Origin: Antrihabitans auranticaus
GTDB lineage: Bacteria > Actinomycetota > Actinomycetes > Mycobacteriales > Mycobacteriaceae
DNA: 64,000 bases
Assembly (NCBI RefSeq): GCF_016481275.1
Contig: NZ_JAEMNW010000001.1
Coordinates: 1,293,531 to 1,357,530 of the forward strand
Direction of reading: 5' to 3'
Of the stretch, positions 1 through 64,000 are shown piece by piece; position 1 is the first letter of the stretch; every line of letters starts with the position of its first letter. The notes beneath the pieces are model-generated. The model did not search any database. It was not told the DNA's origin and saw nothing but the letters and a program-made list of their open reading frames with translations. The position numbers and the translations under genes were made by a program.

Positions 1-1
1 G

Positions 2-391
2 CGGCTCATCCTGAACATCATCTGGTTGCTCTTCGGCGGAATCTGGCTCGCGCTCGGCTATTTTCTCGCGGGAATCCTCTGCTGCGTTCTGATCATCACG
101 ATCCCCTTCGGACTCGCCGCGTTCCGGATCGGTGCCTACGCGCTCTGGCCGTTCGGCCGTACCGTCGTCGAACGACCGACCGCAGGCGTGGCGTCGTTGA
201 TCGGAAATGTGATCTGGTTCGTCATCGCCGGCATCTGGCTCGCGATCGGCCATCTGGTCACCGCGGTCGCCATGGCGATCACGATCATCGGCATCCCGCT
301 CGCAATCGCGAACCTCAAGATGATCCCGATTTCGCTCATGCCGCTGGGCAAGGACATCGTCGACGCCGATGCCTTCCCGTCGCGAGTCTGA
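2..391 (+). CDS. YccF domain membrane protein, 5' end just outside window
   Basis: Small integral membrane protein of the YccF family; its biochemical role is not established. The readable frame opens at codon RLILNIIW at base 2, and base 1 is a G, which would be the last base of an ATG or GTG start codon; only about two bases are therefore missing. A TTG at 26 is in frame but would remove the conserved first segment. Two copies of a hydrophobic module are visible, each with the IWLAxG motif and a following G-I-P-hydrophobic turn (about residues 5-40 and 65-105), typical of this family. It ends in TGA at 389-391 and is followed by a long non-coding region. Confidence 0.85.
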   Translation, partial: RLILNIIWLLFGGIWLALGYFLAGILCCVLIITIPFGLAAFRIGAYALWPFGRTVVERPTAGVASLIGNVIWFVIAGIWLAIGHLVTAVAMAITIIGIPLAIANLKMIPISLMPLGKDIVDADAFPSRV

Positions 392-427
392 TCGTCGGTC
401 ACCGCAACTTCGTGACGCCGCGGATGG

Positions 428-443
428 TGTGATTTTAGTCACA
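428..443. promoter_or_regulatory. CRP (cAMP receptor protein) binding site upstream of rpfA
   Basis: TGTGA-TTTTAG-TCACA is a perfect 5-6-5 inverted repeat matching the CRP/GlxR consensus TGTGA-N6-TCACA. It lies about 400 bp before rpfA and is the only convincing promoter-proximal site in the 463-bp gap after the yccF gene. Regulation of rpfA by the CRP protein Rv3676 is established in M. tuberculosis, so conserved cAMP control here is a reasonable inference. The -10 element of the promoter it serves could not be fixed. Confidence 0.75.
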
Positions 444-644
444 TAACAACGCGGTCACGGCCCGGCCACGAGAAGAGGCGCAGCGTGACACGCCGCATCT
501 AGCTGCGACAAGGACAAATGCATTGCGGGTCACGGCCTGATTGTGTATGCGCGCGGGCTGGTTACCAAATGGTGATTTTTACCGCCCGAAGTCGTACGGT
601 CATCAGCGGCCGGTAGTTCGGCCGACATCCGGCCCGCCGCGCCA

Positions 645-847
645 AACCCCGTCCCGTGGGTACCGGAACCCGACGAAACACGAGGGACGGGGGCGGGGGA
701 CCCACGTTCCCCACAGGGACATTTGGAAAGACTCGAAAGAGCCATTCCTTTGGGGTGAAGCCAGACGCACTCGCAAGAGCGCCGAGGCCGGGCGACCTCT
801 CAGCCCGAACCCGACAGCTGACCTCGTAGGTGCGTGCGGGAGAGGTA
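645..847 (+). ncRNA. c-di-AMP riboswitch (ydaO-yuaA type) in the rpfA leader
   Basis: The 3' part of the leader contains the ydaO signature almost letter for letter: CCCGAACCCGACAGCTGACC followed by TCGTAGG at 804-830, and the internal TTGGGGTGAAGCC at 750-763. A 7-bp helix ACCTCTC (795-801) with GAGAGGT (840-846) closes the 3' domain. Upstream G-rich and C-rich tracts from about 645 to 720 fit the first domain, but that boundary is approximate. ydaO leaders are known upstream of rpf and cell-wall hydrolase genes in Actinobacteria, where c-di-AMP lowers expression. The GAGAGG of the closing helix is also the only Shine-Dalgarno-like sequence before the TTG start at 855, so ligand could act on translation. 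Confidence 0.85.
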
Positions 848-848
848 A

Positions 849-1508
<660 letters not shown>

Positions 1509-1521
1509 TCCTCAGGACAGC

Positions 1522-1564
1522 AAACGGCGGGCCCGCATCGAATTTCGATGCGGGCCCGCCGTTT
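1522..1564 (+). terminator. Rho-independent terminator of rpfA
   Basis: A perfect 20-bp inverted repeat (1522-1541 pairing with 1545-1564) with a three-base loop begins 13 bp after the rpfA stop and runs into TTTT at 1562-1565. The A-rich left edge means it can also act on the opposite strand, stopping the short gene at 1583-1771, which faces it. Confidence 0.93.
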
Positions 1565-1582
1565 TGATCGGGTAGTGGTCGG

Positions 1583-1771
1583 CTAGCGGTTGATGACCGT
1601 GACGGGGTGGACGTAGGGCAGGTCCTCGGCGGGCAGCGGAAACTCCAGGTTCTCGCCGTACGGCGAGAGGCCGCCTGACCTGCTCGAAGACAGCTCAGTC
1701 ACCGCCTCGTCTCCGTCCGCGAGTTGCGGCCAGCCTGGATCGACGTATGTCTTGCTCGATTTGTTAACCAC
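1583..1771 (-). CDS. Small conserved protein (Rv0863-like position)
   Basis: Predicted 62-residue soluble protein of unknown function, on the opposite strand to its neighbours. The body has a Pro/Gly-rich pattern with [28 protein letters not shown] and a terminal VHPVTVINR. It sits between rpfA and the Rv0862c-type gene and is divergent from the latter, the same place and orientation as Rv0863 of M. tuberculosis; that correspondence is by position. GTG at 1771 was chosen (MVNKSSKTY); a GTG at 1798 would add nine residues and leave almost no room for the divergent promoter. Its stop faces the rpfA terminator. Confidence 0.65.
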
Positions 1772-1780
1772 GCGCTCATT

Positions 1781-1808
1781 TTGACACCGAGCGCCCACTC
1801 AGTACAGC
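1781..1808 (+). promoter_or_regulatory. Sigma-A type promoter for the helicase-associated gene
   Basis: TTGACA (1781-1786) and TACAGC (1803-1808) are separated by 16 bp. The expected transcription start near 1815 gives a leader of about 15 bases to the ATG at 1830. Assigned by consensus match only. Confidence 0.5.
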
Positions 1809-1829
1809 TGGATCTCTAATCTGGTATCG

Positions 1830-4121
1830 ATGACCGCCACCGACCGAGCCGAAGGCGATACCGGCACCCAAAGCCTCGCCGCATGGTTGACGGCCCTGCC
1901 GGACCCCGCCCTGGTCGAGTTGTTGCGGCTGCGGCCCGACCTCACGGTCCCGCCGCCGGCCTCGCTCAACGTCCTGGCGAACCGGGCGGTGCAGCGCGCG
2001 TCGGTACTGCGCGCGGCCGACGACCTGGACACCCTCGTTCTCGCTGTGATCGAAAGTCTCGCCCTCATCGACGCTCATGTGAGCGCTGTGAACCCTGCCG
2101 CTCTCATCGGCGTCATCGGCGATCGGGCGCCGGTGCGCGTGGTCGAAGCCGCGCTCGACACTCTGAAAGCGCGAGCGCTCATCTGGGGCAACAAACGCAT
2201 CCAGCTGGTTCCGACCGCGCGTGATGTAGTGCCGTGGCCCATCGGGCGATCCCTCGAACCGGAGGAAGCACTCGCGCCCGACGACATAGCGGCTGCCCTC
2301 GCCCAGCTCGATCCACCGCAGCGCAGCCTGCTCGAACGCCTCGCGAACACCGCACCCATCGGACGCACCAAGGACGCCGCACCCGGCACACCCGCGGACC
2401 GTCCGGTCCAGCGTCTCCTGGCGATGCGCCTGCTCACCTGGATCGACGAGCAGACGGTCGAGCTGCCGCACCACGTCGGACAACTGCTGCGCGGCGAACC
2501 GATCACGGATCCATCGTCGATGACCGCACCCGTGTTGCAGACCCGCAAGGGAAAGCCCAAGGAGGCCAACGACGTCGGGGCCGGTGAGGCACTCGAGGTG
2601 TTGCGCCACTGCGCGGACGTCATCGAAGCGCTCGGGGATCTACCCGCACCGACCCTGCGCGCCGGCGGCATGGGAGTGCGCGAACTGCGCAGGATTGCCA
2701 AGCGAATCGGCGTCGACGACGAGCGTGTCAGTTTCCTGGTCGAACTGCTGGCCGGTGCCGGCCTGATCGTCAGCGGAAGTCCCGTTCCGGCACCGATTTC
2801 CGACACTGTCGACGACTTCTGGGCACCGACCGCCGCCGCGGACGGCTGGCTCGAAGCCCCGACCGCTCGCCGTTGGGCGACGCTCGCCGAGGCATGGCTC
2901 GACCTACCCCGCCGACCGTGGCTCATCGGTATGCGCGACGCCAACGACAAGCCGATCGCAGCGCTGTCCGACGAGGTCCGCAGCGCGGTCGCACCACGGG
3001 ACCGGAAACTGATCCTGTCCGTGCTCGCCGAACTGAGCCGGGGCGAGTCCGCGGACGCCGCCGACCTCTCTCGCGCGATCGCCTGGCGCAGACCGCGCTG
3101 GGCCCAGCGCTTCACCTTCGGCGCCGTTGAGGCGACGTTGGCAGAGGCCAGCGCTCTCGGGCTCGTCGGGCGGGGCGCCCTCACCTCGCCGGGCCGGGCA
3201 CTCGTGCACGGCGGCGACGCCGAAGCCGAGATGGATGCAGCGCTCCCGCCGCCGATCGATCATGTGCTCCTGCAAGCCGACCTGACGGTCGTCGCACCAG
3301 GCCCGCTGACCGCTGATCTGCAAAGCCGCATTTCACTGATTGCCGACCTCGAGTCGGCCGGTGCCGCCGCGGTCTATCGCATCAGCGAAACAAGTGTCCG
3401 CCGGGCGCTCGATGCCGGAATGAGCGCGTCGGAGTTGCACGCGCTGTTCTCGGGGAAATCGCGTACGCCCGTCCCGCAATCGCTGACCTACCTGGTCGAC
3501 GACGTCGCCCGCCGCCACGGCCAATTGCGGGCAGGGGTTGCGTCGTCGTTCATCCGTTGCGAGGATCCCGCTTTGCTTGCCCAACTGCTCGCCTCCCCCG
3601 TCGCAGAGGATCTCGCCCTCCGCGGCTTGGCACCGACGGTCGCGATCTCGCAGGCGCCGCTCAGTGAGGTCCTCAGCCAATTGCGCAGCGCGGGGTTCGC
3701 GCCCGCCGGTGAGGACTCCGCCGGAGTGATCGTGGACGTGCGACCGCACGGTGCCAGGATCGCGACCAGGCGGCTGCGCCCGCAATTACGTGCACCCGCC
3801 CTACCGAGTGACGAGCAACTCGACCTGCTGGTCCGCGAGCTACGGGCGGGCGACCACGCCGCGAGTGTGAATCTGACCGGTGGTGTTCGCTCCGACGGCA
3901 GCCGCGCGAGCAGTGCGGCGACGGTGGCACTGCTGCAACTTGCAGTGCGGGTCCGGCGCAGCGTCAGCATCGGTTACGTCGACGCTGCGGGTACCGCGAC
4001 GAACCGCGTCGTCGAGCCGGTGAAGGTCGGCGGTGGCCAGCTGGATGCCTTCGATCCGGCGACCGGTGCCGTCCGGCATTTCACGCTGCACAGAATCTCG
4101 TCCGTCGCGCTGGTCGACTAG
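1830..4121 (+). CDS. Helicase-associated domain protein, Rv0862c family
   Basis: Large cytoplasmic protein (763 aa) of the actinobacterial family annotated as helicase conserved C-terminal / XPB-associated; its activity is not established. The N-terminus carries a Leu-rich helical region (about residues 10-100, ALPDPALVELLRLRPDLTV), the middle has winged-helix-like segments, and the C-terminal third contains the VLLQADLTVVAPGPL block (about residue 473) typical of this family, ending with a WYL-like stretch (VEPVKVGGGQLDAFDPATG). No Walker A motif is present, so it is unlikely to be a helicase alone. It lies one gene away from the XPB helicase, as in M. tuberculosis, which suggests the two act together in DNA repair or transcription-coupled processes. 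Confidence 0.85.
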   Translation: MTATDRAEGDTGTQSLAAWLTALPDPALVELLRLRPDLTVPPPASLNVLANRAVQRASVLRAADDLDTLVLAVIESLALIDAHVSAVNPAALIGVIGDRAPVRVVEAALDTLKARALIWGNKRIQLVPTARDVVPWPIGRSLEPEEALAPDDIAAALAQLDPPQRSLLERLANTAPIGRTKDAAPGTPADRPVQRLLAMRLLTWIDEQTVELPHHVGQLLRGEPITDPSSMTAPVLQTRKGKPKEANDVGAGEALEVLRHCADVIEALGDLPAPTLRAGGMGVRELRRIAKRIGVDDERVSFLVELLAGAGLIVSGSPVPAPISDTVDDFWAPTAAADGWLEAPTARRWATLAEAWLDLPRRPWLIGMRDANDKPIAALSDEVRSAVAPRDRKLILSVLAELSRGESADAADLSRAIAWRRPRWAQRFTFGAVEATLAEASALGLVGRGALTSPGRALVHGGDAEAEMDAALPPPIDHVLLQADLTVVAPGPLTADLQSRISLIADLESAGAAAVYRISETSVRRALDAGMSASELHALFSGKSRTPVPQSLTYLVDDVARRHGQLRAGVASSFIRCEDPALLAQLLASPVAEDLALRGLAPTVAISQAPLSEVLSQLRSAGFAPAGEDSAGVIVDVRPHGARIATRRLRPQLRAPALPSDEQLDLLVRELRAGDHAASVNLTGGVRSDGSRASSAATVALLQLAVRVRRSVSIGYVDAAGTATNRVVEPVKVGGGQLDAFDPATGAVRHFTLHRISSVALVD

Positions 4122-4127
4122 CTCGTT

Positions 4128-4796
4128 TCAGAGGGCGAGTGTGGCGCTGTACGGAACGCTGAACGTGGCTTGGAAATCGGCGAACAGAGACTCGTCCCCG
4201 CTGAGTTCGACAGCACCGGTTGCGACGGCCGCGTCGGCGTCGAGCACGCCTGCAAGGACGTCGCGAAAGCCTGGGCCACCGCTGATGACCAGGTCGGGCG
4301 CAGAACCCGGGCCAGGGGCGACGGTGATCTCGCCGCGCGCGACGGTGGCGTTCACGACAGCCGGACCGACCCTGACCTCGTAGGTCACCTGACGCCTACG
4401 CGGTGGCGTTCGTCCCTGCCCGGCGACACGCAGCGAACCCACCAGTGACGCGTCGGTGACGAACTCACCTTCGCGTGGTTCTCGCATCCCGGCCGCACCC
4501 CAGCGGCCGAGTGCGTCGAGCGCTGTGCGCAGTTCTTCGGCTCGCGCAGTGACCCGGTAGACAACGGACCGGTCCGAACCCGCCCGGGCCTCGCGTACGA
4601 CCAGGCCGTCTTCCTCCAGCTCCTTGAGCCGGCTGGCCAGCACGTTTGTCGGGATTCCCGGCAATCCCGCGAGGAGGTCGGAGTATCGGCGCGGCCCAAC
4701 GAGCAGGTCGCGCACGATCAGGATCGTCCACCGCTGGCCGAGGACCTCCGCGGCGCGAGCGAGTCCGCAGAACTGGCCGTACTCACGTGTACGCAT
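4128..4796 (-). CDS. HxlR-family regulator with C-terminal SCP2-like domain
   Basis: Predicted transcription factor, 222 aa. Residues 1-95 form an HxlR winged helix (REYGQFCGLARAAEVLGQRW, RYSDLLAGLPGIPTNVLASRLKELEEDGLV). The remaining part, about residues 125-222, resembles the SCP2/sterol-carrier fold often fused to actinobacterial HxlR proteins (PDLVISGGPGFRDVLAG, ATGAVELSGDESLFADF), a possible ligand sensor. ATG at 4796 gives the usual MRTREYG start; an in-frame ATG lies at 4805, and longer starts would run into the divergent promoter. It is divergent from the XPB helicase and convergent with the Rv0862c-type gene (6-bp gap). A palindromic operator precedes it. Confidence 0.87.
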   Translation of the reverse strand: MRTREYGQFCGLARAAEVLGQRWTILIVRDLLVGPRRYSDLLAGLPGIPTNVLASRLKELEEDGLVVREARAGSDRSVVYRVTARAEELRTALDALGRWGAAGMREPREGEFVTDASLVGSLRVAGQGRTPPRRRQVTYEVRVGPAVVNATVARGEITVAPGPGSAPDLVISGGPGFRDVLAGVLDADAAVATGAVELSGDESLFADFQATFSVPYSATLAL

Positions 4797-4828
4797 GTCG
4801 CCCATGCTACCGAGCAGATACGGATGAG

Positions 4829-4853
4829 CAAGTGCACTTGCCAGAAGCAAGTA
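4829..4853. promoter_or_regulatory. Candidate autoregulatory operator of the HxlR gene
   Basis: CAAGTGCACTTG at 4829-4840 is a perfect 12-bp palindrome. It overlaps a second dyad, TTGC-CAGAA-GCAA (4838-4850), and a third CAAGTA half-site follows. The cluster lies 24-57 bp upstream of the HxlR start and about 100 bp before the divergent helicase, where an autoregulatory site would be expected. The regulator assignment is inferred from position. Confidence 0.5.
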
Positions 4854-4950
4854 CGCTCGTAGGCGAAACCGTTCGGCGTACCCGCGCGACGTGGCGCCAT
4901 GTCGGCCCGACCTGGACAATGGAGGGATTCCCCGTGCCAAGGAGGCATTT

Positions 4951-6609
4951 GTGACCGACGGACCGCTGATCGTCCAAAGCGACAAGACATTGCTCCTCGA
5001 GGTCGATCACGAGTCCGCTCCGGCCGCCCGAGCCGCCATCGCACCGTTCGCCGAACTCGAGCGTGCACCCGAGCACGTCCATACCTATCGGGTCACTCCG
5101 CTTGCGCTGTGGAACGCGCGGGCTGCGGGTCATGACGCCGAGCAAGTGGTCGATGCTCTCGTCAGCTTCTCGCGCTATGCGGTCCCCCAGGCGTTGCTGG
5201 TCGACATCGTCGACACCATGGGCCGCTACGGACGCTTGCAGCTGGCCAAGAATCCTGCCCATGGTTTGACCCTCGTCAGCCTGGACCGTGCGGTCCTCGA
5301 AGAAGTGTTGCGGCACAAGAAGATCGCGCCGATGCTCGGTAACCGGATCGACAACGACACCGTGCTCGTCCATCCGAGCGAACGCGGCCGCCTCAAGCAA
5401 ATGTTGCTCAAAATCGGTTGGCCTGCAGAGGATTTAGCTGGCTACGTCGACGGCGAAGCGCATCCGATCGAGCTCGATTTCGGCACCGACGGCTGGCATC
5501 TGCGGGACTACCAGGAGATGGCTGCGGATTCGTTCTGGGCCGGCGGGTCCGGCGTCGTCGTATTACCCTGTGGCGCTGGAAAAACGATGGTCGGCGCGGC
5601 CGCAATGGCCAAAGCCAAGGCCACGACGCTCATTCTGGTCACCAACACCGTGGCGGGACGGCAGTGGAAGCGCGAACTCATCGCCCGCACCTCGCTCACC
5701 GAGGAGGAAATCGGCGAATACTCCGGCGAGCGCAAAGAGATTCGGCCCGTGACCATCGCGACGTACCAGGTCATCACGCGCCGGACCAAGGGCGAGTACA
5801 AGCACCTCGAGCTGTTCGATTCGCGCGACTGGGGCCTGGTGATCTACGACGAGGTCCACCTGCTGCCGGCTCCGGTTTTCCGAATGACGGCGGACCTACA
5901 GTCCAGGCGCCGATTGGGACTGACGGCGACACTCGTCCGCGAGGACGGCCGGGAAGGCGACGTGTTCTCCCTGATCGGCCCCAAGCGCTACGACGCGCCC
6001 TGGAAGGACATCGAAGCGCAGGGATGGATCGCGCCCGCGGACTGCGTCGAGGTCAGGGTCACGCTGACCGACGCCGAACGTATGTCCTACGCGGTCGCAG
6101 AGCCCGATGTCCGGTACAAGCTCTGCTCGACGGCACGTACGAAGATTCCGGTGGTCCAATCCATATTGGCCCGTCATCCCGATGCGCCGGCGTTGGTGAT
6201 CGGGGCCTACCTCGATCAACTCGACGAACTGGGCGACGCGTTGAACGCGCCGATCATCCAGGGGTCGACGAAGACGAAGGAGCGCGAGGAGTTGTACGAC
6301 GCGTTCCGGCGCGGCGAGATTCCGGTGCTGGTGGTCAGCAAAGTCGCCAACTTTTCGATCGACTTACCCGAAGCCTCTGTCGCAGTTCAGGTCTCGGGCA
6401 CGTTCGGCTCACGGCAGGAGGAAGCCCAGCGCCTCGGTCGGCTGCTTCGCCCGAAGCAGGACGGTGGCCAGGCGCACTTCTATTCGGTAGTTGCCCGCGA
6501 CACCCTCGACGCCGAATACGCGGCGCATCGGCAGCGCTTCCTCGCCGAACAGGGCTACGCGTACCGCATCACCGACGCCGACGACCTCCTCGGCCCGACC
6601 ATCGGGTGA
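4951..6609 (+). CDS. ercc3: DNA repair helicase XPB (bacterial ERCC3 homologue)
   Basis: ATP-dependent 3'-5' DNA helicase of superfamily 2, homologue of eukaryotic XPB, acting in DNA repair or transcription. GTG at 4951 is preceded by AAGGAGG (4939-4945) and gives MTDGPLIVQSDKTLLLEVDH, as in M. tuberculosis; an upstream in-frame ATG at 4891 is not needed. Domains: N-terminal damage-recognition part (residues 1-165), Walker A CGAGKT near 208-213, DEVH box at 300-303, GLTATL motif III, and the C-terminal helicase domain with SGTFGSRQEEAQRLGRLLRP. At 552 aa it is close to the usual length. It is transcribed away from the HxlR gene. Confidence 0.95.
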   Translation: MTDGPLIVQSDKTLLLEVDHESAPAARAAIAPFAELERAPEHVHTYRVTPLALWNARAAGHDAEQVVDALVSFSRYAVPQALLVDIVDTMGRYGRLQLAKNPAHGLTLVSLDRAVLEEVLRHKKIAPMLGNRIDNDTVLVHPSERGRLKQMLLKIGWPAEDLAGYVDGEAHPIELDFGTDGWHLRDYQEMAADSFWAGGSGVVVLPCGAGKTMVGAAAMAKAKATTLILVTNTVAGRQWKRELIARTSLTEEEIGEYSGERKEIRPVTIATYQVITRRTKGEYKHLELFDSRDWGLVIYDEVHLLPAPVFRMTADLQSRRRLGLTATLVREDGREGDVFSLIGPKRYDAPWKDIEAQGWIAPADCVEVRVTLTDAERMSYAVAEPDVRYKLCSTARTKIPVVQSILARHPDAPALVIGAYLDQLDELGDALNAPIIQGSTKTKEREELYDAFRRGEIPVLVVSKVANFSIDLPEASVAVQVSGTFGSRQEEAQRLGRLLRPKQDGGQAHFYSVVARDTLDAEYAAHRQRFLAEQGYAYRITDADDLLGPTIG

Positions 6610-6657
6610 CCATCATCACCCAGCCGCTGTGTCGCCACCGCGTGCTAGGAATGAGGA

Positions 6658-7317
6658 GTGCGACGTTTCGAGTTCGTTGTCGATCGAGCCCACGCCATGT
6701 CCGCCAACGAGATCATGGCGGATGTGCGGCGGCTTCGTGTGGTGGCGCTCGTGTCGGCGATCGGTCTCGGCGCAGTGGCCGCGTTGCTGATTTCGATCGG
6801 CCACCCCTGGTCGTTCATCATCGCGGTCGTTCTGGCGATCGGTTCAGCGACCGCGCTCTGGGTCGCGATCTGGGCGCCACGCAGGGTGGGTAGCGTCGAA
6901 AAGCTCTATGCCGAGAGCGCTTTGGTTCCCGCAATGATCGCGGAGACCCGCGCGGACGGCGTCACGCTGCTCGCCCTGATCGATATCGGAAAGCCAGCGG
7001 GCAAGTACGCGCTGGTTGCGAAGAATGTTCGGCGGTTGCCGGGCCATCCGGTCGAGACCGGCGAGCGGGTTCCCGCTGTTTCGGTGGTGCTCGATCGCAC
7101 CGCGCGCGCCGCCGGAGACACCTGGCAGGTGGTGAACCCGATGCCGATCGCGTGGGGCACCGCCGATACCGCGGTCATCGAGGACGCCCGCAACGCGATC
7201 GTCGAGTCGGAATGGGCGTTGGTCGCCGCGCATCTCGAGTTGGTTGCCAAGGTGCGCAAGAATGCGAACCACCGCTTGCTGCTGGAGAACAAAGATCTGC
7301 CCGATCATCTGCGCTGA
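6658..7317 (+). CDS. DUF3239-like membrane protein
   Basis: Protein of 219 aa, function unknown; it resembles the DUF3239 family found in Corynebacteriales. Two membrane segments (about residues 27-46 and 50-72) follow an amphipathic N-terminal helix, and the remaining 145 residues are a soluble domain (LIDIGKPAGKYALVAKNVRRLPGH, VPAVSVVLDR, QVVNPMPIAWGT). GTG at 6658 sits 6 bp after GAGGAG. It follows the XPB gene by 48 bp in the same direction and could be cotranscribed with it; no functional link is known. Confidence 0.8.
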   Translation: MRRFEFVVDRAHAMSANEIMADVRRLRVVALVSAIGLGAVAALLISIGHPWSFIIAVVLAIGSATALWVAIWAPRRVGSVEKLYAESALVPAMIAETRADGVTLLALIDIGKPAGKYALVAKNVRRLPGHPVETGERVPAVSVVLDRTARAAGDTWQVVNPMPIAWGTADTAVIEDARNAIVESEWALVAAHLELVAKVRKNANHRLLLENKDLPDHLR

Positions 7318-7351
7318 AAAAATGGGGTGACAGCGCCGATACCCTGGGTTG

Positions 7352-7987
7352 ATGGTGCCGACCACACATTTGATCGCGTTCGTAGTTGCAGCGTTCATCA
7401 TCATCGTGATTCCCGGACCGAGCGTGCTGTTCGCGGTCGGCCGTGCCCTGTCGCTCGGCCGGCGCCAGGCGCTGACCACAGTGGTCGGCAACGCGACGGG
7501 TACCGCGGTCCCGCTGATCGGCGTTGTCATCGGCCTCGGGGCAATCGTGGCAGCGTCGGCCGTCGCCCTTACGGTCATCAAACTGATCGGCGCGGCATAC
7601 CTGATTTATCTTGGCGTGCAAGCATTCCGGCACCGTAAGTCGCTATCCGACACCCTCGGTGCACCGGTCACGCCAACTGGGAAGAAAGTGTTCCGGCAAG
7701 GCTTCGTGGTCGGGATGACCAACCCCAAGTCCATTGTCTTCTTCGCGGCGGTTCTCCCCCAGTTCGCGGACCCGTCCACCGGAAACCTGCCGCTCCAGTT
7801 TCTCGTTCTCGGCGCAATCTTCTGCACGATCGCGTTGGTCTCCGACAGTGCGTGGGCTCTGCTCGCGGGCACTGCAAGAGATTGGTTTGCGCGCTCCCCC
7901 AAACGGCTGGAAGCGGTAGGCGGCGCAGGCGGCGCGATGATCGTCGGCGTCGGAGCCGCGCTCGCATTGAGCGGTTCGAAGGCCTGA
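7352..7987 (+). CDS. LysE-family amino-acid exporter
   Basis: Inner-membrane exporter of the LysE/RhtB superfamily; the substrate cannot be told from sequence. It has the family N-terminal motif IIVIPGPSVLFAVGRALSLG (residues 13-32), about six membrane segments, and the internal GFVVGMTNPKSIVFFAAVLPQF motif near residue 110. ATG at 7352 was chosen over TTG at 7349. Length (211 aa) is normal. A structured repeat element that could stop transcription starts 11 bp after its stop codon. Confidence 0.92.
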   Translation: MVPTTHLIAFVVAAFIIIVIPGPSVLFAVGRALSLGRRQALTTVVGNATGTAVPLIGVVIGLGAIVAASAVALTVIKLIGAAYLIYLGVQAFRHRKSLSDTLGAPVTPTGKKVFRQGFVVGMTNPKSIVFFAAVLPQFADPSTGNLPLQFLVLGAIFCTIALVSDSAWALLAGTARDWFARSPKRLEAVGGAGGAMIVGVGAALALSGSKA

Positions 7988-7998
7988 GGCACTGCGCG

Positions 7999-8043
7999 CC
8001 CGTGCGCGGTCAGCGAGTCCAAGACTCTCCAACCGCGCACGGG
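7999..8043. repeat. Dispersed cruciform-like element, copy 1
   Basis: A perfect 12-bp outer inverted repeat (CCCGTGCGCGGT at 7999-8010 with ACCGCGCACGGG at 8032-8043) encloses a smaller hairpin GAGTC-CAA-GACTC (8015-8027). A close copy sits at 47238-47286 behind an unrelated gene. The inner stem differs between copies but stays paired. Both copies follow a stop codon, so a terminator or mRNA-end stabiliser is possible; no U-tract follows. Confidence 0.8.
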
Positions 8044-8168
8044 TCCGAAGGCCCGATCCACCCCCCTCTAGTGGACCCGGCCCCAGCTCCCTCTTGGGCT
8101 GCGAAGAGCATGCCCGGCACCGTTTGGCGTCGGCTTAAAGAATTCTTAAGACGCGAAGACGACCGGCG

Positions 8169-9005
8169 TCAGGCCAGGTCGTCGAGAATCTTGCGGACCT
8201 TCTCGGCCCAGGCGTGTGCGCGCTCGAGATCGCGGTCGGCGCGCTTCTTCGCCTCACCCGCAGCCTTCTCGGCACTGCGGGCGAACTGGCGTTCCTGCTC
8301 GGCTCGCTCGAGCTCCTCGCGCAGCTCCTCGATCCGTGACTCCACATCTTCGACGGTGGATACCGCCTCTTCCACGGCGCTGTCGGCCGCTTCGGACTCC
8401 GCCTCGGCCGCTGCAACGGCGGCTTCTGCTTCCGCGAGCTCCGCCTGTGCGGCAGCGGCGAGCGCACCGGAATCGCGCTTCTTCTGCGCGGGAGCGCGCT
8501 CGGGCGCCTTCCCGCCGACCACGGCCAACCCGGCTGGGCCGAAGCCGCTGTAGGTTGCGGCCGTGATGATCCGGCCGAGGCGGACCTGCTCGCCGACCTC
8601 CGGATCGGCCATCGCGGCATGCAGCGTCTCGCCGACCTCCCGCAGTGCGCCGTCTCCGACATCGCGGCCGCGGTCGTTCGCGAACTCACCGGAGCGCCGC
8701 GCCAAAGCCCGGACCAGTTGTTGCCTTTGCGTATTCAGTCGGCGCATGTCCGCGCCGGAGAGGTGGCGCTGGGCGTCTCGCAGCGCGTCGCCGAGTTGCA
8801 GAACGCCGCCGATCTCGTCGGGCAGCTCGCGCGCCAGGATGTTCACCAGCCAGCCGACAAGTGTCGGCTTGCGCAGCTTCGCAATCTCGGCGGCGAGCGC
8901 CTTGTCACCGTCACCGCGCGCTTGGGCAACCAGCGACTTCCGCATTTCGACGAAGTCGGCGAGGTCGACGCCGTACAGCTCGTCAGCCGCTTCGTCGAGA
9001 TCCAC
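8169..9005 (-). CDS. Coiled-coil protein of unknown function
   Basis: Cytoplasmic protein of 278 aa that is not recognised. Residues 1-165 form a helical domain conserved in style among actinobacterial hypotheticals (MDLDEAADELYGVDLADFV, RKPTLVGWLVNILARELP, LSGADMRRLNTQRQQL). Residues 180-278 are a long Ala/Glu-rich heptad coiled coil (EEAVSTVEDVESRIEELREE). No signal peptide or membrane segment is present. GTG at 9005 is preceded by GAGAGG at 9 bp. It lies downstream of the LLM oxidoreductase gene on the same strand with a 25-bp gap, so the two probably share a transcript. Confidence 0.8.
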   Translation of the reverse strand: MDLDEAADELYGVDLADFVEMRKSLVAQARGDGDKALAAEIAKLRKPTLVGWLVNILARELPDEIGGVLQLGDALRDAQRHLSGADMRRLNTQRQQLVRALARRSGEFANDRGRDVGDGALREVGETLHAAMADPEVGEQVRLGRIITAATYSGFGPAGLAVVGGKAPERAPAQKKRDSGALAAAAQAELAEAEAAVAAAEAESEAADSAVEEAVSTVEDVESRIEELREELERAEQERQFARSAEKAAGEAKKRADRDLERAHAWAEKVRKILDDLA

Positions 9006-9030
9006 GTTTACATCCTCTCCACAGCGCCGA

Positions 9031-10020
9031 TCAACGCAGCGCGGGAATGACCTCTCGCTCGAAAAGTTCGATGCCCGACGCGTCGTACGCCGCCTCCGGG
9101 AAGTAGCAAATTGCGTACCCTAGCCCGAGGTCGCGGACGGCACTCAGCTTTTCGACGATCTGTTCCGGCGTGCCGAACGCTTCGGACTCCCGCAGAGCGT
9201 CGATCTGCTCGGCTGCCTTGCGGTCCCCGACCAGCGGTTCCAGCCGCGCGGTCAACGCCGCCAGGCGCGACGCGATCTCGGTCTCGTTCGCGCCGATCGT
9301 GACGTTGTAGTTTGCGGACCGGACGATGGACGAGAAGTCCCTGCCGACGTCGGAGCACCGCTGTCGGAGGACGTCCGATTTGTGGGCGAAGCCCGCGGCA
9401 TCGCCGACGAAGTTGGTGTAATCCGCGTACTGCGCCGCGATCCGCAACGTCACCTTCTCCCCGCCGCCGGCGATCCAGATCGGAATGCCGTTCTCCTGCA
9501 GGGGAAGCGGTCGGGCGATGGCATCGTCGACCTGGTAGTACTTGCCATCCAAGGTTGCGCGCCCGGTCGTCCACGCTTGCTTGAAAATCTGCACGCCCTC
9601 GTCGAGCCTGCCGAGTCGCACGCCTGCAGAAGGGAAGCCGTACCCGTAGGCCCGCCATTCGTGCTCGTACCAACCGCCACCGATGCCCATCTCGACTCGC
9701 CCACCGGAAATCACGTCGACCGTCGCCGCAACCTTCGCGAGGTACATCGGGTTGCGGTAACTCATCGCAGTGCACATCTGGCCGAGCCTGACTCGATCCG
9801 TCGACGCGGCGAGGGCCGACATCAACGACCACGCCTCGTGCATCGACTCGTCGGTCGGCAACGGGACGGTGTGGAAATGGTCGTAGACCCATAGCGATTC
9901 CCACGCTTCACCGGTATCTGCGCGTTGCGCAAACTCACGCATGGTCGACCATTGGCGAGCAGGCTCGATACCGACCAGGTCGAGCCGCCACCCCTGCGGA
10001 ACGAACATCCCGAAACGCAT
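9031..10020 (-). CDS. F420-dependent LLM-class oxidoreductase
   Basis: Predicted luciferase-like (TIM barrel) oxidoreductase using coenzyme F420, 329 aa; the substrate is unknown. Family features include MRFGMFVPQGW at the start, ESLWVYDHFH (residues 41-50), LAKVAATVDVISGGRVEMGIGGGW near 93-116 and PIWIAGGGEKVTLRIAAQYAD near 179. Many enzymes of this type in Mycobacteriales reduce or oxidise lipid or xenobiotic substrates. Start ATG at 10020 is unambiguous. It is divergent from sigJ with 58 bp between starts and is followed by the coiled-coil gene. Confidence 0.9.
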   Translation of the reverse strand: MRFGMFVPQGWRLDLVGIEPARQWSTMREFAQRADTGEAWESLWVYDHFHTVPLPTDESMHEAWSLMSALAASTDRVRLGQMCTAMSYRNPMYLAKVAATVDVISGGRVEMGIGGGWYEHEWRAYGYGFPSAGVRLGRLDEGVQIFKQAWTTGRATLDGKYYQVDDAIARPLPLQENGIPIWIAGGGEKVTLRIAAQYADYTNFVGDAAGFAHKSDVLRQRCSDVGRDFSSIVRSANYNVTIGANETEIASRLAALTARLEPLVGDRKAAEQIDALRESEAFGTPEQIVEKLSAVRDLGLGYAICYFPEAAYDASGIELFEREVIPALR

Positions 10021-10078
10021 GCCACCACCCTAGCCGGGTCAGGGTTCGGGAAATCGTGATCGACGTAGACTCTTCAGC

Positions 10079-10987
10079 GTGACGACCTCGGTTCTGGCAG
10101 AAACTTTCGAGTCACACCGCAGCCATCTGCTGTCGGTCGGGTATCGCTTGACGGGCAGCGTGACCGACGCCGAAGACGCGGTGCAGGAGAGTTGGTTCCG
10201 GCTGTCCAGTGCCGAGACGGAAAACATCCGCGACCTGCGCGGCTGGCTCACCACAGTTGTCGGGCGAATCTGCCTCGACAGACTCAAATCTGCCGCCGTA
10301 CGCCGGGAAAGCTATATCGGACAATGGCTTCCAGAGCCGATCGTGTCGCCGATCGCCGCGGCGCACGAGCCTGATCCGCTCGAGGCCGTCGTACAGCACG
10401 AGGAGAACCGCCTCGCCGCACTGGTCGTCCTGGACACCCTCACACCCCCGCAACGCGTCGCGTTCGTGCTGCACGACGGCTTCGCTGTGCCGTTCGACGA
10501 GATCGGCGACATCCTCGGCGTATCAGTCGATTCCGCACGCAAGCTGGCGTCGCGGGCACGGAAAGCAGTGTCCGAACTCCCGGAACCGGTGTCGGACGCC
10601 GAGCACGAGGAGACCGTCGAGCGGTTCCTGGCCGCGGTCGCCAGCGGTGATCTGAAAGCGGTTGTCGCCGTGCTGCATCCCGATGCCGTACTCATCGGCG
10701 ATGCGAACGGCACGACGAGCACCGCCATCAACATCATCAAGGGACCGGAGAAGATCGCGCGATTCTTCCTCGGCCTCGTCCGCAAATACGGAATCGAGCA
10801 ACTCGCCGCGTACGTGCCAGCGCTGGTCAACGGCCAACTCGGCATGGTGCACCCAGACCTGCCCGCGACCGACGATCACCGTGGGTTCCCGCAACGCGTC
10901 CAGGGATTCACGGTCCGCGACGGCCGCATCGTCGGCGCGTACGACATCGCCAATCCGGAAAAGCTTGGCGGCATCAGGCTTTCGTAG
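10079..10987 (+). CDS. sigJ: ECF RNA polymerase sigma factor, SigJ / ECF41 type
   Basis: Extracytoplasmic-function sigma factor, 302 aa. Region 2 lies at residues 10-75 (GYRLTGSVTDAEDAVQESWFR, DLRGWLTTVVGRICLDRLKS) and region 4 at about 115-165 (LTPPQRVAFVLHDGFAVPFDEIG). The C-terminal 120 residues form a SnoaL-like domain (AVVAVLHPDAVLIGDANG, PALVNGQLGMVHPD), the hallmark of the ECF41 group, in which this domain tunes sigma activity in place of an anti-sigma factor. GTG at 10079. The 3' end overlaps by 14 bp a convergent carboxymuconolactone-decarboxylase gene, the usual ECF41 partner, and an ECF41-like promoter lies before that gene. Confidence 0.93.
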   Translation: MTTSVLAETFESHRSHLLSVGYRLTGSVTDAEDAVQESWFRLSSAETENIRDLRGWLTTVVGRICLDRLKSAAVRRESYIGQWLPEPIVSPIAAAHEPDPLEAVVQHEENRLAALVVLDTLTPPQRVAFVLHDGFAVPFDEIGDILGVSVDSARKLASRARKAVSELPEPVSDAEHEETVERFLAAVASGDLKAVVAVLHPDAVLIGDANGTTSTAINIIKGPEKIARFFLGLVRKYGIEQLAAYVPALVNGQLGMVHPDLPATDDHRGFPQRVQGFTVRDGRIVGAYDIANPEKLGGIRLS

Positions 10988-11567
10988 CCACCTCGGCGTC
11001 GTCGGCCCACGGTACGCGGCACGAATCGCCCGTGTTGAAGCCCTGTTCCGTTATGCCGAGGGCCTTGTTCATCCGGGCGCGTTGATTCTCGAGAGCGATC
11101 TGGTAGGTCAGCTCGAGCACACCGTCCTTGCCGAACCTCCGCTCGAGATCGGCGACCTGTTCGTCGGTGACGTCGGACGGGGTTGCCGTCATCGCATCCG
11201 AGTAGGCGATCACCGCGCGTTCATCGGCGCTGTAGGCGGGCGAGTTCTCGTAGTCGTGGATTTCCTTCAGTTTCGCCATATCCAGACCCTCCAACCGCAT
11301 CAGCATCGCCCCGAAGTCGACGCACCATGAGCACCCGACAGTCCATGCCGTCCGGTAGACGGCGAGTTCTCGAATGCTCGGTGGCAGCACGGTGCAGGCT
11401 TTCTCTGCTGCCGTTTCCGCGATCGCTTCCGCGACGAACAACTTCCGGTGGTGCGCCACCACTGCGAACGGTTCCGGCACCGCACCGTAACGGCGCTTCG
11501 CGTACCAGTAGCCGAGTTTGACCATCGGGCCGGCTTCCCTGGGGCTGACTGCCGCAATACGTGCCAT
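10974..11567 (-). CDS. Carboxymuconolactone decarboxylase / AhpD-like protein
   Basis: Protein of 197 aa with the AhpD-like CMD fold. The redox CxxC motif is seen in TVGCSWCVDFG with a downstream acidic/helical region (ERAVIAYSDAMTATP), so a disulfide-reductase or peroxidase-like role is more likely than true decarboxylation. ATG at 11567 is preceded by AAGGAGAAG at a good distance; longer reading upstream is spurious. It belongs to the COE (carboxymuconolactone decarboxylase, oxidoreductase, epimerase) genes that ECF41 sigma factors control, and a matching promoter lies at 11615-11641. Convergent with sigJ. Confidence 0.92.
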   Translation of the reverse strand: MARIAAVSPREAGPMVKLGYWYAKRRYGAVPEPFAVVAHHRKLFVAEAIAETAAEKACTVLPPSIRELAVYRTAWTVGCSWCVDFGAMLMRLEGLDMAKLKEIHDYENSPAYSADERAVIAYSDAMTATPSDVTDEQVADLERRFGKDGVLELTYQIALENQRARMNKALGITEQGFNTGDSCRVPWADDAEVATKA

Positions 11568-11614
11568 GTTCTTCTCCTTGCGTCGTGGCCCCTTTTCGCG
11601 GGCTCTGCACAGTG

Positions 11615-11641
11615 GACGATGCAGCGTCGCGAAACGTGACT
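11615..11641 (-). promoter_or_regulatory. Predicted ECF41 (SigJ) promoter of the CMD gene
   Basis: Read on the minus strand, AGTCACG is followed after exactly 16 bp by CGTC. The published ECF41 consensus is TGTCACA-N16-CGTC, so the -35 differs at its first and last base and the -10 is exact. The element ends about 48 bp before the ATG at 11567, preceded by a strong ribosome site. Similar elements were not seen in front of sigJ itself. Confidence 0.6.
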
Positions 11642-11676
11642 GCGCCGGTCGACGTACCTCGAGTACCCTGCGAACC

Positions 11677-12849
11677 ATGCAGTCTGCGTCCCCCCATCGC
11701 ACCGTCGAACGATTGCGCCCGTTCGCGTCGACGATCTTCGCCGAGATGACCGAACTGGCTGTCGCGCACGACGCCGTCAACCTGGGGCAGGGATTTCCCG
11801 ATTCCGACGGACCCGCGGCGATGCTCGAGGTCGCCCGGCAAGCCATTGCGGACGGGCTGAACCAATACCCGCCCGGCCGCGGCATGCCGGTTCTGCGGCG
11901 GGCGATCGCGCGTGACCGCCTCGACCGCTACGGGACGTCCTACGATCCGGATACCGAAATTCTCGTCACGGTCGGCGCAACCGAAGCCATCAGCGCAGCA
12001 GTACTCGGCCTCGTGGAGCCCGGCGACGAGGTCGTCCTGATCGAGCCCTACTACGACTCCTACGCTGCCGCCATCGCGCTCGCGGGAGCGGTCCGGCGAA
12101 CCGCTCGGCTCGTCCCGGACGGCGGCGGCTTCACCGTGGACCTGGACAGTGTCCGCAATGCCATCACGCCCCGCACTCGCATGCTCATCGTCAACTCGCC
12201 GCACAATCCGACCGGCACGGTGCTCGGTCGCGCAAACCTCGAGGCAATTGCTGAAATAGCCTGCGAGCACGACATTCTGGTCGTTGCCGACGAGGTGTAC
12301 GAACATCTGACCTTCGACGAGCGCGAGCATGTCTCACTGTCGACGCTGCCCGGTATGGCCGAGCGGACGGTCGTGATATCCAGCGCCGCAAAGACCTTCA
12401 GCGTTACCGGCTGGAAGACGGGCTGGGCGTGCGGACCCGAGCAGTTGATCGACGGCGTGCGCGCGGCCAAGCAGTTCATGACTTTCGTTGCGGGCGGACC
12501 GTTCCAACCGGCGGTTGCGTACGCGCTGGAGCATGAGCAGCCATGGGTGCACACCTTGCGGGATACCCTGCAGGACAAATACGTCAGGCTGTCGAAGGCT
12601 CTCGACGAGGCCGGCTTCGATGTCAAGCGAAGTGAGGGCAGCTACTTCGTCTGCGCGGATATCACTCCGCTCGGCGAAACGGATGCACTGGACTTCTGCC
12701 GCAAGCTGCCGGCCCGCATCGGCGTCGCCGCTGTACCGGTCAGCGTGTTCACCGATCACCCAGAGAACTGGAACAGCTTGGTACGTTTCACTTTCTGCAA
12801 GAACGAAGAAACCATCTCGGCTGGCATCGAGCGCCTGCACCGTCTATGA
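11677..12849 (+). CDS. dapC: PLP-dependent aminotransferase, DapC-like (Rv0858c type)
   Basis: Class I/II aminotransferase, 390 aa, homologous to Rv0858c, annotated as N-succinyldiaminopimelate aminotransferase of lysine/meso-DAP synthesis; the true substrate here is inferred. Seen are [13 protein letters not shown] (residues 31-43), [40 protein letters not shown], and the PLP lysine in [13 protein letters not shown], with a C-terminal [11 protein letters not shown] at 11677 is the first start that leaves the divergent ECF41 promoter intact. It opens a four-gene operon in which every junction overlaps by four bases. Confidence 0.88.
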
Positions 12850-13655
12850 CAACTACCGACCTGCAAGCCGACTGCGCACACTGCTTCGCATTGTGTTGTG
12901 TCGCACCCGCGTTCGCCAAGTCTTCCGATTTCGCGATCGACAAGCCCGCGGCAACGCCCTGCCCGAATCTGCTGGCCGACTTCGGTTGCGGCATTCACAC
13001 CGAACTGCGACCGCGCGGGTTTCCGGGGTGCACGGTGTATGACTGTTTCGGGGCGGGCCAGAAGGTCGCCCAGGTCACGTACGCGGGCAAGAGCTGGCGC
13101 GAGCACCCCGGCTCTGCCGGCGAGATGTTCGACGTTTTCACGACCATGCGGCCGCTGCACGAATTGCTCTGGTACATAACCGAAGCCATCTCATTCGACA
13201 AGGCACGTGCCGTCCACGACGCGCTTCGCACTGTGCGCGGCGAAATCGAGCAGATCACGCTCGGGCCACCGGCGTCGATCCTTTCGGCCGACATCGGCGA
13301 ACTCCGCCGCCGCGTCAACGCCCTGCTACTGAAGGCGAGCGAACTCGTGCGAGCCGGAATTCCGGGAAAACGAAAGGATCGCCGCGGCGCCGACCTCGTC
13401 GGGGCAAACCTCCGGAAGACGGATCTGCGTGGCGCAAACCTGCGTGGCGCCCTGCTCATCGGCGCAAATCTAACCGGCGCCGACTTGCGGGGTGCGGACC
13501 TGATCGGCGCGGATCTTCGGGGCGCCGACCTGAGCCGGGCAGACCTGACGGACAGCCTCTACCTCGTGCAATCCCAACTCGACGCGGCACGAGGCGACGG
13601 GCAGACTCGATTGTCCGCGCCGTTGCGCCAGCCCCGACATTGGGCGACGTCATGA
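12846..13655 (+). CDS. Cys-rich pentapeptide-repeat protein
   Basis: Protein of 269 aa, function unknown. The N-terminal 70 residues contain nine or ten cysteines arranged as CAHCFALCC (from C10), CPNL, GCGI and GCTVYDC, resembling a metal- or zinc-binding module. Residues 175-240 are about 12 pentapeptide repeats of the A(D/N)LRG type ([20 protein letters not shown]), which should form a right-handed beta-helix. The start ATG overlaps the aminotransferase stop as ATGA, and the end overlaps the next gene the same way. Coupled translation implies a joint role, but none is known. Confidence 0.87.
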
Positions 13656-14617
13656 CCGTGGCCGCTTTCGGACGCCTCGGCGATGCGTATCACTCTGAGC
13701 TGCAAGCACATTGCTATCGGATGCTCGGGTCGATACCAGACGCCGACGAGGTGCTCCAACAGGCTCTGCTCAGCGCTTCTCATGAACTCGGACTGTCCGA
13801 AGACTCCCCGTCATTGCGCTCGCTGCTGTACCGGGTCACGACGATGGCGTGCATCGACGCGGCTGGGGACCGGCAGCGCCTGCTGTCGATGGACTTCGGG
13901 CCCGCGTTCGAGGACGTCGACGATCTGGGCGACCTCGTCGACGAACCCGTGTGGCTCGACCCGTATCCCGAGACGCTTCTGACAGGGGCGACCGATCGAG
14001 CGATGTCGTACGACATTCGCGAGAGCCTCGAACTCGCGTTCGTCGCTGCCCTGCAGTTCTTGCCGGCAAACCAGCGTGCAGTCTTGCTATTGGCCGACGT
14101 ACTCGCGTTCTCGGCGGCACAGACCGCCGAGTTGCTCGACATTTCGGTTCACTCGGCGACCACCGCTCTCCAGTGCGCACGCAAGACTCTCCAGCAGCGC
14201 GCTCCCGATCGCAGCCAGCAGGCCACCCTGAGGTCGATGGGTCGGACTGGTCGTACAGCGTTGTCCACCGCGCTCGTCCGGGCCTGGGAAACGGCTGACC
14301 TGCGGGCACTTCTCGATATTCTGTCGGACGACGTCCGATTCACGATGCCGCCATTGCCGGCGTGGTTCGACGGAAAGTCGGCGGTTGCACTCTTTCTCGA
14401 CGAGCGCGTCTTCGCGACGCCTTGGCGCGTCGTTCCGACGACCGTCAGCGGGCAGATGTCGCTGGCCTGTTACCAGGGCACGCCTGGCGGCCCGGATTTC
14501 CTCCTCGGCGCGGTGAACGTCCTGACTATCGAAAACGAGAAGGTGACTGCAATCGACAGCTTCCTCGATCCTGCGATCCTTGCGCTGCTGGGCCTTCCGG
14601 ATCGGATCTCGGCGTGA
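13652..14617 (+). CDS. ECF-like sigma factor with SnoaL-type C-terminus, degenerate region 2
   Basis: Sigma-70 family protein, 321 aa, related to SigG/SigJ types. Region 2 is recognisable ([23 protein letters not shown], residues 22-44) but the usual DAEDxVQETFLRAW acid and aromatic residues are largely missing. Region 4 follows ([33 protein letters not shown]). The C-terminal 120 residues resemble a SnoaL domain ([24 protein letters not shown]). ATG at 13652 overlaps the preceding stop; a TTG at 13640 is also in frame. The weak region 2 could mean an altered -10 preference or loss of sigma function. Confidence 0.85.
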
Positions 14618-15306
14618 CGACCGGATCACGACCGCGCGGGCTCGGGAAACGCGCTGCGATTACGACAGTTCTCGTGCGCAGGCTCGCGCGGTTCCTCGCG
14701 TTCATCAAGTTCGTCCGCGTCACGGTCGTGAACCGCGAGGTGGTTCCGCGCAAGGGCGCCGCAATCGTTGCGTGCAACCACATTTCGATCGCCGATCCGG
14801 TGTTCCTCTGGGGCGCTCTTCGGCGCCGGGCAATCGCGATTGCCATGGCCGAGTTGTGGACAATGCCCAAAGCCAGCTGGCTGATGAAGCTCCTCGGCGC
14901 CATCCCCGTGGTACGCGGGGACCGGAATTCCGGCAATCAGGCGCTCGAAATGGCAACGCAGGTAATCGAATACGGCGGCCTTGTCATGATCTACCCCACC
15001 GGAAAGTGCGTCAGCCCGGGTGCGGACGTCGACTACAAGATCGGGGTTGCGAAGATCGCGTTCGCGACCGGCACACCCGTCTACCCCGCCGGCATCGTCG
15101 GGAGCAACAACGTGCTGCCGCTGAAGCGGGACCGCAACGGCGGCAAGGCATTCAGGCGCGACCAGCGGGTGCGGGTGGCGTTCGGACCACCGCTGCACCC
15201 TGCGGATTTCACCAGTCCGGAGCAGCTCCTGATCAGGATTCGCAGCGAGATCGAAGCACTGGTCGCTATGCCATGGCCGGTCGTGCCCGATCGGTCGCAA
15301 GATTGA
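14614..15306 (+). CDS. PlsC-type acyltransferase
   Basis: Membrane-associated glycerolipid acyltransferase of the 1-acyl-sn-glycerol-3-phosphate type, 230 aa. Motif I NHISIAD (H-x4-D) lies near residue 52; motif III appears as YPTGK in place of the common FPEGT, a substitution worth noting; AKIAFATGTPVYPAGI is motif IV. GTG at 14614 overlaps the sigma-factor stop (GTGA). It is the last gene of the aminotransferase operon, and its 3' end overlaps by 41 bp the convergent LysE gene, so antisense interplay between the two transcripts is possible. Confidence 0.88.
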   Translation: MTTGSRPRGLGKRAAITTVLVRRLARFLAFIKFVRVTVVNREVVPRKGAAIVACNHISIADPVFLWGALRRRAIAIAMAELWTMPKASWLMKLLGAIPVVRGDRNSGNQALEMATQVIEYGGLVMIYPTGKCVSPGADVDYKIGVAKIAFATGTPVYPAGIVGSNNVLPLKRDRNGGKAFRRDQRVRVAFGPPLHPADFTSPEQLLIRIRSEIEALVAMPWPVVPDRSQD

Positions 15307-15910
15307 TCGCAAGGCCGCCGAGCACTGTGCCCATGACCCAACGTTGCGCACGCAACCAGGCAGGCCGCTGGGTGAGGAAACTCGAAATGACTGCAGCACC
15401 ACACACAATCAGCGCGTTGACCGTCAGCGCGATTGCTATCTGAACGCCACCGAGCGCCAGACTCTGCAACCACACTGCGCCGGCATCGACGTCGATGAAC
15501 TGCGGAATCAGCGCTAGGTACATGATCGCAATCTTCGGGTTGAGCAGGTTGGTCAGCAATCCCATTGTGAACAACCTGCGCCTCGAATCGTGCGGGAGCG
15601 ACCGCGCCTCGAATACCGAGAAGCCTCCGGGTCGCACAGCCTGCCAGGCGAGCCACAGGAGGTAGCAGGCACCCGCCAACTTGACCGCGAGATACAGCTG
15701 CGGCACTGCGACGAAGAGTGCAGTGATCCCGACGGTTGTCGCCATCAGATAGACGAGAAATCCCGCGGCCACACCCGCGAGTGACACCAGGCCTGCTGCT
15801 CGCCCCTGGGTGATGCTCCGCGACACGAGGTACATCATGTTCGGGCCCGGCGTCAGCACCATCCCGAGCGCGATCGCTCCCACACCGGCCATTGCACTGG
15901 TCGTCAACAT
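15266..15910 (-). CDS. LysE-family translocator
   Basis: Second LysE/RhtB-type exporter in the window, 214 aa. It has LGMVLTPGPNMMYLVSRSITQG (residues 15-36), the TMGLLTNLLNPKIAIMYLALIPQF motif near 117 and about six membrane segments. ATG at 15910 has GAAGG 8 bp upstream; a GTG at 15925 is an alternative start. The export substrate is unknown. The 3' end overlaps the convergent acyltransferase gene. Confidence 0.9.
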   Translation of the reverse strand: MLTTSAMAGVGAIALGMVLTPGPNMMYLVSRSITQGRAAGLVSLAGVAAGFLVYLMATTVGITALFVAVPQLYLAVKLAGACYLLWLAWQAVRPGGFSVFEARSLPHDSRRRLFTMGLLTNLLNPKIAIMYLALIPQFIDVDAGAVWLQSLALGGVQIAIALTVNALIVCGAAVISSFLTQRPAWLRAQRWVMGTVLGGLAINLATDRARPAMA

Positions 15911-16051
15911 GCTCCCAGCCTTCACTTGATTGGCCTTGTCGTCGCGGTCCAGTTACGACGCAGTGGCCGTCACCCTTGCCAATACACCGAGCCTCTGCTT
16001 CACTGGGTTCAATTCCGCTAAGTGAATGATCAATAGTTTCGAGGAGGAACA

Positions 16052-17236
16052 GTGACTCGACGAGTAGTCGTGGCAGGTGTCGGGATGATCCCGTTTACAA
16101 CCCCGCGCAACAGCGCGCCATACGACGTCATGGGTGAGAAAGCCGCACGTGCCGCGCTCGCGGACGCCGGTGTCGACTATGCGGACGTGAATCAGGCCTA
16201 CGTCGGCTATGTGTACGGCGACTCGACCTCTGGCCAGGCTGCCCTGTACGGCATCGGACAGACCGGCATCCCGGTGATCAACGTCAACAACAACTGTTCG
16301 ACGGGTTCGTCAGCGCTGTACCTGGCACGGCAGGCCGTCGAGTCCGGCGCCGTCGAATGTGCCCTGGCGCTCGGCTTCGAGCAGATGCAGCGCGGCGCGC
16401 TGGCCGTCGGATACTCCGACCGCCCGAGCCCGTTCACTCGATTCGACGCGGTGATGGACGAGATCCAGCCCCGCACCGAAGCTCCGTTCGCAGCCCAGAT
16501 GTTCGGTGGCGCGGGACAGCAGTACATGGATAAGTACGGCACCGCGCTGGAGACGTTCGCCAAGATCTCCGTGAAATCCCGGCTGCACGCTGCCAACAAC
16601 CCGTACTCGGTGTTCAAGGAACCCACCTCTGTCGAGGAAGTCCTCGCATCGCCGCACCTCTACGGTCCGCTGACCCGCCTGCAGGCGTGCCCGCCCACCT
16701 GCGGTGCGGCCGCTGCCGTCATCTGCAGTGAGGAATTCGCGCGCAAGCACGGCCTCGATGTCTCCGTGATCATCAGCGCACAGGCGATGACCACCGACTT
16801 CACCTCGACCTTTGCCGACAAAGACATGATGAAGATCGTCGGGTACGACATGGCCAAGGCTGCTGCCGATCAGGTCTACGCCGCGTCCGGCGTTTCCCCC
16901 GAAGACATCCGCGTCGTCGAACTGCACGACTGCTTCACTGCGAACGAACTCATCACCTACGAAGGCCTCGGCCTCACACCCGAGGGCACCGCCGAGAAGT
17001 TCATCCTCGACGGCGACAACACCTACGGCGGCCGCGTGGTCACCAACCCGTCCGGCGGACTGCTCTCGAAGGGCCACCCGCTCGGAGCGACCGGCCTCGC
17101 GCAATGCGCCGAACTCGTCTGGCAGCTGCGGGGCCAGGCGGAGGCGCGCCAGGTCGAGGGCGTGAAGGTCGCCCTCCAGCACAACATCGGGCTCGGCGGC
17201 GCGGCCGTCGTCACCCTGTACGAGAAGGTGAGCTGA
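16052..17236 (+). CDS. SCP2-type thiolase (lipid-transfer protein)
   Basis: Thiolase of the SCP-x/lipid-transfer class, 394 aa, expected to cleave 3-ketoacyl-CoA or to catalyse a related retro-Claisen step. The nucleophile is C82 in NVNNNCSTGSSALY; the other active-site elements are VELHDCFTANEL and the C-terminal GGLLSKGHPLGATG. A strong ribosome site GAGGAGG precedes GTG at 16052. It is the first gene of a six-enzyme acyl-CoA operon (two MaoC, SDR, dehydrogenase, ligase). SCP2 thiolases of this kind act on branched or sterol side-chain substrates in Actinobacteria, which suggests but does not prove the substrate class. Confidence 0.92.
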   Translation: MTRRVVVAGVGMIPFTTPRNSAPYDVMGEKAARAALADAGVDYADVNQAYVGYVYGDSTSGQAALYGIGQTGIPVINVNNNCSTGSSALYLARQAVESGAVECALALGFEQMQRGALAVGYSDRPSPFTRFDAVMDEIQPRTEAPFAAQMFGGAGQQYMDKYGTALETFAKISVKSRLHAANNPYSVFKEPTSVEEVLASPHLYGPLTRLQACPPTCGAAAAVICSEEFARKHGLDVSVIISAQAMTTDFTSTFADKDMMKIVGYDMAKAAADQVYAASGVSPEDIRVVELHDCFTANELITYEGLGLTPEGTAEKFILDGDNTYGGRVVTNPSGGLLSKGHPLGATGLAQCAELVWQLRGQAEARQVEGVKVALQHNIGLGGAAVVTLYEKVS

Positions 17237-17238
17237 GC

Positions 17239-17649
17239 ATGGCCATCGATCCAGCAATGATCGGAACCGAGCTTGCGCCAACCACTTTGACCGTCGACGA
17301 GGGACGGCTCCGCTTTTTCGCCAAAGCGATCGGCGACACGGTCGACGACGATCTGCGCGTACCGCCGACGGTTCTGTTCTCGATCGAACTGGAGAGCCCG
17401 AATCCCTTCGGATGGGCGGACCAGCTTGGTATCGACCTGCGCTACGTCCTCCACGGCGAGCAGTCCTTCACCTACCACCAGCCGGCGCGTGCGGGCGACG
17501 TCCTGACCGCAACGCCCCGCATCAGCGACGTCTACAGCAAGAAGGGCGGCGCACTCGACTTCATCGTCAAAGACACCAGCGTGACGAAGGCCGACGGCTC
17601 ACTGGTCGCCGAGCTCAAATCCGTTATAGTCGTGAGGAATCCGCAATGA
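17239..17649 (+). CDS. MaoC-like dehydratase subunit, N-terminal (FAS1-like) type
   Basis: Hot-dog fold protein of 136 aa resembling the non-catalytic partner (HadA/HadC-like, MaoC_dehydrat_N) of heterodimeric enoyl-CoA hydratases. Typical features are IGTELAPTTLTVDEGRLRFFAKAIGD (N-terminal half), VPPTVLFSIELE and LRYVLHGEQSFTYHQPARAGD. It lacks the catalytic D-x4-H hydratase motif found in the next gene. ATG at 17239 follows the thiolase stop by two bases. Overlap of its stop with the next start (ATGA) suits production of a 1:1 complex. Confidence 0.88.
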   Translation: MAIDPAMIGTELAPTTLTVDEGRLRFFAKAIGDTVDDDLRVPPTVLFSIELESPNPFGWADQLGIDLRYVLHGEQSFTYHQPARAGDVLTATPRISDVYSKKGGALDFIVKDTSVTKADGSLVAELKSVIVVRNPQ

Positions 17650-18032
17650 CACTCGCCTTGGGTACGGAGCTTCCCGCCCTCGAATCGAAGCCGATCTCGC
17701 GCACGACCCTGGCCCTGTTCGCCGGTGCGTCGGGCGATCACAATCCGATGCACATCGACCTCGACGTAGCGAAATCCGTAGGGCTGGAGGACGTCTTCGC
17801 CCACGGAATGCTATCGATGGCATTTCTCGGCCGCCTGCTCACGGACAACTTCGACATCGCCCAGATCCGTTCCTACCGCGTCCGATTCGCGTCGATCACC
17901 CCGGTGCACGGTAAGCCGACTGCAACAGCGAAGGTCACGTCCATCGAAAATGGCTTGGCCACACTAGAACTCACCGTCAGCCTCGAAGACGGCACGGTAA
18001 CCCTGACCGGCGATGCCGTAGTCGCACTGTAG
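17646..18032 (+). CDS. MaoC-like enoyl-CoA hydratase, catalytic subunit
   Basis: Hot-dog hydratase of 128 aa carrying the hydratase-2 motif GASGDHNPMHIDLDVAKSVG (residues 28-47), in which Asp and His are catalytic, and the FAHGMLSMAFLGRLL substrate-channel segment. It should add water to a trans-2-enoyl-CoA. The start overlaps the preceding MaoC gene by four bases, which points to a heterodimer of the HadAB or ChsH1-ChsH2 style. The next gene follows after 16 bp with AAAAGGA before its ATG. Confidence 0.9.
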   Translation: MTLALGTELPALESKPISRTTLALFAGASGDHNPMHIDLDVAKSVGLEDVFAHGMLSMAFLGRLLTDNFDIAQIRSYRVRFASITPVHGKPTATAKVTSIENGLATLELTVSLEDGTVTLTGDAVVAL

Positions 18033-18048
18033 AAAAGGACTTGTACAC

Positions 18049-18879
18049 ATGGGAACTCTCGATAGCAAAGTAGCAATCGTATCCGGCTCGGGCCGTGGCA
18101 TCGGCCGTGAGATCGCACTGAAACTCGCCGGCGAAGGCGCTTCCGTCGTCGTCAACGACCTCGACGCCGAACCTGCCAAGGAGACCGTCGCAGCCATCGA
18201 AGCCGCCGGCGGCAAGGCAATCGCGTGCGTCGGTAGCGTCACCGAGGAAGGTTTCGCCGAGCGCTTCGTCGCGACCGCGGTCGACAACTTCGGCGGTCTC
18301 GACATCATCGTCAACAACGCCGGCTACACGTGGGACTCCGTCATCCAGAAGATGACCGACGAGCAGTGGGACGCGATCCTCGACGTGCACCTCAAGGCAC
18401 CGTTCCGGATCCTGCGGGCGGCACAACCGGTCATCGCTGCCCTGGTCAAGAAGGCCAAGGAAGCCGGCGAGCCGATCCCGTGCCGCAAGGTGGTCAACAT
18501 CTCGTCGATGGCCGGCACCGGCGGCAATGCGGGCCAGGCCAATTACTCGGCGGCCAAGGCCGGCGTCACCGGGCTCACCAAGGCCCTGGCCAAGGAGTGG
18601 GGCCGCTACAACGTCACCGTCAACACGGTCGCATTCGGGCTGATCAAGACCCGCCTGACGTCGGCACCGGCGGGTGGCGACAGCACCATCGACGTCGGTG
18701 GCAAGGAAATCAAGGTCGGCGTCAACCCGAACCTCCTTGCGGCGATGGAGCAGATGATTCCGCTGGGCCGTGGCGGCGAACCCGCAGAGGCCGCAGGCGC
18801 GGTCTACCTCTTCTGCATCCCCGAGTCCAACTACGTCAGCGCGCAGACACTGGTCTGTGGCGGTGGCTTCAACATCTGA
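18049..18879 (+). CDS. SDR-family 3-hydroxyacyl-CoA dehydrogenase / FabG-like reductase
   Basis: Short-chain dehydrogenase, 276 aa. The cofactor motif GSGRGIG (residues 13-19), NNAG near 88, Ser of NISSMAG and YSAAK (Tyr and Lys of the active site) are all present, and the C-terminus has the FabG-like YVSAQTLVCGGGF. D40 after the second strand (VVVNDLDAE) suggests NAD(H). In this operon it most likely oxidises the 3-hydroxyacyl-CoA made by the MaoC pair. A longer loop (KKAKEAGEPIPCRKV) before the catalytic Ser is typical of a subset that handles acyl-CoA. Confidence 0.9.
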   Translation: MGTLDSKVAIVSGSGRGIGREIALKLAGEGASVVVNDLDAEPAKETVAAIEAAGGKAIACVGSVTEEGFAERFVATAVDNFGGLDIIVNNAGYTWDSVIQKMTDEQWDAILDVHLKAPFRILRAAQPVIAALVKKAKEAGEPIPCRKVVNISSMAGTGGNAGQANYSAAKAGVTGLTKALAKEWGRYNVTVNTVAFGLIKTRLTSAPAGGDSTIDVGGKEIKVGVNPNLLAAMEQMIPLGRGGEPAEAAGAVYLFCIPESNYVSAQTLVCGGGFNI

Positions 18880-18887
18880 GGTCGTCG

Positions 18888-20036
18888 ATGACAAGCACAT
18901 ACAAGTCCCCATGGATCGACGACGAGATCGTCGCGCTGCGGGAGATGGCAACGAAGTTCTTCGAAGCCGAACTGATGCCGCATCAGGAACGGTTTGCGGC
19001 ACAGAAGAGCGTCGACCGAGATTTCTGGCGGAAGGCCGGCGATCTCGGCCTACTCTGCGCGTCGATTCCCGAGGAGTACGGCGGTGGTGGCGGCACGCTC
19101 GCACACGACTTCGCGCTGTTCGACGTCCAATACGGCTTGGGAGACACTGCTTTCGGCAACATGGTGCACAGCGGCCTTGTCGCGCACTACATCCTTGCCT
19201 ACGGCTCGGAAGAACAGAAGAAGCGCTGGCTGCCCGGGATGGCAACCGGCGACCTGGTCGGCGCGATCGCGATGACCGAACCCGGCGCGGGTTCCGATCT
19301 TAAAGCGTTGCGCTCCACCGCAGTTCGTGACGGTGGCGATTTCGTTGTCAACGGTCAGAAGACCTTCATCTCGAACGGAAAGCACGCGGACCTGGTCATC
19401 GTCGTCGCGAAGACCGATCCGTCGGCCGGTGCCAAGGGAATCTCGCTGATCGTCGTCGAAACCGCCGATGCACCGGGCTACGAGGTCGGGCGACTGCTCG
19501 ACAAGGTCGGCATGAAGGGTCAGGACACGGCGGAGTTGTCCTTCGTCGATGTACGCGTCCCGGCCGCGAACCTGCTCGGTGCGGAGAACGCCGGCTTCGG
19601 CTACCTCATGAAGCAGCTGGCACACGAACGACTGGTTGTCGCGGTGTGCGCGGCAGCGGCGACCGAAGCGGCCGTCGCCCTGACGGTCCAATACACGAAG
19701 GACCGCAAGGCATTCGGCGGTGCGCTGTTCGACATGCAGAACACGCGCTTCGTGCTCGCTGACTGCGCCACCCGCGCACACGTCTCGCGAGTCTTCGTCG
19801 ACAGCTGCATCGAGCGCCACCTACGGGGCGAGCTCGATGGCCCGACGGCGTCGATGGCAAAGGCCTACACCACCGAGATACAGGGCGAGGTCGTCGACAG
19901 CTGCGTGCAACTCTTCGGTGGCTACGGCTACATGCTGGAGTACCCAATTGCGCGAATGTACGCCGATGCACGGGTCCAACGGATCTACGCTGGCGCCAAT
20001 GAAGTCATGAAAGAACTCATCGCGCGTTCGCTCTAG
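18888..20036 (+). CDS. Acyl-CoA dehydrogenase (LCAD/IVD-like active site)
   Basis: FAD-dependent acyl-CoA dehydrogenase, 382 aa. Seen are AIAMTEPGAGSDLKAL (flavin-binding motif), KTFISNGKHADLVIV and RKAFGGALFDMQNTRF. The usual MCAD catalytic Glu site reads IYAGANEVMKEL, with Ala instead of Glu; the base is instead probably the Glu in LAHERLVVA, as in long-chain and isovaleryl-CoA dehydrogenases. That points to long or branched substrates. ATG at 18888 is the start; the same frame is open further upstream across the SDR gene but that part is not coding. Confidence 0.92.
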   Translation: MTSTYKSPWIDDEIVALREMATKFFEAELMPHQERFAAQKSVDRDFWRKAGDLGLLCASIPEEYGGGGGTLAHDFALFDVQYGLGDTAFGNMVHSGLVAHYILAYGSEEQKKRWLPGMATGDLVGAIAMTEPGAGSDLKALRSTAVRDGGDFVVNGQKTFISNGKHADLVIVVAKTDPSAGAKGISLIVVETADAPGYEVGRLLDKVGMKGQDTAELSFVDVRVPAANLLGAENAGFGYLMKQLAHERLVVAVCAAAATEAAVALTVQYTKDRKAFGGALFDMQNTRFVLADCATRAHVSRVFVDSCIERHLRGELDGPTASMAKAYTTEIQGEVVDSCVQLFGGYGYMLEYPIARMYADARVQRIYAGANEVMKELIARSL

Positions 20037-20061
20037 CGTCCGCAGACCAGGAGAAACACAG

Positions 20062-21609
20062 ATGTATCTCACCCAGTCACTGCATCGGGCTATGCAACAG
20101 CGTCCCGATGCGATCGCAACGATCTACAAGGATCGTGTACGAACCATCTCCGAGTCCGCGGATCGCATCGCTCGGTTCGCGGGCGCGCTGAGCACCCTCG
20201 GCGTCCAAAAGGGCGACCGCGTAGGCATTCTCAGCCTGAACTCGGACCGCTACCACGAGTACATGTACGCGGTGCCGTGGCTGGGCGCTGCGGTCAACCC
20301 CGTGAACATTCGCTGGAGCCCCGCCGAAATCGTCTACTCGCTCCAGGAATCCGACACGAAGGTGCTGCTGGTCGACGACGCATTCGCACCGGCAATCGCG
20401 CCGATCCGCGCCGCCTTCCCCGGGCTTTCGGCCGTCATCTTCATCGGGGACGGCGAACAGCCTGCCGACACCCTCTCCTACGAGGCACTCGTGGCCGGCA
20501 ACGAGCCGATTGCGGATACCTACACCGGTGGCGACGACCTGGTCGGCGTCTTCTACACCGGCGGCACGACGGGGCATCCCAAGGGCGTCATGCTCAGTCA
20601 CAACAACATGGTCTGCTCCGGGCTGGGTTCGCAGGCAACGGTCGCTCTCGTCTCGCCGGGCAGCAGATTGCTGCACGCCGCGCCGATGTTCCACCTCGCC
20701 GATATCGCCGCGTGGACGATGGGCAACCTAGTCGGCGCCACCCACGTGATCGTGCCGATGTTCACACCCGCGGGTGTGCTGAAGGCGATCGAGGAGCACC
20801 AGATCAACGCCGCGCTGCTCGTGCCGACGATGATCCAGATGCTTGTCGACGACCCCGCCGTCAGCGATCATGACCTGAGCAGCCTCGAGCGCGTGCTGTA
20901 CGGTGCGTCGCCGATTTCCGAGGCCGTGCTGGAGCGCGCCCAAAAGGCCTTCCCCTCAGCACGTTTCACTCAGGCATACGGAATGACCGAACTCTCGCCC
21001 GTCGCGACGCTGTTGACGCCAGAGGACCACGACAACCCGGCCTTGCGCCGCGCAGCGGGACGCGCGTGCGCCCACGTCGAGGTGCGGATCGTCGACGCGG
21101 ATGACAACGAACTGCCCATCGGTGAGGTCGGCGAGGTCGTCGTCAAGGGTGACAACGTCATGCTCGGTTACTGGAACCGCCCCGAAGACACGGCTGCGGC
21201 GATTCGCGACGGCTGGATGCACACCGGTGACGGCGGCCGCATGGACGAGAACGGATACGTTTTCATCGTCGACCGCCTCAAGGACATGATCATCACGGGC
21301 GGCGAGAACGTCTACAGCGCGGAGGTCGAGAACGCGCTGGCAAAGCATCCCGCGGTTGCGTCGTGCGCGGTGATCGGCGTCCCCGACCCGCAGTGGGGTG
21401 AGCGGGTGCACGCCGTGGTGGTCCTGCTGCCAGGACACACCGCGACCGAGGAGGAGATTCGCGAACACTGCAAGGCCCTGATCGCGAACTACAAGATTCC
21501 GCGCAGCGCCGAGTTCGTGGACGCACTACCGATGTCGGGTGCTGGCAAGATCCTCAAGCGGGATCTCAGGAAGAAATACTGGGAGGGCGCCGACAGCGGC
21601 GTTTCCTGA
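20062..21609 (+). CDS. Acyl-CoA synthetase (FadD-type AMP-binding enzyme)
   Basis: ATP-dependent acid:CoA ligase, 515 aa, which would activate the substrate of this operon. The P-loop is YTGGTTGHPKGVMLSH (residues about 172-187), followed by QAYGMTELSP, the hinge DRLKDMIITGGENVYSAEVE, and the catalytic Lys in MSGAGKILKRDLRKKYW. No membrane segment or carrier domain is present. ATG at 20062 has AGGAGAAAC upstream. It follows the dehydrogenase gene by 25 bp and is the last enzyme before the double TetR regulator. Confidence 0.93.
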   Translation: MYLTQSLHRAMQQRPDAIATIYKDRVRTISESADRIARFAGALSTLGVQKGDRVGILSLNSDRYHEYMYAVPWLGAAVNPVNIRWSPAEIVYSLQESDTKVLLVDDAFAPAIAPIRAAFPGLSAVIFIGDGEQPADTLSYEALVAGNEPIADTYTGGDDLVGVFYTGGTTGHPKGVMLSHNNMVCSGLGSQATVALVSPGSRLLHAAPMFHLADIAAWTMGNLVGATHVIVPMFTPAGVLKAIEEHQINAALLVPTMIQMLVDDPAVSDHDLSSLERVLYGASPISEAVLERAQKAFPSARFTQAYGMTELSPVATLLTPEDHDNPALRRAAGRACAHVEVRIVDADDNELPIGEVGEVVVKGDNVMLGYWNRPEDTAAAIRDGWMHTGDGGRMDENGYVFIVDRLKDMIITGGENVYSAEVENALAKHPAVASCAVIGVPDPQWGERVHAVVVLLPGHTATEEEIREHCKALIANYKIPRSAEFVDALPMSGAGKILKRDLRKKYWEGADSGVS

Positions 21610-21636
21610 CCATGTGACGTGACATAGGGAGTCGAG

Positions 21637-22833
21637 TTGAGCTCAACGGAAGGGCAGCCGGATACGCGTCCCGCGCGCGGCACCCGGCCTGCCAATCGCC
21701 GCGAGCTCATTCTCGATGCCGCAGAAGATCTGTTCTACACCAACGGATTTGCGAACGTCGGGATGAGCGACATCGCGGAAGCCGTCGCGATCGGTCCGTC
21801 GGCGATGTACCGACACGTTCGCAGCAAGCACGAACTGCTGACGACCGTTATCGCCAAGTCGATCGAGGCGCTCGACAAGATGCTCGCGGAGTCGAGCCCG
21901 AAATCGGCCGAGCTCGCCGAAAAGCTCGCCGAGACAATGATCGCGCACCGCGCGATGGGCGTCCTCGCGCGGCGAGAAGCGCGCAGCCTGACCGACGAGA
22001 GCCGTGCGGCAATCCTCGATCAGGTTCGCGGCGTCGGTGTGCGACTGAGCTCGATGATCGAAGTTGCGCGGCCCGGCATCGCGCCCGCGGAAAGTCGATT
22101 TCTCAGCTGGTGCGTGCTCGCCGCAGGGACCAGCATTTCGTTTCACAGTCTGAAATTGCCGCATGCGGAGTTCGTGCGCCTGCTCGCCGGTGTGATCGAA
22201 ACCGTGCTCGACGCCGACGTGCCGAGTCTGGTCGAGTCCTCGACGTCGGCGCAGCACAGCGACGTCCTCGAGCGGTCCCGGCGCGAGACGATCCTCGCTG
22301 CCGCGGTGAAACTGTTTGCCGAGCACGGCTATTCGAATGTCGGAATCGAAGAGATCGGCGCCGCTGTAGGAATCGCCGGACCGAGCGTCTACAACCATTT
22401 CGACAGCAAAGCCGAAGTGTTGATGGCGGCGATGGTGCGCGGCGACGAACAGTTGCGAGCCGACATGAATCGAACGCTCGCGCGTGCGGACAGCGCGAGC
22501 GACGGGGTCCGCCGGCTGCTGCGCAGCTACTGCGAGTTCGCGTTCGAATATCCGCAGATGATCCAGTTGCTGATCACCGAGATCGTGCAACTCCCCAGCG
22601 CGGATCAGCACCGGATGCGTGCCACCCAGCACGACTACATCGCCGAATGGGTGCGGCTCCTGCGCGTGATCCATCCGGATTGGGATCAGACGAGCGCACG
22701 CATTCGCGCGCAGGCGGTGATCAGCGTGATCAACGACATCGCGATGACGCCGTACCTCCGCCGGTACAGCAATCTCGACGAGTCGGTGATCGACCTCGGC
22801 GGAGCAATGCTCGATGTCGGACCGCCGGTGTAA
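21637..22833 (+). CDS. Tandem TetR-TetR transcriptional regulator
   Basis: Unusual 398-aa regulator made of two complete TetR units in one chain. The first DNA-binding domain is at residues 22-70 (LILDAAEDLFYTNGFANVGM, AIGPSAMYRHVRSKHEL) and the second at about 214-265 (ILAAAVKLFAEHGYSNVGIEEIG, AGPSVYNHFDSKAEVL), each followed by a helical ligand domain. One chain could bind a palindrome that normally needs a dimer. TTG at 21637 is preceded by AGGGAG. It is 27 bp downstream of the ligase gene, so it is probably cotranscribed and controls the operon from the region before 16052. Confidence 0.92.
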   Translation: MSSTEGQPDTRPARGTRPANRRELILDAAEDLFYTNGFANVGMSDIAEAVAIGPSAMYRHVRSKHELLTTVIAKSIEALDKMLAESSPKSAELAEKLAETMIAHRAMGVLARREARSLTDESRAAILDQVRGVGVRLSSMIEVARPGIAPAESRFLSWCVLAAGTSISFHSLKLPHAEFVRLLAGVIETVLDADVPSLVESSTSAQHSDVLERSRRETILAAAVKLFAEHGYSNVGIEEIGAAVGIAGPSVYNHFDSKAEVLMAAMVRGDEQLRADMNRTLARADSASDGVRRLLRSYCEFAFEYPQMIQLLITEIVQLPSADQHRMRATQHDYIAEWVRLLRVIHPDWDQTSARIRAQAVISVINDIAMTPYLRRYSNLDESVIDLGGAMLDVGPPV

Positions 22834-22843
22834 CCTCGAACGC

Positions 22844-23476
22844 ATGTTCGTAACGCATCAGGTTTCGCTGTTCGACGTGGCGGTTACCGGTCCGCAGCTG
22901 GGCGAACTCGATGGCACCGTTCGGCGTCGTACACTCGGCGCGGGAGCGTGGGTCGACCACAGGCCGGGCTGGATCAGCGGATCCGAAGACCTGTTCACCA
23001 CACTGCTGACCGACGTACCGTGGCGCGCCGACCGCAGGCAGATGTACGACCGTGTCGTGGACGTTCCTCGGCTGCAATGCTTTTATGACGCGACGGTGCC
23101 ATTGCCGCATCCTGTGCTCGACGAGGCGCGCAGAGCGCTCGGCGAGCACTACCGCGCCGAACTCAGTGAGCCGTTCACCACCGCCGGGCTGTGCTATTAC
23201 CGCGACGGCTCCGACAGCGTCGCCTGGCACGGCGACACAGTCGGGCGAAGCCGGACCGACGACACCATGGTCGCGATCGTGTCGCTAGGCGAAGCGCGCG
23301 CCTTGCTGCTCCGCCCACGGGGCGGCGGCGAGTCGGTCCGCTACCTGGTGGGCCACGGCGACCTCCTCGTCATGGGCGGCAGTTGCCAACGGACCTGGGA
23401 ACACGCGGTGCCCAAAACCGCGCGTCCCGTGGGCCCCAGGATCAGCGTGCAGTTTCGCCCGCACGACGTGCGCTGA
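22844..23476 (+). CDS. alkB: AlkB-type alpha-ketoglutarate-dependent dioxygenase
   Basis: Fe(II)/2-oxoglutarate oxygenase that repairs alkylated DNA or RNA bases, 210 aa. The iron triad is visible in VAWHGDTVG (H-x-D) and TWEHAVPK (His), with the 2-oxoglutarate Arg in GPRISVQFRP at the C-terminus. LCYYRDGSDSVAWHGD is the family core, close to ALKBH2/3 and bacterial AlkB-like proteins. ATG at 22844 follows the TetR gene by 10 bp. The 3' end overlaps by 35 bp the convergent aroG gene. Confidence 0.9.
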   Translation: MFVTHQVSLFDVAVTGPQLGELDGTVRRRTLGAGAWVDHRPGWISGSEDLFTTLLTDVPWRADRRQMYDRVVDVPRLQCFYDATVPLPHPVLDEARRALGEHYRAELSEPFTTAGLCYYRDGSDSVAWHGDTVGRSRTDDTMVAIVSLGEARALLLRPRGGGESVRYLVGHGDLLVMGGSCQRTWEHAVPKTARPVGPRISVQFRPHDVR

Positions 23477-24530
23477 CCGCCGCTGCGAGTTCGTCGAGCA
23501 GGTTCTCCGTCGTGGGCCAGTCGACGCAGGCGTCGGTGATCGACTGCCCGTATGCGAGATCGGCTTTGCGGCCCAACGTGAGATCTTGACGTCCCGCCGC
23601 GAGGAAGCTTTCGAGCATCACGCCGACGATCTTGCTGTCGCCCTGGGCAATTCGCTCCGAAATGCTCGCGACAACATCTGCTTGCCGATTGTGATCCTTC
23701 GCGCTGTTGCCGTGGCTGGCGTCGACAACCACCCGCTCCGGCAAACCCGCCTTCCGCAGTCGTGTCATTGTCTCGGCGACCGAGGCCGCGTCGTAATTGG
23801 TGCCACCACTGCCGCCCCGAAGTATGACGTGGCAGTCCTCGTTGCCGGAGGTCTGAATCAACGCCGCGCGACCGTCCTGCCCCATACCGGGGAACACGTG
23901 GCTCGCCGCGGCGGCGCGGGCACCGTCGACCGCAACCTGGATGTCGCCGTCAGTGCCGTTCTTGATGCCGACCGGCATCGACAGCGCGCTGCTCAGCTGC
24001 CGGTGCACCTGACTGGCCGCGGTGCGAGCACCGATTGCGCCGTAGCTGACGAGGTCGGCGATGTACTGCGGAGTGATCGGGTCGAGGAACTCACATGCGA
24101 CTGGCAGTCCGCGAGAAGATATGTCCAACAGCAGCTTTCGCGCGATACTCAGTCCGGTGTTCACGTCGAAGCTGCCGTCCAGATGCGGGTCGTTGATCAG
24201 GCCCTTCCAGCCGAGCGTCGTGCGTGGCTTCTCGAAGTAGACCCGCATGACTATGTGCAGGCGGTCCCCGAGTTCTGCCGATTTCGTCGCCAGCCGCTCC
24301 GCGTACTCGAGCGCGGCGGCGGGGTCGTGTACCGAACAGGGTCCGACGACGACCAGCATTCGGTCGTCGGCACCGTTCAATACGTCGACCGTGTCGCGGC
24401 GACCGGAGCGCACGGTTGCGGCCGCGGGAGCGTCGGCGATGTGGCGCGCGCGCAGTTGCGCAGGCGAAATGAGCGGACTCACGCTGATGGTGCGCAGGTT
24501 GTCCAGTTCGGCATCGAGTGTGATTGTCAC
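23442..24530 (-). CDS. aroG: 3-Deoxy-7-phosphoheptulonate synthase (DAHP synthase, class I)
   Basis: First enzyme of the shikimate pathway, condensing phosphoenolpyruvate and erythrose 4-phosphate; 362 aa. Class I (AroFGH) motifs: LVVVGPCSVHDPAAALEYA, RVYFEKPRTTLGWKGLINDP, EFLDPITPQYIADLVSYGAIGART, VILRGGSGGTNYD and VVDASHGNSAKDH. GTG at 24530 is preceded by AGGAAG. Upstream lies a short leader peptide rich in Tyr, Phe and Trp plus two competing hairpins, so expression probably responds to aromatic amino-acid supply. The symbol follows the class; feedback specificity cannot be read with certainty. Confidence 0.94.
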   Translation of the reverse strand: MTITLDAELDNLRTISVSPLISPAQLRARHIADAPAAATVRSGRRDTVDVLNGADDRMLVVVGPCSVHDPAAALEYAERLATKSAELGDRLHIVMRVYFEKPRTTLGWKGLINDPHLDGSFDVNTGLSIARKLLLDISSRGLPVACEFLDPITPQYIADLVSYGAIGARTAASQVHRQLSSALSMPVGIKNGTDGDIQVAVDGARAAAASHVFPGMGQDGRAALIQTSGNEDCHVILRGGSGGTNYDAASVAETMTRLRKAGLPERVVVDASHGNSAKDHNRQADVVASISERIAQGDSKIVGVMLESFLAAGRQDLTLGRKADLAYGQSITDACVDWPTTENLLDELAAAVSARRAGETAR

Positions 24531-24551
24531 TGTTGGGCTTCCTAGTAGAAG

Positions 24552-24665
24552 GCCGGCCCCAGGAGAAGTCGCTTACCCAGCGAGCCGGTCTATATCCGGC
24601 TCGGGGTGGTGTGTCAGCGCAGCGCGTCCAGCATGGCTACGTAGACCGACCCACCCGGGGCCGGC
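24552..24665 (-). promoter_or_regulatory. Alternative long-range pairing in the aroG leader
   Basis: On the minus-strand transcript GCCGGCCCC inside the leader-peptide gene (plus coordinates 24657-24665) is exactly complementary to GGGGCCGGC just before the aroG ribosome site (24552-24560). The nine pairs enclose the hairpin at 24581-24603. Ribosome position on the leader would decide whether this helix forms, so it is a candidate switch for aroG translation or transcription. Inferred from sequence complementarity only. Confidence 0.5.
24581..24603 (-). terminator. Hairpin between aroG leader peptide and aroG
   Basis: CGAGCCGG (24581-24588) and CCGGCTCG (24596-24603) form a perfect 8-bp GC-rich stem with a 7-base loop, 11 bases after the leader-peptide stop. 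No U-tract follows, as is common for actinobacterial intrinsic terminators and attenuators. Position and strength fit an attenuator hairpin. Confidence 0.6.
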
Positions 24666-24694
24666 TTCGTAAACCAGAAATATGCGCGTTGCAT
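24614..24694 (-). CDS. aroG leader peptide with aromatic codon run
   Basis: A 26-residue open frame starts with MQRAYFWF, four aromatic residues (Tyr, Phe, Trp, Phe) in a row at positions 5-8, with another Tyr at 18, and ends in TGA at 24614. It lies 83 bp upstream of the DAHP synthase start on the same strand, followed by an 8-bp hairpin. A Tyr-Phe-Trp-Phe cluster in so short a peptide before the first aromatic-pathway gene is the classic layout of a translation-coupled attenuator. Its ATG falls 7 bp after a TATGGT -10 element, so the mRNA may be leaderless. The peptide itself is probably without function. Confidence 0.75.
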   Translation of the reverse strand: MQRAYFWFTKPAPGGSVYVAMLDALR

Positions 24695-24701
24695 GCCGAC
24701 G

Positions 24702-24729
24702 ACCATACCAGGCGCCCACACGCGACCAA
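24702..24729 (-). promoter_or_regulatory. Candidate promoter of the aroG leader transcript
   Basis: On the minus strand TTGGTC and TATGGT are spaced by 16 bp and the -10 ends seven bases before the leader-peptide ATG. The transcript would begin at or within one base of that ATG. The repeat array begins only 17 bp upstream of the -35. Consensus match is moderate. Confidence 0.45.
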
Positions 24730-24746
24730 CGACGCCGCGGGCACGC

Positions 24747-25623
24747 GCAAAGGGTCAGCCGCCCCGGTGAGTCGCGAACCATTCGTTCGTGCTCACGGGC
24801 CGCGGGCTGCACCGCGAGCCCACTCGCCGGGCCGGGTGCCCGAGCCCGAGCAAAGGGTCAGTCGCCCCGGCGTGTCACCGACCATTCGTTCGTGCTCACC
24901 GACACCGCGGGCTGCACCTCGAGCCCACTCGCCGGACCGGGCGCCGACCCCGAGCAAAGGGTCAGCCCTCCCGGCGTGCCGCGAACCATTCGTTCGTGCT
25001 CACGGGGCCGCGGGCTGCACCTCGAGCCCAGTCGTCGGGCCGGGCGCCCGAACACGAGCAACGGGTCAACCGCCCCGGCGTGTCACCGACCATTCGTTCG
25101 TGCTCACCAACACCGCGGGCTGCACCTCGCTCGCGAGCTCCCCCACGGGCCCACTCGCCAGGCCGGACACCCCAGCACGAGCAAAGGGTCAGCCGCCCCG
25201 GCGTGTCGCGAACCATTCGTTCGTGCTCGCCGCGGCTCGAGGTGCGCGACCGGTCCGCAGACTGGCCGACCGGGCCTTCGCGGCGCGAGATGGGCCGTGG
25301 CGCCACCACAATCGCCCACTCGTCGGGCCGGGCGCCCGACCCCGAGCAAAGGGTCAACCCTCCCGGCGTGTCACAAACCATTCGTTCGTGCTCACCAACA
25401 CCGCGGGCTGCACCTCGAGCCCACTCGCCAGGCCGGACGCCCGAGCACGAGCAAAGGGTCAGTCGCCCCGGTGTGTCGCGAACCATTCGTTCGTGATCAC
25501 CAACCCCGCGGGCTGCACCCCGTTCGCGAGCACCCCTACGGGCCCACTCGCCAGCCCAGGCGGCCCACCACGAGCAAAGGGTCAGCCCTCCCGGCGTGTC
25601 ACAAACCATTCGTTCGTGATCAC
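24747..25623. repeat. Array of eight 50-bp repeats with shared spacers
   Basis: Eight blocks, each exactly 50 bp with no indels, begin at 24747, 24850, 24954, 25058, 25181, 25346, 25451 and 25574. Spacers are 53, 54, 54, 73, 115, 55 and 73 bp, and most are themselves alike (GCGGGCTGCACC, CCACTCG, GGCCGG). Core text on the plus strand: AACCATTCGTTCGTGCTCAC at the end and GCAAAGGGTCA at the start. On the minus strand every block reads as a 13-codon open frame from GTG (one copy GCG) to TGA, about STNEW-F/S-A/V-T-R-R. A hairpin CGAAC-GAATG-GTTCG is kept, with wobble, in six copies. The array fills the gap between the aroG leader promoter and the ohrR promoter. Long open frames cross it in several phases but most repeat periods (103, 104, 104) are not multiples of three. 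No transposase or cas gene is nearby. Confidence 0.93.
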
Positions 25624-25653
25624 CGGGGTGGAAAGAGCGAATCGAAACTTATA

Positions 25654-25682
25654 TTGCACACAACTTAATTGTGGACTACAGT
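25654..25682 (+). promoter_or_regulatory. ohrR-ohr promoter with embedded OhrR operator
   Basis: TTGCAC (25654-25659) and TACAGT (25677-25682) are spaced by 17 bp. Between them lies CACAA-CTTAA-TTGTG (25659-25673), a dyad of the AATT-rich type bound by OhrR repressors. The predicted start point is about 7 bases after the -10, at the GTG of ohrR (25690), which would make the mRNA leaderless. AT-rich sequence stands out from the GC-rich array beside it. Confidence 0.7.
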
Positions 25683-25689
25683 TATCTCC

Positions 25690-26139
25690 GTGCCCGACGA
25701 ACTGTCACTCGACCGCCAGCTGTGCTTCGCGCTTTACACCGCGTCGCGGGCGATGACTGCGGCCTATCGGCCAGTTCTGGAGTCACTCGGCGTCACCTAT
25801 CCGCAATACCTCGTCTTGCTTGCACTGTGGGAGCGAGACGGGCGCGGCGTCGGCGACCTGTGCGACGCGTTGCACCTGGACACGGGCACGTTGTCACCTT
25901 TGCTCAAACGGCTCGAGGCGCTCGACCTCATCAAGCGGCAACGCCTCACGGCCGACGAACGTCGGGTCGAGATCCGGCTCACAGACAAGGGCGCAGGGCT
26001 TCGCGGCAAAGCCTGCGACATCCCGCACCACGTCGCGCGCAACAGCGGACTTCGCGTAGAAGATCTGGGCGACCTCAGGGAAGTCCTTGTCCGACTGACA
26101 GATTCACTCAACGCATCACTGACGAAAGTGGAAAAATGA
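25690..26139 (+). CDS. ohrR: MarR-family organic peroxide sensor OhrR
   Basis: One-cysteine or two-cysteine type MarR repressor sensing organic hydroperoxides, 149 aa. The reactive Cys is in LDRQLCFALYTASRAM near the N-terminus (C13), the standard OhrR position; a second Cys occurs in LCDALHLDTGTLSPLLKRLEALDLIKR, within the DNA-binding helix region, and a third in KACDIPH. The wing is RLTADERRVEIRLT. GTG at 25690 was chosen because it restores the VPDELSLDRQLCF start and coincides with the predicted transcription start. The stop overlaps the ohr start (ATGA). Confidence 0.92.
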   Translation: MPDELSLDRQLCFALYTASRAMTAAYRPVLESLGVTYPQYLVLLALWERDGRGVGDLCDALHLDTGTLSPLLKRLEALDLIKRQRLTADERRVEIRLTDKGAGLRGKACDIPHHVARNSGLRVEDLGDLREVLVRLTDSLNASLTKVEK

Positions 26140-26555
26140 CTCTCTACACCGCAGAAGCCCTCGCTACCGGTGACGGCCGCAACGGCCACGGACGCACGTC
26201 CGACGGCAAGCTCGACCTCGATCTCACATCGCCGAAGGAACTCGGCGGCAGCGGCGAAGGCACCAACCCCGAGCAGCTTTTCGCCATCGGTTATGCAGCG
26301 TGCTTCCACTCCGCACTGCGCCTGGTCGGTGCTCGCGCGAAGGCCGACATCTCCGATTCGGCCGTCGGTGCGAAGGTCAGTCTCGTCTCCACCGACAACG
26401 GCGGCTTCGGGCTCGAAGTCGAACTCGAGGTCACCCTGCCCAACCTCGCCGCCGACGAAGCGCAAGCACTCGCCGACAAAGCACATCAGGTGTGCCCGTA
26501 CTCCAATGCCACTCGCGGCAACATCCCGGTGAAGGTCACGGTCACCGACGACTAA
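26136..26555 (+). CDS. ohr: Organic hydroperoxide resistance protein Ohr (OsmC family)
   Basis: Thiol peroxidase that reduces organic hydroperoxides, 139 aa. Both catalytic cysteines are in place: GYAACFHSAL (about C59) and HQVCPYSNATRGN (about C123), together with the family motif NPEQLFAIGYAACF. Arg for substrate positioning is expected in the N-terminal half (GRNGHGRTSDG). Cotranscribed and translationally coupled with ohrR upstream, so peroxide should induce both. The 3' end overlaps by four bases the convergent SDR gene. Confidence 0.94.
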   Translation: MTLYTAEALATGDGRNGHGRTSDGKLDLDLTSPKELGGSGEGTNPEQLFAIGYAACFHSALRLVGARAKADISDSAVGAKVSLVSTDNGGFGLEVELEVTLPNLAADEAQALADKAHQVCPYSNATRGNIPVKVTVTDD

Positions 26556-27439
26556 AGCGCGAACCGAACTCCGGTCAACTTTTCGGACAGTTCCCACAAC
26601 TGGGCAGCGACCGCCTCGTCCTTGGACTTCTTGCTCGATCCCTGAAGTTTCGGATGGCCGCGGTTGTTGCCCAGTTTGTCGGGTCCGACGTAGCCACCGC
26701 CCGGTGCGCCGGGTTCGGTGGCCGCGTACAGCTCAGGGAGCGCACCCATCTCGGCGCTCTGGGCGATCAGCCGATTCCCGAGGGCCAGCACTTTGTCCTG
26801 GATCGACTCGGTTCGGCCCTGCAATTCCGTGGCCGCGTAACCGGGGTGCGCACCGAGCGACTTTACTTTCGAGCCTGCCTTGTCGAGCCGGCGCTGCAAC
26901 TCGTAGGCGAACATCAGGTTCGCGAGCTTCGATTGGCAGTAGGCGATCCACCGGTCGTAGCGGCGCTGTTCGAAGTTCGGATCGCCGAGGTTTATCGATC
27001 CGACCAGGTGCATGTTGCTCGAGAGGGTGACGACGCGGTCGGAAATCTTCGGCAGCAGCAGCCCGCTCAGGGCGAAGTGGCCCAAATGATTTGTCCCGAA
27101 CTGCATTTCGAAGCCGTCCGCGGTCTTGCGGTGCGGCACCGCCATCACTCCCGCGTTGTTGATCAGGACGTCGACCTTGTCGACGGAATCCGCGAAGGCC
27201 CGTACCGACGCGAGGTCGGCCAGATCCAACTGCCGAACCTCGGCGCGGGTGCCGACACTGCGCGCGACCGTGTCGCCCTTGTCGACGTTGCGGCACGCAA
27301 GGATCACGTGTCCTCCCGCCGCCGCCAGCGATCGAGCAGCGACCTCGCCGAGCCCGCTGTTCGCACCTGTGACGATGAAGGTGCGGCCGGATTGATCGGC
27401 CATGTTCTGCACTGTCCATTTGTTATTGGCGCTGCTCAC
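26552..27439 (-). CDS. SDR-family oxidoreductase (retinol dehydrogenase-like)
   Basis: NAD(P)-dependent short-chain dehydrogenase, 295 aa. Seen are TGANSGLGEVAARSLAAAG (cofactor), ACRNVDKG with Arg after the second strand suggesting NADP, NNAGVMAVP, NHLGHFALSG, LSSNMH and YCQSKLANLMFAYELQRRL, in which Tyr and Lys are catalytic. This arrangement is typical of the large RDH/WWOX-like group in Mycobacteriales; the substrate is unknown. GTG at 27439. It is convergent with ohr and has no obvious partner gene. Confidence 0.88.
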   Translation of the reverse strand: MSSANNKWTVQNMADQSGRTFIVTGANSGLGEVAARSLAAAGGHVILACRNVDKGDTVARSVGTRAEVRQLDLADLASVRAFADSVDKVDVLINNAGVMAVPHRKTADGFEMQFGTNHLGHFALSGLLLPKISDRVVTLSSNMHLVGSINLGDPNFEQRRYDRWIAYCQSKLANLMFAYELQRRLDKAGSKVKSLGAHPGYAATELQGRTESIQDKVLALGNRLIAQSAEMGALPELYAATEPGAPGGGYVGPDKLGNNRGHPKLQGSSKKSKDEAVAAQLWELSEKLTGVRFAL

Positions 27440-27553
27440 GGTTGCCAGCCTACTGATTACAACCCCGCAGCGGGCTAGGTCGAAAGGCCCAACCAGTCCA
27501 CCGGCACTTGTATCGTCGCTGTGGACACAGCCGAGATCAGGTGAGGAGTCGAT

Positions 27554-28510
27554 GTGAAGCCAGGCGGGCCGGCAATCGTGCGTTCGATCGTCGCCGTGAT
27601 CGTTCTAGCGTTGGCATTGGCCACCGCGTGCGGCAGTGGTGACGAGAATCGCCGCGTGTCGATCGGCCATTCGCTGGGACAGTCCGAGGTCAACGGCATT
27701 CCCGAACGTATCGTGGCGCTCGGGACGCAATGGCTCGACGCGACGGAAGCACTGGGCATAACCCCGGTCGGTTACATCGACGACGTCGCCGTGAGCACGG
27801 GCGCCCCCGCACCGTGGGAGCCGCCCGAACTTGCCGACTCGGTCGCGATCGATCCCAGAGGCGACATTCTCGCTCAGGTGCAGGCGCTCGATCCCGATCT
27901 GATCCTCACGCCCGGATTCGCGGCAGACGAGAAGAACTACGGCGGACTGTCCAAGATTGCACCGACCGTGCCGAATCTCGGTAATACCCAGATCGATTCG
28001 TGGACCGCGCAGGTCGACGTCCTCGGCAAGATTCTCGATCGGGAGGGCCAGGCAGCCTCCCTCATCGCGAATCTGAACGGTCGCATCGACGCCATCGCCA
28101 AGAAATACCCCGGTCTCGCGGGCAAGACGTACGCCGCCATTCGGGTCGAGTCACCGACCGAGTTCTCGGCGATCACGGCGCCGGAAATCGGCGCGAACAC
28201 CCTCTTCACAAAGCTGGGCATGAAACTGCCGCCGCAGCTGACGGCAGACCCCCAAGCCGGGCGGAAGACATTTCCGCTGGAACGCATCGTCGACTTCCCG
28301 ACAGATCTGCTCGTGATCACAGCGACATCCCCCGAGGCTGCTGATGCGCTCGGCGCTGTACCCGGTTACTACGAGCTTCCGTCGGTGCAGAAGGGCAGCG
28401 TCGCGGTGCTCGACATTGCGACCGGCACCGGGCTCGAACTGTTGTCGCCGCTGTCACTGCCCTACGCGCTCGACATGCTCGATCCCACCCTCGAGGTCGC
28501 CGCTACGTGA
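27554..28510 (+). CDS. Iron-siderophore ABC transporter substrate-binding lipoprotein
   Basis: Lipoprotein of the FecB/FepB (type III periplasmic-binding) family, 318 aa, expected to capture ferric siderophore outside the membrane. A signal peptide ends in the lipobox LATAC, with the lipid-anchored Cys near residue 26. Two lobes are joined by a long helix (VDVLGKILDREGQAASLIANLNGRIDAI), and typical blocks are PERIVALGTQWLDATEALGI and LAQVQALDPDLILTPGF. GTG at 27554 follows GAGGAG. No permease or ATPase genes are adjacent and no clear IdeR box was found upstream, so it may serve a transporter encoded elsewhere. Its end overlaps the convergent DUF2127 gene by 57 bp. Confidence 0.9.
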   Translation: MKPGGPAIVRSIVAVIVLALALATACGSGDENRRVSIGHSLGQSEVNGIPERIVALGTQWLDATEALGITPVGYIDDVAVSTGAPAPWEPPELADSVAIDPRGDILAQVQALDPDLILTPGFAADEKNYGGLSKIAPTVPNLGNTQIDSWTAQVDVLGKILDREGQAASLIANLNGRIDAIAKKYPGLAGKTYAAIRVESPTEFSAITAPEIGANTLFTKLGMKLPPQLTADPQAGRKTFPLERIVDFPTDLLVITATSPEAADALGAVPGYYELPSVQKGSVAVLDIATGTGLELLSPLSLPYALDMLDPTLEVAAT

Positions 28511-29269
28511 GCCGACGCCTGCCGCGGCAGCTCGTTCGACGGTCAGCAAGCTCTCTGCGCTGTGCTCGGCGTGATACGCCGCTCCGCCACCCCGCACGCC
28601 GAACAAGCGCTTACTCCAGATCAGCCACACCACCGCAGCGACGTTGACCACCAGCGCACCGATGCGCAGGGCGGTGATGCGTTCGGTCAGTTCGTAGATC
28701 TCCAGCGGCAGAAAGATACTCGTGGCAACGACGGCGAAATATTCACCCCACCGCTGCACCAACCAGAGTCCGACCGCTTCGACGATCTGCAGGACGGCAT
28801 AGGCACAGATGCCGATACCGATCCACAGCAGCGTCGTACTCGACAGGTCGAGTGCCTTGTCGATCCCGTGGACGATCTTCGAGTTGTCGATGTTCCAGCC
28901 GATTTGGTCCGCTAGTTGCCGCAAGAGCGGCAGATCCGCGTCGTAGGCCGCTCGGAAATCGGTTCGCGACGAACGGAAATGGAAGACGCCGTACGCAATC
29001 GCAAGCAGGACCAGCGCACGGGCAAACCGTTCGATGGCGAGCAGGCGCATCAACCAGCGGTCGCGGAGCAATCTGCCGTGTGGGACCTCCGGCGCCTGAT
29101 CCGCGGGACCACTTCCGCGCGGTTCACCAGGAACGAAGTTCCCGCACCGCAGGCAGCGCCATGCCTCGCCGATCGCGGTGTCCACCTGTAGCCGGGCACG
29201 CAACTCGGGTTCATCCGGCGAATAAGTCTCGTGGCCACGCCAGGCGCACGATCGCAGTGCCCAATCCAT
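28454..29269 (-). CDS. DUF2127 membrane protein with N-terminal Cys motif
   Basis: Protein of 271 aa, function unknown. Residues 1-65 include CLRCGNFVPGEP, a zinc-ribbon-like pair of cysteines. Residues 75-225 match the DUF2127 membrane family in style (LRQLADQIGWNIDNSKIVHG, LWLVQRWGEYFAVVATSIFLP, YELTERITALRIG) with four predicted membrane segments. The tail is Ala/Glu-rich. ATG at 29269. It lies 34 bp after the TetR gene on the same strand and may be in one transcript with it; its 3' end overlaps the siderophore-binding protein gene. Confidence 0.82.
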   Translation of the reverse strand: MDWALRSCAWRGHETYSPDEPELRARLQVDTAIGEAWRCLRCGNFVPGEPRGSGPADQAPEVPHGRLLRDRWLMRLLAIERFARALVLLAIAYGVFHFRSSRTDFRAAYDADLPLLRQLADQIGWNIDNSKIVHGIDKALDLSSTTLLWIGIGICAYAVLQIVEAVGLWLVQRWGEYFAVVATSIFLPLEIYELTERITALRIGALVVNVAAVVWLIWSKRLFGVRGGGAAYHAEHSAESLLTVERAAAAGVGSRSGDLEGGIEHVERVGQ

Positions 29270-29303
29270 TGTCGCAGCCTAGCCCCGCATTCCTGCGAAC
29301 TCG

Positions 29304-29957
29304 TCAAACTTGGGCGAGAGCTCCCGTGACGAATACCGCGACCTCTGCGCAGATCTCGTCGACGCTGACTGCTTCGTCGCCGCCGGCAGTCACGGCGAAT
29401 TCTTGTGCAAGTGAGTTGACGATGCCGATCACGGCTACCGGGAACAATCGGTAGTTCCGACCACGCGCCTCATCGCGCTCGACCGCGCGCTCGATCTCGG
29501 CGAGGATCACGGCCGACATCCGCTCCCGCCAGCCGATCCGCCACTTCTCGACGGTTGCGCTCACACCGACAACTTCGACGTAGCAGACGCGCGCACTCCG
29601 GTGATCGCGGCACGTCACTGCCAAATACGCTTCGAAGCTCCTGGTGATGCGATCCGCCAGCGGTTCTTCTGCTGCCGCGGCCAGCGCTGCAAGCGCTGCC
29701 GCGGCGGCTCGCGCGGTGATTTCCTCGACGAGCGCGATGAGCAGACTTTCGCGACTTCCCATTTCTTCGTAGAAGCTCCGCGTCGAGACGTTCGCGGTTG
29801 CGCACAGTTGCTCGATCGACGTCACGGCATAGCCTTGTGACCCGAACAGTTGCAGTGCAGCGGCTTTCAATCGTTCGCGGCGCTCGTCGCTACGCTGTTC
29901 GGAGGATCGGCCGCCGTAGCTACGCTTCGCCGGAGTGCTTCTTTCTACTGCCGCCAC
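29304..29957 (-). CDS. TetR-family transcriptional regulator
   Basis: Repressor-type regulator of 217 aa. The helix-turn-helix is at residues 28-75 (RERLKAAALQLFGSQGYAVTSIEQLCATANVSTRSFYEEMGSRESLL shortened here to its key parts LFGSQGYAVTSIEQL and ANVSTRSFYEEMGSRE). The ligand domain has an Ala-rich helix after it. GTG at 29957. It is divergent from plsB with 147 bp between starts and upstream of the DUF2127 gene; no clear palindrome was seen in the gap, so the target is undecided. Confidence 0.88.
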   Translation of the reverse strand: MAAVERSTPAKRSYGGRSSEQRSDERRERLKAAALQLFGSQGYAVTSIEQLCATANVSTRSFYEEMGSRESLLIALVEEITARAAAAALAALAAAAEEPLADRITRSFEAYLAVTCRDHRSARVCYVEVVGVSATVEKWRIGWRERMSAVILAEIERAVERDEARGRNYRLFPVAVIGIVNSLAQEFAVTAGGDEAVSVDEICAEVAVFVTGALAQV

Positions 29958-30104
29958 CGCGTCGATGCTACCGATCCGGTGCCGGTGTTCTCACCAAACG
30001 TATCGTCGGTTGCGGCAATCGGCTGACGCCTCGATGCTGAGCGCAGCAAGATTGAGTATCGGCACGCTTGTTTCTGCCGCCCCAGCTACGCGTGAAGGGA
30101 TGCC

Positions 30105-32420
30105 ATGTCGGACATCGCACCGCAAACGACCGTCGTGCTGGCAGAAGTTGCGACCCCCGTCGAACGCGAGGTGATCAGTCAGTGGCTGGCGAACGGCGGT
30201 CTCGGCCGTGACGCCGGCACCAAGACGCCGGTCCTGGTCGACCTCAACACCGACGAAGTCGTGAACCGGCTGGTCAGCCGCAGCGACAATCCGATCGTGC
30301 TGCCGGTCCGCGTGCTGTGGCTGCCGAAGGAACGCGACGGCGTCCGGCGCGCGAGCTTCAAAGACGTTGCTACACTGAACAACCCCCGAAACCCGAACCG
30401 GTTCGCCCAGCGTTGGATCGTCAAGCGCTCGCCCGATCGGCACCGCGTGCTGACCGGCGAGCCTGCGACGCTCGACGAACTGCGCAACCGCCACCTCGAA
30501 TCCGGCGGCGACCCGGCGCCGCGGTCCCTCGCCCGCTACGTAGTGCGCAGTGCCGTCGTCACGTTGTCGCGTGCGGAACGGTCCGTGATCGGCGACCGCT
30601 ACAAGGTGCCCCGCCTGGTCGTCGAGGAGATCTTGGACGGCGCGGCCTTCCGCAAGGAACTCGACGAGATCGCCACGAAGAGCGGCATGTCGCGAGACGA
30701 AACCTACGAACGCGCCGAAAGCGCTCTTCGTGAACTCGTCGCAACGCAAAGCCGGCTCGTGTCCGACCTCTTCAGCCAAGCCATGGCACCGATGCACAAG
30801 CGAGCGTGGACGGTGCACGCCGACGAAACCGGACTCGAGGAGCTGCGCGCACTCAATCGCCGGTATCCACTGGTCTTCCTGCCGTCGCACCGGTCCTATG
30901 TCGATGCGTTCGTGCTTGGTGACGTCCTCGCACAAAACGACTTTCCGCCGAATCACCTCATCGGTGGCGCGAACCTGAACTTCTGGCCGTTGGGGCCGAT
31001 CGCCCGTCGATCCGGCACGGTCTTCATCCGCAGAAGCTTCGGGGACGACGAGATCTACCGCGCGGTCGTCGAGGAGTACTTTGCATATCTGCTCTCCAAG
31101 CGGTTCAACATGGAGTGGTATTTCGAAGGCGGCCGAACCCGTACGGGCAAGCTGCGGCCGCCGAAGTACGGCTTGCTGAACTACCTGGCCGAAGCGGTGC
31201 GCAGCGGCCGGGCCGAGGATGCGCTGCTGATTCCGGTCGCGATCAGCTATGAACGGCTCAATGAACTGGGGGCGATCTCCGACGAGCAACTCGGCGGCAA
31301 GAAGCAACCCGAGGGTCTGGCGTGGATGGCGCAGTACCTGCGCAGCCAGCAGAACTCGGCCGGTCACGTCTACCTGCGCTTCGGCGAACCGCTCTATGCG
31401 CGTGAACGTCTGATCGCGCACGGCGACATCATGGCCGATTCGGGCGCGCAACCCGACGAGGCCAAGTCGCGACTCGCCGTGCAGAAGGTCGCTTTCGAAG
31501 TTGCCGTCGGGATCAACAAGGCAACCCCGATCGTCGCCAACGCGCTTGTGACACTTGCCCTTCTGGGTGTTCGGGGCCGTGCGCTCACCGTCCCCGAAAT
31601 TCAGGACATTCTCGGTCCGGTTTTGAAGTACATAGACGAGCGCAAGATTCCACAGGGCGAACTACATGTGCTTGCCTCGCGCATCGGCCTGACGGGAGTT
31701 CTCGACCGCCTCGCCCTGGCGAAGGTCGTCACCGCCTACACCGCGGGCGAACAGGCGGTGTACTCGATCGAACCGGGCCAGCACCTGATCGCGGCCTTCT
31801 ACCGCAACAGTGCGATCCACTGGTTCGTCAACCGCTCGCTACTCGAACTCGGCATCTTCACCGCCGCCGACAGCGAGTCGAGCGATCCGCTTGCGGCCGG
31901 ACTTGCCGAAGCCCGCCGGCTACGCGACCTGCTGAAATTCGAGTTCTTCTTCCCCGAGAAAGACGTGTGGGAAGACGAGATGCAGGCAGAACTGCTCCTT
32001 GTGGACCCGGAATGGAACGAACGCACGCCCACTGCGGCCGAGCTTCTGGACCAGCTCGTCGGCACCAAATTCATGATGGTGCACAGAACGTTACGGGCTT
32101 TCCTCGGCGCTCAGCTCGTTGTGGCGGAGCGGCTTGCGTTGCGCGATCCGGCGGCAGAGGTCGACAAGGACTCGTTCATGGACGAGTGCGTCCGGGTAGG
32201 TCAGCAGATGTTGCTACAGGCGCGGTTGCACAGTCCGGAGTCGGTGTCGTCCGAGTTGTTCGCATCGGCGTTGCGGCTGGCCGCCAACCGGAACCTCGTC
32301 GATCCGGGTGGCGACGAACTGCGCGAACGGCGCGAAGCCTTCGCAGCCGAGCTGCGGGCGCTCGGTGACCGCATAGACAGGGCCGAGTCGATGGACGCCG
32401 CGAACCGGCGGGCCTACTGA
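30105..32420 (+). CDS. plsB: Glycerol-3-phosphate acyltransferase PlsB
   Basis: Membrane-bound sn-glycerol-3-phosphate 1-O-acyltransferase, 771 aa, first step of phospholipid and triacylglycerol synthesis. The acyltransferase motifs are FLPSHRSYVDAF (H-x4-D, H262), IGGANLNFWPLGPIARRSGTVFIRR and WYFEGGRTRTGKLRPPKYG. The N-terminal 220 residues and the C-terminal 300 residues are helical regulatory parts usual for this family. It corresponds to plsB2 (Rv2482c) of M. tuberculosis, which is also followed by the SerB-PlsC fusion. The stop overlaps the next start by one base (TGATG). Confidence 0.95.
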   Translation: MSDIAPQTTVVLAEVATPVEREVISQWLANGGLGRDAGTKTPVLVDLNTDEVVNRLVSRSDNPIVLPVRVLWLPKERDGVRRASFKDVATLNNPRNPNRFAQRWIVKRSPDRHRVLTGEPATLDELRNRHLESGGDPAPRSLARYVVRSAVVTLSRAERSVIGDRYKVPRLVVEEILDGAAFRKELDEIATKSGMSRDETYERAESALRELVATQSRLVSDLFSQAMAPMHKRAWTVHADETGLEELRALNRRYPLVFLPSHRSYVDAFVLGDVLAQNDFPPNHLIGGANLNFWPLGPIARRSGTVFIRRSFGDDEIYRAVVEEYFAYLLSKRFNMEWYFEGGRTRTGKLRPPKYGLLNYLAEAVRSGRAEDALLIPVAISYERLNELGAISDEQLGGKKQPEGLAWMAQYLRSQQNSAGHVYLRFGEPLYARERLIAHGDIMADSGAQPDEAKSRLAVQKVAFEVAVGINKATPIVANALVTLALLGVRGRALTVPEIQDILGPVLKYIDERKIPQGELHVLASRIGLTGVLDRLALAKVVTAYTAGEQAVYSIEPGQHLIAAFYRNSAIHWFVNRSLLELGIFTAADSESSDPLAAGLAEARRLRDLLKFEFFFPEKDVWEDEMQAELLLVDPEWNERTPTAAELLDQLVGTKFMMVHRTLRAFLGAQLVVAERLALRDPAAEVDKDSFMDECVRVGQQMLLQARLHSPESVSSELFASALRLAANRNLVDPGGDELRERREAFAAELRALGDRIDRAESMDAANRRAY

Positions 32421-33865
32421 TGGATCTCGACCTCATGGAACTCGACGATGCCCTCACCCGGATTCGTTCCGGTCCGCAGGGACCGACTGTCGGCGCGTTC
32501 TTCGATTTCGACGGAACGATCGTGCACGGTTTCAGCGGTGTTCCCTTCTTCCGCCATTTCGTTCGGGCCGGGCGGCTGACGGCGCGCGAGGTGGCGGCGA
32601 CGATGATGTCCGGGATTCGCGGCGGCAAGACCGAAGCCGACTTCGCGCGGTTCATCGACTTGGCGCTCGCAGGCTGGCGTGGATACACCGAAGCAGAATT
32701 GGACGCCATCGGAAGTCGCCTGTTCGAGAAGCGAATTGCGGGACACCTGTATCCCGAAGCGTGGCAGCTGATCCGCGCGCACGAGCGTGCCGGTCATACG
32801 CTCGCGATCGCGTCGTCGGCGACTCGCTTTCAGATCGAACCGACTGCGCGCGCTATCGGCATCCAGCGCGTGCTGTGTACGCAACTGGAGGTCGAGGACG
32901 GTGTACTCACCGGTCGAGTCACCGACCGCCCGATGTGGCGCAGCGGCAAAGCGATGGCGGTCAAGGACTATGCCGCCGAGAGCGGACTCGACCTCGCTTC
33001 GAGCTACGCATATTCCAACGGTGGCGAAGACGTCGGGTTTCTCGCCTTGGTGGGCACCCCGACAGCAGTCAATCCCGACCGCGTGCTGAGCGGCGCAGCA
33101 GCCGAAAACAACTGGCCGATATTGCGTTTCAAGCCGCGTGGCAATACCGGACCGATCCGCGCCGCGCGGACGGTCGGCTTCTTCGCGGGTTTCGCAGGTG
33201 GAGTCGCCGCGGCGGCCGCCGGTGGTGTGAAGACCCGCGACCACATCCGCACCCGCGACAAGATCCTCGCGAATACTGGCGACTACCCCCTGAAGCTCGC
33301 GGGCATCGATGTCTCGATCAGCGGTGCCCACAATGCGGTCGAGCCACGTCCAGCGGTCTTCATCTTCAATCATCAGAGCGAACTCGATATGTTCGTGCTG
33401 GCAAAGGTTTTGCGGGGCGGCTTCACCGGCATCAGCAAGAAGGAAGTCGCGACGAACCCGGTCTTCGGTCCCCTGTTCAGATACATGGGCGCCACCTTCA
33501 TCGACCGACAGAACACCGAAAAGGCAAAGGCAGCATTGCTTCCCGTCGTCGAAACCCTCAAAGGCGGACTGTCCATCGTCATCTCGCCCGAGGGCACGCG
33601 CTCACTCACACCGACGCTCGGTCCGTTCAAGAAGGGCGCCTTCCACATCGCAATTCAGGCTGGTGTGCCGCTGATCCCGATTGTGATCCGCAACGCTGGA
33701 GAGATGCTGTGGCGCAACGGAACAGCACTTCGATCTGGCACTGTGGATGTCGCCGTGCTCGACCCGATCGACGTAACAGGTTGGGATCCAGACGATTTGA
33801 ACGAGAACGTCGACACCGTCCGGCAACTGTTCGTCGACACACTGGCGAACTGGCCGGCGAAATAG
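32420..33865 (+). CDS. plsC: HAD phosphatase (SerB-like) / PlsC acyltransferase fusion
   Basis: Bifunctional 481-aa protein. Residues 30-240 form a HAD-type hydrolase (FFDFDGTIVHGF with the nucleophile Asp, IASSATRFQIEPTA, YSNGGEDVGFLALVG), annotated in relatives as phosphoserine-phosphatase-like. A Gly/Ala membrane stretch (FFAGFAGGVAAAAAGG, about 253-270) links it to a PlsC domain with FIFNHQSELDMF (H318), FKKGAFHIA and ISPEGTRSLTPTLG. It would acylate lysophosphatidate made by PlsB and may dephosphorylate the product. Same order as Rv2483c-Rv2482c of M. tuberculosis. ATG overlaps the plsB stop. Confidence 0.93.
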   Translation: MDLDLMELDDALTRIRSGPQGPTVGAFFDFDGTIVHGFSGVPFFRHFVRAGRLTAREVAATMMSGIRGGKTEADFARFIDLALAGWRGYTEAELDAIGSRLFEKRIAGHLYPEAWQLIRAHERAGHTLAIASSATRFQIEPTARAIGIQRVLCTQLEVEDGVLTGRVTDRPMWRSGKAMAVKDYAAESGLDLASSYAYSNGGEDVGFLALVGTPTAVNPDRVLSGAAAENNWPILRFKPRGNTGPIRAARTVGFFAGFAGGVAAAAAGGVKTRDHIRTRDKILANTGDYPLKLAGIDVSISGAHNAVEPRPAVFIFNHQSELDMFVLAKVLRGGFTGISKKEVATNPVFGPLFRYMGATFIDRQNTEKAKAALLPVVETLKGGLSIVISPEGTRSLTPTLGPFKKGAFHIAIQAGVPLIPIVIRNAGEMLWRNGTALRSGTVDVAVLDPIDVTGWDPDDLNENVDTVRQLFVDTLANWPAK

Positions 33866-33866
33866 C

Positions 33867-34784
33867 GTGCTCCCGATCCGCGACGGACTGAACCCGACGC
33901 GGCTGCGGCTGCCTGCCGGCGAGTGGCCGACGGTGCTGGAGTACCTGGTCGGACGGTTCCCTGACGACGCCACGCGAATCCGGGAAAAGGTAGGCCTCGG
34001 CGAGGTCGTCGACGAGCGCGGCACCGCTATTACCGGCGAAACCCCATACCGCGCCGGTAGTTTCGTCTTTCTCTACCGTGATCCACCACACGAGGACCGC
34101 GTCCCGTTCGAGATCGACATCCTGCACCGCGACGATGACCTACTCGTCGTCGACAAACCGCATTTCCTGGCCACGATGCCGCGCGGCATGTACGTCGTCG
34201 AGACGGCACTGGTCCGGCTCCGGCGCGAACTCGGCCTTCCCGACCTCAGTCCAGCCCACCGGCTCGATCGACTGACGGCCGGCGTCCTGGTTTTCACGGT
34301 CCGCCCGGAAGTCCGGCGCGCGTATCAGATGCTGTTCGCAGAACGCCTGGTGCGCAAGACGTATCACGCAATTGCGGGTTTCGATCCCGCGCTCGAGTTG
34401 CCACGGACCGTGCGCAGCCGGATCGTGAAAGAACGCGGCGTGCTCCAGGCCAGGGAGGTGGCGGGCGACCCGAACAGCGAGACCGTCGTAGAACTCCTGG
34501 ACCGGAACGGTGACCACGGGTTGTACCGCCTGCTCCCCCACACCGGCAAGACGCATCAACTGCGCGTGCACATGAGTTCGCTCGGCATACCGATTGCCGG
34601 CGACAATTTCTACCCGGTGCTGTACGACGTCGCGCCCGGCGACTACTCGAATCCGCTACGGTTACTTGCCCATTCGCTCGAATTCGACGACCCGATCACC
34701 GGCGCCGCCCGCCGATTCGTCAGTGCGCGGACGCTCGGAAACCTCGCGGAGCAGACCCCGTCCAACGGCGAAAAGCATGCGTGA
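33867..34784 (+). CDS. RluA-family RNA pseudouridine synthase
   Basis: Pseudouridine synthase acting on rRNA or tRNA, 305 aa. The catalytic Asp lies in AHRLDRLTAGVLVFT (near residue 131), with LVVDKPHFLATMPRG before it and LPHTGKTHQLRVHMSSLGIPIAGDNFYP after it. An S4-like N-terminal part (residues 20-75, REKVGLGEVVDERG) is followed by the catalytic domain. GTG at 33867 follows the acyltransferase stop by a single base, so it is cotranscribed with plsB-plsC. Its 3' end overlaps the convergent AraC gene by 65 bp. Confidence 0.92.
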   Translation: MLPIRDGLNPTRLRLPAGEWPTVLEYLVGRFPDDATRIREKVGLGEVVDERGTAITGETPYRAGSFVFLYRDPPHEDRVPFEIDILHRDDDLLVVDKPHFLATMPRGMYVVETALVRLRRELGLPDLSPAHRLDRLTAGVLVFTVRPEVRRAYQMLFAERLVRKTYHAIAGFDPALELPRTVRSRIVKERGVLQAREVAGDPNSETVVELLDRNGDHGLYRLLPHTGKTHQLRVHMSSLGIPIAGDNFYPVLYDVAPGDYSNPLRLLAHSLEFDDPITGAARRFVSARTLGNLAEQTPSNGEKHA

Positions 34785-35736
34785 AGCTCGCCGTCTCGGC
34801 GTACCCCAACCGCTCGGCAACCTCGGCGACCGATAGCCGGGTCTGACCGAGCAGGTCTTGCGCGACCTGCATGCGGACCTCGTCGAGCAGGCTGCGGTAG
34901 GAGGTCCCCTCCTCGATCAGGCGGCGGCGAAACGTGCGCGGTGCAAGAAACAGCGACGCCGCAACCTGTTCCGCCGTCGGCGACCGTGCCGGGTTGCCGA
35001 GCAACACGTTGCGGACCTGGCCCGTGAGGCCGGTGTGCGTTTCGGACCGCTCGAGCAGTTCTCGGCATTGCTGCTCGGCCATTGCGGCTGTGTGCGGGTT
35101 CGCGAGCGGCAGCGGGAGCTCGACGCTGCTCCGACTGAAGCACGCGGCATACCGCGGCGCACCGAACTGGATGTCCGCATTCACCAGAGCGCGCAACCGC
35201 TCTGCGACCTCACGACCGGGGGATCGATGCGGTAGTTGAACACGATCCAACGGCACAAGGGGACCGACGAGCTCGCCCCGGAGCGCGTCGATGATCCCGA
35301 TGTCACGTTCGGCGACGAAGGTCCGGTGCGACGGCGGCGCGGGTCCCGGGTCGACGACAAGCGCTACCTCGTCCCCCTCGTGCTGGGCTGTGATCTGACA
35401 GTAGGAAAAGGACAAATCGAGATAGCGCAGGCCGAGGTCGATTGCCGCCTGCAGCGTGGGACTGCTGATGAGCGCATATCCCCAAATGCCATGCGTTGTG
35501 ACGTGGTAGCGCCGCCCTACTTCGATCCCGAGGCCCGGCCGGTCCAGCGCCGAACACAGATTGGCAATGACCGCGAGTTCCTGCTCTCGGGAAACCACGA
35601 GTTCGGGAGCTGCCAGCCCGGCAACCGACAACCCGGTGCCGCGCAGGCACTCGTCGGCCGCGAATCCCTGTTCGACGGCGAACTCCGTCATCAGCGCAAC
35701 GCTCGGTGCGCGTCGCCGAACCAAAGCTGCCGTCAC
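34720..35736 (-). CDS. AraC-family transcriptional regulator (OruR/ArgR-like)
   Basis: Regulator of 338 aa. The N-terminal 230 residues are an arabinose-binding-like sensory domain of the type found in virulence and catabolic AraC proteins (GRRYHVTTHGIWGYALISSPTLQ, LGLRYLDLSFSYCQI). The C-terminal 100 residues hold two helix-turn-helix units (ARSPTAEQVAASLFLAPRTFRRRL and LSVAEVAERLGYAETASFTHAFRRWTG shortened to its core). GTG at 35736. It is divergent from the GMC oxidoreductase and aldehyde dehydrogenase genes (142 bp gap) and is their likely activator, by position. Confidence 0.9.
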   Translation of the reverse strand: MTAALVRRRAPSVALMTEFAVEQGFAADECLRGTGLSVAGLAAPELVVSREQELAVIANLCSALDRPGLGIEVGRRYHVTTHGIWGYALISSPTLQAAIDLGLRYLDLSFSYCQITAQHEGDEVALVVDPGPAPPSHRTFVAERDIGIIDALRGELVGPLVPLDRVQLPHRSPGREVAERLRALVNADIQFGAPRYAACFSRSSVELPLPLANPHTAAMAEQQCRELLERSETHTGLTGQVRNVLLGNPARSPTAEQVAASLFLAPRTFRRRLIEEGTSYRSLLDEVRMQVAQDLLGQTRLSVAEVAERLGYAETASFTHAFRRWTGSAPRGFRASAH

Positions 35737-35840
35737 GCGAATCCCTCGTATCGATCGCCGCCGTGGCCAAATCTATCAAAATTGTGGCCGCCGCTCCCCT
35801 GGGTTCTGAGCTGTCGGAGCAATACAGTTGGATGGTGGCA

Positions 35841-35856
35841 CGTGACGCACGTCACG
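35841..35856. promoter_or_regulatory. CRP-like site before the GMC oxidoreductase
   Basis: CGTGA-CGCACG-TCACG is a perfect inverted repeat with the CRP core GTGA-N6-TCAC and the C/G flanking bases tolerated by Rv3676-type CRP. It is centred 30 bp before the GTG at 35879 and 112 bp before araC. Repression or activation cannot be told because the promoter was not located. Confidence 0.5.
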
Positions 35857-35878
35857 GCCTCCACGCCAAGGAGAATGA

Positions 35879-37486
35879 GTGACCGAGCAGGATTCTTTCG
35901 ATTACGTCATCGTCGGCGCAGGTAGCGCGGGCTGCGTGCTCGCCAATCGACTGAGTGAGAATGCCGGGACATCCGTGCTCTTACTCGAGGCCGGCGGCGA
36001 AGACGATGCCGACGAGATTCACATTCCCGCCGCGTTTGCGGGGCTGTTCAAGACCAAGTTCGACTGGAACTACGAAACGACCGAGCAGAAACACATGGGT
36101 GGCCGAAAGGCATTCTGGCCACGTATGAAGGCGCTCGGTGGCTGTTCGTCGATGAACGCCATGATCTACATCCGCGGGAACCGCGCGGATTACGACGGCT
36201 GGCGTGACAACTACGGCGCCGAAGGCTGGGGCTACGACGACATCCTTCCGTACTTCGTGAAGTCCGAATCGAACACCCGTCACAGCGCTCCGTATCACGG
36301 CACGGACGGTCCGCAGCATGTCGAAGACCGCCGCTATACCCACGAGCTGACCGACGCCTGGGTCGAGGCGGCAGTCGCCAGCGGGCTCAAGCCGAACGAC
36401 GACTTCAACGGCGCCGATCAGGAAGGCGCCGGCCGCTACCAGGTGACGTGCAAGAAGGGGCACCGGTGGTCCACCGCCGACGGCTACTTGCGGCCGGCGC
36501 TGGAACGACCGAACCTCACGGTCCGCACGAACGCCCTCACCACGAAGGTGCTGCTTCGCGGCACCAAGGCGATGGGCGTGACGTACCAGAACAAGGGCGT
36601 CGAGCACACGGCGTACGCGAACGCCGAAGTCATTCTCTCGGGCGGCGCGATCAACTCGCCGCAACTGCTGATGCTGTCGGGAATCGGTCCGGCCGCGCAT
36701 CTGCGCGAGGTCGGCGTCGACGTCGCCGTGGATCTGCCCGGCGTCGGCGAGAACCTGCACGATCATCCCGTGATTCCGTTGCTCTGGTACACGAAGGGCA
36801 CTTCCGACCTCACCGATTTCGTCAACCCGGCCCGTCTCATCCAGTGGCAGGCAACCGGACGTGGTCCGCTTGCGTCGAACGTCGGCGAAGGCGGCGCGTT
36901 CTTCGCATCCCGAGACGGTTTGGCCGCACCCGACATCCAGATCCACGTCGCTCCGACGGGCTTCTACGACAATGGTTTCCGCGAGCCCCTTTCGCAAATG
37001 TTCACGTGCGGTGTGACACTCGTGAACGTCGCCAGCCGGGGCAACCTGCGGCTGCGGTCTGCCGACCCGTCCTGGAAGCCGGCGATGGATCCTGCGTACT
37101 TCGCGGATCCGGCCGACATGGATGCCGTAATCGCCGGCTGTCGAACATCTTTCGATATCGCCGAGCATGCACCGATCAACGGTTTCCTCGATCGCCCGTT
37201 CATTCCGGGCAAGGTCGACGGCGCGACCGACGAAGAACTCGCCGAGCACGTTCGCACCTGGACGCAGACGCTCTATCACCCCGTCGGCACCTGTGCGATG
37301 GGTGGCAGCGACGATTCGGTCGTCGATCTACAGCTACGCGTTCGCGGTGTCGACAACCTGCGCGTAGTCGACGCGTCCGTCATGCCGGAAGTCGTCCGGG
37401 GCAACACCAACGCACCAACGATCATGATCGCCGAAAAGGCCGCCGACCTCATCCTCGGCCGCACCCCGTCAGGAGCTACCAGATGA
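35879..37486 (+). CDS. GMC-family FAD-dependent alcohol oxidase / dehydrogenase
   Basis: Choline dehydrogenase-like enzyme of 535 aa, oxidising an alcohol to the aldehyde. Dinucleotide-binding VIVGAGSAGCVLANRLSE (residues 9-26), the GMC signature GGCSSMNAMIYIRGNRADYDGW, ILSGGAINSPQLLMLSGIGP and the active-site His in YHPVGTCAMG are present, with Asn in EVVRGNTNAPTIMIAEKAAD. GTG at 35879 has AAGGAG 5 bp upstream. It is coupled by ATGA overlap to an aldehyde dehydrogenase, so together they convert an alcohol to the acid; substrate identity is unknown. Confidence 0.93.
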   Translation: MTEQDSFDYVIVGAGSAGCVLANRLSENAGTSVLLLEAGGEDDADEIHIPAAFAGLFKTKFDWNYETTEQKHMGGRKAFWPRMKALGGCSSMNAMIYIRGNRADYDGWRDNYGAEGWGYDDILPYFVKSESNTRHSAPYHGTDGPQHVEDRRYTHELTDAWVEAAVASGLKPNDDFNGADQEGAGRYQVTCKKGHRWSTADGYLRPALERPNLTVRTNALTTKVLLRGTKAMGVTYQNKGVEHTAYANAEVILSGGAINSPQLLMLSGIGPAAHLREVGVDVAVDLPGVGENLHDHPVIPLLWYTKGTSDLTDFVNPARLIQWQATGRGPLASNVGEGGAFFASRDGLAAPDIQIHVAPTGFYDNGFREPLSQMFTCGVTLVNVASRGNLRLRSADPSWKPAMDPAYFADPADMDAVIAGCRTSFDIAEHAPINGFLDRPFIPGKVDGATDEELAEHVRTWTQTLYHPVGTCAMGGSDDSVVDLQLRVRGVDNLRVVDASVMPEVVRGNTNAPTIMIAEKAADLILGRTPSGATR

Positions 37487-38970
37487 CCACCACAGCAGAC
37501 GTTTCCACCGAAACCTTCGATTCACTCGATCCTGCGACCGGTGACGTCGTAGGTACCTACCCGGTCAATACAGCCGAGCAGGTCGACGAGACCGTCGAAA
37601 AGGCGCGCGTCGCAGCGGAATGGTGGAGTGGGCTCACCTACGACGAGCGTGGCCAGCGGCTACGCGCATTCGCCGGTGTCATCGCGCGCCGGATGGCTCA
37701 ACTCGCAGACGTGATTCACCTCGAGACCGGCAAGCCGCATTCCGATGCCCAACTCGAGGCCGCTCTGGCTCTCGACCACATCGCCTGGGCGTCGAAGAAC
37801 TCCAAGAAGGTTCTGGGCCGCAAGAGCGTCTCGTCGGGCCTGATCATGTCGGACCACTCGGCGTCGGTGGAATACCTGCCGCTCGGCGTGATCGGCGTGA
37901 TCGGTCCGTGGAACTACCCCGTCTTCACCCCGCTGGGCTCCATCACCTATGCGCTCGCGGCCGGCAACGCGGTCGTCTTCAAGCCGAGCGAGTACACGCC
38001 TGGCGTCGGCGCGTGGCTGGTCAACGCGTTTGCGCAGGTTGTTCCGGAAGCTCCTGTACTGCAGCTGATTACAGGTTTCGGCGCCACCGGAGAAGCGCTG
38101 TGCCGGTCGGGTGTGAACAAGATTGCGTTCACGGGTTCGGCAGCGACAGGCAGGCGCGTCATGCACGCGTGCGCCGACACGCTGACGCCGGTGATCATCG
38201 AGGGCGGCGGCAAGGACGCACTCATCGTCGATGCGGACGCCGACATCAAGAAGGCCGCCGACGCAGCCGTCTGGGGTGGTCTCGCCAATGCCGGCCAGAC
38301 CTGCGTCGGAGTCGAGCGTGTGTACGTCCATCAGGATGTGTACGACGAATTCATCACCGCCGTAACCGAATTGGCCGAGCCAATTAGAGCGGGCGGCGAC
38401 GCGGACGCCAAAATCGGCGCCATGACGATGCCGAGCCAGCCCGACGTGGTCCGCCGGCACATCACCGACGCGCTCGAGCGCGGCGGCCGGGCAATTCTCG
38501 GCGGCCTCGGATCGGTCGGCGAGCGGTTCGTCCAGCCGACGATCCTCGTCGACGTGCCGGAAGACTCCATCGCGAACACCGAGGAAACGTTCGGACCGAC
38601 GCTGACCATCGCCAAGGTTCGCGACATGGACGAGGCAGTGAAGCTGACGAACAACTCGAAGTACGCCCTCGGCTCCACGGTGTTCTCGAAGAAGCGCGGC
38701 AAGGAGCTCGCCCACCGCATCCGGTCGGGAATGACGGCCGTCAACTCCGTCATCTCGTTTGCGGCAATTCCGTCGCTCCCGTTCGGCGGCATCGGCGACT
38801 CCGGCTTCGGCCGCATTCACGGTGCCGACGGGCTCCGCGAGTTCACCTACGCCAAAGCTGTTGCGAGCCGGCGCATGCCGGGCCTCATGAACCTCACGAG
38901 CTTCGGTCGAACGGCCTCGAACGACAAGGCAGTCATAACCCTCGCCAACGTGCTTCACGGACGCGGCTGA
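37483..38970 (+). CDS. Aldehyde dehydrogenase
   Basis: NAD(P)-dependent aldehyde dehydrogenase, 495 aa. Catalytic Cys is in GLANAGQTCVGVERVYV (near C270), the general base Glu in IIEGGGKDALIV, the catalytic Asn in GPWNYPVFTPLG, and cofactor-binding FTGSAATGRRV. The sequence ends with a hydrophobic stretch (MPGLMNLTSFGRTASNDKAVI) similar to membrane-associated fatty-aldehyde dehydrogenases. ATG at 37483 overlaps the GMC stop; the same frame is open far upstream but only in the shadow of the GMC gene. A strong terminator follows. Confidence 0.93.
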   Translation: MTTTADVSTETFDSLDPATGDVVGTYPVNTAEQVDETVEKARVAAEWWSGLTYDERGQRLRAFAGVIARRMAQLADVIHLETGKPHSDAQLEAALALDHIAWASKNSKKVLGRKSVSSGLIMSDHSASVEYLPLGVIGVIGPWNYPVFTPLGSITYALAAGNAVVFKPSEYTPGVGAWLVNAFAQVVPEAPVLQLITGFGATGEALCRSGVNKIAFTGSAATGRRVMHACADTLTPVIIEGGGKDALIVDADADIKKAADAAVWGGLANAGQTCVGVERVYVHQDVYDEFITAVTELAEPIRAGGDADAKIGAMTMPSQPDVVRRHITDALERGGRAILGGLGSVGERFVQPTILVDVPEDSIANTEETFGPTLTIAKVRDMDEAVKLTNNSKYALGSTVFSKKRGKELAHRIRSGMTAVNSVISFAAIPSLPFGGIGDSGFGRIHGADGLREFTYAKAVASRRMPGLMNLTSFGRTASNDKAVITLANVLHGRG

Positions 38971-38988
38971 TCCCAGATCGGTCCCCAG

Positions 38989-39022
38989 ACACCCCCACTT
39001 GGCTCTCGAGTGGGGGTGTTTT
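38989..39022 (+). terminator. Rho-independent terminator after the aldehyde dehydrogenase
   Basis: ACACCCCCACT (38989-38999) pairs perfectly with AGTGGGGGTGT (39009-39019) around a nine-base loop, and TTTGG follows. It lies 18 bp after the stop and closes the GMC-aldehyde dehydrogenase operon. Confidence 0.9.
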
Positions 39023-39051
39023 GGACTTCACGCCGTCACCGACAATATTTC

Positions 39052-39085
39052 TTGTCTTGACAAATTTTGTTTTCGGTACGACAGT
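39052..39085 (+). promoter_or_regulatory. Promoter and operator of the ArsR/SRPBCC gene pair
   Basis: TTGACA (39057-39062) is followed after 17 bp by GACAGT (39080-39085), which places the start of transcription near the ATG at 39092, again leaderless. The -35 overlaps a dyad TTGTC-TT-GACAA (39052-39063), a candidate site for the encoded ArsR-type repressor. The AT-rich stretch between the two elements stands out from its surroundings. Confidence 0.6.
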
Positions 39086-39091
39086 TGTCCC

Positions 39092-39679
39092 ATGCACGAA
39101 GTAGCAGTCATCAACAGTTCGGCCGCCGCCGAGATCTCGCTGGACCCCACCCGGGCCGCGTTGCTGGCCGCACTGGTCGAACCGGGTTCCGCATCGAGCC
39201 TGGCCGGCCAGGTCGGGCTGACGCGACAGAAGGCCAACTACCACCTCCACGCGCTCGAAAAGCACGGGCTGATCGAACTCGTGGAGGAACGCAAGAAGGG
39301 CAACGTCGTCGAGCGGCTGATGCAAGCGACCGCCGCGTCCTTCGTCATCTCCCCTACCGCGCTCTCGGCAGTCGCGCCAGATCCCAGCCGGTTCCCGGAC
39401 CAGCTGTCGGCACGCTGGATGCTCGCGCTCGCCGCACGGCTGGTCCGTGAGGTCGGTGACCTCATCACCGGCGCAACAGCGGCCAAGCGGCAACTCGCGA
39501 CCTTTGCGATCGACAGCGACATTCGTTTCGCCTCGGCCGCGGACCGTGCCGCATTCGCAGAAGAGCTGAGCGAGTCAGTCAAGACACTGGTTGCCAAGTA
39601 CCACAACGAAACTACGGCGAACGGGCGCAACCACCGATTCGTCGTCGCCCTACATCCGAGCCCCAAGAAGGAGCAATAG
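39092..39679 (+). CDS. ArsR-type winged-helix regulator
   Basis: DNA-binding protein of 195 aa. The winged helix is at residues 15-75 (DPTRAALLAALVEPGSASSLAG, LTRQKANYHLHALEKHGLIELVEERKKG in part), which has the MarR/ArsR layout without the metal-binding cysteines. A helical C-terminal part follows. It is paired, two bases apart, with an SRPBCC/AHSA1 gene, a very common actinobacterial arrangement in which the regulator controls the SRPBCC protein. ATG at 39092 was chosen because the promoter and dyad lie directly before it; a longer start at 38999 would overlap the terminator. Confidence 0.87.
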   Translation: MHEVAVINSSAAAEISLDPTRAALLAALVEPGSASSLAGQVGLTRQKANYHLHALEKHGLIELVEERKKGNVVERLMQATAASFVISPTALSAVAPDPSRFPDQLSARWMLALAARLVREVGDLITGATAAKRQLATFAIDSDIRFASAADRAAFAEELSESVKTLVAKYHNETTANGRNHRFVVALHPSPKKEQ

Positions 39680-39681
39680 CC

Positions 39682-40392
39682 ATGCCCGAGTTCAAGATTC
39701 AGCGCCAGGTCGTACTGCACGCCAGCCCGCAGGAGGTGTTCGACGCGATCACCGCGGGCACGGCGGGCTGGATGTTTCCGACGGGTGGCGACCCTGCAAT
39801 CGACGGCACGCAGCCCGATGCCGACCCCGTCGTCGCGTGGGAACCGCCCAACAAGTTTGCGGTACGCCAGGAAGCCGACGGGTGGTTCAACGCCCTCGAG
39901 TACCTGATCGAGGCGCGCGACGGCAGTACGGCAACGCTTCGGTACGTGCATTCCGGCATCTTCACCGACGACTGGGACAACCAGTACGACGGCGCCGGCA
40001 GGCACACCGATTTCTACCTCCACAGTCTGGGCCAGTATGTACGTCATTTCCCCGGCCGACCGGTCACCTACGTGTCCGCAGATGGACCGCAAGGATCGGC
40101 GACACCCGACGGAGTCGACATCCTCCGTCGGGCAATCGGATTGGGCGCCACCGCACAGGTCGGAGACGCGGTAACTTTCGATGTGCCCGGCTTGGGCACG
40201 ATCGACGCCGAAGTCGATTACGCCAACGACTACTTCATCGGCCTCCGCAGCGCCGACACCCTGTACCGCTTCTATGGCCGCAACCACTTCGGCGGCACAG
40301 TCGACGCCGCGCATCACATCTTCGACCCGACCGCCGACCAGGAGGCGACGCAGGCAGCGTGGCAAGCCTGGCTCGACAACGTTTACGCCTGA
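39682..40392 (+). CDS. SRPBCC (AHSA1/START-like) ligand-binding protein
   Basis: Soluble protein of 236 aa with a START/Bet v1-like fold. The N-terminal signature IQRQVVLHASPQEVFDAITAG and the WEPPNKFAVRQEADGWFNALEYLIE strand pattern are typical of AHSA1 proteins, which bind small hydrophobic ligands or act as Hsp90-activator-like domains. The second half (GLGATAQVGDAVTFDVPGLG, YFIGLRSADTLYRFYGRNHF) extends the fold beyond the usual 150 residues. Cotranscribed with the ArsR-type gene. No enzymatic residues could be assigned. Confidence 0.87.
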   Translation: MPEFKIQRQVVLHASPQEVFDAITAGTAGWMFPTGGDPAIDGTQPDADPVVAWEPPNKFAVRQEADGWFNALEYLIEARDGSTATLRYVHSGIFTDDWDNQYDGAGRHTDFYLHSLGQYVRHFPGRPVTYVSADGPQGSATPDGVDILRRAIGLGATAQVGDAVTFDVPGLGTIDAEVDYANDYFIGLRSADTLYRFYGRNHFGGTVDAAHHIFDPTADQEATQAAWQAWLDNVYA

Positions 40393-40396
40393 CGAC

Positions 40397-40420
40397 TTGA
40401 CCTCAACCATAGTTCAGGTT
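40397..40420 (+). promoter_or_regulatory. MerR-type dyad before the DUF6069-like gene
   Basis: ACCTCAAC (40400-40407) and AGTTCAGGT (40411-40419) form an inverted repeat with one mismatch, the shape of MerR/SoxR operators, beginning inside a TTGACC -35 (40397-40402). A -10 with the long 19-bp spacer would fall near 40422 but matches consensus poorly. No MerR gene lies in the window. Confidence 0.4.
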
Positions 40421-40462
40421 GAACACTCGTATGCAGACAACCCGAAACCCCTAGGAGTTCAG

Positions 40463-40900
40463 ATGACCACCACCCTCGAAACCCGCACGCAGCGAATCAA
40501 ATCCCTCGAACTGACCCGTGTCGAAGCCGTCGTGGCGACCGTCGTAGTCGGCCTCGCCGTGAACCTCTTACTGTGGCTCATCGGCCTCGGCGCCGGTGGC
40601 TCGTTCGAGGTCACCGATGCCGGCGAAAAGATGACTGTCGCGCCGGGCGGCGTCGTCGTCCTGTCCGTCGTGCCCACGATCGTCGGTATGACCGCCGCCG
40701 CACTGCTGTCACTCCGATGGGTGAGCGTGATCCGTATCGCCCAGGTCGTCGGACCGGTCCTGTCGCTCGCCACGATCGCGGGAACCATCCTGTCCGACTT
40801 CGACGGTGCGTCCACGGTGTCGCTCGCCGCGATGCACGTCGCACTCGCCGCGGTCGTCTACTTCGGACTCGAGGGCATGCGCCGCGGCATCACCAAGTAG
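40463..40900 (+). CDS. Four-helix membrane protein, DUF6069-like, copy 1
   Basis: Membrane protein of 145 aa with four predicted segments (about residues 22-44, 62-85, 90-112, 117-138), function unknown. Landmarks are NLLLWLIGLGAGGSFEVTD after the first segment and AAMHVALAAVVYFGLEG in the last. It resembles the actinobacterial DUF6069 family. A paralogue lies 253 bp downstream (41154-41600) with the same layout, including GGSFEF and ALLSLxW, so this is a local duplication. ATG at 40463 follows TAGGAG. Confidence 0.8.
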   Translation: MTTTLETRTQRIKSLELTRVEAVVATVVVGLAVNLLLWLIGLGAGGSFEVTDAGEKMTVAPGGVVVLSVVPTIVGMTAAALLSLRWVSVIRIAQVVGPVLSLATIAGTILSDFDGASTVSLAAMHVALAAVVYFGLEGMRRGITK

Positions 40901-41063
40901 TTCGCAACGTCGCGCCGAGCTTGGCGGCCTCGTAGTGCGCCAGCTCGCGCGCGATTTGCGCGTCAGCGGTAGCAAGCTTCGGCCCGAATCGTCTGTTCGA
41001 ACGCCATTTCGCGGGTCGGCTCACCGACGACCGATTGACCGCGCCGCTGACGATTCTGGGCAC
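40890..41063 (-). CDS. Possible small protein, opposite strand between the two DUF6069-like genes
   Basis: A 57-codon frame from GTG at 41063 to TGA at 40890 reads VPRIVSGAVNRS..., with a hydrophilic and amphipathic second half ADAQIARELAHYEAAKLGA that looks like a natural helix rather than shadow sequence. Third codon positions are mostly G or C, as in its neighbours. It overlaps the end of the first DUF6069-like gene by 11 bp, and its ribosome site is weak (GCGGAA). Without it the 253-bp gap would be unexplained. Unknown function; it could also be noncoding. Confidence 0.4.
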   Translation of the reverse strand: MPRIVSGAVNRSSVSRPAKWRSNRRFGPKLATADAQIARELAHYEAAKLGATLRTTW

Positions 41064-41153
41064 ATTCCGCGACTGAACTTCTTGACCAAGTAGCGCGTGA
41101 AAAGGGGAGAATCAAGACATCACGATCTTGAACAGCCCACCTGAGGAGTTCGA

Positions 41154-41600
41154 ATGCCCGGTGCACTTTCGGTCAGGTCGTTGACTCTGACCAGAACCCA
41201 AGCCGTTCCTGCCACCGTGCTCGGCGCGCTCGCCGTCAACCTGGTGATCTGGTTGATCGGATTGGCTGCAGGCGGCAGTTTCGAGTTCGTCGACGAGAAC
41301 GATGTAGCACGAAAGGCCGCGCCGATGGGTGTCATCGTCCTGACGCTCGGACCGGCAACGGTCGGCATGCTGGCCGCGGCACTGCTCTCGCTGCAGTGGC
41401 CGATCTTCGTTCGGATCGCGCAGGTCATCGGCCCGGTACTGGCTCTTCTGACGATCTGGCTCACGATCGACGCGGACTTCGACGGCGTGAGTACGACCGC
41501 CCTTGCCGCGATGCATGTGGTCCTCGCAATCGCACTCGTCGTCGGCCTGGAAGCGATGTACCGCGGAATCAACGTGCGCGCGCAACAGGGAATCCGATGA
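41154..41600 (+). CDS. Four-helix membrane protein, DUF6069-like, copy 2
   Basis: Paralogue of 40463-40900, 148 aa, with four membrane segments and the shared blocks NLVIWLIGLAAGGSFEFVDE, GMLAAALLSLQWPIFVRIAQVIGPVL and ALAAMHVVLAIALVVGLEAMYRGI. The loop after the first segment differs (ENDVARKAAPMG), so the copies may have diverged in partner or ligand. GAGGAG lies before ATG at 41154. The stop overlaps the next start (ATGA), so it is coupled with a DUF2231 membrane protein. Confidence 0.8.
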   Translation: MPGALSVRSLTLTRTQAVPATVLGALAVNLVIWLIGLAAGGSFEFVDENDVARKAAPMGVIVLTLGPATVGMLAAALLSLQWPIFVRIAQVIGPVLALLTIWLTIDADFDGVSTTALAAMHVVLAIALVVGLEAMYRGINVRAQQGIR

Positions 41601-42067
41601 CCACCTTCGACGGACTGCCCACCCATCCACTTCTCGTCCACGTCATCGTCGTACTCACACCGCTGACCGCGGTGCTCGCAATCGCGTGCGCCCTCTGGCC
41701 CGCGGCACGCCGCCGATTCATCTGGCTGCTGCTGCCGTTCGCCTTGATCGTCCTCGTGCTCACCCCCATCACAACCAACGCGGGCGAATGGCTCGAAGAC
41801 CAGTTCGGCGAAGTGCCTGCCATCGAAACCCACGCCGACCTGGGCGAGACGATGATCTACTTCGCGCTCGCGCTGACGCTCGTCGCAGCGGCAGTCACGG
41901 CGGTGCACTACTTCGAGCAGCGCGCGAAACCGTTGAAACCCGCCGTGGTGTGGGCGATCGCTGCTGTCACGATCGTTGTGGCGATCGCGACGTGCGTGCA
42001 GGTCTACCGCATCGGCGACTCGGGTGCTCGCGCCGTGTGGGGCACGACCGCTCTCGCCGAGCCCTAA
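41597..42067 (+). CDS. DUF2231 membrane protein
   Basis: Predicted four-helix membrane protein of 156 aa. The opening TFDGLPTHPLLVHVIVVLTPLTAVLAI carries the THP-LLVHV motif of DUF2231 proteins, whose histidines suggest heme or metal binding; this is not proven. The end IGDSGARAVWG is also typical. Its ATG overlaps the upstream DUF6069-like stop and its own stop overlaps the convergent sulfatase by four bases. Confidence 0.85.
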   Translation: MTTFDGLPTHPLLVHVIVVLTPLTAVLAIACALWPAARRRFIWLLLPFALIVLVLTPITTNAGEWLEDQFGEVPAIETHADLGETMIYFALALTLVAAAVTAVHYFEQRAKPLKPAVVWAIAAVTIVVAIATCVQVYRIGDSGARAVWGTTALAEP

Positions 42068-43710
42068 GTCGAGGCAGCAGCGGGTTCGTCCTCTTCCGCT
42101 TCCGCCGTATCGGCGAGGTGGGCGCTCGGCGCGAAGTCGTCGGCGTCCGGCCATTCGATCTCGTCGGGCAATGTGTAGTTCTTCGTCATTGTCTCGGTCA
42201 ACCGGCGATGCAATCTGGCCCGTTCTACGTCGGATTCCGCGTTTCGGTGCTTTGCATGAGCGAGGTTCTTCATCTCGAGCGGATCCGCCGCCAGGTCGTA
42301 CAGTTCGTACTCCATCGGAGCGCCGCCATACGGGTCGTAATACACCGCATACTTCCAGAGGTCCTCGACGATCGCGCGGATGAATCGGGCCCCCGTCACG
42401 GGAAAGACGTCGTCCTCGTAGGTGAAGTGCAGCACGTCCTGAACCGTGACTGCCGGATCAGCCAGAATCGGGGTGAGGTCGTGTCCCCTGAAACCGTGGT
42501 TTTCGCGGCCCGGCGCGTCCGCAATCGTCGCGAGTGTTGGCAGAACATCGATCAGGCTCGCGAACGAATCCGTCTGCTTCGGTTCCGGATACATCCGCGG
42601 ATTGGAGAAGATCAGCGGAACACTCAATGATTCCCGGTAGGCGTTGTAGAACTTCTGCCGACTGCGGCCGTGTGCCATGCCGAGCTCACCATGATCACTG
42701 GTCCGGACGATCAGCGTGTCGTCGGTGAGCCCTTTTGCGTCGAGCGCATCGAGGACCTTCATGATCTCGCTGTCGACCTGCTTGTGCAGATATGCATAGA
42801 AGTTGGCATAGGTGAGTTGCCGCTCTTTCGTGCGGACATGTCCCGTCGCGAGGCCGAGGAACTTCCGAAATCCAGCGTGCACACTGGGTTTCGTCGACAG
42901 ATCGTCGTCCACGCTTGCCGGAAGGCCGATTCCGACGTCCTTGAAGTCTTCCAGACGATAGCCGCCCTGGGCATACGTGGGAGTGAAGTTCCGTTCCTTC
43001 AACGCACGAATGCCGCGGCCCGGATACTCCTGCACGTCGTGCGGATTGACGAGCGCGACGATGAGGCAGAACGGCTCAGGTCGGTCGTAGGTCTCGATGA
43101 AGTTGACCGCGCTTTCGCGGTGCATGTCTTCGTGCGGACGATCATGTCCCGCCGCGGTGCCGGTGCCGTCGACGAAGCGTCCATCATTGTTGACGGATCC
43201 ACCGCCGAGATCGGCCAGGCTGGTCGGATCGCTCATATCCGGCGGATTCCAGCCGTGGAAACCGTACCGGTTCGCCAGGTGTTTCTTGTCCGCGTCGGAC
43301 CAGTAGTACCGCTTCATCTCGGCGTTGTAGCGGACGGGACGGGTCAGGTGCAGTTTCCCTTTGAGTGCGACGTGGTAGCCGGCCGCAGCCATCGTCGTCG
43401 CAAGGTTTGGCAGGCGACTGGGCAGGACCGAAAGATGGCGTTGCACTTCGGATTTGGGATCGTCACTCGTGACAATGTTCTTGACACCGTGCTCGGCCGG
43501 ATACCGACTGGTAAGTAGGGTGCCGCGGCTGGCCGAACACGCCGCCGCATTGCACTGGGCACGGGTGAACTGCATACCGTGCGCCAGTATTCGATTCCGG
43601 GCCGGGAGATTGGCCTCCGCCCAGCCGTCCGGCCAGTGCATCACTTCACGCTCTTGGTCGGTGATGATGATCAGAATGTTGGGCTTGCTCGGCAGGTCTG
43701 CGAAGGTCAC
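42064..43710 (-). CDS. Sulfatase (arylsulfatase-like)
   Basis: Type I sulfatase hydrolysing a sulfate ester, about 548 aa. After the start lies KPNILIIITDQER, with the first metal-binding Asp. The formylglycine site reads C-S-A-S-R (C58 in this numbering) followed by GTLLTSRYPAEHGV, a CxAxR variant of the usual CxPSR. Other active-site parts are YHVALKGKLHL and RTSDHGELGMAHG. GTG at 43710 has GAGGG 5 bp upstream and was preferred to TTG at 43749. No signal peptide is visible, so the enzyme may be cytoplasmic. It is divergent from a formylglycine-generating enzyme gene, its maturase. Confidence 0.92.
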   Translation of the reverse strand: MTFADLPSKPNILIIITDQEREVMHWPDGWAEANLPARNRILAHGMQFTRAQCNAAACSASRGTLLTSRYPAEHGVKNIVTSDDPKSEVQRHLSVLPSRLPNLATTMAAAGYHVALKGKLHLTRPVRYNAEMKRYYWSDADKKHLANRYGFHGWNPPDMSDPTSLADLGGGSVNNDGRFVDGTGTAAGHDRPHEDMHRESAVNFIETYDRPEPFCLIVALVNPHDVQEYPGRGIRALKERNFTPTYAQGGYRLEDFKDVGIGLPASVDDDLSTKPSVHAGFRKFLGLATGHVRTKERQLTYANFYAYLHKQVDSEIMKVLDALDAKGLTDDTLIVRTSDHGELGMAHGRSRQKFYNAYRESLSVPLIFSNPRMYPEPKQTDSFASLIDVLPTLATIADAPGRENHGFRGHDLTPILADPAVTVQDVLHFTYEDDVFPVTGARFIRAIVEDLWKYAVYYDPYGGAPMEYELYDLAADPLEMKNLAHAKHRNAESDVERARLHRRLTETMTKNYTLPDEIEWPDADDFAPSAHLADTAEAEEDEPAAAST

Positions 43711-43779
43711 GGCGCCCTCGATTCGTTCGACTGCGAACTCGGTGCGCAAATTCTAACGCTGCCGTTATGGTGATGAGCA

Positions 43780-44727
43780 ATGATTCTCGACCCGCATGCA
43801 CCGCCCGCTCCAGACATGATCTGGATTCCGGGCGGCGAGTTTCTCATGGGATCCGACGACCACTATCCGGAAGAAGCTCCCGCACATCGAGTCTCCGTCG
43901 ACGGGTTCTGGATCGACCGTTTCCAGGTGACGAACACCCAGTTCCAGAAGTTCGTCGCCACAACGGGTTACGTGACGCTCGCGCAACGCGCACCGAATCC
44001 GGCCGACTATCCCGGCGCGCACCCGGACATGCTTGTTCCGTCCTCGACGGTTTTCGTGCAACCGAAGGTTCCCGTAGACCTGAGCAACCACTACAACTGG
44101 TGGCGATTCGTTCCCGGTGCCGACTGGCGCCACCCGCGGGGTCCGGATTCGTCCATCAAAGGCAAGTCGAAACATCCCGTCGTGCATGTCGCCTTCGAAG
44201 ACGTCGAGGCGTACGCAGCATGGGCCGGCAAGCAACTCCCCACCGAAGCGCAATGGGAATTCGCCGCACGCGGTGGGCGCGATGCTGTCGAGTTCGCTTG
44301 GGGTAACGAACTTTTGCCGGATGGCAGGTTCATGGCCAACACCTGGCACGGCGATTTCCCGCTGACGAACCATATGCCGGACGGCTTCAAATGGACCTCT
44401 CCGGTCGGCACGTTTCCGGCGAACGGGTTCGGCCTGTACGACATGATCGGAAATGCCTGGGAGTGGACGACCGACTGGTTCGGCGACCGGCATATGGTCA
44501 CGCATGCGTGCTGCACTGTCACCAATCCGCTTGGTGGCGAACGGGACACGAGCTACGACCCCGCCGAACTGGCGCAGGGCCTCCGCATCCCGCGCCGAGT
44601 GATCAAGGGCGGTTCACACCTGTGCGCGCCGAACTACTGCCGGCGCTACCGGCCTGCCGCCCGGATGCCGCAGACAATCGATACGTCGACGTCGCATCTG
44701 GGATTCCGCTGCATCGTCCGCGCGTAG
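43780..44727 (+). CDS. Formylglycine-generating enzyme (sulfatase maturase)
   Basis: Copper-dependent oxidase that converts the sulfatase active-site Cys to formylglycine, 315 aa. The catalytic pair is C282 and C287 in GGSHLCAPNYCRRYRPAARM, which matches the active FGE signature. Other fold markers are MIWIPGGEFLMGSDDHYPEE, VSVDGFWIDRFQVTN, LPTEAQWEFAARGG and GNAWEWTTDWF. The gene sits divergently beside the sulfatase, separated by 69 bp, so the pair is functionally matched and probably coregulated. Confidence 0.95.
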   Translation: MILDPHAPPAPDMIWIPGGEFLMGSDDHYPEEAPAHRVSVDGFWIDRFQVTNTQFQKFVATTGYVTLAQRAPNPADYPGAHPDMLVPSSTVFVQPKVPVDLSNHYNWWRFVPGADWRHPRGPDSSIKGKSKHPVVHVAFEDVEAYAAWAGKQLPTEAQWEFAARGGRDAVEFAWGNELLPDGRFMANTWHGDFPLTNHMPDGFKWTSPVGTFPANGFGLYDMIGNAWEWTTDWFGDRHMVTHACCTVTNPLGGERDTSYDPAELAQGLRIPRRVIKGGSHLCAPNYCRRYRPAARMPQTIDTSTSHLGFRCIVRA

Positions 44728-44735
44728 CCGTCTCC

Positions 44736-44756
44736 TATGCTATGTTGCATAGCATA
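44736..44756. promoter_or_regulatory. 21-bp inverted-repeat operator before the molybdopterin oxidoreductase
   Basis: TATGCTAT and ATAGCATA form perfect 8-bp arms around GTTGC, 21 bp before the GTG at 44777 and 9 bp after the FGE stop. The arms are AT-rich in an otherwise GC-rich region, and TATGCT could also serve as -10. A GntR or TetR type regulator is plausible; none is encoded next to it, so the partner is unknown. Confidence 0.65.
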
Positions 44757-44776
44757 TTGCCGACGGAGGAAGCCAC

Positions 44777-47254
44777 GTGAGCGAAGAGAAGCTGAAAACG
44801 ACCGCGTGCGTGCTGTGCGAATGCAACTGCGGAATCACCGTCGAACTCGACGGACGTCGATTCGCGAAGATCCGCGGCGACAAGACGCACCCCGCATCGG
44901 AGGGTTACACCTGCGAGAAAGCAATGCGCCTCGACCTCTACCAGAACGGCCCACATCGCATCTCCACGCCTATGAAGCGCGTTGCGGACGGCAGCTACGT
45001 CGAAATCGACTGGGACACAGCACTCGACGAGATCGCAGCAAAGTTGACCGCGATCAAAGCGCGCTACGGCGGCGACACGATCTTCTTCTATGGCGGCGGT
45101 GGACAGGGCAACCATCTCGGTTCGGCGAACGCTCTCGCGCTGCGCGGGGCGTTGGGCTCGACGTTCCACTCGAATGCGCTGGCACAGGAAAAGACCGGCG
45201 AAATCTGGGTCGATGGCCGCCTGTACGGCGGGCACACCAAGGGCGATTTCGAGCACGCCGAAGTCCTGGTGTTCGTCGGCAAGAATCCCTGGCAATCGCA
45301 CAGCTTCCCGCGCGCCCGGCCCACCCTGAAGCAGGTCGCGACCGACCCAGCACGGTCGATGATCGTCATCGATCCCCGAGTCAGCGAAACCGCAGCCATG
45401 GCCGACTACCACCTGCAGGTTCGACCGGGTGGCGATGCGTGGCTGGTCGCCGCACTGGTCGCGGTGATTGTGCAGGAGAACCTCGTCGACGCCGACTTCA
45501 TCGCGGCGCATACCAGCGGCTACGACGAGGTACGTGCCGCTTTCGCGGCCGTCGACATCCCCGCATTCGCTGCGACCAGCGGTGTCTCGGAAGAGCAGAT
45601 CCGTTCCGCGGCAAGGCGAATCGCGACAGCGTCGAGCGTCTGCGTGTACGAGGACCTCGGCATTCAGCAGGCACCGAACAGCACCCTCGTCTCGTACCTG
45701 AACAAGATGCTGTGGATCCTCACCGGCAATTTCGGCCGCCCTGGCACGATGTTTCTGCACTCCAGCTTCGCCGCCCTTGCCGGCGGATCCGGACCGCCCG
45801 TAGGCCCGCGCCGCACGCCGACTCGGTTGGACCGGGCGAAGAAGGCCGCGACCACCAGGGCCGTCACATTGGCAGGCACAGCGCTCGGCCGAGCCCTTCC
45901 GGCTCTTTCGGGCCCCCTCGGACCCGTCGTCGAAAGCGGGTCACGGCGCTTGCTCGAGGCGATGGTGCCGCTTGCCGGTGGCATGCTTTCCGGCGGTGGC
46001 GGGGGTGGGGCAGGCCGAACGACGCCAGTCACCGGAGCGAAGATCATCGGCGGACTCATTCCGTGCAACTCGATCGCCGACGAAGTTCTGACCGACCACC
46101 CCGACCGCTTCCGGGCGATGTGGATCGACAGTTCGAATCCTGCTCACTCGCTCGCCGACTCGAAACGCTTCCGCGACGCCATGCGCGAACTCGAGTTGTC
46201 GGTCGTCATCGATGTCGCGTTCACCGAAACCGCACGGCAGGCAGACTACGTACTCCCGGCGGCGAGCCAATTCGAGAAGCCGGAGGCAACCTTCTTCAAC
46301 TTCGAGTTTCCGAAGAACGTCTTCCACCTGCGCAAACCGATCCTCGAACCGATGACGGGCACTAGGTCGGAGCCGGAGATCTACGCTGCGCTGCTGCGCC
46401 GGATGAACGTCGTGGACGAGGCGACGCTCGATCGCCTGCGAACTGCCGCGCGGGCAGGGAGGGACACCTTCGGTGCGACCTTCCTCGCGACTGTCGCCGG
46501 CGCACCGCGGCTCGCGAAGGTCGCGCCGTACCTGCTCTACGAAACGCTCGGGGAGACGCTGCCGCGTGAATTGCGCGGCGCCGCTGTGTTGTGGGGTGTC
46601 GCCCAGATGTGCGCTCTGTCGAACGGTGCGGCAGTCGCGCGCGCTGGTTTCACAGGTAAAGGCCTCACGCCTGGGAACAGATTGTTCGATGCGGTCCTGA
46701 ACACGCCGACCGGTGTCGTGTTCACCGCCGACACCTGGGACGACGTGTGGCACTACGTCAAGCGCCGGGACCGCCGCTTCACCATCGCGGTCGACGACTT
46801 CCTCGACCAGGTCCGCGGCCTCGGCACCGCACGGTCGGTGTGGACGACCGACGAGTTCCCGCTCGTTCTCGCCGCCGGAGAACGGCGCTCGTTCACTGCG
46901 AACACGATCATGCGCAATCCCGAATGGCGACGGCGAGATCGCCAGGGGAACCTGCGGATCAGCGCCGGCGATGCGGGAGCGTTGCGCATCGCCGACGGCG
47001 AGAGCGCGCGCCTGGTCACCGAACGCGGCGAGGCAATTGTCACCGTCGAGATCAGCGACATGATGGCGAGCGGAAACATCGCCCTGCCCAACGGGTTCGG
47101 TCTCGACTTCCCAGCCGCAGACGGTTCGAGCCGGTCCGCGGGCGTGGCACCGAACGAGCTGACGAGCCTCGGCCTCAAGGACGAGTTCGCCGGCACGCCA
47201 TGGCACAAGCACGTCCCGGCCCGGCTGGAAGCGCTCGCCCCTGTGCGCGATTAG
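44777..47254 (+). CDS. Molybdopterin-dependent oxidoreductase with 4Fe-4S cluster
   Basis: Large oxidoreductase of the formate-dehydrogenase/nitrate-reductase (DMSO reductase) superfamily, 825 aa. The N-terminus carries the [4Fe-4S] cysteines ACVLCECNCGITVELDG (C11, C14, C18) and a fourth in YTCEKAMR (about C46). Then follow a molybdopterin domain (VFVGKNPWQSHSFPRARP, IDPRVSETAAMADYHLQVRPGGD), a Gly/Ala linker insertion near 395-420 and the C-terminal molydopterin-dinucleotide domain (FTANTIMRNPEWRR, NGFGLDFPAA). No twin-Arg signal was seen, so it is cytoplasmic. GTG at 44777 follows GGAGGAAG. Its 3' end carries copy 2 of the dispersed element. The substrate is not known; the FGE upstream is on the same strand and only 49 bp away. 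Confidence 0.9.
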   Translation: MSEEKLKTTACVLCECNCGITVELDGRRFAKIRGDKTHPASEGYTCEKAMRLDLYQNGPHRISTPMKRVADGSYVEIDWDTALDEIAAKLTAIKARYGGDTIFFYGGGGQGNHLGSANALALRGALGSTFHSNALAQEKTGEIWVDGRLYGGHTKGDFEHAEVLVFVGKNPWQSHSFPRARPTLKQVATDPARSMIVIDPRVSETAAMADYHLQVRPGGDAWLVAALVAVIVQENLVDADFIAAHTSGYDEVRAAFAAVDIPAFAATSGVSEEQIRSAARRIATASSVCVYEDLGIQQAPNSTLVSYLNKMLWILTGNFGRPGTMFLHSSFAALAGGSGPPVGPRRTPTRLDRAKKAATTRAVTLAGTALGRALPALSGPLGPVVESGSRRLLEAMVPLAGGMLSGGGGGGAGRTTPVTGAKIIGGLIPCNSIADEVLTDHPDRFRAMWIDSSNPAHSLADSKRFRDAMRELELSVVIDVAFTETARQADYVLPAASQFEKPEATFFNFEFPKNVFHLRKPILEPMTGTRSEPEIYAALLRRMNVVDEATLDRLRTAARAGRDTFGATFLATVAGAPRLAKVAPYLLYETLGETLPRELRGAAVLWGVAQMCALSNGAAVARAGFTGKGLTPGNRLFDAVLNTPTGVVFTADTWDDVWHYVKRRDRRFTIAVDDFLDQVRGLGTARSVWTTDEFPLVLAAGERRSFTANTIMRNPEWRRRDRQGNLRISAGDAGALRIADGESARLVTERGEAIVTVEISDMMASGNIALPNGFGLDFPAADGSSRSAGVAPNELTSLGLKDEFAGTPWHKHVPARLEALAPVRD

Positions 47255-47286
47255 CGAGTCCCTGGACTCTCCAACCGCGCACGGGG
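47238..47286. repeat. Dispersed cruciform-like element, copy 2
   Basis: Outer arms CCCCTGTGCGCG (47238-47249) and CGCGCACGGGG (47276-47286) pair with one bulged T; the inner hairpin is GAGTCC-CT-GGACTC. The sequence GACTCTCCAACCGCGCACGGG is almost identical to that at 8023-8043. It overlaps the stop codon of the molybdopterin gene and ends two bases before the stop of the convergent CBS protein. Confidence 0.78.
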
Positions 47287-47288
47287 TG

Positions 47289-47720
47289 TCAGCCGTGAGC
47301 TATGTAGGACTCCAACTGCTCGCGGTCGCTCTCGAGCTGGCTGATCCGGCTCTTCACTACGTCGCCGATGCTGACAATGCCCGCGAGTGAGCCGTCAGGG
47401 TCGACGACCGGCATATGGCGGACACGACGCTGGGTCATCGCCTCGGCGAGGCTGTCGACCGTGTCGTCGGGCGCGCATGTGTAGACGTCCTTGGTCATGA
47501 TCTCCGATACCCGGCTGTGCATGAGGGCCTCGCCGTCTGCGTGCAACTTTCGCACGACATCTCGCTCGGAAACGATGCCGATCACCCGCTGCCCGTCGAG
47601 CACAACCAAGGCACCTACGTTGTGATCCGCAAGGGCGGCAATCAGTTCCGCGACAGTCGCCGTCGGCTCGACCGTCGCTACAGCCGCGCCCTTGACCCTC
47701 AGCACGTCTGAGATCCGCAT
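47289..47720 (-). CDS. CBS-domain pair protein
   Basis: Small protein of 143 aa made of two CBS domains (residues 1-60, ATVAELIAALADHNVGALVVLDGQRV, and 65-125, DDTVDSLAEAMTQRRVRHMPVVDPDGSLAGIVSIGDVV in part), which bind adenine nucleotides. It ends in a short helical tail (ISQLESDREQLESYIAHG). ATG at 47720 has GAGG 8 bp upstream; a GTG at 47729 would add three residues. It resembles the hypoxia-type Hrp1 proteins in layout but lacks zinc cysteines. Convergent with the molybdopterin oxidoreductase gene. Confidence 0.88.
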   Translation of the reverse strand: MRISDVLRVKGAAVATVEPTATVAELIAALADHNVGALVVLDGQRVIGIVSERDVVRKLHADGEALMHSRVSEIMTKDVYTCAPDDTVDSLAEAMTQRRVRHMPVVDPDGSLAGIVSIGDVVKSRISQLESDREQLESYIAHG

Positions 47721-47804
47721 CTCGAACACCTCGATCCAGCATTGGTTCGTGCGAAACGTGTGATTGCTCCAGGATATTCACACAGCAGCGCTGGTGAAAG
47801 GTGC

Positions 47805-48431
47805 TTACGAACCTGGTTTTGCCGTGTCGGCCAGCGAAGCATCCAGTACGGCCATGAGATGACGGCGAATCACGGGCCAGTTCGCGTAGACGTCACCCAT
47901 GCCCGGTATGGGCGACATGATGACGGCCCCCCGAATCGTCGACACCGCCAGATCGATCAGATCGCCGAAATCCGGCCGTGCGGCGTAGGTCGGGACCATC
48001 GACACCGCAATCGATTGCATTGCAGTTCTGCCGAATCCGAGGATGGCGCCGATGTTCGCGGCCATGTCGGGGTCGGTTCGTGCGACATTGAACAATTCGA
48101 AGACCGCGGGGCAGATCGGCAGGTTGTGCAACTCCCACAGGCGTTCCAGCAGAATCTCCGCACGCTCGCGCTCGGTATCCGCATCGATCGGGCGCGCGGC
48201 CGCTTGCGCAGCGAGTTGTTCGACCAACCGGTGCATTGCGGCCTCGACGAGAGTTGTTTTGGTCGGGAAGTAATGCTGCTGCGCGCCTTGGCTGACACCC
48301 GCCCGGTCGGCGACGCCTCTGGTGGTCAGAGCTGTGTAGCCGACGTCGACGAGCGTTTCGATAGTCGCGTCGAGTAGGGCCGTGACTGTCGCAGCGCGGC
48401 GCTCGGCCTGCGTTCGCGTGCGGGTTTCCAT
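47805..48431 (-). CDS. TetR-family regulator, divergent from SDR/OYE operon
   Basis: Regulator of 208 aa. The helix-turn-helix is at residues 14-60 (ALLDATIETLVDVGYTALTTRG, SQGAQQHYFPTKTTLVEAAM), followed by a C-terminal ligand domain (PICPAVFELFNVARTDPDM). It is divergent from an SDR and Old Yellow Enzyme operon; the 104-bp gap holds four palindromes with the motif GACTT-AAGTC. Autoregulation and repression of the operon are likely, by position. The protein is similar in style to the TetR at 53159-53806 (GVSQGAQQHYF versus GVTRGAQVHHF). Confidence 0.9.
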   Translation of the reverse strand: METRTRTQAERRAATVTALLDATIETLVDVGYTALTTRGVADRAGVSQGAQQHYFPTKTTLVEAAMHRLVEQLAAQAAARPIDADTERERAEILLERLWELHNLPICPAVFELFNVARTDPDMAANIGAILGFGRTAMQSIAVSMVPTYAARPDFGDLIDLAVSTIRGAVIMSPIPGMGDVYANWPVIRRHLMAVLDASLADTAKPGS

Positions 48432-48451
48432 CGTCGGATCGTAGCGACTCC

Positions 48452-48524
48452 CGACTTATAAGTCGAGGGACTTGTAAGTCACTCGACTGGTAACTAGAGT
48501 CCGACCTTGCAAGTCAACGTTGAC
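48452..48524. promoter_or_regulatory. Operator cluster between TetR and SDR genes
   Basis: Four dyads lie in 73 bp: CGACTTATAAGTCG (48452-48465, perfect), GACTTGTAAGTC (48469-48480, one central mismatch), CTTGCAAG (48506-48513) within GACCTTGCAAGTC, and GTCAACGTTGAC (48513-48524, perfect). The first three share CTTNNAAG and are centred 16 and 35 bp apart. They fit a TetR dimer site repeated for cooperative binding. Confidence 0.65.
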
Positions 48525-48534
48525 GAGGAGCGGT

Positions 48535-49410
48535 ATGAAGCAACTGAATGGCAAAGTCGCTGTCGTGACCGGCGCGGGATCCGGCATCGGTCGTGCACTG
48601 GCGATCGACCTGACAAAGCGAGGTGCGCGGGTCGCGATCTCCGACGTCGACGCTGCCGGACTCGCCGAAACGGCGAAGATCTGCCGGACGCACGGCCCGT
48701 CGCCGCATGTCCAGGTCCTCGATGTCAGCAACCGCGAGGACATGACCGCGTACGCCGATACGGTCGCCAAGTTCTACGGCACGGTCAACCTCGTCATCAA
48801 CAACGCCGGCATCACGATCTTCGGAACCGTCGAGGACTCGCCGTATGCGGACGTCGAGAAAGTCATGAACGTCGACTTCTGGGGCGTCGTGCACGGCACC
48901 AAGGCCTTCCTCCCACACCTGATAGCTTCCGGCGACGGGCACATCGTGAACATCTCCAGTGTCTTCGGTCTGTTCAGCGTGCCGACCCAAAGTTCTTACA
49001 ATGCAGCAAAGTTCGCAGTTCGCGGCTATACGGAGTCGCTACGCCAGGAGATGCTGGTCGCCGGCCATCCCGTCGGCGTCACCTGTGTGCACCCGGGCGG
49101 CATCAAGACCAACATCGTCCGGAACGCGACGTCGAGCACGGGCGTCGAGATGGAAGCCCTGCGAAAGCTTTTCGAGGAGAAGCTGACTCACACGAGCCCG
49201 GAGTCTGCCGCTCAGACGATCCTGCGCGGTGTCACGTCGAGCGACTCGCGCGTCCTGATCGGTTTGGACGCAAAGGCTTTCGACCTGATCGTTCGGGTGC
49301 TCGGCCCGAGCTATCAACGAATCTTTGCCACGGCAAGCAGATTCCTGCTGGGAGCGCACGTCGCCCCGAAGGTGCCTGCAGCGAAATCACCTGAGGCGGT
49401 GTCCGTATGA
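48535..49410 (+). CDS. SDR-family oxidoreductase
   Basis: Short-chain dehydrogenase of 291 aa. Residues KVAVVTGAGSGIGRALAIDL form the cofactor site, followed by NNAGITIFGTVED, NISSVFGLFSVPTQSSYNAAK (Ser and Tyr-x3-Lys) and a C-terminal extension of about 40 residues. AISDVDAAG suggests NAD. ATG at 48535 has GAGGAG 5 bp upstream. Its stop overlaps the Old Yellow Enzyme start (ATGA). The pair would handle two redox steps of one small-molecule pathway under TetR control. Confidence 0.9.
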   Translation: MKQLNGKVAVVTGAGSGIGRALAIDLTKRGARVAISDVDAAGLAETAKICRTHGPSPHVQVLDVSNREDMTAYADTVAKFYGTVNLVINNAGITIFGTVEDSPYADVEKVMNVDFWGVVHGTKAFLPHLIASGDGHIVNISSVFGLFSVPTQSSYNAAKFAVRGYTESLRQEMLVAGHPVGVTCVHPGGIKTNIVRNATSSTGVEMEALRKLFEEKLTHTSPESAAQTILRGVTSSDSRVLIGLDAKAFDLIVRVLGPSYQRIFATASRFLLGAHVAPKVPAAKSPEAVSV

Positions 49411-50645
49411 CCAGGACAGTCGCACTGACCGACGCCGTCGCACTCCCCTGCGGCCAGCAGTTGCCCAACCGCTTCATGAAGTCCGCGCTGAGCGAGGCGC
49501 TCGCCGATTCCCGCAACCGTCCCACCGAGCGTCTCGAAAGGCTCTACGCGCGTTGGTCAGATGGTGGATACGGGCTCGTGGTCACCGGAAATGTGCAGGT
49601 CGACGGCAGGCATCTCGGCGAGCCGGGCAACGTCGTCGTCGAGGACGACTCGAATCTCGACGGCTTGAAACGGTGGGCCGCAGGCTTCAAGGAAGGCGGC
49701 ACGCCGCTCTGGATGCAGATCAATCATCCTGGACGGCAATCGAATCCACTCGCCCGCAGCAAGCCGGTCGCGCCGAGCGCGATCGCGGCGAAGGTGCCGG
49801 GCGCGACGCGGCCCCGTGAACTGACCGATGCCGAGATCGTAGACATCATCGAACGATTTGCGACGACCGCCGCCGTTGCCGAAGCCGCCGGATTCGACGG
49901 CGTCCAGATCCATGGTGCGCACGGCTACCTGGTGACGCAGTTTCTCTCACCGCTGGTCAACCAGCGGACCGACCGTTGGGGCGGAGATGCGACACGGCGC
50001 CGGCAGTTCGTGCTCGAAATCGTGCGCCGGATTCGCAGCAACGTTTCGCCCGGGTTCGCCGTCGGCATCAAACTCAATTCCGCAGATTTCCAGCGGGGCG
50101 GGTTCACCGAGGACGAGTCCCGCGACGTGGTCCGTGCGCTGGTGGACGAAGGCATCGACATGATCGAGGTCAGCGGTGGTTCCTACGAAGCCCCCGCGAT
50201 GATGGGTGCCGTCCGCGCGTCGACGGCAGCGCGTGAGGCGTACTTCCTCGACTACGCGCGGTCGGTTGCCGACCTCGCCGGCAATGTCCCGATTGCCGTC
50301 ACGGGCGGCTTCCGCACCCTGGCCGCAATGGCCGAAGCTGTTTCCGCCGGCGACTGCGACATCGTCGGGCTCGGTCGTCCCGCATGCACGACGCCCGACG
50401 CACCGAGCGCGCTGCTGGAGCAGCGAACCGACAAGCTGACCACGGGCCGGATCTCCCTCCCCATGTCGGGCCGAATCGACGACCTTCGGAAGCTGGAAAG
50501 TCTGCTCGATTTGCAGTGGCACACAGACCAAATGCACCGCATGGGCGACGCCAAGGAACCCGACCACAACCGGCAGTGGTGGCAGACGCTCGTTTCCACG
50601 GCGGTCCGCAACGGAACCGACACACTGCGTCCGAAACGGGGCTGA
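49407..50645 (+). CDS. NADH:flavin oxidoreductase, Old Yellow Enzyme family
   Basis: FMN-dependent reductase of 412 aa with the TIM-barrel OYE fold; typical substrates are alpha,beta-unsaturated carbonyls. The substrate-binding pair appears as GVQIHGAHGYLVTQFLSP (H-x2-H), and the FMN site as MQINHPGRQSNP, LVNQRTDRWGGDATRRRQF and VTGGFRTL, GLGRPACTTPD. ATG at 49407 overlaps the SDR stop. The C-terminal 60 residues are more hydrophilic than the core. No iron-sulfur domain is present, so it is the short OYE class. Confidence 0.9.
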   Translation: MTRTVALTDAVALPCGQQLPNRFMKSALSEALADSRNRPTERLERLYARWSDGGYGLVVTGNVQVDGRHLGEPGNVVVEDDSNLDGLKRWAAGFKEGGTPLWMQINHPGRQSNPLARSKPVAPSAIAAKVPGATRPRELTDAEIVDIIERFATTAAVAEAAGFDGVQIHGAHGYLVTQFLSPLVNQRTDRWGGDATRRRQFVLEIVRRIRSNVSPGFAVGIKLNSADFQRGGFTEDESRDVVRALVDEGIDMIEVSGGSYEAPAMMGAVRASTAAREAYFLDYARSVADLAGNVPIAVTGGFRTLAAMAEAVSAGDCDIVGLGRPACTTPDAPSALLEQRTDKLTTGRISLPMSGRIDDLRKLESLLDLQWHTDQMHRMGDAKEPDHNRQWWQTLVSTAVRNGTDTLRPKRG

Positions 50646-50694
50646 GCACAGACCACGGGAAGCCATGATCGGTAGGTCCGCGTAGCCTGCGGAA

Positions 50695-51498
50695 ATGACC
50701 CTCGATCATGGCGACCCGGGCGATGCGCCCACCGTCCCACCACCGTTGACCGCCGTTGCCGATCCGGCGCGTCCGTCCGCAGCGGAAGAGGCAAGAACTC
50801 TCGCCGCATCGACCAACGTCGCAACACTCGCGAGCCTCACCTCGGACGGCGATCCGTGGGCGTCGTTCATCACCTACGGCCTGCTCGACGGTGCGCCGGT
50901 CCTCTGTGTGTCCCGGATGGCCGAACACGGGCGGAACCTCGCACACGATCCGCGTGCGAGCCTCGCGATCGTCACCCCGGACCCGCCGAAGGACCCACTG
51001 GCGAGCACTCGGATCACGCTCGCCGGCGTCGTCGAGCGACCGGTCGGCGACGAACTCGCAGCTGCCCGCGAGGCACATCTCGCCGCGGTGCCCGCGGCGA
51101 AAATCTACATCGACTTCAGCGACTTCTCACTGTGGGTGTTGCGCGTGCAGCGCGTGCGCTGGGTCGGCGGGTACGGGCGGATGGACTCCGCGACAGCCGA
51201 GGATTACAACGCTGCCACTGCCGATCCGATCAGCCCCGTCGCCGGCGGCGCGATCACGCATCTCAACGACGACCACGCCGACTCACTGCTTGCGATGGCG
51301 CAGGTACTCGGCGGATTTCCGGACGCAACCGTCGCGACCTGCTTCGGTGCGGATCGGTATGGACTCGATCTCGACGTGACCACACCGCGCGGCTTCGCGG
51401 TGACCCGCGTCGGTTACGCGGCACCGATCTCAGCAATCGGTGAACTGCGGGCAGCCACCGTCGAACTCGCACGTCGATCCCGAATATCGAACGGGTAG
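50695..51498 (+). CDS. HugZ-like pyridoxamine 5'-phosphate oxidase family protein
   Basis: Protein of 267 aa joining a flavin-reductase-like split barrel (residues 30-155, NVATLASLTSDGDPWASFITYGLL, RMAEHGRNLAHDPRASLAIV) to a C-terminal DUF2470 domain (AITHLNDDHADSLLAMAQVLGG). The combination is found in HugZ-type heme-degrading enzymes; heme or F420 use is possible here and is not resolved by sequence. ATG at 50695. It lies 49 bp after the OYE gene and could be read through from it. Confidence 0.85.
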   Translation: MTLDHGDPGDAPTVPPPLTAVADPARPSAAEEARTLAASTNVATLASLTSDGDPWASFITYGLLDGAPVLCVSRMAEHGRNLAHDPRASLAIVTPDPPKDPLASTRITLAGVVERPVGDELAAAREAHLAAVPAAKIYIDFSDFSLWVLRVQRVRWVGGYGRMDSATAEDYNAATADPISPVAGGAITHLNDDHADSLLAMAQVLGGFPDATVATCFGADRYGLDLDVTTPRGFAVTRVGYAAPISAIGELRAATVELARRSRISNG

Positions 51499-51555
51499 AT
51501 CGCGCATAATCGACATTTGCAACGGCATTTCCCTCGTTATGAAGGACGGTAGGCG

Positions 51556-53166
51556 ATGACCGACACCGATGTTCTCGTCGCAGGCGCAGGGCCGATCGGC
51601 CTGACTGCAGCAATCGAATTGCGGCGGAGGGGAATTCGGTGCCGAATCGTCGACCCCCTGCTCGAACCACCGCAGTATGCGAAGGCGGTCGGCGTTCAGC
51701 CCCGGACACTCGAAGTGTTCGAGGGCATGGGCGTACTGCGGCAGGTCCTCGACGCCGGAATCCAGATGCGCGGCCAGATCGTCTACGTCAACGGCGAGCA
51801 GGTCAACCGGATGGATATGGTCGTGCCCACCGACGTGCCCTTCGGATTCATCGGATTGCCGCAGTACGCCACGGAACGGATCCTGCGCGAGCGGCTGACC
51901 GAACTCGGTCTGGAGATCGAACGGGGCGCCGGGCTCACGTCTTTCGAGCAGGACGCTGACGGAGTGAGTGCCGTCCTGTCCACAGGCGAGGAGGTCCGCG
52001 CGCAGTATCTGATCGGCTGCGATGGTGCGCACAGCGTGGTCCGCAAGTCGCTGGGGCTCACCTTCGAAGGCGCCGCCTTCGAGGAGCAGTACATGCTCGG
52101 TGACGTCGAGGTCGACTGGAACCTACCGCGGGAGTATGGAGTCCGAGCGACACACCAGACCGACGGCAAGGTCGACGACGTACTCGTGTGTATTCCGCTG
52201 CCCGGCCGGCGCCGGTACCGCATGTCGATGTTCGTGCCCGAGGACCTCGCGAGCGCGCCCGCGTCGACCGGTGACAAGATCGCGCACGGTTTCGAAGGCG
52301 GCAGGGCACCTGAACTGTCGCATATCCAAGCGGTGCTGGACCGGCTCTCGCCAGAGCCGACCACAGCAAAGAACCTGCGCTGGTCTTCGGTTTTCAGGAT
52401 CAGCCATCGAGTCGTCAATTCCTACGGCCGCGGACGGGTTTTCATTGCCGGCGACGCCGCTCACATCCATCCGCCTACCGGCGCGCAAGGCATGAACACC
52501 GGTATTCAAGACGCGCACAACCTGGCCTGGAAGCTTGCCTTGGCGGCACGCGGCATCGGCGCCGCGGAACTGCTCGATAGCTACGATGCCGAGCGCCGTC
52601 CTGTCGGCGAAGAGGTGGTCGGCAGGACGGTTCGCAGCGCACGTGAAGGAATCGGTGCCGATTCGAAGGACCCGGACTTCATCATTCGGCGCGAGGCGCA
52701 GTTGCTCATCAACTACGCGGACAGCCCGATCGTCGCGAAATCGGATGCAGCCGAGCCACTTCCGCACGCGGGCACTCGTGCACCGGATGCAACGGGCCTG
52801 ACGCGGGAGGTCGTGGCCTGGCCATTGCGACTATTCACGTTGCTCGGCAGGTTGCGCCACACTGCGCTGATCTATGCGGACGCGACGACGACCGAGGCAG
52901 ACCTCGCCGGGCTCGAAGACATCGCGCGAGCCGCGACGGAAGCTGCGCACGGACTGCTCGACGTGTACATCGTCGCGGACCCGAAAGCCGATGTTGCAGA
53001 AGCACTTCTGCCGACGGTCCGGGACGCCGACGGGAATTTCGCTCAGCTGTACAACGTCTCGTCGTCCGCCGTATTCATCGTTCGCCCCGACGGCTACCTC
53101 GGTTACGCCGGGCGATCGATTTCAGCAGACGGCATCGTCGCGTATCTGCAGAAGACGTTCAGCTAG
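51556..53166 (+). CDS. FAD-dependent aromatic-ring monooxygenase (MhpA/PheA-like)
   Basis: Group A flavoprotein hydroxylase of 536 aa, acting on a phenolic or aromatic compound. The FAD motifs are VLVAGAGPIGLTAAIELRRRG (residues 6-26 in part), CDGAHSVVRKSLG and GDAAHIHPPTGAQGMNTGIQDAHNLAWKLA in part. The C-terminal 110 residues form the thioredoxin-like domain found in MhpA and TfdB enzymes (FIVRPDGYLGYAGRSISADG). ATG at 51556 follows GGACGGTAGGCG. Its 3' end overlaps a convergent TetR gene by 8 bp; no clear partner enzyme is nearby. Confidence 0.92.
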   Translation: MTDTDVLVAGAGPIGLTAAIELRRRGIRCRIVDPLLEPPQYAKAVGVQPRTLEVFEGMGVLRQVLDAGIQMRGQIVYVNGEQVNRMDMVVPTDVPFGFIGLPQYATERILRERLTELGLEIERGAGLTSFEQDADGVSAVLSTGEEVRAQYLIGCDGAHSVVRKSLGLTFEGAAFEEQYMLGDVEVDWNLPREYGVRATHQTDGKVDDVLVCIPLPGRRRYRMSMFVPEDLASAPASTGDKIAHGFEGGRAPELSHIQAVLDRLSPEPTTAKNLRWSSVFRISHRVVNSYGRGRVFIAGDAAHIHPPTGAQGMNTGIQDAHNLAWKLALAARGIGAAELLDSYDAERRPVGEEVVGRTVRSAREGIGADSKDPDFIIRREAQLLINYADSPIVAKSDAAEPLPHAGTRAPDATGLTREVVAWPLRLFTLLGRLRHTALIYADATTTEADLAGLEDIARAATEAAHGLLDVYIVADPKADVAEALLPTVRDADGNFAQLYNVSSSAVFIVRPDGYLGYAGRSISADGIVAYLQKTFS

Positions 53167-53806
53167 GACGCGAGCTCTTGAGCAGTCCCGAACCGGTCGC
53201 GTGCAATGCGGTTGCGGCCCTGTCCCATTGGCGCTTTGCGCGGGTTTTGTCGGGTTCGACGAAGTTGGAAATCAGGATCCCGCGAATCGTGTCCATCGCG
53301 GTGAAGATGAAGGACACGAGTTCACGGCTCGCGTCGCGGCCGGGGAATGCTTGTTGGAGTGCCGTCAGGATGTTCGACGTCGCGAGGGGTTCGAATTTGG
53401 CCATCTCGCTCGCAAGCAGCGGGTCGGTTCGCCCTGCAACCCACAACTCGACGGTTGCAACGAAGATCGGTCCTTGATGGACGTCCCACAACAAATCCAG
53501 GATGCCGCGTATCGGATCCTGTGCAGAATTGAAGCTTCCGATCTCGTGGAGCGCGGCCTCTGCGCGACGCGCTGCGAGATGCTGAATTGCAGCGACAACG
53601 AGGTCTGTCTTCGATCGGAAGTGGTGCACTTGCGCTCCACGCGTCACGCCGGCTTTTTCGGCAACCCGTGGGGTTGTCGTACCGGCGTAGCCGAACTCGA
53701 CGAGGCAGTCGATTGTGGCGTCCAGTAGGCGCACCTGCATTTCGGCGCTGCGTTGTTCCTGGGTGCGCCGAACCTTCGGCTGCGAGGGTGCACCGCTCGT
53801 GGACAT
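53159..53806 (-). CDS. TetR-family regulator
   Basis: Regulator of 215 aa with the HTH at residues 20-70 (RLLDATIDCLVEFGYAGTTTPRV, TRGAQVHHFRSKTDLVVAA). It is convergent with the aromatic monooxygenase, the reverse of the divergent layout seen for the other regulators here, so its target is not obvious from position. A frameshifted gene lies just upstream on the same strand, 29 bp away, and may have been its original partner. ATG at 53806. Confidence 0.9.
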   Translation of the reverse strand: MSTSGAPSQPKVRRTQEQRSAEMQVRLLDATIDCLVEFGYAGTTTPRVAEKAGVTRGAQVHHFRSKTDLVVAAIQHLAARRAEAALHEIGSFNSAQDPIRGILDLLWDVHQGPIFVATVELWVAGRTDPLLASEMAKFEPLATSNILTALQQAFPGRDASRELVSFIFTAMDTIRGILISNFVEPDKTRAKRQWDRAATALHATGSGLLKSSRPS

Positions 53807-53835
53807 GGTCGCATCCTACTTGCGCGGCTATCCGC

Positions 53836-54082
53836 TCACCGGAACGCCGGCAGTGTGAGTGCGTGTTGGCCGAGTGTGTTGCGGGCGTGCACGATTGCAT
53901 GCGGTGCCAGTTCGTAGCTCCACAACGGACAGGCCCGGTTCGGCATCGAGTCGCTCCGACAGTGTCTCCACCATCCGGTTCGCCTCCGCCGTGGCCGTGC
54001 ACGCCCGACCGTGCCCGCTGCGCGGCAACACTGCACCACAACGCGAGTAGGCGTCGACCTGCAAGTCTGTGACCGCACTCAT
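53836..54082 (-). pseudogene. Frameshifted small gene of unknown function
   Basis: Two overlapping minus-strand frames read as one protein if a single base is removed. The first opens with MSAVTDLQVDAYS and reaches VETLSERLDAEPGLS; the second continues VWSYELAPHAIVHARNTLGQ and HALTLPAFR to TGA at 53836. Each half alone ends in low-quality Thr/Arg-rich sequence, while the joined product is hydrophilic and natural in composition. The total length, 247 bp, is 82 codons plus one base. The likely fault lies in the CCGTTGTGGAGC region near 53920-53932. A sequencing error or programmed shift cannot be excluded. Confidence 0.55.
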
Positions 54083-54161
54083 CGAGTGCATAGTTCTACA
54101 GGCCGCCACGCCGACCCACCACCTGCAAAACCGCACTCTCGACACGGACCCCCGCAACGGC

Positions 54162-55307
54162 CTACAGCGAGGCGGCCAACGACCTACTGATCACGAGTCG
54201 CTGAATCTGGTTGGTGCCTTCGAAGATCTGGGTAATTTTGGCTTCGCGCATGTACCGCTCGACGCGGAAGTCACGGGTGTAACCGTAGCCGCCCAGCACC
54301 TGGACCGCGTCGGTCGTGACTTTCATCGCGGCGTCTGTGGCGACAAGTTTCGCGACGGATGCGTTGCGCGAGTAAGGAAGTCCAGCATCGCGGCGACGTG
54401 CGGCGTCGACGTAGGTCGCGCGGGCGGAATCCACCGCGGCGGCCATGTCGGCAAGCAGGAAGCCGAGGCCCTGGTGGTCGATGATGTTCTTTCCGAAAGC
54501 TTTTCGCTCTTTCGCGTAGGCGACCGCATCATCGAGAGCGGCTTGGGCGATGCCAACGGCGACTGCCGCGATCCCCAGTCGGCCGGAATCCAATGCGCTG
54601 AAAGCGATCTGGAGGCCCTGCCCTTCGTCACCGAGTCGGCGTTCGGCGGGCACGAAGGCTCCGTCGTAGAACGCGGCCGTGGTCGGTACCGCGTGCAACC
54701 CCATCTTCTCTTCGGGCTTGCCGAACGAAAGGCCTTCCAGCCCATTCGGAATCAAGAAGCACGAAATTCCCCGCGACCCTTCGCCTGTCCGTGCGAACAG
54801 GCTGTAGAAGTCGGCAATCCCGCCGTGTGTGATCCAGGCTTTCGCGCCGTCGATCAGATAGCCACCCTCGGTCGGTGCTGCCTTGCAGTTCAGCGCTGCG
54901 GCATCCGATCCGGCCTGCGGCTCGGAAAGGCTGTAGCCGCCGACCATCGAGCCGCTGAGCATCTCGGGGAGCCACTTGGCCTTCTGCTCGTCGGTGCCGT
55001 ATGTGAACAGGGGGAAGCACGCCAAGCTGTGGACGCTGACAGCTACGGCGACTGCTGCCCAGCGCGCGGCAAGTTCTTCGAGAACCTGCAGGTAGACCTC
55101 GTAGGGCTGGGCACCGCCGCCCCACTCCTCCGGGTACGGAAGACTCAGCAGTCCCGCTTCGCCGAGCGTGCGGAAGACGCCGTCCGGATACGTTTCGAGC
55201 TTTTCGTGCTGATCGACCGCTGGCGCGAGCACTTTGTCGGCCACGTCGCGGGTCAACGCGATCAGATCGCGGGCATCGTCAGTTGGGAGCAGGCGTTCGA
55301 CGGGCAC
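54162..55307 (-). CDS. Acyl-CoA dehydrogenase (SCAD-type active site)
   Basis: FAD-dependent acyl-CoA dehydrogenase of 381 aa. The active-site Glu is in ITQIFEGTNQIQRLV near the C-terminus, as in short/medium-chain enzymes, unlike the dehydrogenase at 18888. Flavin and substrate motifs are SLSEPQAGSDAAAL, KAWITHGGIADFYSLFART and KERKAFGKNIIDHQGLG. GTG at 55307 has GGAGG 4 bp upstream. It is divergent from the TetR gene at 55388 across an 80-bp gap with repeated CAGTACTG sites, so that regulator probably controls it. Confidence 0.92.
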   Translation of the reverse strand: MPVERLLPTDDARDLIALTRDVADKVLAPAVDQHEKLETYPDGVFRTLGEAGLLSLPYPEEWGGGAQPYEVYLQVLEELAARWAAVAVAVSVHSLACFPLFTYGTDEQKAKWLPEMLSGSMVGGYSLSEPQAGSDAAALNCKAAPTEGGYLIDGAKAWITHGGIADFYSLFARTGEGSRGISCFLIPNGLEGLSFGKPEEKMGLHAVPTTAAFYDGAFVPAERRLGDEGQGLQIAFSALDSGRLGIAAVAVGIAQAALDDAVAYAKERKAFGKNIIDHQGLGFLLADMAAAVDSARATYVDAARRRDAGLPYSRNASVAKLVATDAAMKVTTDAVQVLGGYGYTRDFRVERYMREAKITQIFEGTNQIQRLVISRSLAASL

Positions 55308-55321
55308 GAGTCCTCCAGGCA

Positions 55322-55380
55322 GCAGTACTGCGACGAACTTCGCAGTATCAATAGTACTGTAGCTGATCCTGCAGTACTGT
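55322..55380. promoter_or_regulatory. Repeated CAGTACTG operator sites
   Basis: The divergent gap holds GCAGTACTGC (55322-55331, perfect palindrome), TAGTACTG (55352-55359) and GCAGTACTGT (55371-55380), plus a degenerate GCAGTATC near 55342. Centres are 29 and 20 bp apart. The regulator encoded at 55388 is the best candidate to bind them. Confidence 0.65.
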
Positions 55381-55387
55381 TTCCAGT

Positions 55388-55972
55388 ATGTCGAGCGCCA
55401 CCAGTTCAGCCCACGCAACCGCACGCCGGGCCGAACTGTTCGACCAGCTGGTTCACCTCTTCCTGACCGAAGGATTCGCGCATCTGACGCTCGACGAGGT
55501 CGCGGCGCGGTTGAAGTGCTCCAAGTCGACGCTTTACACACTTGCGCGCAGCAAAGAGCAGCTCGTGCGGGCCGCTACGGTCCATTTCTTCCGCGGCGCA
55601 ACCGCGAGCACCGAAGCGGTGCTTGCGTCGTCGACGGGCACACGAGATCGCCTGACGGCCTACGTCCTCGCCATCGGTGACGCCCTGCGCCCGGCGTCCG
55701 AGCAGTTCATGGAGGATTTGGCCGCATTCTCGCCCGCTCGCGAGATCTACGAACAGAACACTGCGATCGCCGCCGACCGTGTTGCGCAGTTGATCACCGA
55801 CGGTGTCCGCTCGGGCGACGTGCGCGACGTGCATGCTGCCTTTGTCGCCGACGTCGCGGCGTCGATGATGGTGCGTATCCAGACTCGCGAAGTAATTCGC
55901 CGGACCGGCCTCGACGACTCGCAGGCCTACACCGAATTAGCCGCGCTGCTCGCCGCCGGACTCGGCACCTAG
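55388..55972 (+). CDS. TetR-family regulator of the acyl-CoA dehydrogenase
   Basis: Regulator of 194 aa. The DNA-binding domain is at residues 14-58 (LFDQLVHLFLTEGFAHLTLDEVAARLKCSKSTLYTLARSKEQLV in part). The C-terminal domain is short and Ala-rich (AFVADVAASMMVRIQTREVI). ATG at 55388. It is divergent from the acyl-CoA dehydrogenase at 54162-55307 with an 80-bp shared control region holding three CAGTACTG-type sites, and convergent with another TetR gene two bases away. Confidence 0.9.
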   Translation: MSSATSSAHATARRAELFDQLVHLFLTEGFAHLTLDEVAARLKCSKSTLYTLARSKEQLVRAATVHFFRGATASTEAVLASSTGTRDRLTAYVLAIGDALRPASEQFMEDLAAFSPAREIYEQNTAIAADRVAQLITDGVRSGDVRDVHAAFVADVAASMMVRIQTREVIRRTGLDDSQAYTELAALLAAGLGT

Positions 55973-55973
55973 T

Positions 55974-56633
55974 TCAGGCGGCGGTACCGCTGGGCACCAG
56001 CGTGTCGAAGTTCGGTAGCGGAAGCGAGCAGATCGCCTTCGCTTCGGCAGCTGGGATACCGAACATCCGCAGCAGGTCTTCCGTGACCTGGTCAGCGGCC
56101 TCTGCGTCGTCACGCTCGGGCTGATCCTGCAACAGCTGACCGAGGCCCATGGCCGCCCCGCCCGCGATCACAAGGGCCAGCTGCGGATCTGCCACGGTAA
56201 ATCGTCCCGCCGCGATGCCGGCTTCGATATCCCGCAGCGCACGAGGTGCGAGACCCCGCTCCGCCGTGATCAGCGCCGGACCGCTGTTGAGCAACACACG
56301 ACTCAAATCGGGTTGCCGACGATGAAATCGGCCTGTCAACCGGAAACTCTGGGCGAACATCTCGGCCGGATCCGCGAAGTGCTCGGCGAGCGCATCGAGC
56401 AGTACACCGTGCGCGTCCAAAGCCTCGTCGACCGCCGCTTCGAACAGTTGGTCCTTGCTTTCGAAGTGGTTGTAGAACGACCCCATGCCGACGTCCGCGG
56501 CCTGGGTGATCTCCAGAACGGGCACATTGAGTTTCCCCGCCGCGATGAACCGTTGAGCGGCAGCGATCAGGGCCGCGCGAGTGCGCATCTTTCGTCGTTC
56601 GAGGCGGCTTTCGCCGCCCTCTTTTCCAGCCAT
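55974..56633 (-). CDS. TetR-family regulator of the P450-ferredoxin pair
   Basis: Regulator of 219 aa. The HTH is near residues 15-60 (RAALIAAAQRFIAAGKLNVPVLEI, VGMGSFYNHFESKDQLFEAAV). ATG at 56633 gives MAGKEGGESRLERRK; a TTG or ATG further upstream would enter the operator. It is divergent from a cytochrome P450 gene and the 111-bp gap holds two perfect TGACGATATCGTCA palindromes. Likely ligand: the P450 substrate or a related compound, which is not known. Confidence 0.9.
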   Translation of the reverse strand: MAGKEGGESRLERRKMRTRAALIAAAQRFIAAGKLNVPVLEITQAADVGMGSFYNHFESKDQLFEAAVDEALDAHGVLLDALAEHFADPAEMFAQSFRLTGRFHRRQPDLSRVLLNSGPALITAERGLAPRALRDIEAGIAAGRFTVADPQLALVIAGGAAMGLGQLLQDQPERDDAEAADQVTEDLLRMFGIPAAEAKAICSLPLPNFDTLVPSGTAA

Positions 56634-56664
56634 ACACCCAGATGCTAGCAGCACGCGTCATAAA

Positions 56665-56721
56665 TGACGATATCGTCAGTAACCTTGACTGATCCCCGCC
56701 TCGTAAGTGACGATATCGTCA
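56665..56721. promoter_or_regulatory. Twin TGACGATATCGTCA operators
   Basis: The perfect 14-bp palindrome TGACGATATCGTCA occurs at 56665-56678 and again at 56708-56721, centres 43 bp apart, about four helical turns, so both face the same side. The second site ends 23 bp before the P450 ATG and the first is 32 bp before the TetR ATG. The layout suits looping or paired repression by the divergent TetR protein. Confidence 0.85.
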
Positions 56722-56744
56722 GAACTATTCCGAAGGAGAACCAC

Positions 56745-57938
56745 ATGACCCGTACCGTTCCGCAGTACCGTCCCGACATCTACACCCCCGCGGCGATCCA
56801 GGACCCCTACCCGCACTACGCGCGGATGCGCGAGCTCGGTCCAGTCGTGTGGCTCCCACGGCATCGGGTCTACGCACTGCCGCGATACGCCGAATGCAAA
56901 GCCGCACTTCGGGATCCGGAGACTTTCACGTCCGGTAGCGGAGTCGCGCTCAACTGTGTCACGAACCGAATGTCGCGCGGAACGACGCTCAACAGCGACG
57001 GCGAAGAGCACGACAGGCGCCGCAAGCTCGTCGCGCACCGACTCACTCCGCGCGCGCTCCGATCGATGAGTGCCGCAGTCGAGCAGCAGGCAACCCGAAT
57101 CGTCGAGGACGCGATGTCGCGACGGCAGATCGACGGCGTCCATGACTTGGCGAGCGCCCTCCCGTTGGCGGTTGTCCCCGATCTCGTCGGCTGGCCGGTG
57201 GCCGGGCGCGACCAGCTCTTGCGTTGGGCAGGAGCCACATTCGACGCACTCGGGCCGATCAATCGGCAGTCGGTGAAGTCCATTCCCGCGAGCATCGAGA
57301 TGCTGCGCTATTCCCGGCGGGTCGTGGAGCAACGGTCGATCATCGACGGCAGCATGGGCCACGACGTTCTCGTTGCAGCCGACGCGGGCGAGATCGGTCA
57401 CGCGGAGTGCCCGGCACTGATGATCGACTATCTCGCTCCCTCGCTCGACACGACGATCAGCGCAATCTCGAGTGCGCTGCATCTATTCGCAAGTCACCCC
57501 GAGCAGTGGGACGAGATCAGAGCCAATCCGAAGTTGATACCGAACGCCGTCAACGAAGTCGTCCGGATCGAGTCACCGCTGCGTGCGTTTGCCCGATCGA
57601 CCAGTCGCACAGTCGAAATCGGCGATACCACCATTCCGCGAGACGCACGAGTGCTCGTGATGTACGCGTCGGCAAACCGCGACGAACTGCAATGGACAGA
57701 TCCGAACACCTTCGACGTACATCGCAACGCGACGAACCAACTCGGCTTCGGTTACGGCACCCACGGGTGCGCTGGACAGGGGCTCGCACGTCTGGAAACC
57801 GAAGCGATCCTGCGCGCACTTGCCCAACGCGTCGAGCGAATACTGCCGAACGGCAAGCCTTCCTGGGCGATGAACAACATCATTCATCGCCACGAGCAAC
57901 TTCCGCTCGAACTCGTTCCTGCAAAGGAGAACGTCTGA
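56745..57938 (+). CDS. Cytochrome P450
   Basis: Soluble class I cytochrome P450 of 397 aa. The heme-binding loop is FGYGTHGCAGQGLARLE with C342 as ligand; the K-helix E-x2-R reads NEVVRIESPLRA; the I-helix reads YLAPSLDTTISAI, where the common AGxDT has Pro-Ser before Leu-Asp-Thr. ATG at 56745 follows AAGGAG. The stop overlaps the start of a [3Fe-4S] ferredoxin gene by one base, so the pair is a redox chain with reductase supplied elsewhere. Divergent TetR gene and twin operators control it. Substrate unknown. Confidence 0.94.
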   Translation: MTRTVPQYRPDIYTPAAIQDPYPHYARMRELGPVVWLPRHRVYALPRYAECKAALRDPETFTSGSGVALNCVTNRMSRGTTLNSDGEEHDRRRKLVAHRLTPRALRSMSAAVEQQATRIVEDAMSRRQIDGVHDLASALPLAVVPDLVGWPVAGRDQLLRWAGATFDALGPINRQSVKSIPASIEMLRYSRRVVEQRSIIDGSMGHDVLVAADAGEIGHAECPALMIDYLAPSLDTTISAISSALHLFASHPEQWDEIRANPKLIPNAVNEVVRIESPLRAFARSTSRTVEIGDTTIPRDARVLVMYASANRDELQWTDPNTFDVHRNATNQLGFGYGTHGCAGQGLARLETEAILRALAQRVERILPNGKPSWAMNNIIHRHEQLPLELVPAKENV

Positions 57939-58132
57939 TGCGCGTATTTGTCGACCGTGATCGCTGCGAAGCGCACGGCATGTGCACCCTGCAAGCCCCG
58001 ACCGTGTTCGCCCTCGACGACGAGGGCGAACTGGTGACCGAGTTCGAATCCGCCGACCTACCAAGCGAACTCGAGGCAGAGGTGGATTCGGCCGTCGACG
58101 CGTGTCCCGTCGCTGCGCTGCGCGCTCGCTGA
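57938..58132 (+). CDS. [3Fe-4S] ferredoxin partner of the P450
   Basis: Small electron carrier of 64 aa. The cluster cysteines are in DRCEAHGMCTLQAP (C10 and C16, with His between them in place of a fourth ligand) and VDACPVAAL (C56), which is the [3Fe-4S] arrangement typical of P450-linked actinobacterial ferredoxins. ATG at 57938 overlaps the P450 stop (TGATG). It should transfer electrons from a ferredoxin reductase to the P450. Confidence 0.93.
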   Translation: MRVFVDRDRCEAHGMCTLQAPTVFALDDEGELVTEFESADLPSELEAEVDSAVDACPVAALRAR

Positions 58133-58133
58133 G

Positions 58134-60344
58134 CTACAAACTGCTCTCCCGCGTCGCACACTGGCTGCGAAGGAGTGCAGTGGTGTCGGCGACGGACTGC
58201 GGTCTGCCGAGCAGAAACCCTTGGGCCAGATCGCATCCGCACGCGCGCAGGGTTTCCAGCTGTTCGACGGTCTCCACTCCTTCGCCGACGACGGTGAGAT
58301 CGAATGCGCGAGCAAGCATCACGATCGCCGAAACGATCGCCCTGGGTCGCGCCGCCGGAAGACCTTCGACGTAGGACCGATCGATCTTGAAGCACTCGAA
58401 GACCGGATAGCGGCTCAAATAGTTGATGGAGCTGTAGCCGCTGCCCAGATCGTCGAGCGAGATTCCGACGCCGAGGCGGTGCAACGCCCCAAGTGTCGCA
58501 GCGACACGGGCCGTATCTGCGACCCAGACGGTCTCCGTGATTTCCAATCCCAGCGCTTGCGGCTCGAGTCCGGTCGCAGCGACGACTGCGGCGACCTTCG
58601 CCACGAACGCCGAATCACGCAACTGCAGTGCGCTGACGTTGACCCGGACGCTGATATCGCTGAACTTCCGCCATTCGGCGGCCTGCGCGCAGGCGGTCCG
58701 CAGTGCCCACTCACCCAATTCACCTACCAGTCCTGTGCGTTCGGCGACCGCCACGAACTCCGCCGGGTCGATTACTCCGAGGTCCGCGTGCGTCCACCGC
58801 GCCAGTGCCTCGACGGCCACGATGTCACCCGTGACGAGATCAACCAGAGGCTGATAGCGCAGGTTCAGGTCGTCGCTGCCGAGCGCCCTGCGTAGGTCGA
58901 CCGACAAGCGGCGAGTCCGGTCCGCGTCGTAGACGTCGTCGTGATCGAAGACCGCGTGGCCGCCGGTGCCGGCGTGTTTCGCCCGGTACATCGCCAAATC
59001 GGCACGTCGGATGAGTTCTTGTCGCGTGGAATGCGGCTCCGAGACGGCGATGCCGATACTGGCACTCAGCGGTGTGGGCTCGTTGCCGGGCGGATGCGGC
59101 GTGCTGATCGACTCGGTCAGGGCGTGCGCGAGCCGTTGCGCATGGGCGATGCCCTCGATGCGGTCGGAAATGACCAAGAACTCGTCACCACCGACCCTCG
59201 CGACCGTGTCTTCGGGCCGGGCGGCCGCAGCAAGGCGGCTCGCGAACCGCAACAGCGCTCGGTCGCCGGCTTCGTGACCGAGGCTGTCGTTGATGATTTT
59301 GAAATCATCGATGTCGAGCAGCAGTACCGCGATCGACGTGCCCTCGGCATCCGCTTTGGCCAGCGCCTGCTCTATTCGCTCGTAGGCCAACGTGCGATTC
59401 GGCAGACCGGTCAACGGATCGTGCATGCTGCGTTCGTGCAGCTGCCGGTCGAGATCGAGGCGCCGAATAGCTGCCGACAGCACGCCTGTGACGGTCTGCA
59501 GAAAGGACACGTCGCGCTCTGTGTAGATCCGGTTCTGGTTGCTGTGGACCGACAGGGCACCCCACGGACCTTCGGCGCCGGGTATCGGCACGCACACTCC
59601 GCTGCGGAATCCGTAGGACGCCATCGCAGCGGTCGAGAATCTCGTTTCGTTGTCTCGGTCCTCGCAGATGATCACGTCGTTGGCCAGCAGCGCGCAGCCC
59701 ATCAGCGACATGTTGCCCGCCGGCACCGTCGCGGGCCGCGGTGGTTTCCCGGTGAATGCTGCGACCAGGATGTTGTCGTCGTCGCCCACGATCGGGCGGG
59801 TGATCATCGATCTGTGTACGCCCATCAACGTCGACGCGGCTTTGGTTGCCGCGACGAGGAGTTGTTCGAGTTCGCCATTGAGCGCCAATTTGCTCAACTC
59901 TGCGACGGCCTCTTGTTCGGCTGCCCGGTACTCCGACGCCTCGATGACCGCCTGCCACCGAATGTCGTCATGTTCGTCCCGGCGATCCCGAATTATCGAG
60001 ACGATGACGCTCGGTTGACCGCTCGGACGATCGACCGTGAAGGCAGCGATCTCGACGGGGATCGCCTGACCTGACGCGAAGTTCCGCAGTTCGGTAAGGC
60101 CGCGCCATTCCCGCGACCTGGCGAGAGCCAGTTCCACATCACTTGCCATGACATGGCCGAGATGGGTGAAGAATTGCGGTGTCGACAGCGGCTCGCCAGC
60201 AGGCAGCGCCGCCAGACCGACCAGCGCCAATCCGGCTGGGTTGACATAGATGACGCGTCCGTTGCCCTCTGACACCGAGATCATGTCCGGTGAGCGATCC
60301 AGCACGGACCGCAGAATGCCCATGTCGTCCAATGCGTCCGGCAC
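58134..60344 (-). CDS. PAS-GAF-GGDEF-EAL cyclic di-GMP enzyme
   Basis: Probable bifunctional diguanylate cyclase and phosphodiesterase, about 736 aa. Order: PAS domain (residues 10-125, GRVIYVNPAGLALVG), GAF domain (about 150-300, EQLLVAATKAASTLMGVHRS, RSGVCVPIPGAEGPWGALSV), GGDEF domain with the intact motif VARVGGDEFLVIS, then an EAL domain with VEALARWTHADLG, VNVSALQLRD, LEITETVWV, ISLDDLGSGYSSINYL, FKIDRSYVEG and VVGEGVET, so all catalytic residues of both domains are present. GTG at 60344 has GGAGG upstream; TTG at 60356 is an alternative. The stop is one base after the ferredoxin stop, on the opposite strand. Confidence 0.9.
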   Translation of the reverse strand: MPDALDDMGILRSVLDRSPDMISVSEGNGRVIYVNPAGLALVGLAALPAGEPLSTPQFFTHLGHVMASDVELALARSREWRGLTELRNFASGQAIPVEIAAFTVDRPSGQPSVIVSIIRDRRDEHDDIRWQAVIEASEYRAAEQEAVAELSKLALNGELEQLLVAATKAASTLMGVHRSMITRPIVGDDDNILVAAFTGKPPRPATVPAGNMSLMGCALLANDVIICEDRDNETRFSTAAMASYGFRSGVCVPIPGAEGPWGALSVHSNQNRIYTERDVSFLQTVTGVLSAAIRRLDLDRQLHERSMHDPLTGLPNRTLAYERIEQALAKADAEGTSIAVLLLDIDDFKIINDSLGHEAGDRALLRFASRLAAAARPEDTVARVGGDEFLVISDRIEGIAHAQRLAHALTESISTPHPPGNEPTPLSASIGIAVSEPHSTRQELIRRADLAMYRAKHAGTGGHAVFDHDDVYDADRTRRLSVDLRRALGSDDLNLRYQPLVDLVTGDIVAVEALARWTHADLGVIDPAEFVAVAERTGLVGELGEWALRTACAQAAEWRKFSDISVRVNVSALQLRDSAFVAKVAAVVAATGLEPQALGLEITETVWVADTARVAATLGALHRLGVGISLDDLGSGYSSINYLSRYPVFECFKIDRSYVEGLPAARPRAIVSAIVMLARAFDLTVVGEGVETVEQLETLRACGCDLAQGFLLGRPQSVADTTALLRSQCATRESSL

Positions 60345-60393
60345 GGCACCCTCCAACGAAGAAGAGTCCTTCTCAGGTCTCGACAGCGCCTAC

Positions 60394-61356
60394 CTAACTG
60401 GCAGTCCGCTCGTGTTTGCGTGCGTCCCTCGCCAGTGAGCGGTCACGCTGCTCCTCGAACTTCGGCACTTTCACGGTAGCCATGTCGTCGAGGTACGCGG
60501 CAAGTTCGTCGCGGACCTTCTCACCGTGGGCGCTGAAGTCGTTGCGATCGAAGATGTTCCATTTCCGCAGCACGGGCATGACAACTTCCTCCAGGTGCTG
60601 GCGCAGGTCGTAGATGCCGTGCTTGGCCATCAGGACGCCGTTGCGGCGGAAGTTCGGCATGCCCGCACCGGGCATCTGGAAGTTCTGGACGATGAGGTTG
60701 ATGCCCTCGATCGTCTGGTCCGGCGCGACGTCGAGCGCGGCGCCGCACAAGTTGCGATAGAAGATCATGTGCAGGTTTTCGTCCGCGGCGATGCGCTGCA
60801 GCATCCGGTCCGCCATCGGTTCGTTGCATGCTCTGCCCGTGTTGCGATGCGAAACGCGCGTCGCCAGCTCCTGCATGGTCACGTACGCGAGAAATGCCAG
60901 CAATCGCGCGTCATCGCCGCCGGGCGGTGCGACCGCGCCGTTGGTCATGTGCTCCATGCGGTCACGTTCGAGCGCGACAGGATCGACCGCACGGGTGACG
61001 ACGAGATAGTCCCGCAGGACGATGCCGTGGCGGTTCTCCTCGGCGGTCCAGCGGCCGACCCACGTACCCCAGGCGCCGTCCAACGAGAAGTTGTCGCCGA
61101 TCTCTCGGTGATACGAAGGCAGATTGTCTTCGGTGAGAAGGTTGGTGATCATCGCGGCCCGTGCGAGTTCACTCAGTTGCGACTGGGCGAGATCCCAGTC
61201 CTCGCCACCGAGCGCGGCATAGTTTCGGCCCTCGTCCCACGGCACGTAGTCGTGCGGATGCCACTCCTTGGCAACCGAAAGATGCCGGTTCAGGTTTTGT
61301 TCGGCGACCGGCTCCAACTCGGTCAACAACGCCGCCCGTGACAACTTCTTCATCAT
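60394..61356 (-). CDS. Acyl-ACP desaturase (DesA-type)
   Basis: Soluble di-iron desaturase of 320 aa that introduces a double bond into an acyl-ACP or acyl-CoA. Iron ligands are seen in TAEENRHGIVLRDY (E-E-x2-H) and AADENLHMIFYRN (D-E-x2-H), and the first helix Glu in LAQSQLSELARAAMITNLLTEDN in part. The N-terminal RAALLTELEPVAEQNLNRHL is the family start. ATG at 61356 has AAGGGG 5 bp upstream. It lies 49 bp upstream of the GGDEF-EAL gene on the same strand, so they may share a transcript. Related to mycobacterial DesA1/DesA2. Confidence 0.92.
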   Translation of the reverse strand: MMKKLSRAALLTELEPVAEQNLNRHLSVAKEWHPHDYVPWDEGRNYAALGGEDWDLAQSQLSELARAAMITNLLTEDNLPSYHREIGDNFSLDGAWGTWVGRWTAEENRHGIVLRDYLVVTRAVDPVALERDRMEHMTNGAVAPPGGDDARLLAFLAYVTMQELATRVSHRNTGRACNEPMADRMLQRIAADENLHMIFYRNLCGAALDVAPDQTIEGINLIVQNFQMPGAGMPNFRRNGVLMAKHGIYDLRQHLEEVVMPVLRKWNIFDRNDFSAHGEKVRDELAAYLDDMATVKVPKFEEQRDRSLARDARKHERTAS

Positions 61357-61488
61357 TCGCACCCCTTCGCTCGCGCGGCGTAGCTGTGCCGAAACCGGTT
61401 TCGTCGCAGGGTCCACAGTAGGACTCCGCGCACCCTTCCGCACTCATCTCTGACTACATCGCAGATACAGTCTTCACGGCAGCGGCCG

Positions 61489-62190
61489 TCAGTCGCCGAG
61501 ACGGCGCAAACGCTGGTGCCGCAACACTGCGCGCACACCCGCAAACGCGAGGGCCACCAATGACCCGGCCGCCACGAATCGTACGAGCGCCAGGTTCGCC
61601 GAAGCCGCCGCCAACAAACCGTATACGAGGCCGAGCGCAGACGCCCACACCAAGGCATTGAGCGATCGGCGGACCTCCGGGCTGATCGCTTGCCGCCGCG
61701 CCCACGCCGCGACGCCGAACACCGTGCCGGATGCGGCCGCAGCCATGCAGCCGTAGACGACGTTGAAAACAGTGTCGCCGCCGTCGGGGTCCGATCGCAT
61801 CGGCGCAAAAGCGTAGACGGTCAGCAGAGTGATCACCGCGGCTGCGGCCAGCGGCCTGCCGAGACTCACGAGGAGCGGACGGCTCGAAAGCCGGCCGCCG
61901 AGTGAGAGGTATTCGCCCGCCGCGAGCAGGACGAGGCATCTGCCGACGAGCACGTGCATGTGCGCCAGCCCGAAGTGGTCCTCTGAGAGCGTATCGATCT
62001 GTGCCTGAACTGCGGGAATGTAGAGCAGGGTCGCAAAGAAGAGCAGACCGCAGACGCGCGTGAGTTCCCGATGCCGAGGCTGATTGTGATCCACCATGCG
62101 CGCGATCCACACGGCGCCGAGCGCAGTGGGAACGCCGAGCGCGATGAGGTCGACGAGGACTTGCGCGCCGCCATACCGGTCAGTTGACAC
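61489..62190 (-). CDS. Multi-span membrane protein of unknown function
   Basis: Protein of 233 aa, not recognised. About seven membrane segments are visible (residues 8-30, 44-60, 80-98, 108-128, 140-162, 175-198, 201-220). Polar loops include ARMVDHNQPRHRELTR and DTLSEDHFGLAHMHVLVGRCLVLL. The His-rich second loop could bind metal, but no family could be assigned. GTG at 62190. It lies 31 bp downstream of a small HTH gene on the same strand. Confidence 0.7.
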   Translation of the reverse strand: MSTDRYGGAQVLVDLIALGVPTALGAVWIARMVDHNQPRHRELTRVCGLLFFATLLYIPAVQAQIDTLSEDHFGLAHMHVLVGRCLVLLAAGEYLSLGGRLSSRPLLVSLGRPLAAAAVITLLTVYAFAPMRSDPDGGDTVFNVVYGCMAAAASGTVFGVAAWARRQAISPEVRRSLNALVWASALGLVYGLLAAASANLALVRFVAAGSLVALAFAGVRAVLRHQRLRRLGD

Positions 62191-62221
62191 GAAGCCTCAC
62201 ACTACTGGCGGGCTTCCGTCG

Positions 62222-62560
62222 TCACAGACCGAGATCCCGCGCACTCCGGTCGACGTCGATATCGTCACGATCCCGCGTGACGGCGCGCTTCAGCCGCTTC
62301 GCAAGTCCACGTTCACGACCGGCTTCCGGGGGCATTGCAAGCTCCCACATGGGTAGTCCGAACACCGCGGCAATTGCGGAGGTCTGCTCGACGTCCAGCA
62401 CGGAGTCACCGTTGAAGATCTTGCTCAGCGTCGTTTCCGGCACGCCGGCGAGCCTGGCGAGTTCGCTTTGCTTCATGTTGCCGGCACGCGCCATCTCTGC
62501 GCGGATATGTTCCACGATGGCAGCCTGTTCGCGACCTGCCAGTCGCTTCCCGCTCGGCAT
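62222..62560 (-). CDS. XRE-family DNA-binding protein
   Basis: Small regulator of 112 aa. The XRE helix-turn-helix is at residues 29-75 (KQSELARLAGVPETTLSKIFNGDSVLDVEQ in part), and a basic C-terminal tail (RGLAKRLKRAVTRDRDDI) follows. No toxin partner is recognisable beside it; the membrane protein downstream is the only gene on the same transcript. ATG at 62560. A palindrome TCCATATGGA lies 51 bp upstream at 62612-62621. Confidence 0.85.
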   Translation of the reverse strand: MPSGKRLAGREQAAIVEHIRAEMARAGNMKQSELARLAGVPETTLSKIFNGDSVLDVEQTSAIAAVFGLPMWELAMPPEAGRERGLAKRLKRAVTRDRDDIDVDRSARDLGL

Positions 62561-62756
62561 GCACTGATCTTACGCATCGGAAGCCGTTCAGCTTATTACC
62601 CAGAAGACATATCCATATGGAAAGATGAAGAGCGGTGTACCGCGTGGACGTTCGAGGTCGGCTCTTCGAGGGGTAGTTGCCGACCGAGAACTGCGGTTCC
62701 CCAGCGGGGATTGCATGCAGGACGCCCGCATTCGGCTCATAGTTTGGAGAACCCCG

Positions 62757-63026
62757 GTGACTGCCACATTCCATGACGCCGCTTCGACCGAACAGCACGC
62801 GCACCCCAATTTGTCGCCGCGCGAAATCGAAGTGTTGCTGGGCTGGCTTCGCACCGACTCCAAAGTTGCCGTCGCGGACTCGATGTATCTGTCCGTCGGC
62901 ACGGTCAACACCCATCTGACCCGGATTCGCGCCAAGTACGCCATGGTGGGCCGCGCCGCGCCGACCAAGGCCGCGTTGGTCGCGCGAGCCCTGCAGGATC
63001 GGCTGATCACGATCGACGAACTCTAG
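62757..63026 (+). CDS. Single-domain LuxR-type DNA-binding protein
   Basis: Stand-alone LuxR/GerE helix-turn-helix protein of 89 aa. The DNA-binding domain spans residues 20-80 (NLSPREIEVLLGWLRTDSKV, LSVGTVNTHLTRIRAKYAMVGR), and an ending LVARALQDRLITIDEL is typical of a small actinobacterial family. GTG at 62757 follows TTTGGAGA and is preferred to 62625, which would add a low-complexity stretch. No receiver or sensor domain is attached, so it must be activated by another protein or act constitutively. Convergent with the lipoprotein gene. Confidence 0.8.
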   Translation: MTATFHDAASTEQHAHPNLSPREIEVLLGWLRTDSKVAVADSMYLSVGTVNTHLTRIRAKYAMVGRAAPTKAALVARALQDRLITIDEL

Positions 63027-63032
63027 GATCCT

Positions 63033-63968
63033 TCAGTTCGGCGTGCCGGTTTCCGAGGGACACACGGGATCGGGCCCCGACGGCGGCGCCATGTCGTTGA
63101 GCGTGTTTTGCAGTTCCTCGTGGGTTTGCGCCTCGGTCTTCGCCTCGGCGGACCCGTCCGACGGCGATTCGACGATGTCGGCAGTCGTAGCCACAGCTAC
63201 CTGTTGGTGGTCGTAGTCGATCTGCGCCTGCACGTCCTTCTTCAACTGCTCGACCTGCGAATCGACCGAATCGGGAAATTCGATGGCGTCGATTTCGTCG
63301 AGATAGGTCTCCAGTCCGCCGATTTCGATCTCGTTGGCTGCGATTGCGGCGTCGAGATCTCCCGAAGCGAGCGCGTCCCTGAACGGCTGTCCGGCCTCGG
63401 CGCTCGCACTCGCGGACTTGCTTCGTGCGAGTCCCAGCTGATGTGCGGCGACGAGCGCCGGCGCTGACGGGTGCCCGAGGCTCGCCTGAAGTTCATCGTT
63501 GGCGACGGTGTTCTCCCAGTCAGCGACGAAAATCTCCCACACGACAATCGTGGCCTCGTTGGCATCTGTCGCAGCTGCCATATCGTCGAGGCTGTTCAGC
63601 TCATCGGTATTTGTCCGGTACAGCCGTTCGGCCGCTTCGCGGCTGCCGTCGGGGAAGTCGATCGCGCGCACCTTCTCGTCCCACGCCGCGATGATCTTCC
63701 GGTATTCGGCGGCCGCCGCGCGTTGCCCCGCAACGTCGTTCGCGATGTGGGCAGCATCAAGATCGCCGAATGCGCTCGTGCAGTCGAATACCTTCGCGGC
63801 CTCGCGCAGTGCGGTGTAATCGGCCTCCGAGTCGGACGTGTCCGGGTCCGACGAGGCCTCGTCGTCCTTCGTTCCGCAACCCGCCAGCGTTGCGGCCGCG
63901 AGCCCCAGGCAGGCCAGACCGGTGAGGGCCCGGCCAAGAAAGCTGTGTTGTTTCGCCGACGACGGCAC
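63033..63968 (-). CDS. Predicted lipoprotein of unknown function
   Basis: Exported lipoprotein of 311 aa, not recognised. The signal peptide (about residues 5-31) ends in the lipobox LAGC, so Cys near 31 is the lipid anchor. The mature part is hydrophilic, Ala/Asp/Glu-rich and helical (AAEYRKIIAAWDEKVRAIDFP, LGLARSKSASASAEAGQPF), with two cysteines (VFDCTSAFGD and PVCPSETG). GTG at 63968 has GGAGG 5 bp upstream; TTG at 63995 is an alternative. It ends 7 bp after the convergent LuxR-type gene. Confidence 0.85.
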   Translation of the reverse strand: MPSSAKQHSFLGRALTGLACLGLAAATLAGCGTKDDEASSDPDTSDSEADYTALREAAKVFDCTSAFGDLDAAHIANDVAGQRAAAAEYRKIIAAWDEKVRAIDFPDGSREAAERLYRTNTDELNSLDDMAAATDANEATIVVWEIFVADWENTVANDELQASLGHPSAPALVAAHQLGLARSKSASASAEAGQPFRDALASGDLDAAIAANEIEIGGLETYLDEIDAIEFPDSVDSQVEQLKKDVQAQIDYDHQQVAVATTADIVESPSDGSAEAKTEAQTHEELQNTLNDMAPPSGPDPVCPSETGTPN

Positions 63969-64000
63969 GTTGACCTCCACGGGGGTGAGTGGCAATCCGA

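What the first reader, a model, noticed from the sequence alone, without database searches (positions are those of the whole stretch)
24747..25623. Eight exact-length 50-bp repeats fill the aroG-ohrR intergenic region
Blocks of exactly 50 bp recur eight times without any indel, while spacers vary from 53 to 115 bp and are themselves related. The array starts 17 bp above the aroG leader promoter and ends 30 bp above the ohrR promoter. Constant block length with variable spacers means the block is the unit under selection, or a mobile unit that inserted repeatedly. No known family (IS, REP, CRISPR, iteron) was recognised.
Basis: seen in the sequence. Interest (0 to 1): 0.85.

Follow-up and report, generated by a model that had tools for sequence, protein, structure and literature searches.

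The report
Nuclease gene with its own palindromes
The eight repeats are one local array of a 62-base palindromic element scattered over this bacterium's genome, and in related bacteria elements of this kind flank, in inverted pairs, a nuclease-like gene, which looks like an undescribed gene-plus-repeat partnership.

Summary
The array is real: eight copies, no indels, between aroG and ohrR. The true unit is 62 bp: two inverted arms (GTGATCACGANNAAANGG type) at fixed spacing around a CGGCGTGTC centre. The own genome (grouped with Antrihabitans) holds at least 67 such elements in 17 places, each array with its own dialect; some relatives carry mostly solitary copies.

The key result lies outside the window. 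In the own genome, Aldersonia and Skermania a ~300-aa gene (AbiEi-like N-terminus, DUF559/Vsr-like nuclease C-terminus) has inverted copies of the element on both sides. Of 51 homologous loci (at least 41.5% identity), 44 have flanking inverted repeats stronger than all 1000 genomic control placements. Their sequence differs by lineage and, in the genomes sampled, recurs scattered elsewhere at fixed length (58 bp at 18 of 20 places in unnamed genus g45). Many of the genes share chromosomal addresses between species or genera; none was found in the plasmid and phage collections.

The organisation is that of REP/RAYT systems, but the enzyme is unrelated, and the own genome has no Y1 transposase. 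That the nuclease spreads the palindromes is inferred, not shown. Nine literature searches of an open-licence library found no description.

The parts
24736..24797 (+). 62-bp palindromic element, copy 1 (left arm degenerate)
24839..24900 (+). 62-bp palindromic element, copy 2
24943..25004 (+). 62-bp palindromic element, copy 3
25047..25108 (+). 62-bp palindromic element, copy 4
25170..25231 (+). 62-bp palindromic element, copy 5
25335..25396 (+). 62-bp palindromic element, copy 6
25440..25501 (+). 62-bp palindromic element, copy 7
25563..25624 (+). 62-bp palindromic element, copy 8
23442..24530 (-). aroG, DAHP synthase class I (flanking gene, divergent from ohrR)
   Evidence: PF00793 E 2.7e-88; ORF
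25669..26139 (+). ohrR-type MarR regulator (flanking gene)
   Evidence: PF01047 and PF22381
26136..26555 (+). ohr, OsmC/Ohr family (next gene)
   Evidence: PF02566

Best explanation
The array is a locally amplified patch of a dispersed palindromic element that belongs to a two-part genomic system. The other part, outside the window at G000:C1:677761-678684, is a ~300-aa protein with an AbiEi-like (probably DNA-binding) N-terminus and a Vsr/EDxHD/DUF559-type nuclease C-terminus. Its gene is flanked by inverted copies of the element. SHOWN: fixed element length; dispersal; inverted flanking of the gene in several genera; lineage-specific element sequence shared by both flanks and, in the genomes sampled, by scattered copies; chromosomal addresses of many of the genes shared between species or genera. 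INFERRED: the protein recognises the element (arms in dsDNA, or the whole hairpin/cruciform) and its nuclease activity copies or moves the element in trans into new, mostly intergenic sites. The gene itself is largely inherited in place, as RAYTs are, although the own genome's copy sits at an address not seen elsewhere. In this genome some insertions then expanded by recombination or slippage into arrays such as this one, which need have no role of its own for aroG or ohrR.
For: Element: with the gap between arms left free (18-32 bp), all 29 own-genome elements that match have gap 24; of 35 including A. cavernicola one has 23 (counts halved because the pattern is palindromic). A model of 46 elements finds 67 non-overlapping places at E<=4e-10 in 17 loci, 46 of them the training copies. 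Half-site counts in 301 family genomes: 82 own, 29, 26, 24, 16, 11 in five others, 0-7 elsewhere; reversed control 0-2. Gene: 55-60% identical homologs flanked by inverted elements in the own genome, Aldersonia and Skermania. Of 51 unique loci 44 exceed the maximum of 1000 control placements and 46 the 99th percentile (sequences); loci of one address are not independent. Genes of N. brasiliensis/N. vulneris are flanked by inverted elements sharing ends and centre with the scattered ones. Shared addresses. Element similarity tracks protein similarity (Mantel r 0.64/0.62, p 0.001, 37 loci). In 28 g45 genomes arm counts are median 35 with a cognate gene (11) and 3 without (17), p 0.0007. Scattered g45 elements keep pairing by covariation, 0 of 500 shuffles. 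Nuclease relatives: PDB 3r3p E 0.002, PF18741 E 4.6e-7, below cut-off. No Y1 transposase in G000.
Against: No movement, binding or cleavage was observed, and no empty site or target duplication was resolved. Some element-rich genomes lack a close cognate gene: Aldersonia kunmingensis G021 and g45 genomes G282 (66 arms), G069 (29), G221 (20). Seven of 51 loci do not beat the control maximum (L159, L163, L169, L181, L186, L199, L212). The own gene and Skermania's first copy share flanks with no other fetched locus. In the own genome the arms do not covary: 500 of 500 shuffles paired at least as well, and six elements folded gave z from -1.0 to -4.9. A. cavernicola elements show no covariation. 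At address E the two sides match less than the same side between genomes, and at D and G hardly more; that comparison also favours the within-locus score, because segments were chosen by it. The split of g45 genomes was made by reading flanks after the counts were known. Three g45 genomes do have a Y1 gene, and they rank 1st, 2nd and 6th in arm count, but those genes have no such arms or inverted repeats beside them.
Confidence: 0.6

Rival explanations
1. Operator rival: the palindromes are binding sites of the AbiEi-like domain. The gene is autoregulated by the flanking copies, and scattered copies and arrays are regulatory targets or titration decoys; the nuclease domain has another job.
For: The N-terminus matches AbiEi models in PADLOC (best E 2.3e-8 for the Aldersonia protein, only 0.0015 for the own one). 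AbiEi of Streptococcus suis binds palindromes IR1/IR2 in its own promoter (PMC11062541, passages read). Arm sequence is conserved without covariation in the own genome, as for a dsDNA site.
Against: Elements lie downstream as well as upstream of the gene. Of 17 scattered g45 copies with both neighbours called, 9 lie between convergent genes and 1 between divergent ones. Inner stems covary in g45, which a dsDNA operator does not need.
Confidence: 0.15
2. Host-function rival: the palindromes are REP/BIME-like host sites (terminators, gyrase or nucleoid-protein sites, mRNA stabilisers) kept for chromosome or RNA function; the nuclease gene merely happens to carry them.
For: Mostly outside called genes, many between convergent genes. 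Strong hairpins in four A. cavernicola elements folded (z -6.9 to -9.2).
Against: Presence is patchy within genus and family. The element sequence differs between genomes at one address, A, B, C and F above all. This array lies between divergent genes.
Confidence: 0.1
3. Ordinary-transposon rival: the elements are MITEs of a conventional IS, or REPs moved by a Y1 (RAYT) transposase, and the DUF559 gene is a passenger.
For: Arms resemble terminal inverted repeats. Three g45 genomes rich in arms (G268 197, G100 126, G261 38) have Y1_Tnp genes.
Against: 14 of the 17 element-bearing genomes searched, the own one among them, have no Y1_Tnp (control rings in E. coli). The four Y1 places found have no type-I arm within 1.5 kb and no inverted repeat across them. 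No GTAG/CGTC head by reading. The gene between inverted copies is repeatedly the same nuclease family.
Confidence: 0.07
4. Homing rival: the gene is a homing-type drive. The nuclease cuts alleles lacking the gene or element and repair copies it in; scattered palindromes are protected or decoy target sites.
For: The best match among solved structures is a 'Mobile intron protein', 3r3p (E 0.002; recalled as the EDxHD homing nuclease I-Bth0305I). Many genes sit at shared addresses.
Against: Scattered elements lie at many unrelated sites without the gene; the gene is bounded by inverted palindromes rather than inserted into one cut site.
Confidence: 0.08

Closest known systems
REP/REPIN-RAYT (TnpA_REP) systems
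   Same: A nuclease-type gene flanked by inverted copies of an imperfect palindrome that is also scattered extragenically; lineage-specific, co-diverging sequence; one or a few genes per genome; clusters (PMC2817692 and PMC3116915, passages read).
   Different: The protein is Vsr/DUF559-like with an AbiEi-like N-terminus, not a Y1 HUH transposase; no GTAG head; the element is one palindrome of fixed length (58 bp in g45, 62 bp in the own genome, longer in Nocardia).
MITEs
   Same: Short, non-coding, inverted-repeat, dispersed.
   Different: No parental transposon with a DDE or Y1 transposase identified (DDE not searched for); no target duplication seen; many of the genes stay at shared addresses.
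AbiE type IV toxin-antitoxin, AbiEi antitoxin
   Same: N-terminal similarity (PADLOC models); AbiEi binds palindromes (PMC11062541, passages).
   Different: Joined to a nuclease-like domain; sites on both sides of the gene and genome-wide. An AbiEii partner was not searched for.
EDxHD homing endonucleases and Vsr (names recalled)
   Same: Weak profile match of the C-terminus (3r3p E 0.002, 3hrl 0.044, 1cw0 0.98); conserved E, D, E and H residues.
   Different: Not in an intron or phage gene as far as seen; associated with inverted palindromes.
Mycobacterial MIRU (recalled)
   Same: Intergenic tandem arrays in the same order of bacteria.
   Different: Recalled as direct repeats without a cognate nuclease gene; not compared here.

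Membership tests
REP-RAYT / REPIN | Y1 HUH (PF01797) transposase gene in the genome | tested here: not met
   0 in G000; 3 of 17 element-bearing genomes have one, without cognate arms beside it
REP-RAYT / REPIN | Gene flanked by two inverted copies of the palindrome | tested here: met
   but for a different gene family: 44 of 51 loci above the control maximum
REP-RAYT / REPIN | Palindrome scattered extragenically in the same genome | tested here: met
REP-RAYT / REPIN | GTAG (or CGTC) tetranucleotide head | tested here: not met
   none in alignments A1, A2, A4, by reading
MITE of a DDE insertion sequence | Parental IS with the same ends; target-site duplication | tested here: inconclusive
   the gene bounded by the arms is DUF559-like; no empty site or duplication resolved; DDE genes not searched for
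CRISPR | Unique spacers between repeats | tested here: not met
   spacers are related to one another
Plasmid iterons | Repeats beside a plasmid rep gene | tested here: inconclusive
   neighbours are aroG, ohrR and ohr on a 1.7-Mb contig; no rep profile was run
Rfam RNA families | Covariance-model match at gathering score | tested here: not met
   no hit at the array, two elsewhere in the window
DUF559 / REase_MTES_1575 (Pfam) | Pfam gathering score | tested here: not met
   PF18741 30.3 and 32.0 bits against 38.2; PF04480 16.5 and 18.7 against 20.6: related, below cut-off
PD-(D/E)XK / EDxHD nuclease | Catalytic residues and fold | tested here: inconclusive
   E201 and D234 invariant, E245 and H252 at least 90% in 43 sequences; structure not predicted
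AbiEi antitoxin | Adjacent AbiEii toxin | not tested
   only the AbiEi-like N-terminus was tested

The most novel reading that the evidence does not exclude
Across Mycobacteriales there is an overlooked class of self-propagating genome partnerships: a resident AbiEi-plus-Vsr/EDxHD-like nuclease gene and its cognate fixed-length palindromes, which it copies around the genome in trans. It would be a convergent counterpart of REPIN-RAYT built on an unrelated nuclease, with several specificities coexisting per genome and rapid co-turnover of protein and palindrome.
Probability: 0.55. Interest if true: 0.93.

Novelty: categorically new. Interest (0 to 1): 0.85.

Why it matters
REP-RAYT is the described case that I know of in which a resident nuclease gene is tied to scattered palindromes, and its authors call it an open question what keeps the pair from extinction (PMC3116915, passages). 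An unrelated enzyme with the same organisation would show that the arrangement arose more than once, which points to a general advantage and makes the question testable by comparison. It would give a role to a nuclease family labelled only DUF559 or AbiEi-like, and would explain a class of intergenic palindromes in several Mycobacteriales genera.

Tried and rejected
RNA or DNA hairpin as the conserved feature in the own genome: not supported by pair counts, although g45 elements covary; A. cavernicola elements give no signal. RAYT as mobiliser: no Y1 gene in the own genome; in three g45 genomes with one, no cognate arms beside it. A link to DUF559 genes in general: the six Pfam DUF559 hits of the own genome do not lie at its arrays. 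Three of them gave a tblastn hit: L121 and L122 without, L120 with a 36-bp flanking repeat. Of eight loci under 41.5% identity four exceed the control maximum (L207, L209, L210, L120) and four do not (L208, L211, L121, L122). A profile search of 14 genomes gave 30 loci, some the same as before (L215, L216, L229) or one genome twice (L218/L219, L239/L240); 16 exceed their shuffles and 14 do not. Helical phasing of arm distances (42 = 4 turns) was considered; distances between elements do not follow it (reading, no test). Coding through the array: no codon-position bias. Literature: nine searches, listings only, showed no paper on DUF559/AbiEi genes with palindromes or on these repeats; the two papers and the Caulobacter Vsr-like paper were judged by title and abstract start. 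PMC3733652 holds none of six actinobacterial names tried, PMC12306157 one table mention; PMC12915292 was seen in passages.

Rows dropped before counts: duplicates L187, L213, L214. L159, L187 (no start) and L183, L212 (internal stop) left out of the protein set; 43 of the 58 remaining proteins aligned. The 57-bp element left out of the 19 paired g45 ones. A1 holds 46 of the 65 candidates, which were cut out at a fixed arm offset of 42, so A1 is no test of spacing; one search is. The address comparison used 34 loci. In one search one g45 count was entered as 1 instead of 0 (G312); one search repeats the test with 0 and with two other assignments (p 0.0007, 0.0007, 0.0003).

Full report
1. What is in the window. 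Between aroG (minus strand, start 24530) and ohrR (plus strand, start 25669) lie eight copies of a block with no indel, spacers of 53-115 bp and a mean pairwise identity of 88%. The core motif is far above chance. Comparison with other arrays shows that the unit is 62 bp: a left arm related to GGTGATCACGAGCAAAAGG, a centre with CGGCGTGTC, and a right arm related to ACCATTCGCTCGTGATCACC. Where the gap between the arms was left free (18-32 bp), the 29 own-genome elements that match all have gap 24.

2. It is a dispersed family in the own genome. A sequence-only model of 46 elements finds 67 non-overlapping places at E<=4e-10 in 17 loci of the 6.5-Mb genome; 46 of the 67 are the training copies, and the tool scored 150 of 8506 first-look candidates. 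No gene called by my composition filter overlaps an array, but the filter misses some genes. Some arrays lie between convergent genes (L053, L063, L116); this one lies between divergent genes. Each locus has its own dialect: 88% identity within against 68% between arrays (permutation p 0.001). Local amplification explains the array better than repeated insertion. The two arms do not covary; six own-genome elements folded gave z from -1.0 to -4.9, the two from the window -2.0 and -2.3.

3. Relatives. A pattern scan of the named genome collection (arms with a free gap of 18-32) found 23 stretches: Antrihabitans cavernicola, two Aldersonia, a Skermania, two N. brasiliensis strains, N. vulneris and one Acidimicrobiales metagenome bin; the tool may leave the own genome out. 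Contig lengths identify G003 as A. cavernicola, G021 and G062 as Aldersonia and G044 as Skermania; G003 is in the own genome's genus. The gap is 24 in 11 cases, 23 in one and 29 in all 11 Nocardia cases. The 12 A. cavernicola copies examined are mostly solitary; four folded are long hairpins (z -6.9 to -9.2). Half-site counts in 301 family genomes are patchy: 82 own; 29, 26, 24, 16 and 11 in five others; 0 to 7 elsewhere; reversed control 0 to 2. Two of the four genomes of the own genus have at most two.

4. The gene. Looking for inverted arms about 1 kb apart, I found in the own genome (C1:677761-678684), in Aldersonia (L146) and in Skermania (L147) a gene of about 300 codons with inverted copies of the element on both sides. 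The proteins are 55-60% identical to each other and about 30% to three DUF559 paralogs of the own genome. The N-terminus matches AbiEi models (E 2.3e-8 for Aldersonia, 0.0015 for the own protein). The C-terminus matches REase_MTES_1575 and DUF559 below the curated cut-offs and, by profile, the solved structures 3r3p 'Mobile intron protein' (E 0.002; I recall it as the EDxHD homing nuclease I-Bth0305I), 3hrl (0.044) and 1cw0, a mismatch endonuclease recalled as Vsr (0.98). E201 and D234 are invariant, E245 and H252 at least 90% conserved in 43 sequences. No homolog was found in 72,556 plasmid records at E 1e-20 or 50,697 phage records at E 1e-5.

5. Generality. 33 of 301 family genomes have a homolog at E<=1e-35. 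For 51 unique loci with at least 41.5% identity, the inverted repeat between the two flanks scores above the maximum of 1000 random placements in the window in 44 and above the 99th percentile in 46; L159, L163, L169, L181 and L212 are below it, L186 and L199 between. Loci at one address are related, so these are not 51 independent cases. By reading, most of the repeats are themselves palindromes of about 56-62 bp, with sequences that differ by lineage. More distant homologs are mixed: 4 of 8 and 16 of 30. In N. brasiliensis and N. vulneris the gene is flanked by inverted palindromes that share ends and centre with the scattered ones but differ at a few arm positions. In A. kunmingensis (G021), which has 24 half-sites, no close homolog was found; its best one is flanked by other repeats.

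6. Inheritance and co-divergence. Blastn of outer flanks groups many loci into shared addresses. Address A links G002, G003, G014 and three g6 genomes on both sides, and Aldersonia on one side. Address F links three genomes of the own genus and Skermania on both sides. Address B is g45, with Skermania on one side only. C, D, E and G lie within g45. The own-genome gene and Skermania's first copy match no other fetched locus. At A, B, C and F the two sides of the gene resemble each other more than either resembles the same side in another genome; at D and G hardly more, at E less (34 loci). The within-locus score is favoured there because segments were chosen by it. Element similarity follows protein similarity for the N-terminal (r 0.64) and C-terminal part (r 0.62), Mantel p 0.001, 37 loci; shared ancestry contributes to this.

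7. Scattered copies in g45. The arm CGAGCAGACRCARA was counted in the same 301 genomes; genomes outside g45 have 0 to 4. The 28 g45 genomes split into 11 with a gene flanked by this type and 17 without: medians 35 and 3, one-sided Mann-Whitney p 0.0007 (which corrects one count). The split was made by reading flanks with the counts known. G282, G069 and G221 have many arms without such a gene; these may be relics, or a gene was missed. Twenty places were fetched in six genomes, 10 of them chosen because two arms were already listed about 44 bp apart. Nineteen hold a paired palindrome (length free between 45 and 70 in the search), 18 of exactly 58 bp and one of 57; nine of the ten not pre-paired do so. 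Three of the 19 overlap an ORF call: L255 by 13 bp at its end, L257 at its start, L262 inside. Of 17 with both neighbours called, 9 are convergent, 7 tandem and 1 divergent. Inner stems change but keep pairing: 48 cells changed on both sides against 25 in shuffles, none of 500 as high; the number of further pair types does not differ (18 elements).

8. Interpretation. The organisation is that of REP-RAYT: genes flanked by two inverted REPs, scattered REPs, clusters, co-evolution, single-copy genes (PMC2817692, PMC3116915; passages). Membership fails: no Y1 gene in the own genome and in 14 of the 17 element-bearing genomes searched, the own included, and no GTAG head. I therefore describe a separate class that works like REP-RAYT, with an unrelated nuclease as the likely actor. 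Binding of palindromes by an AbiEi protein has precedent in Streptococcus suis (PMC11062541, passages). Mobilisation by the nuclease is an inference; operator, host-site and homing readings remain open.

9. Limits. No experiment and no empty site. Structure was not predicted, DDE transposases and AbiEii partners were not searched for. The literature library is open-licence only; nine searches showed no description.

Noticed in passing
window 661-847 (+): c-di-AMP riboswitch (ydaO/yuaA leader), RF00379, 59.1 bits.
   Followed up: no
window 60971-61038 (+): ASdes sRNA family, RF01781, 65 bits, described by Rfam as a TB sRNA, here outside Mycobacterium.
   Followed up: no
L042 463-1041 (G003, Antrihabitans cavernicola): The interval upstream of ohrR in A. 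cavernicola shows no such array by reading but holds another DUF559-family gene (28% identity to the cognate protein), with an aroG match on its far side.
   Followed up: partly
L109 1918-1989 and 3538-3609 (G003:C1): Two nearly identical elements in direct orientation 1.6 kb apart, both with the same altered right end: probably a local duplication.
   Followed up: no
L229 (G003:C40:191660-192418): The closest A. cavernicola homolog (59%) has no start codon in reach of the match, which begins at residue 49, and an arm on one side only: probably a decaying gene.
   Followed up: partly
L222, L223, L230, L232-L236: More distant DUF559/AbiEi-like genes in g45 and G001 are flanked by inverted repeats of yet other sequences, suggesting a larger superfamily.
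   Followed up: partly
L116 1846-2155 (G000:C5): Two elements lie within a longer direct duplication that includes flanking sequence.
   Followed up: no
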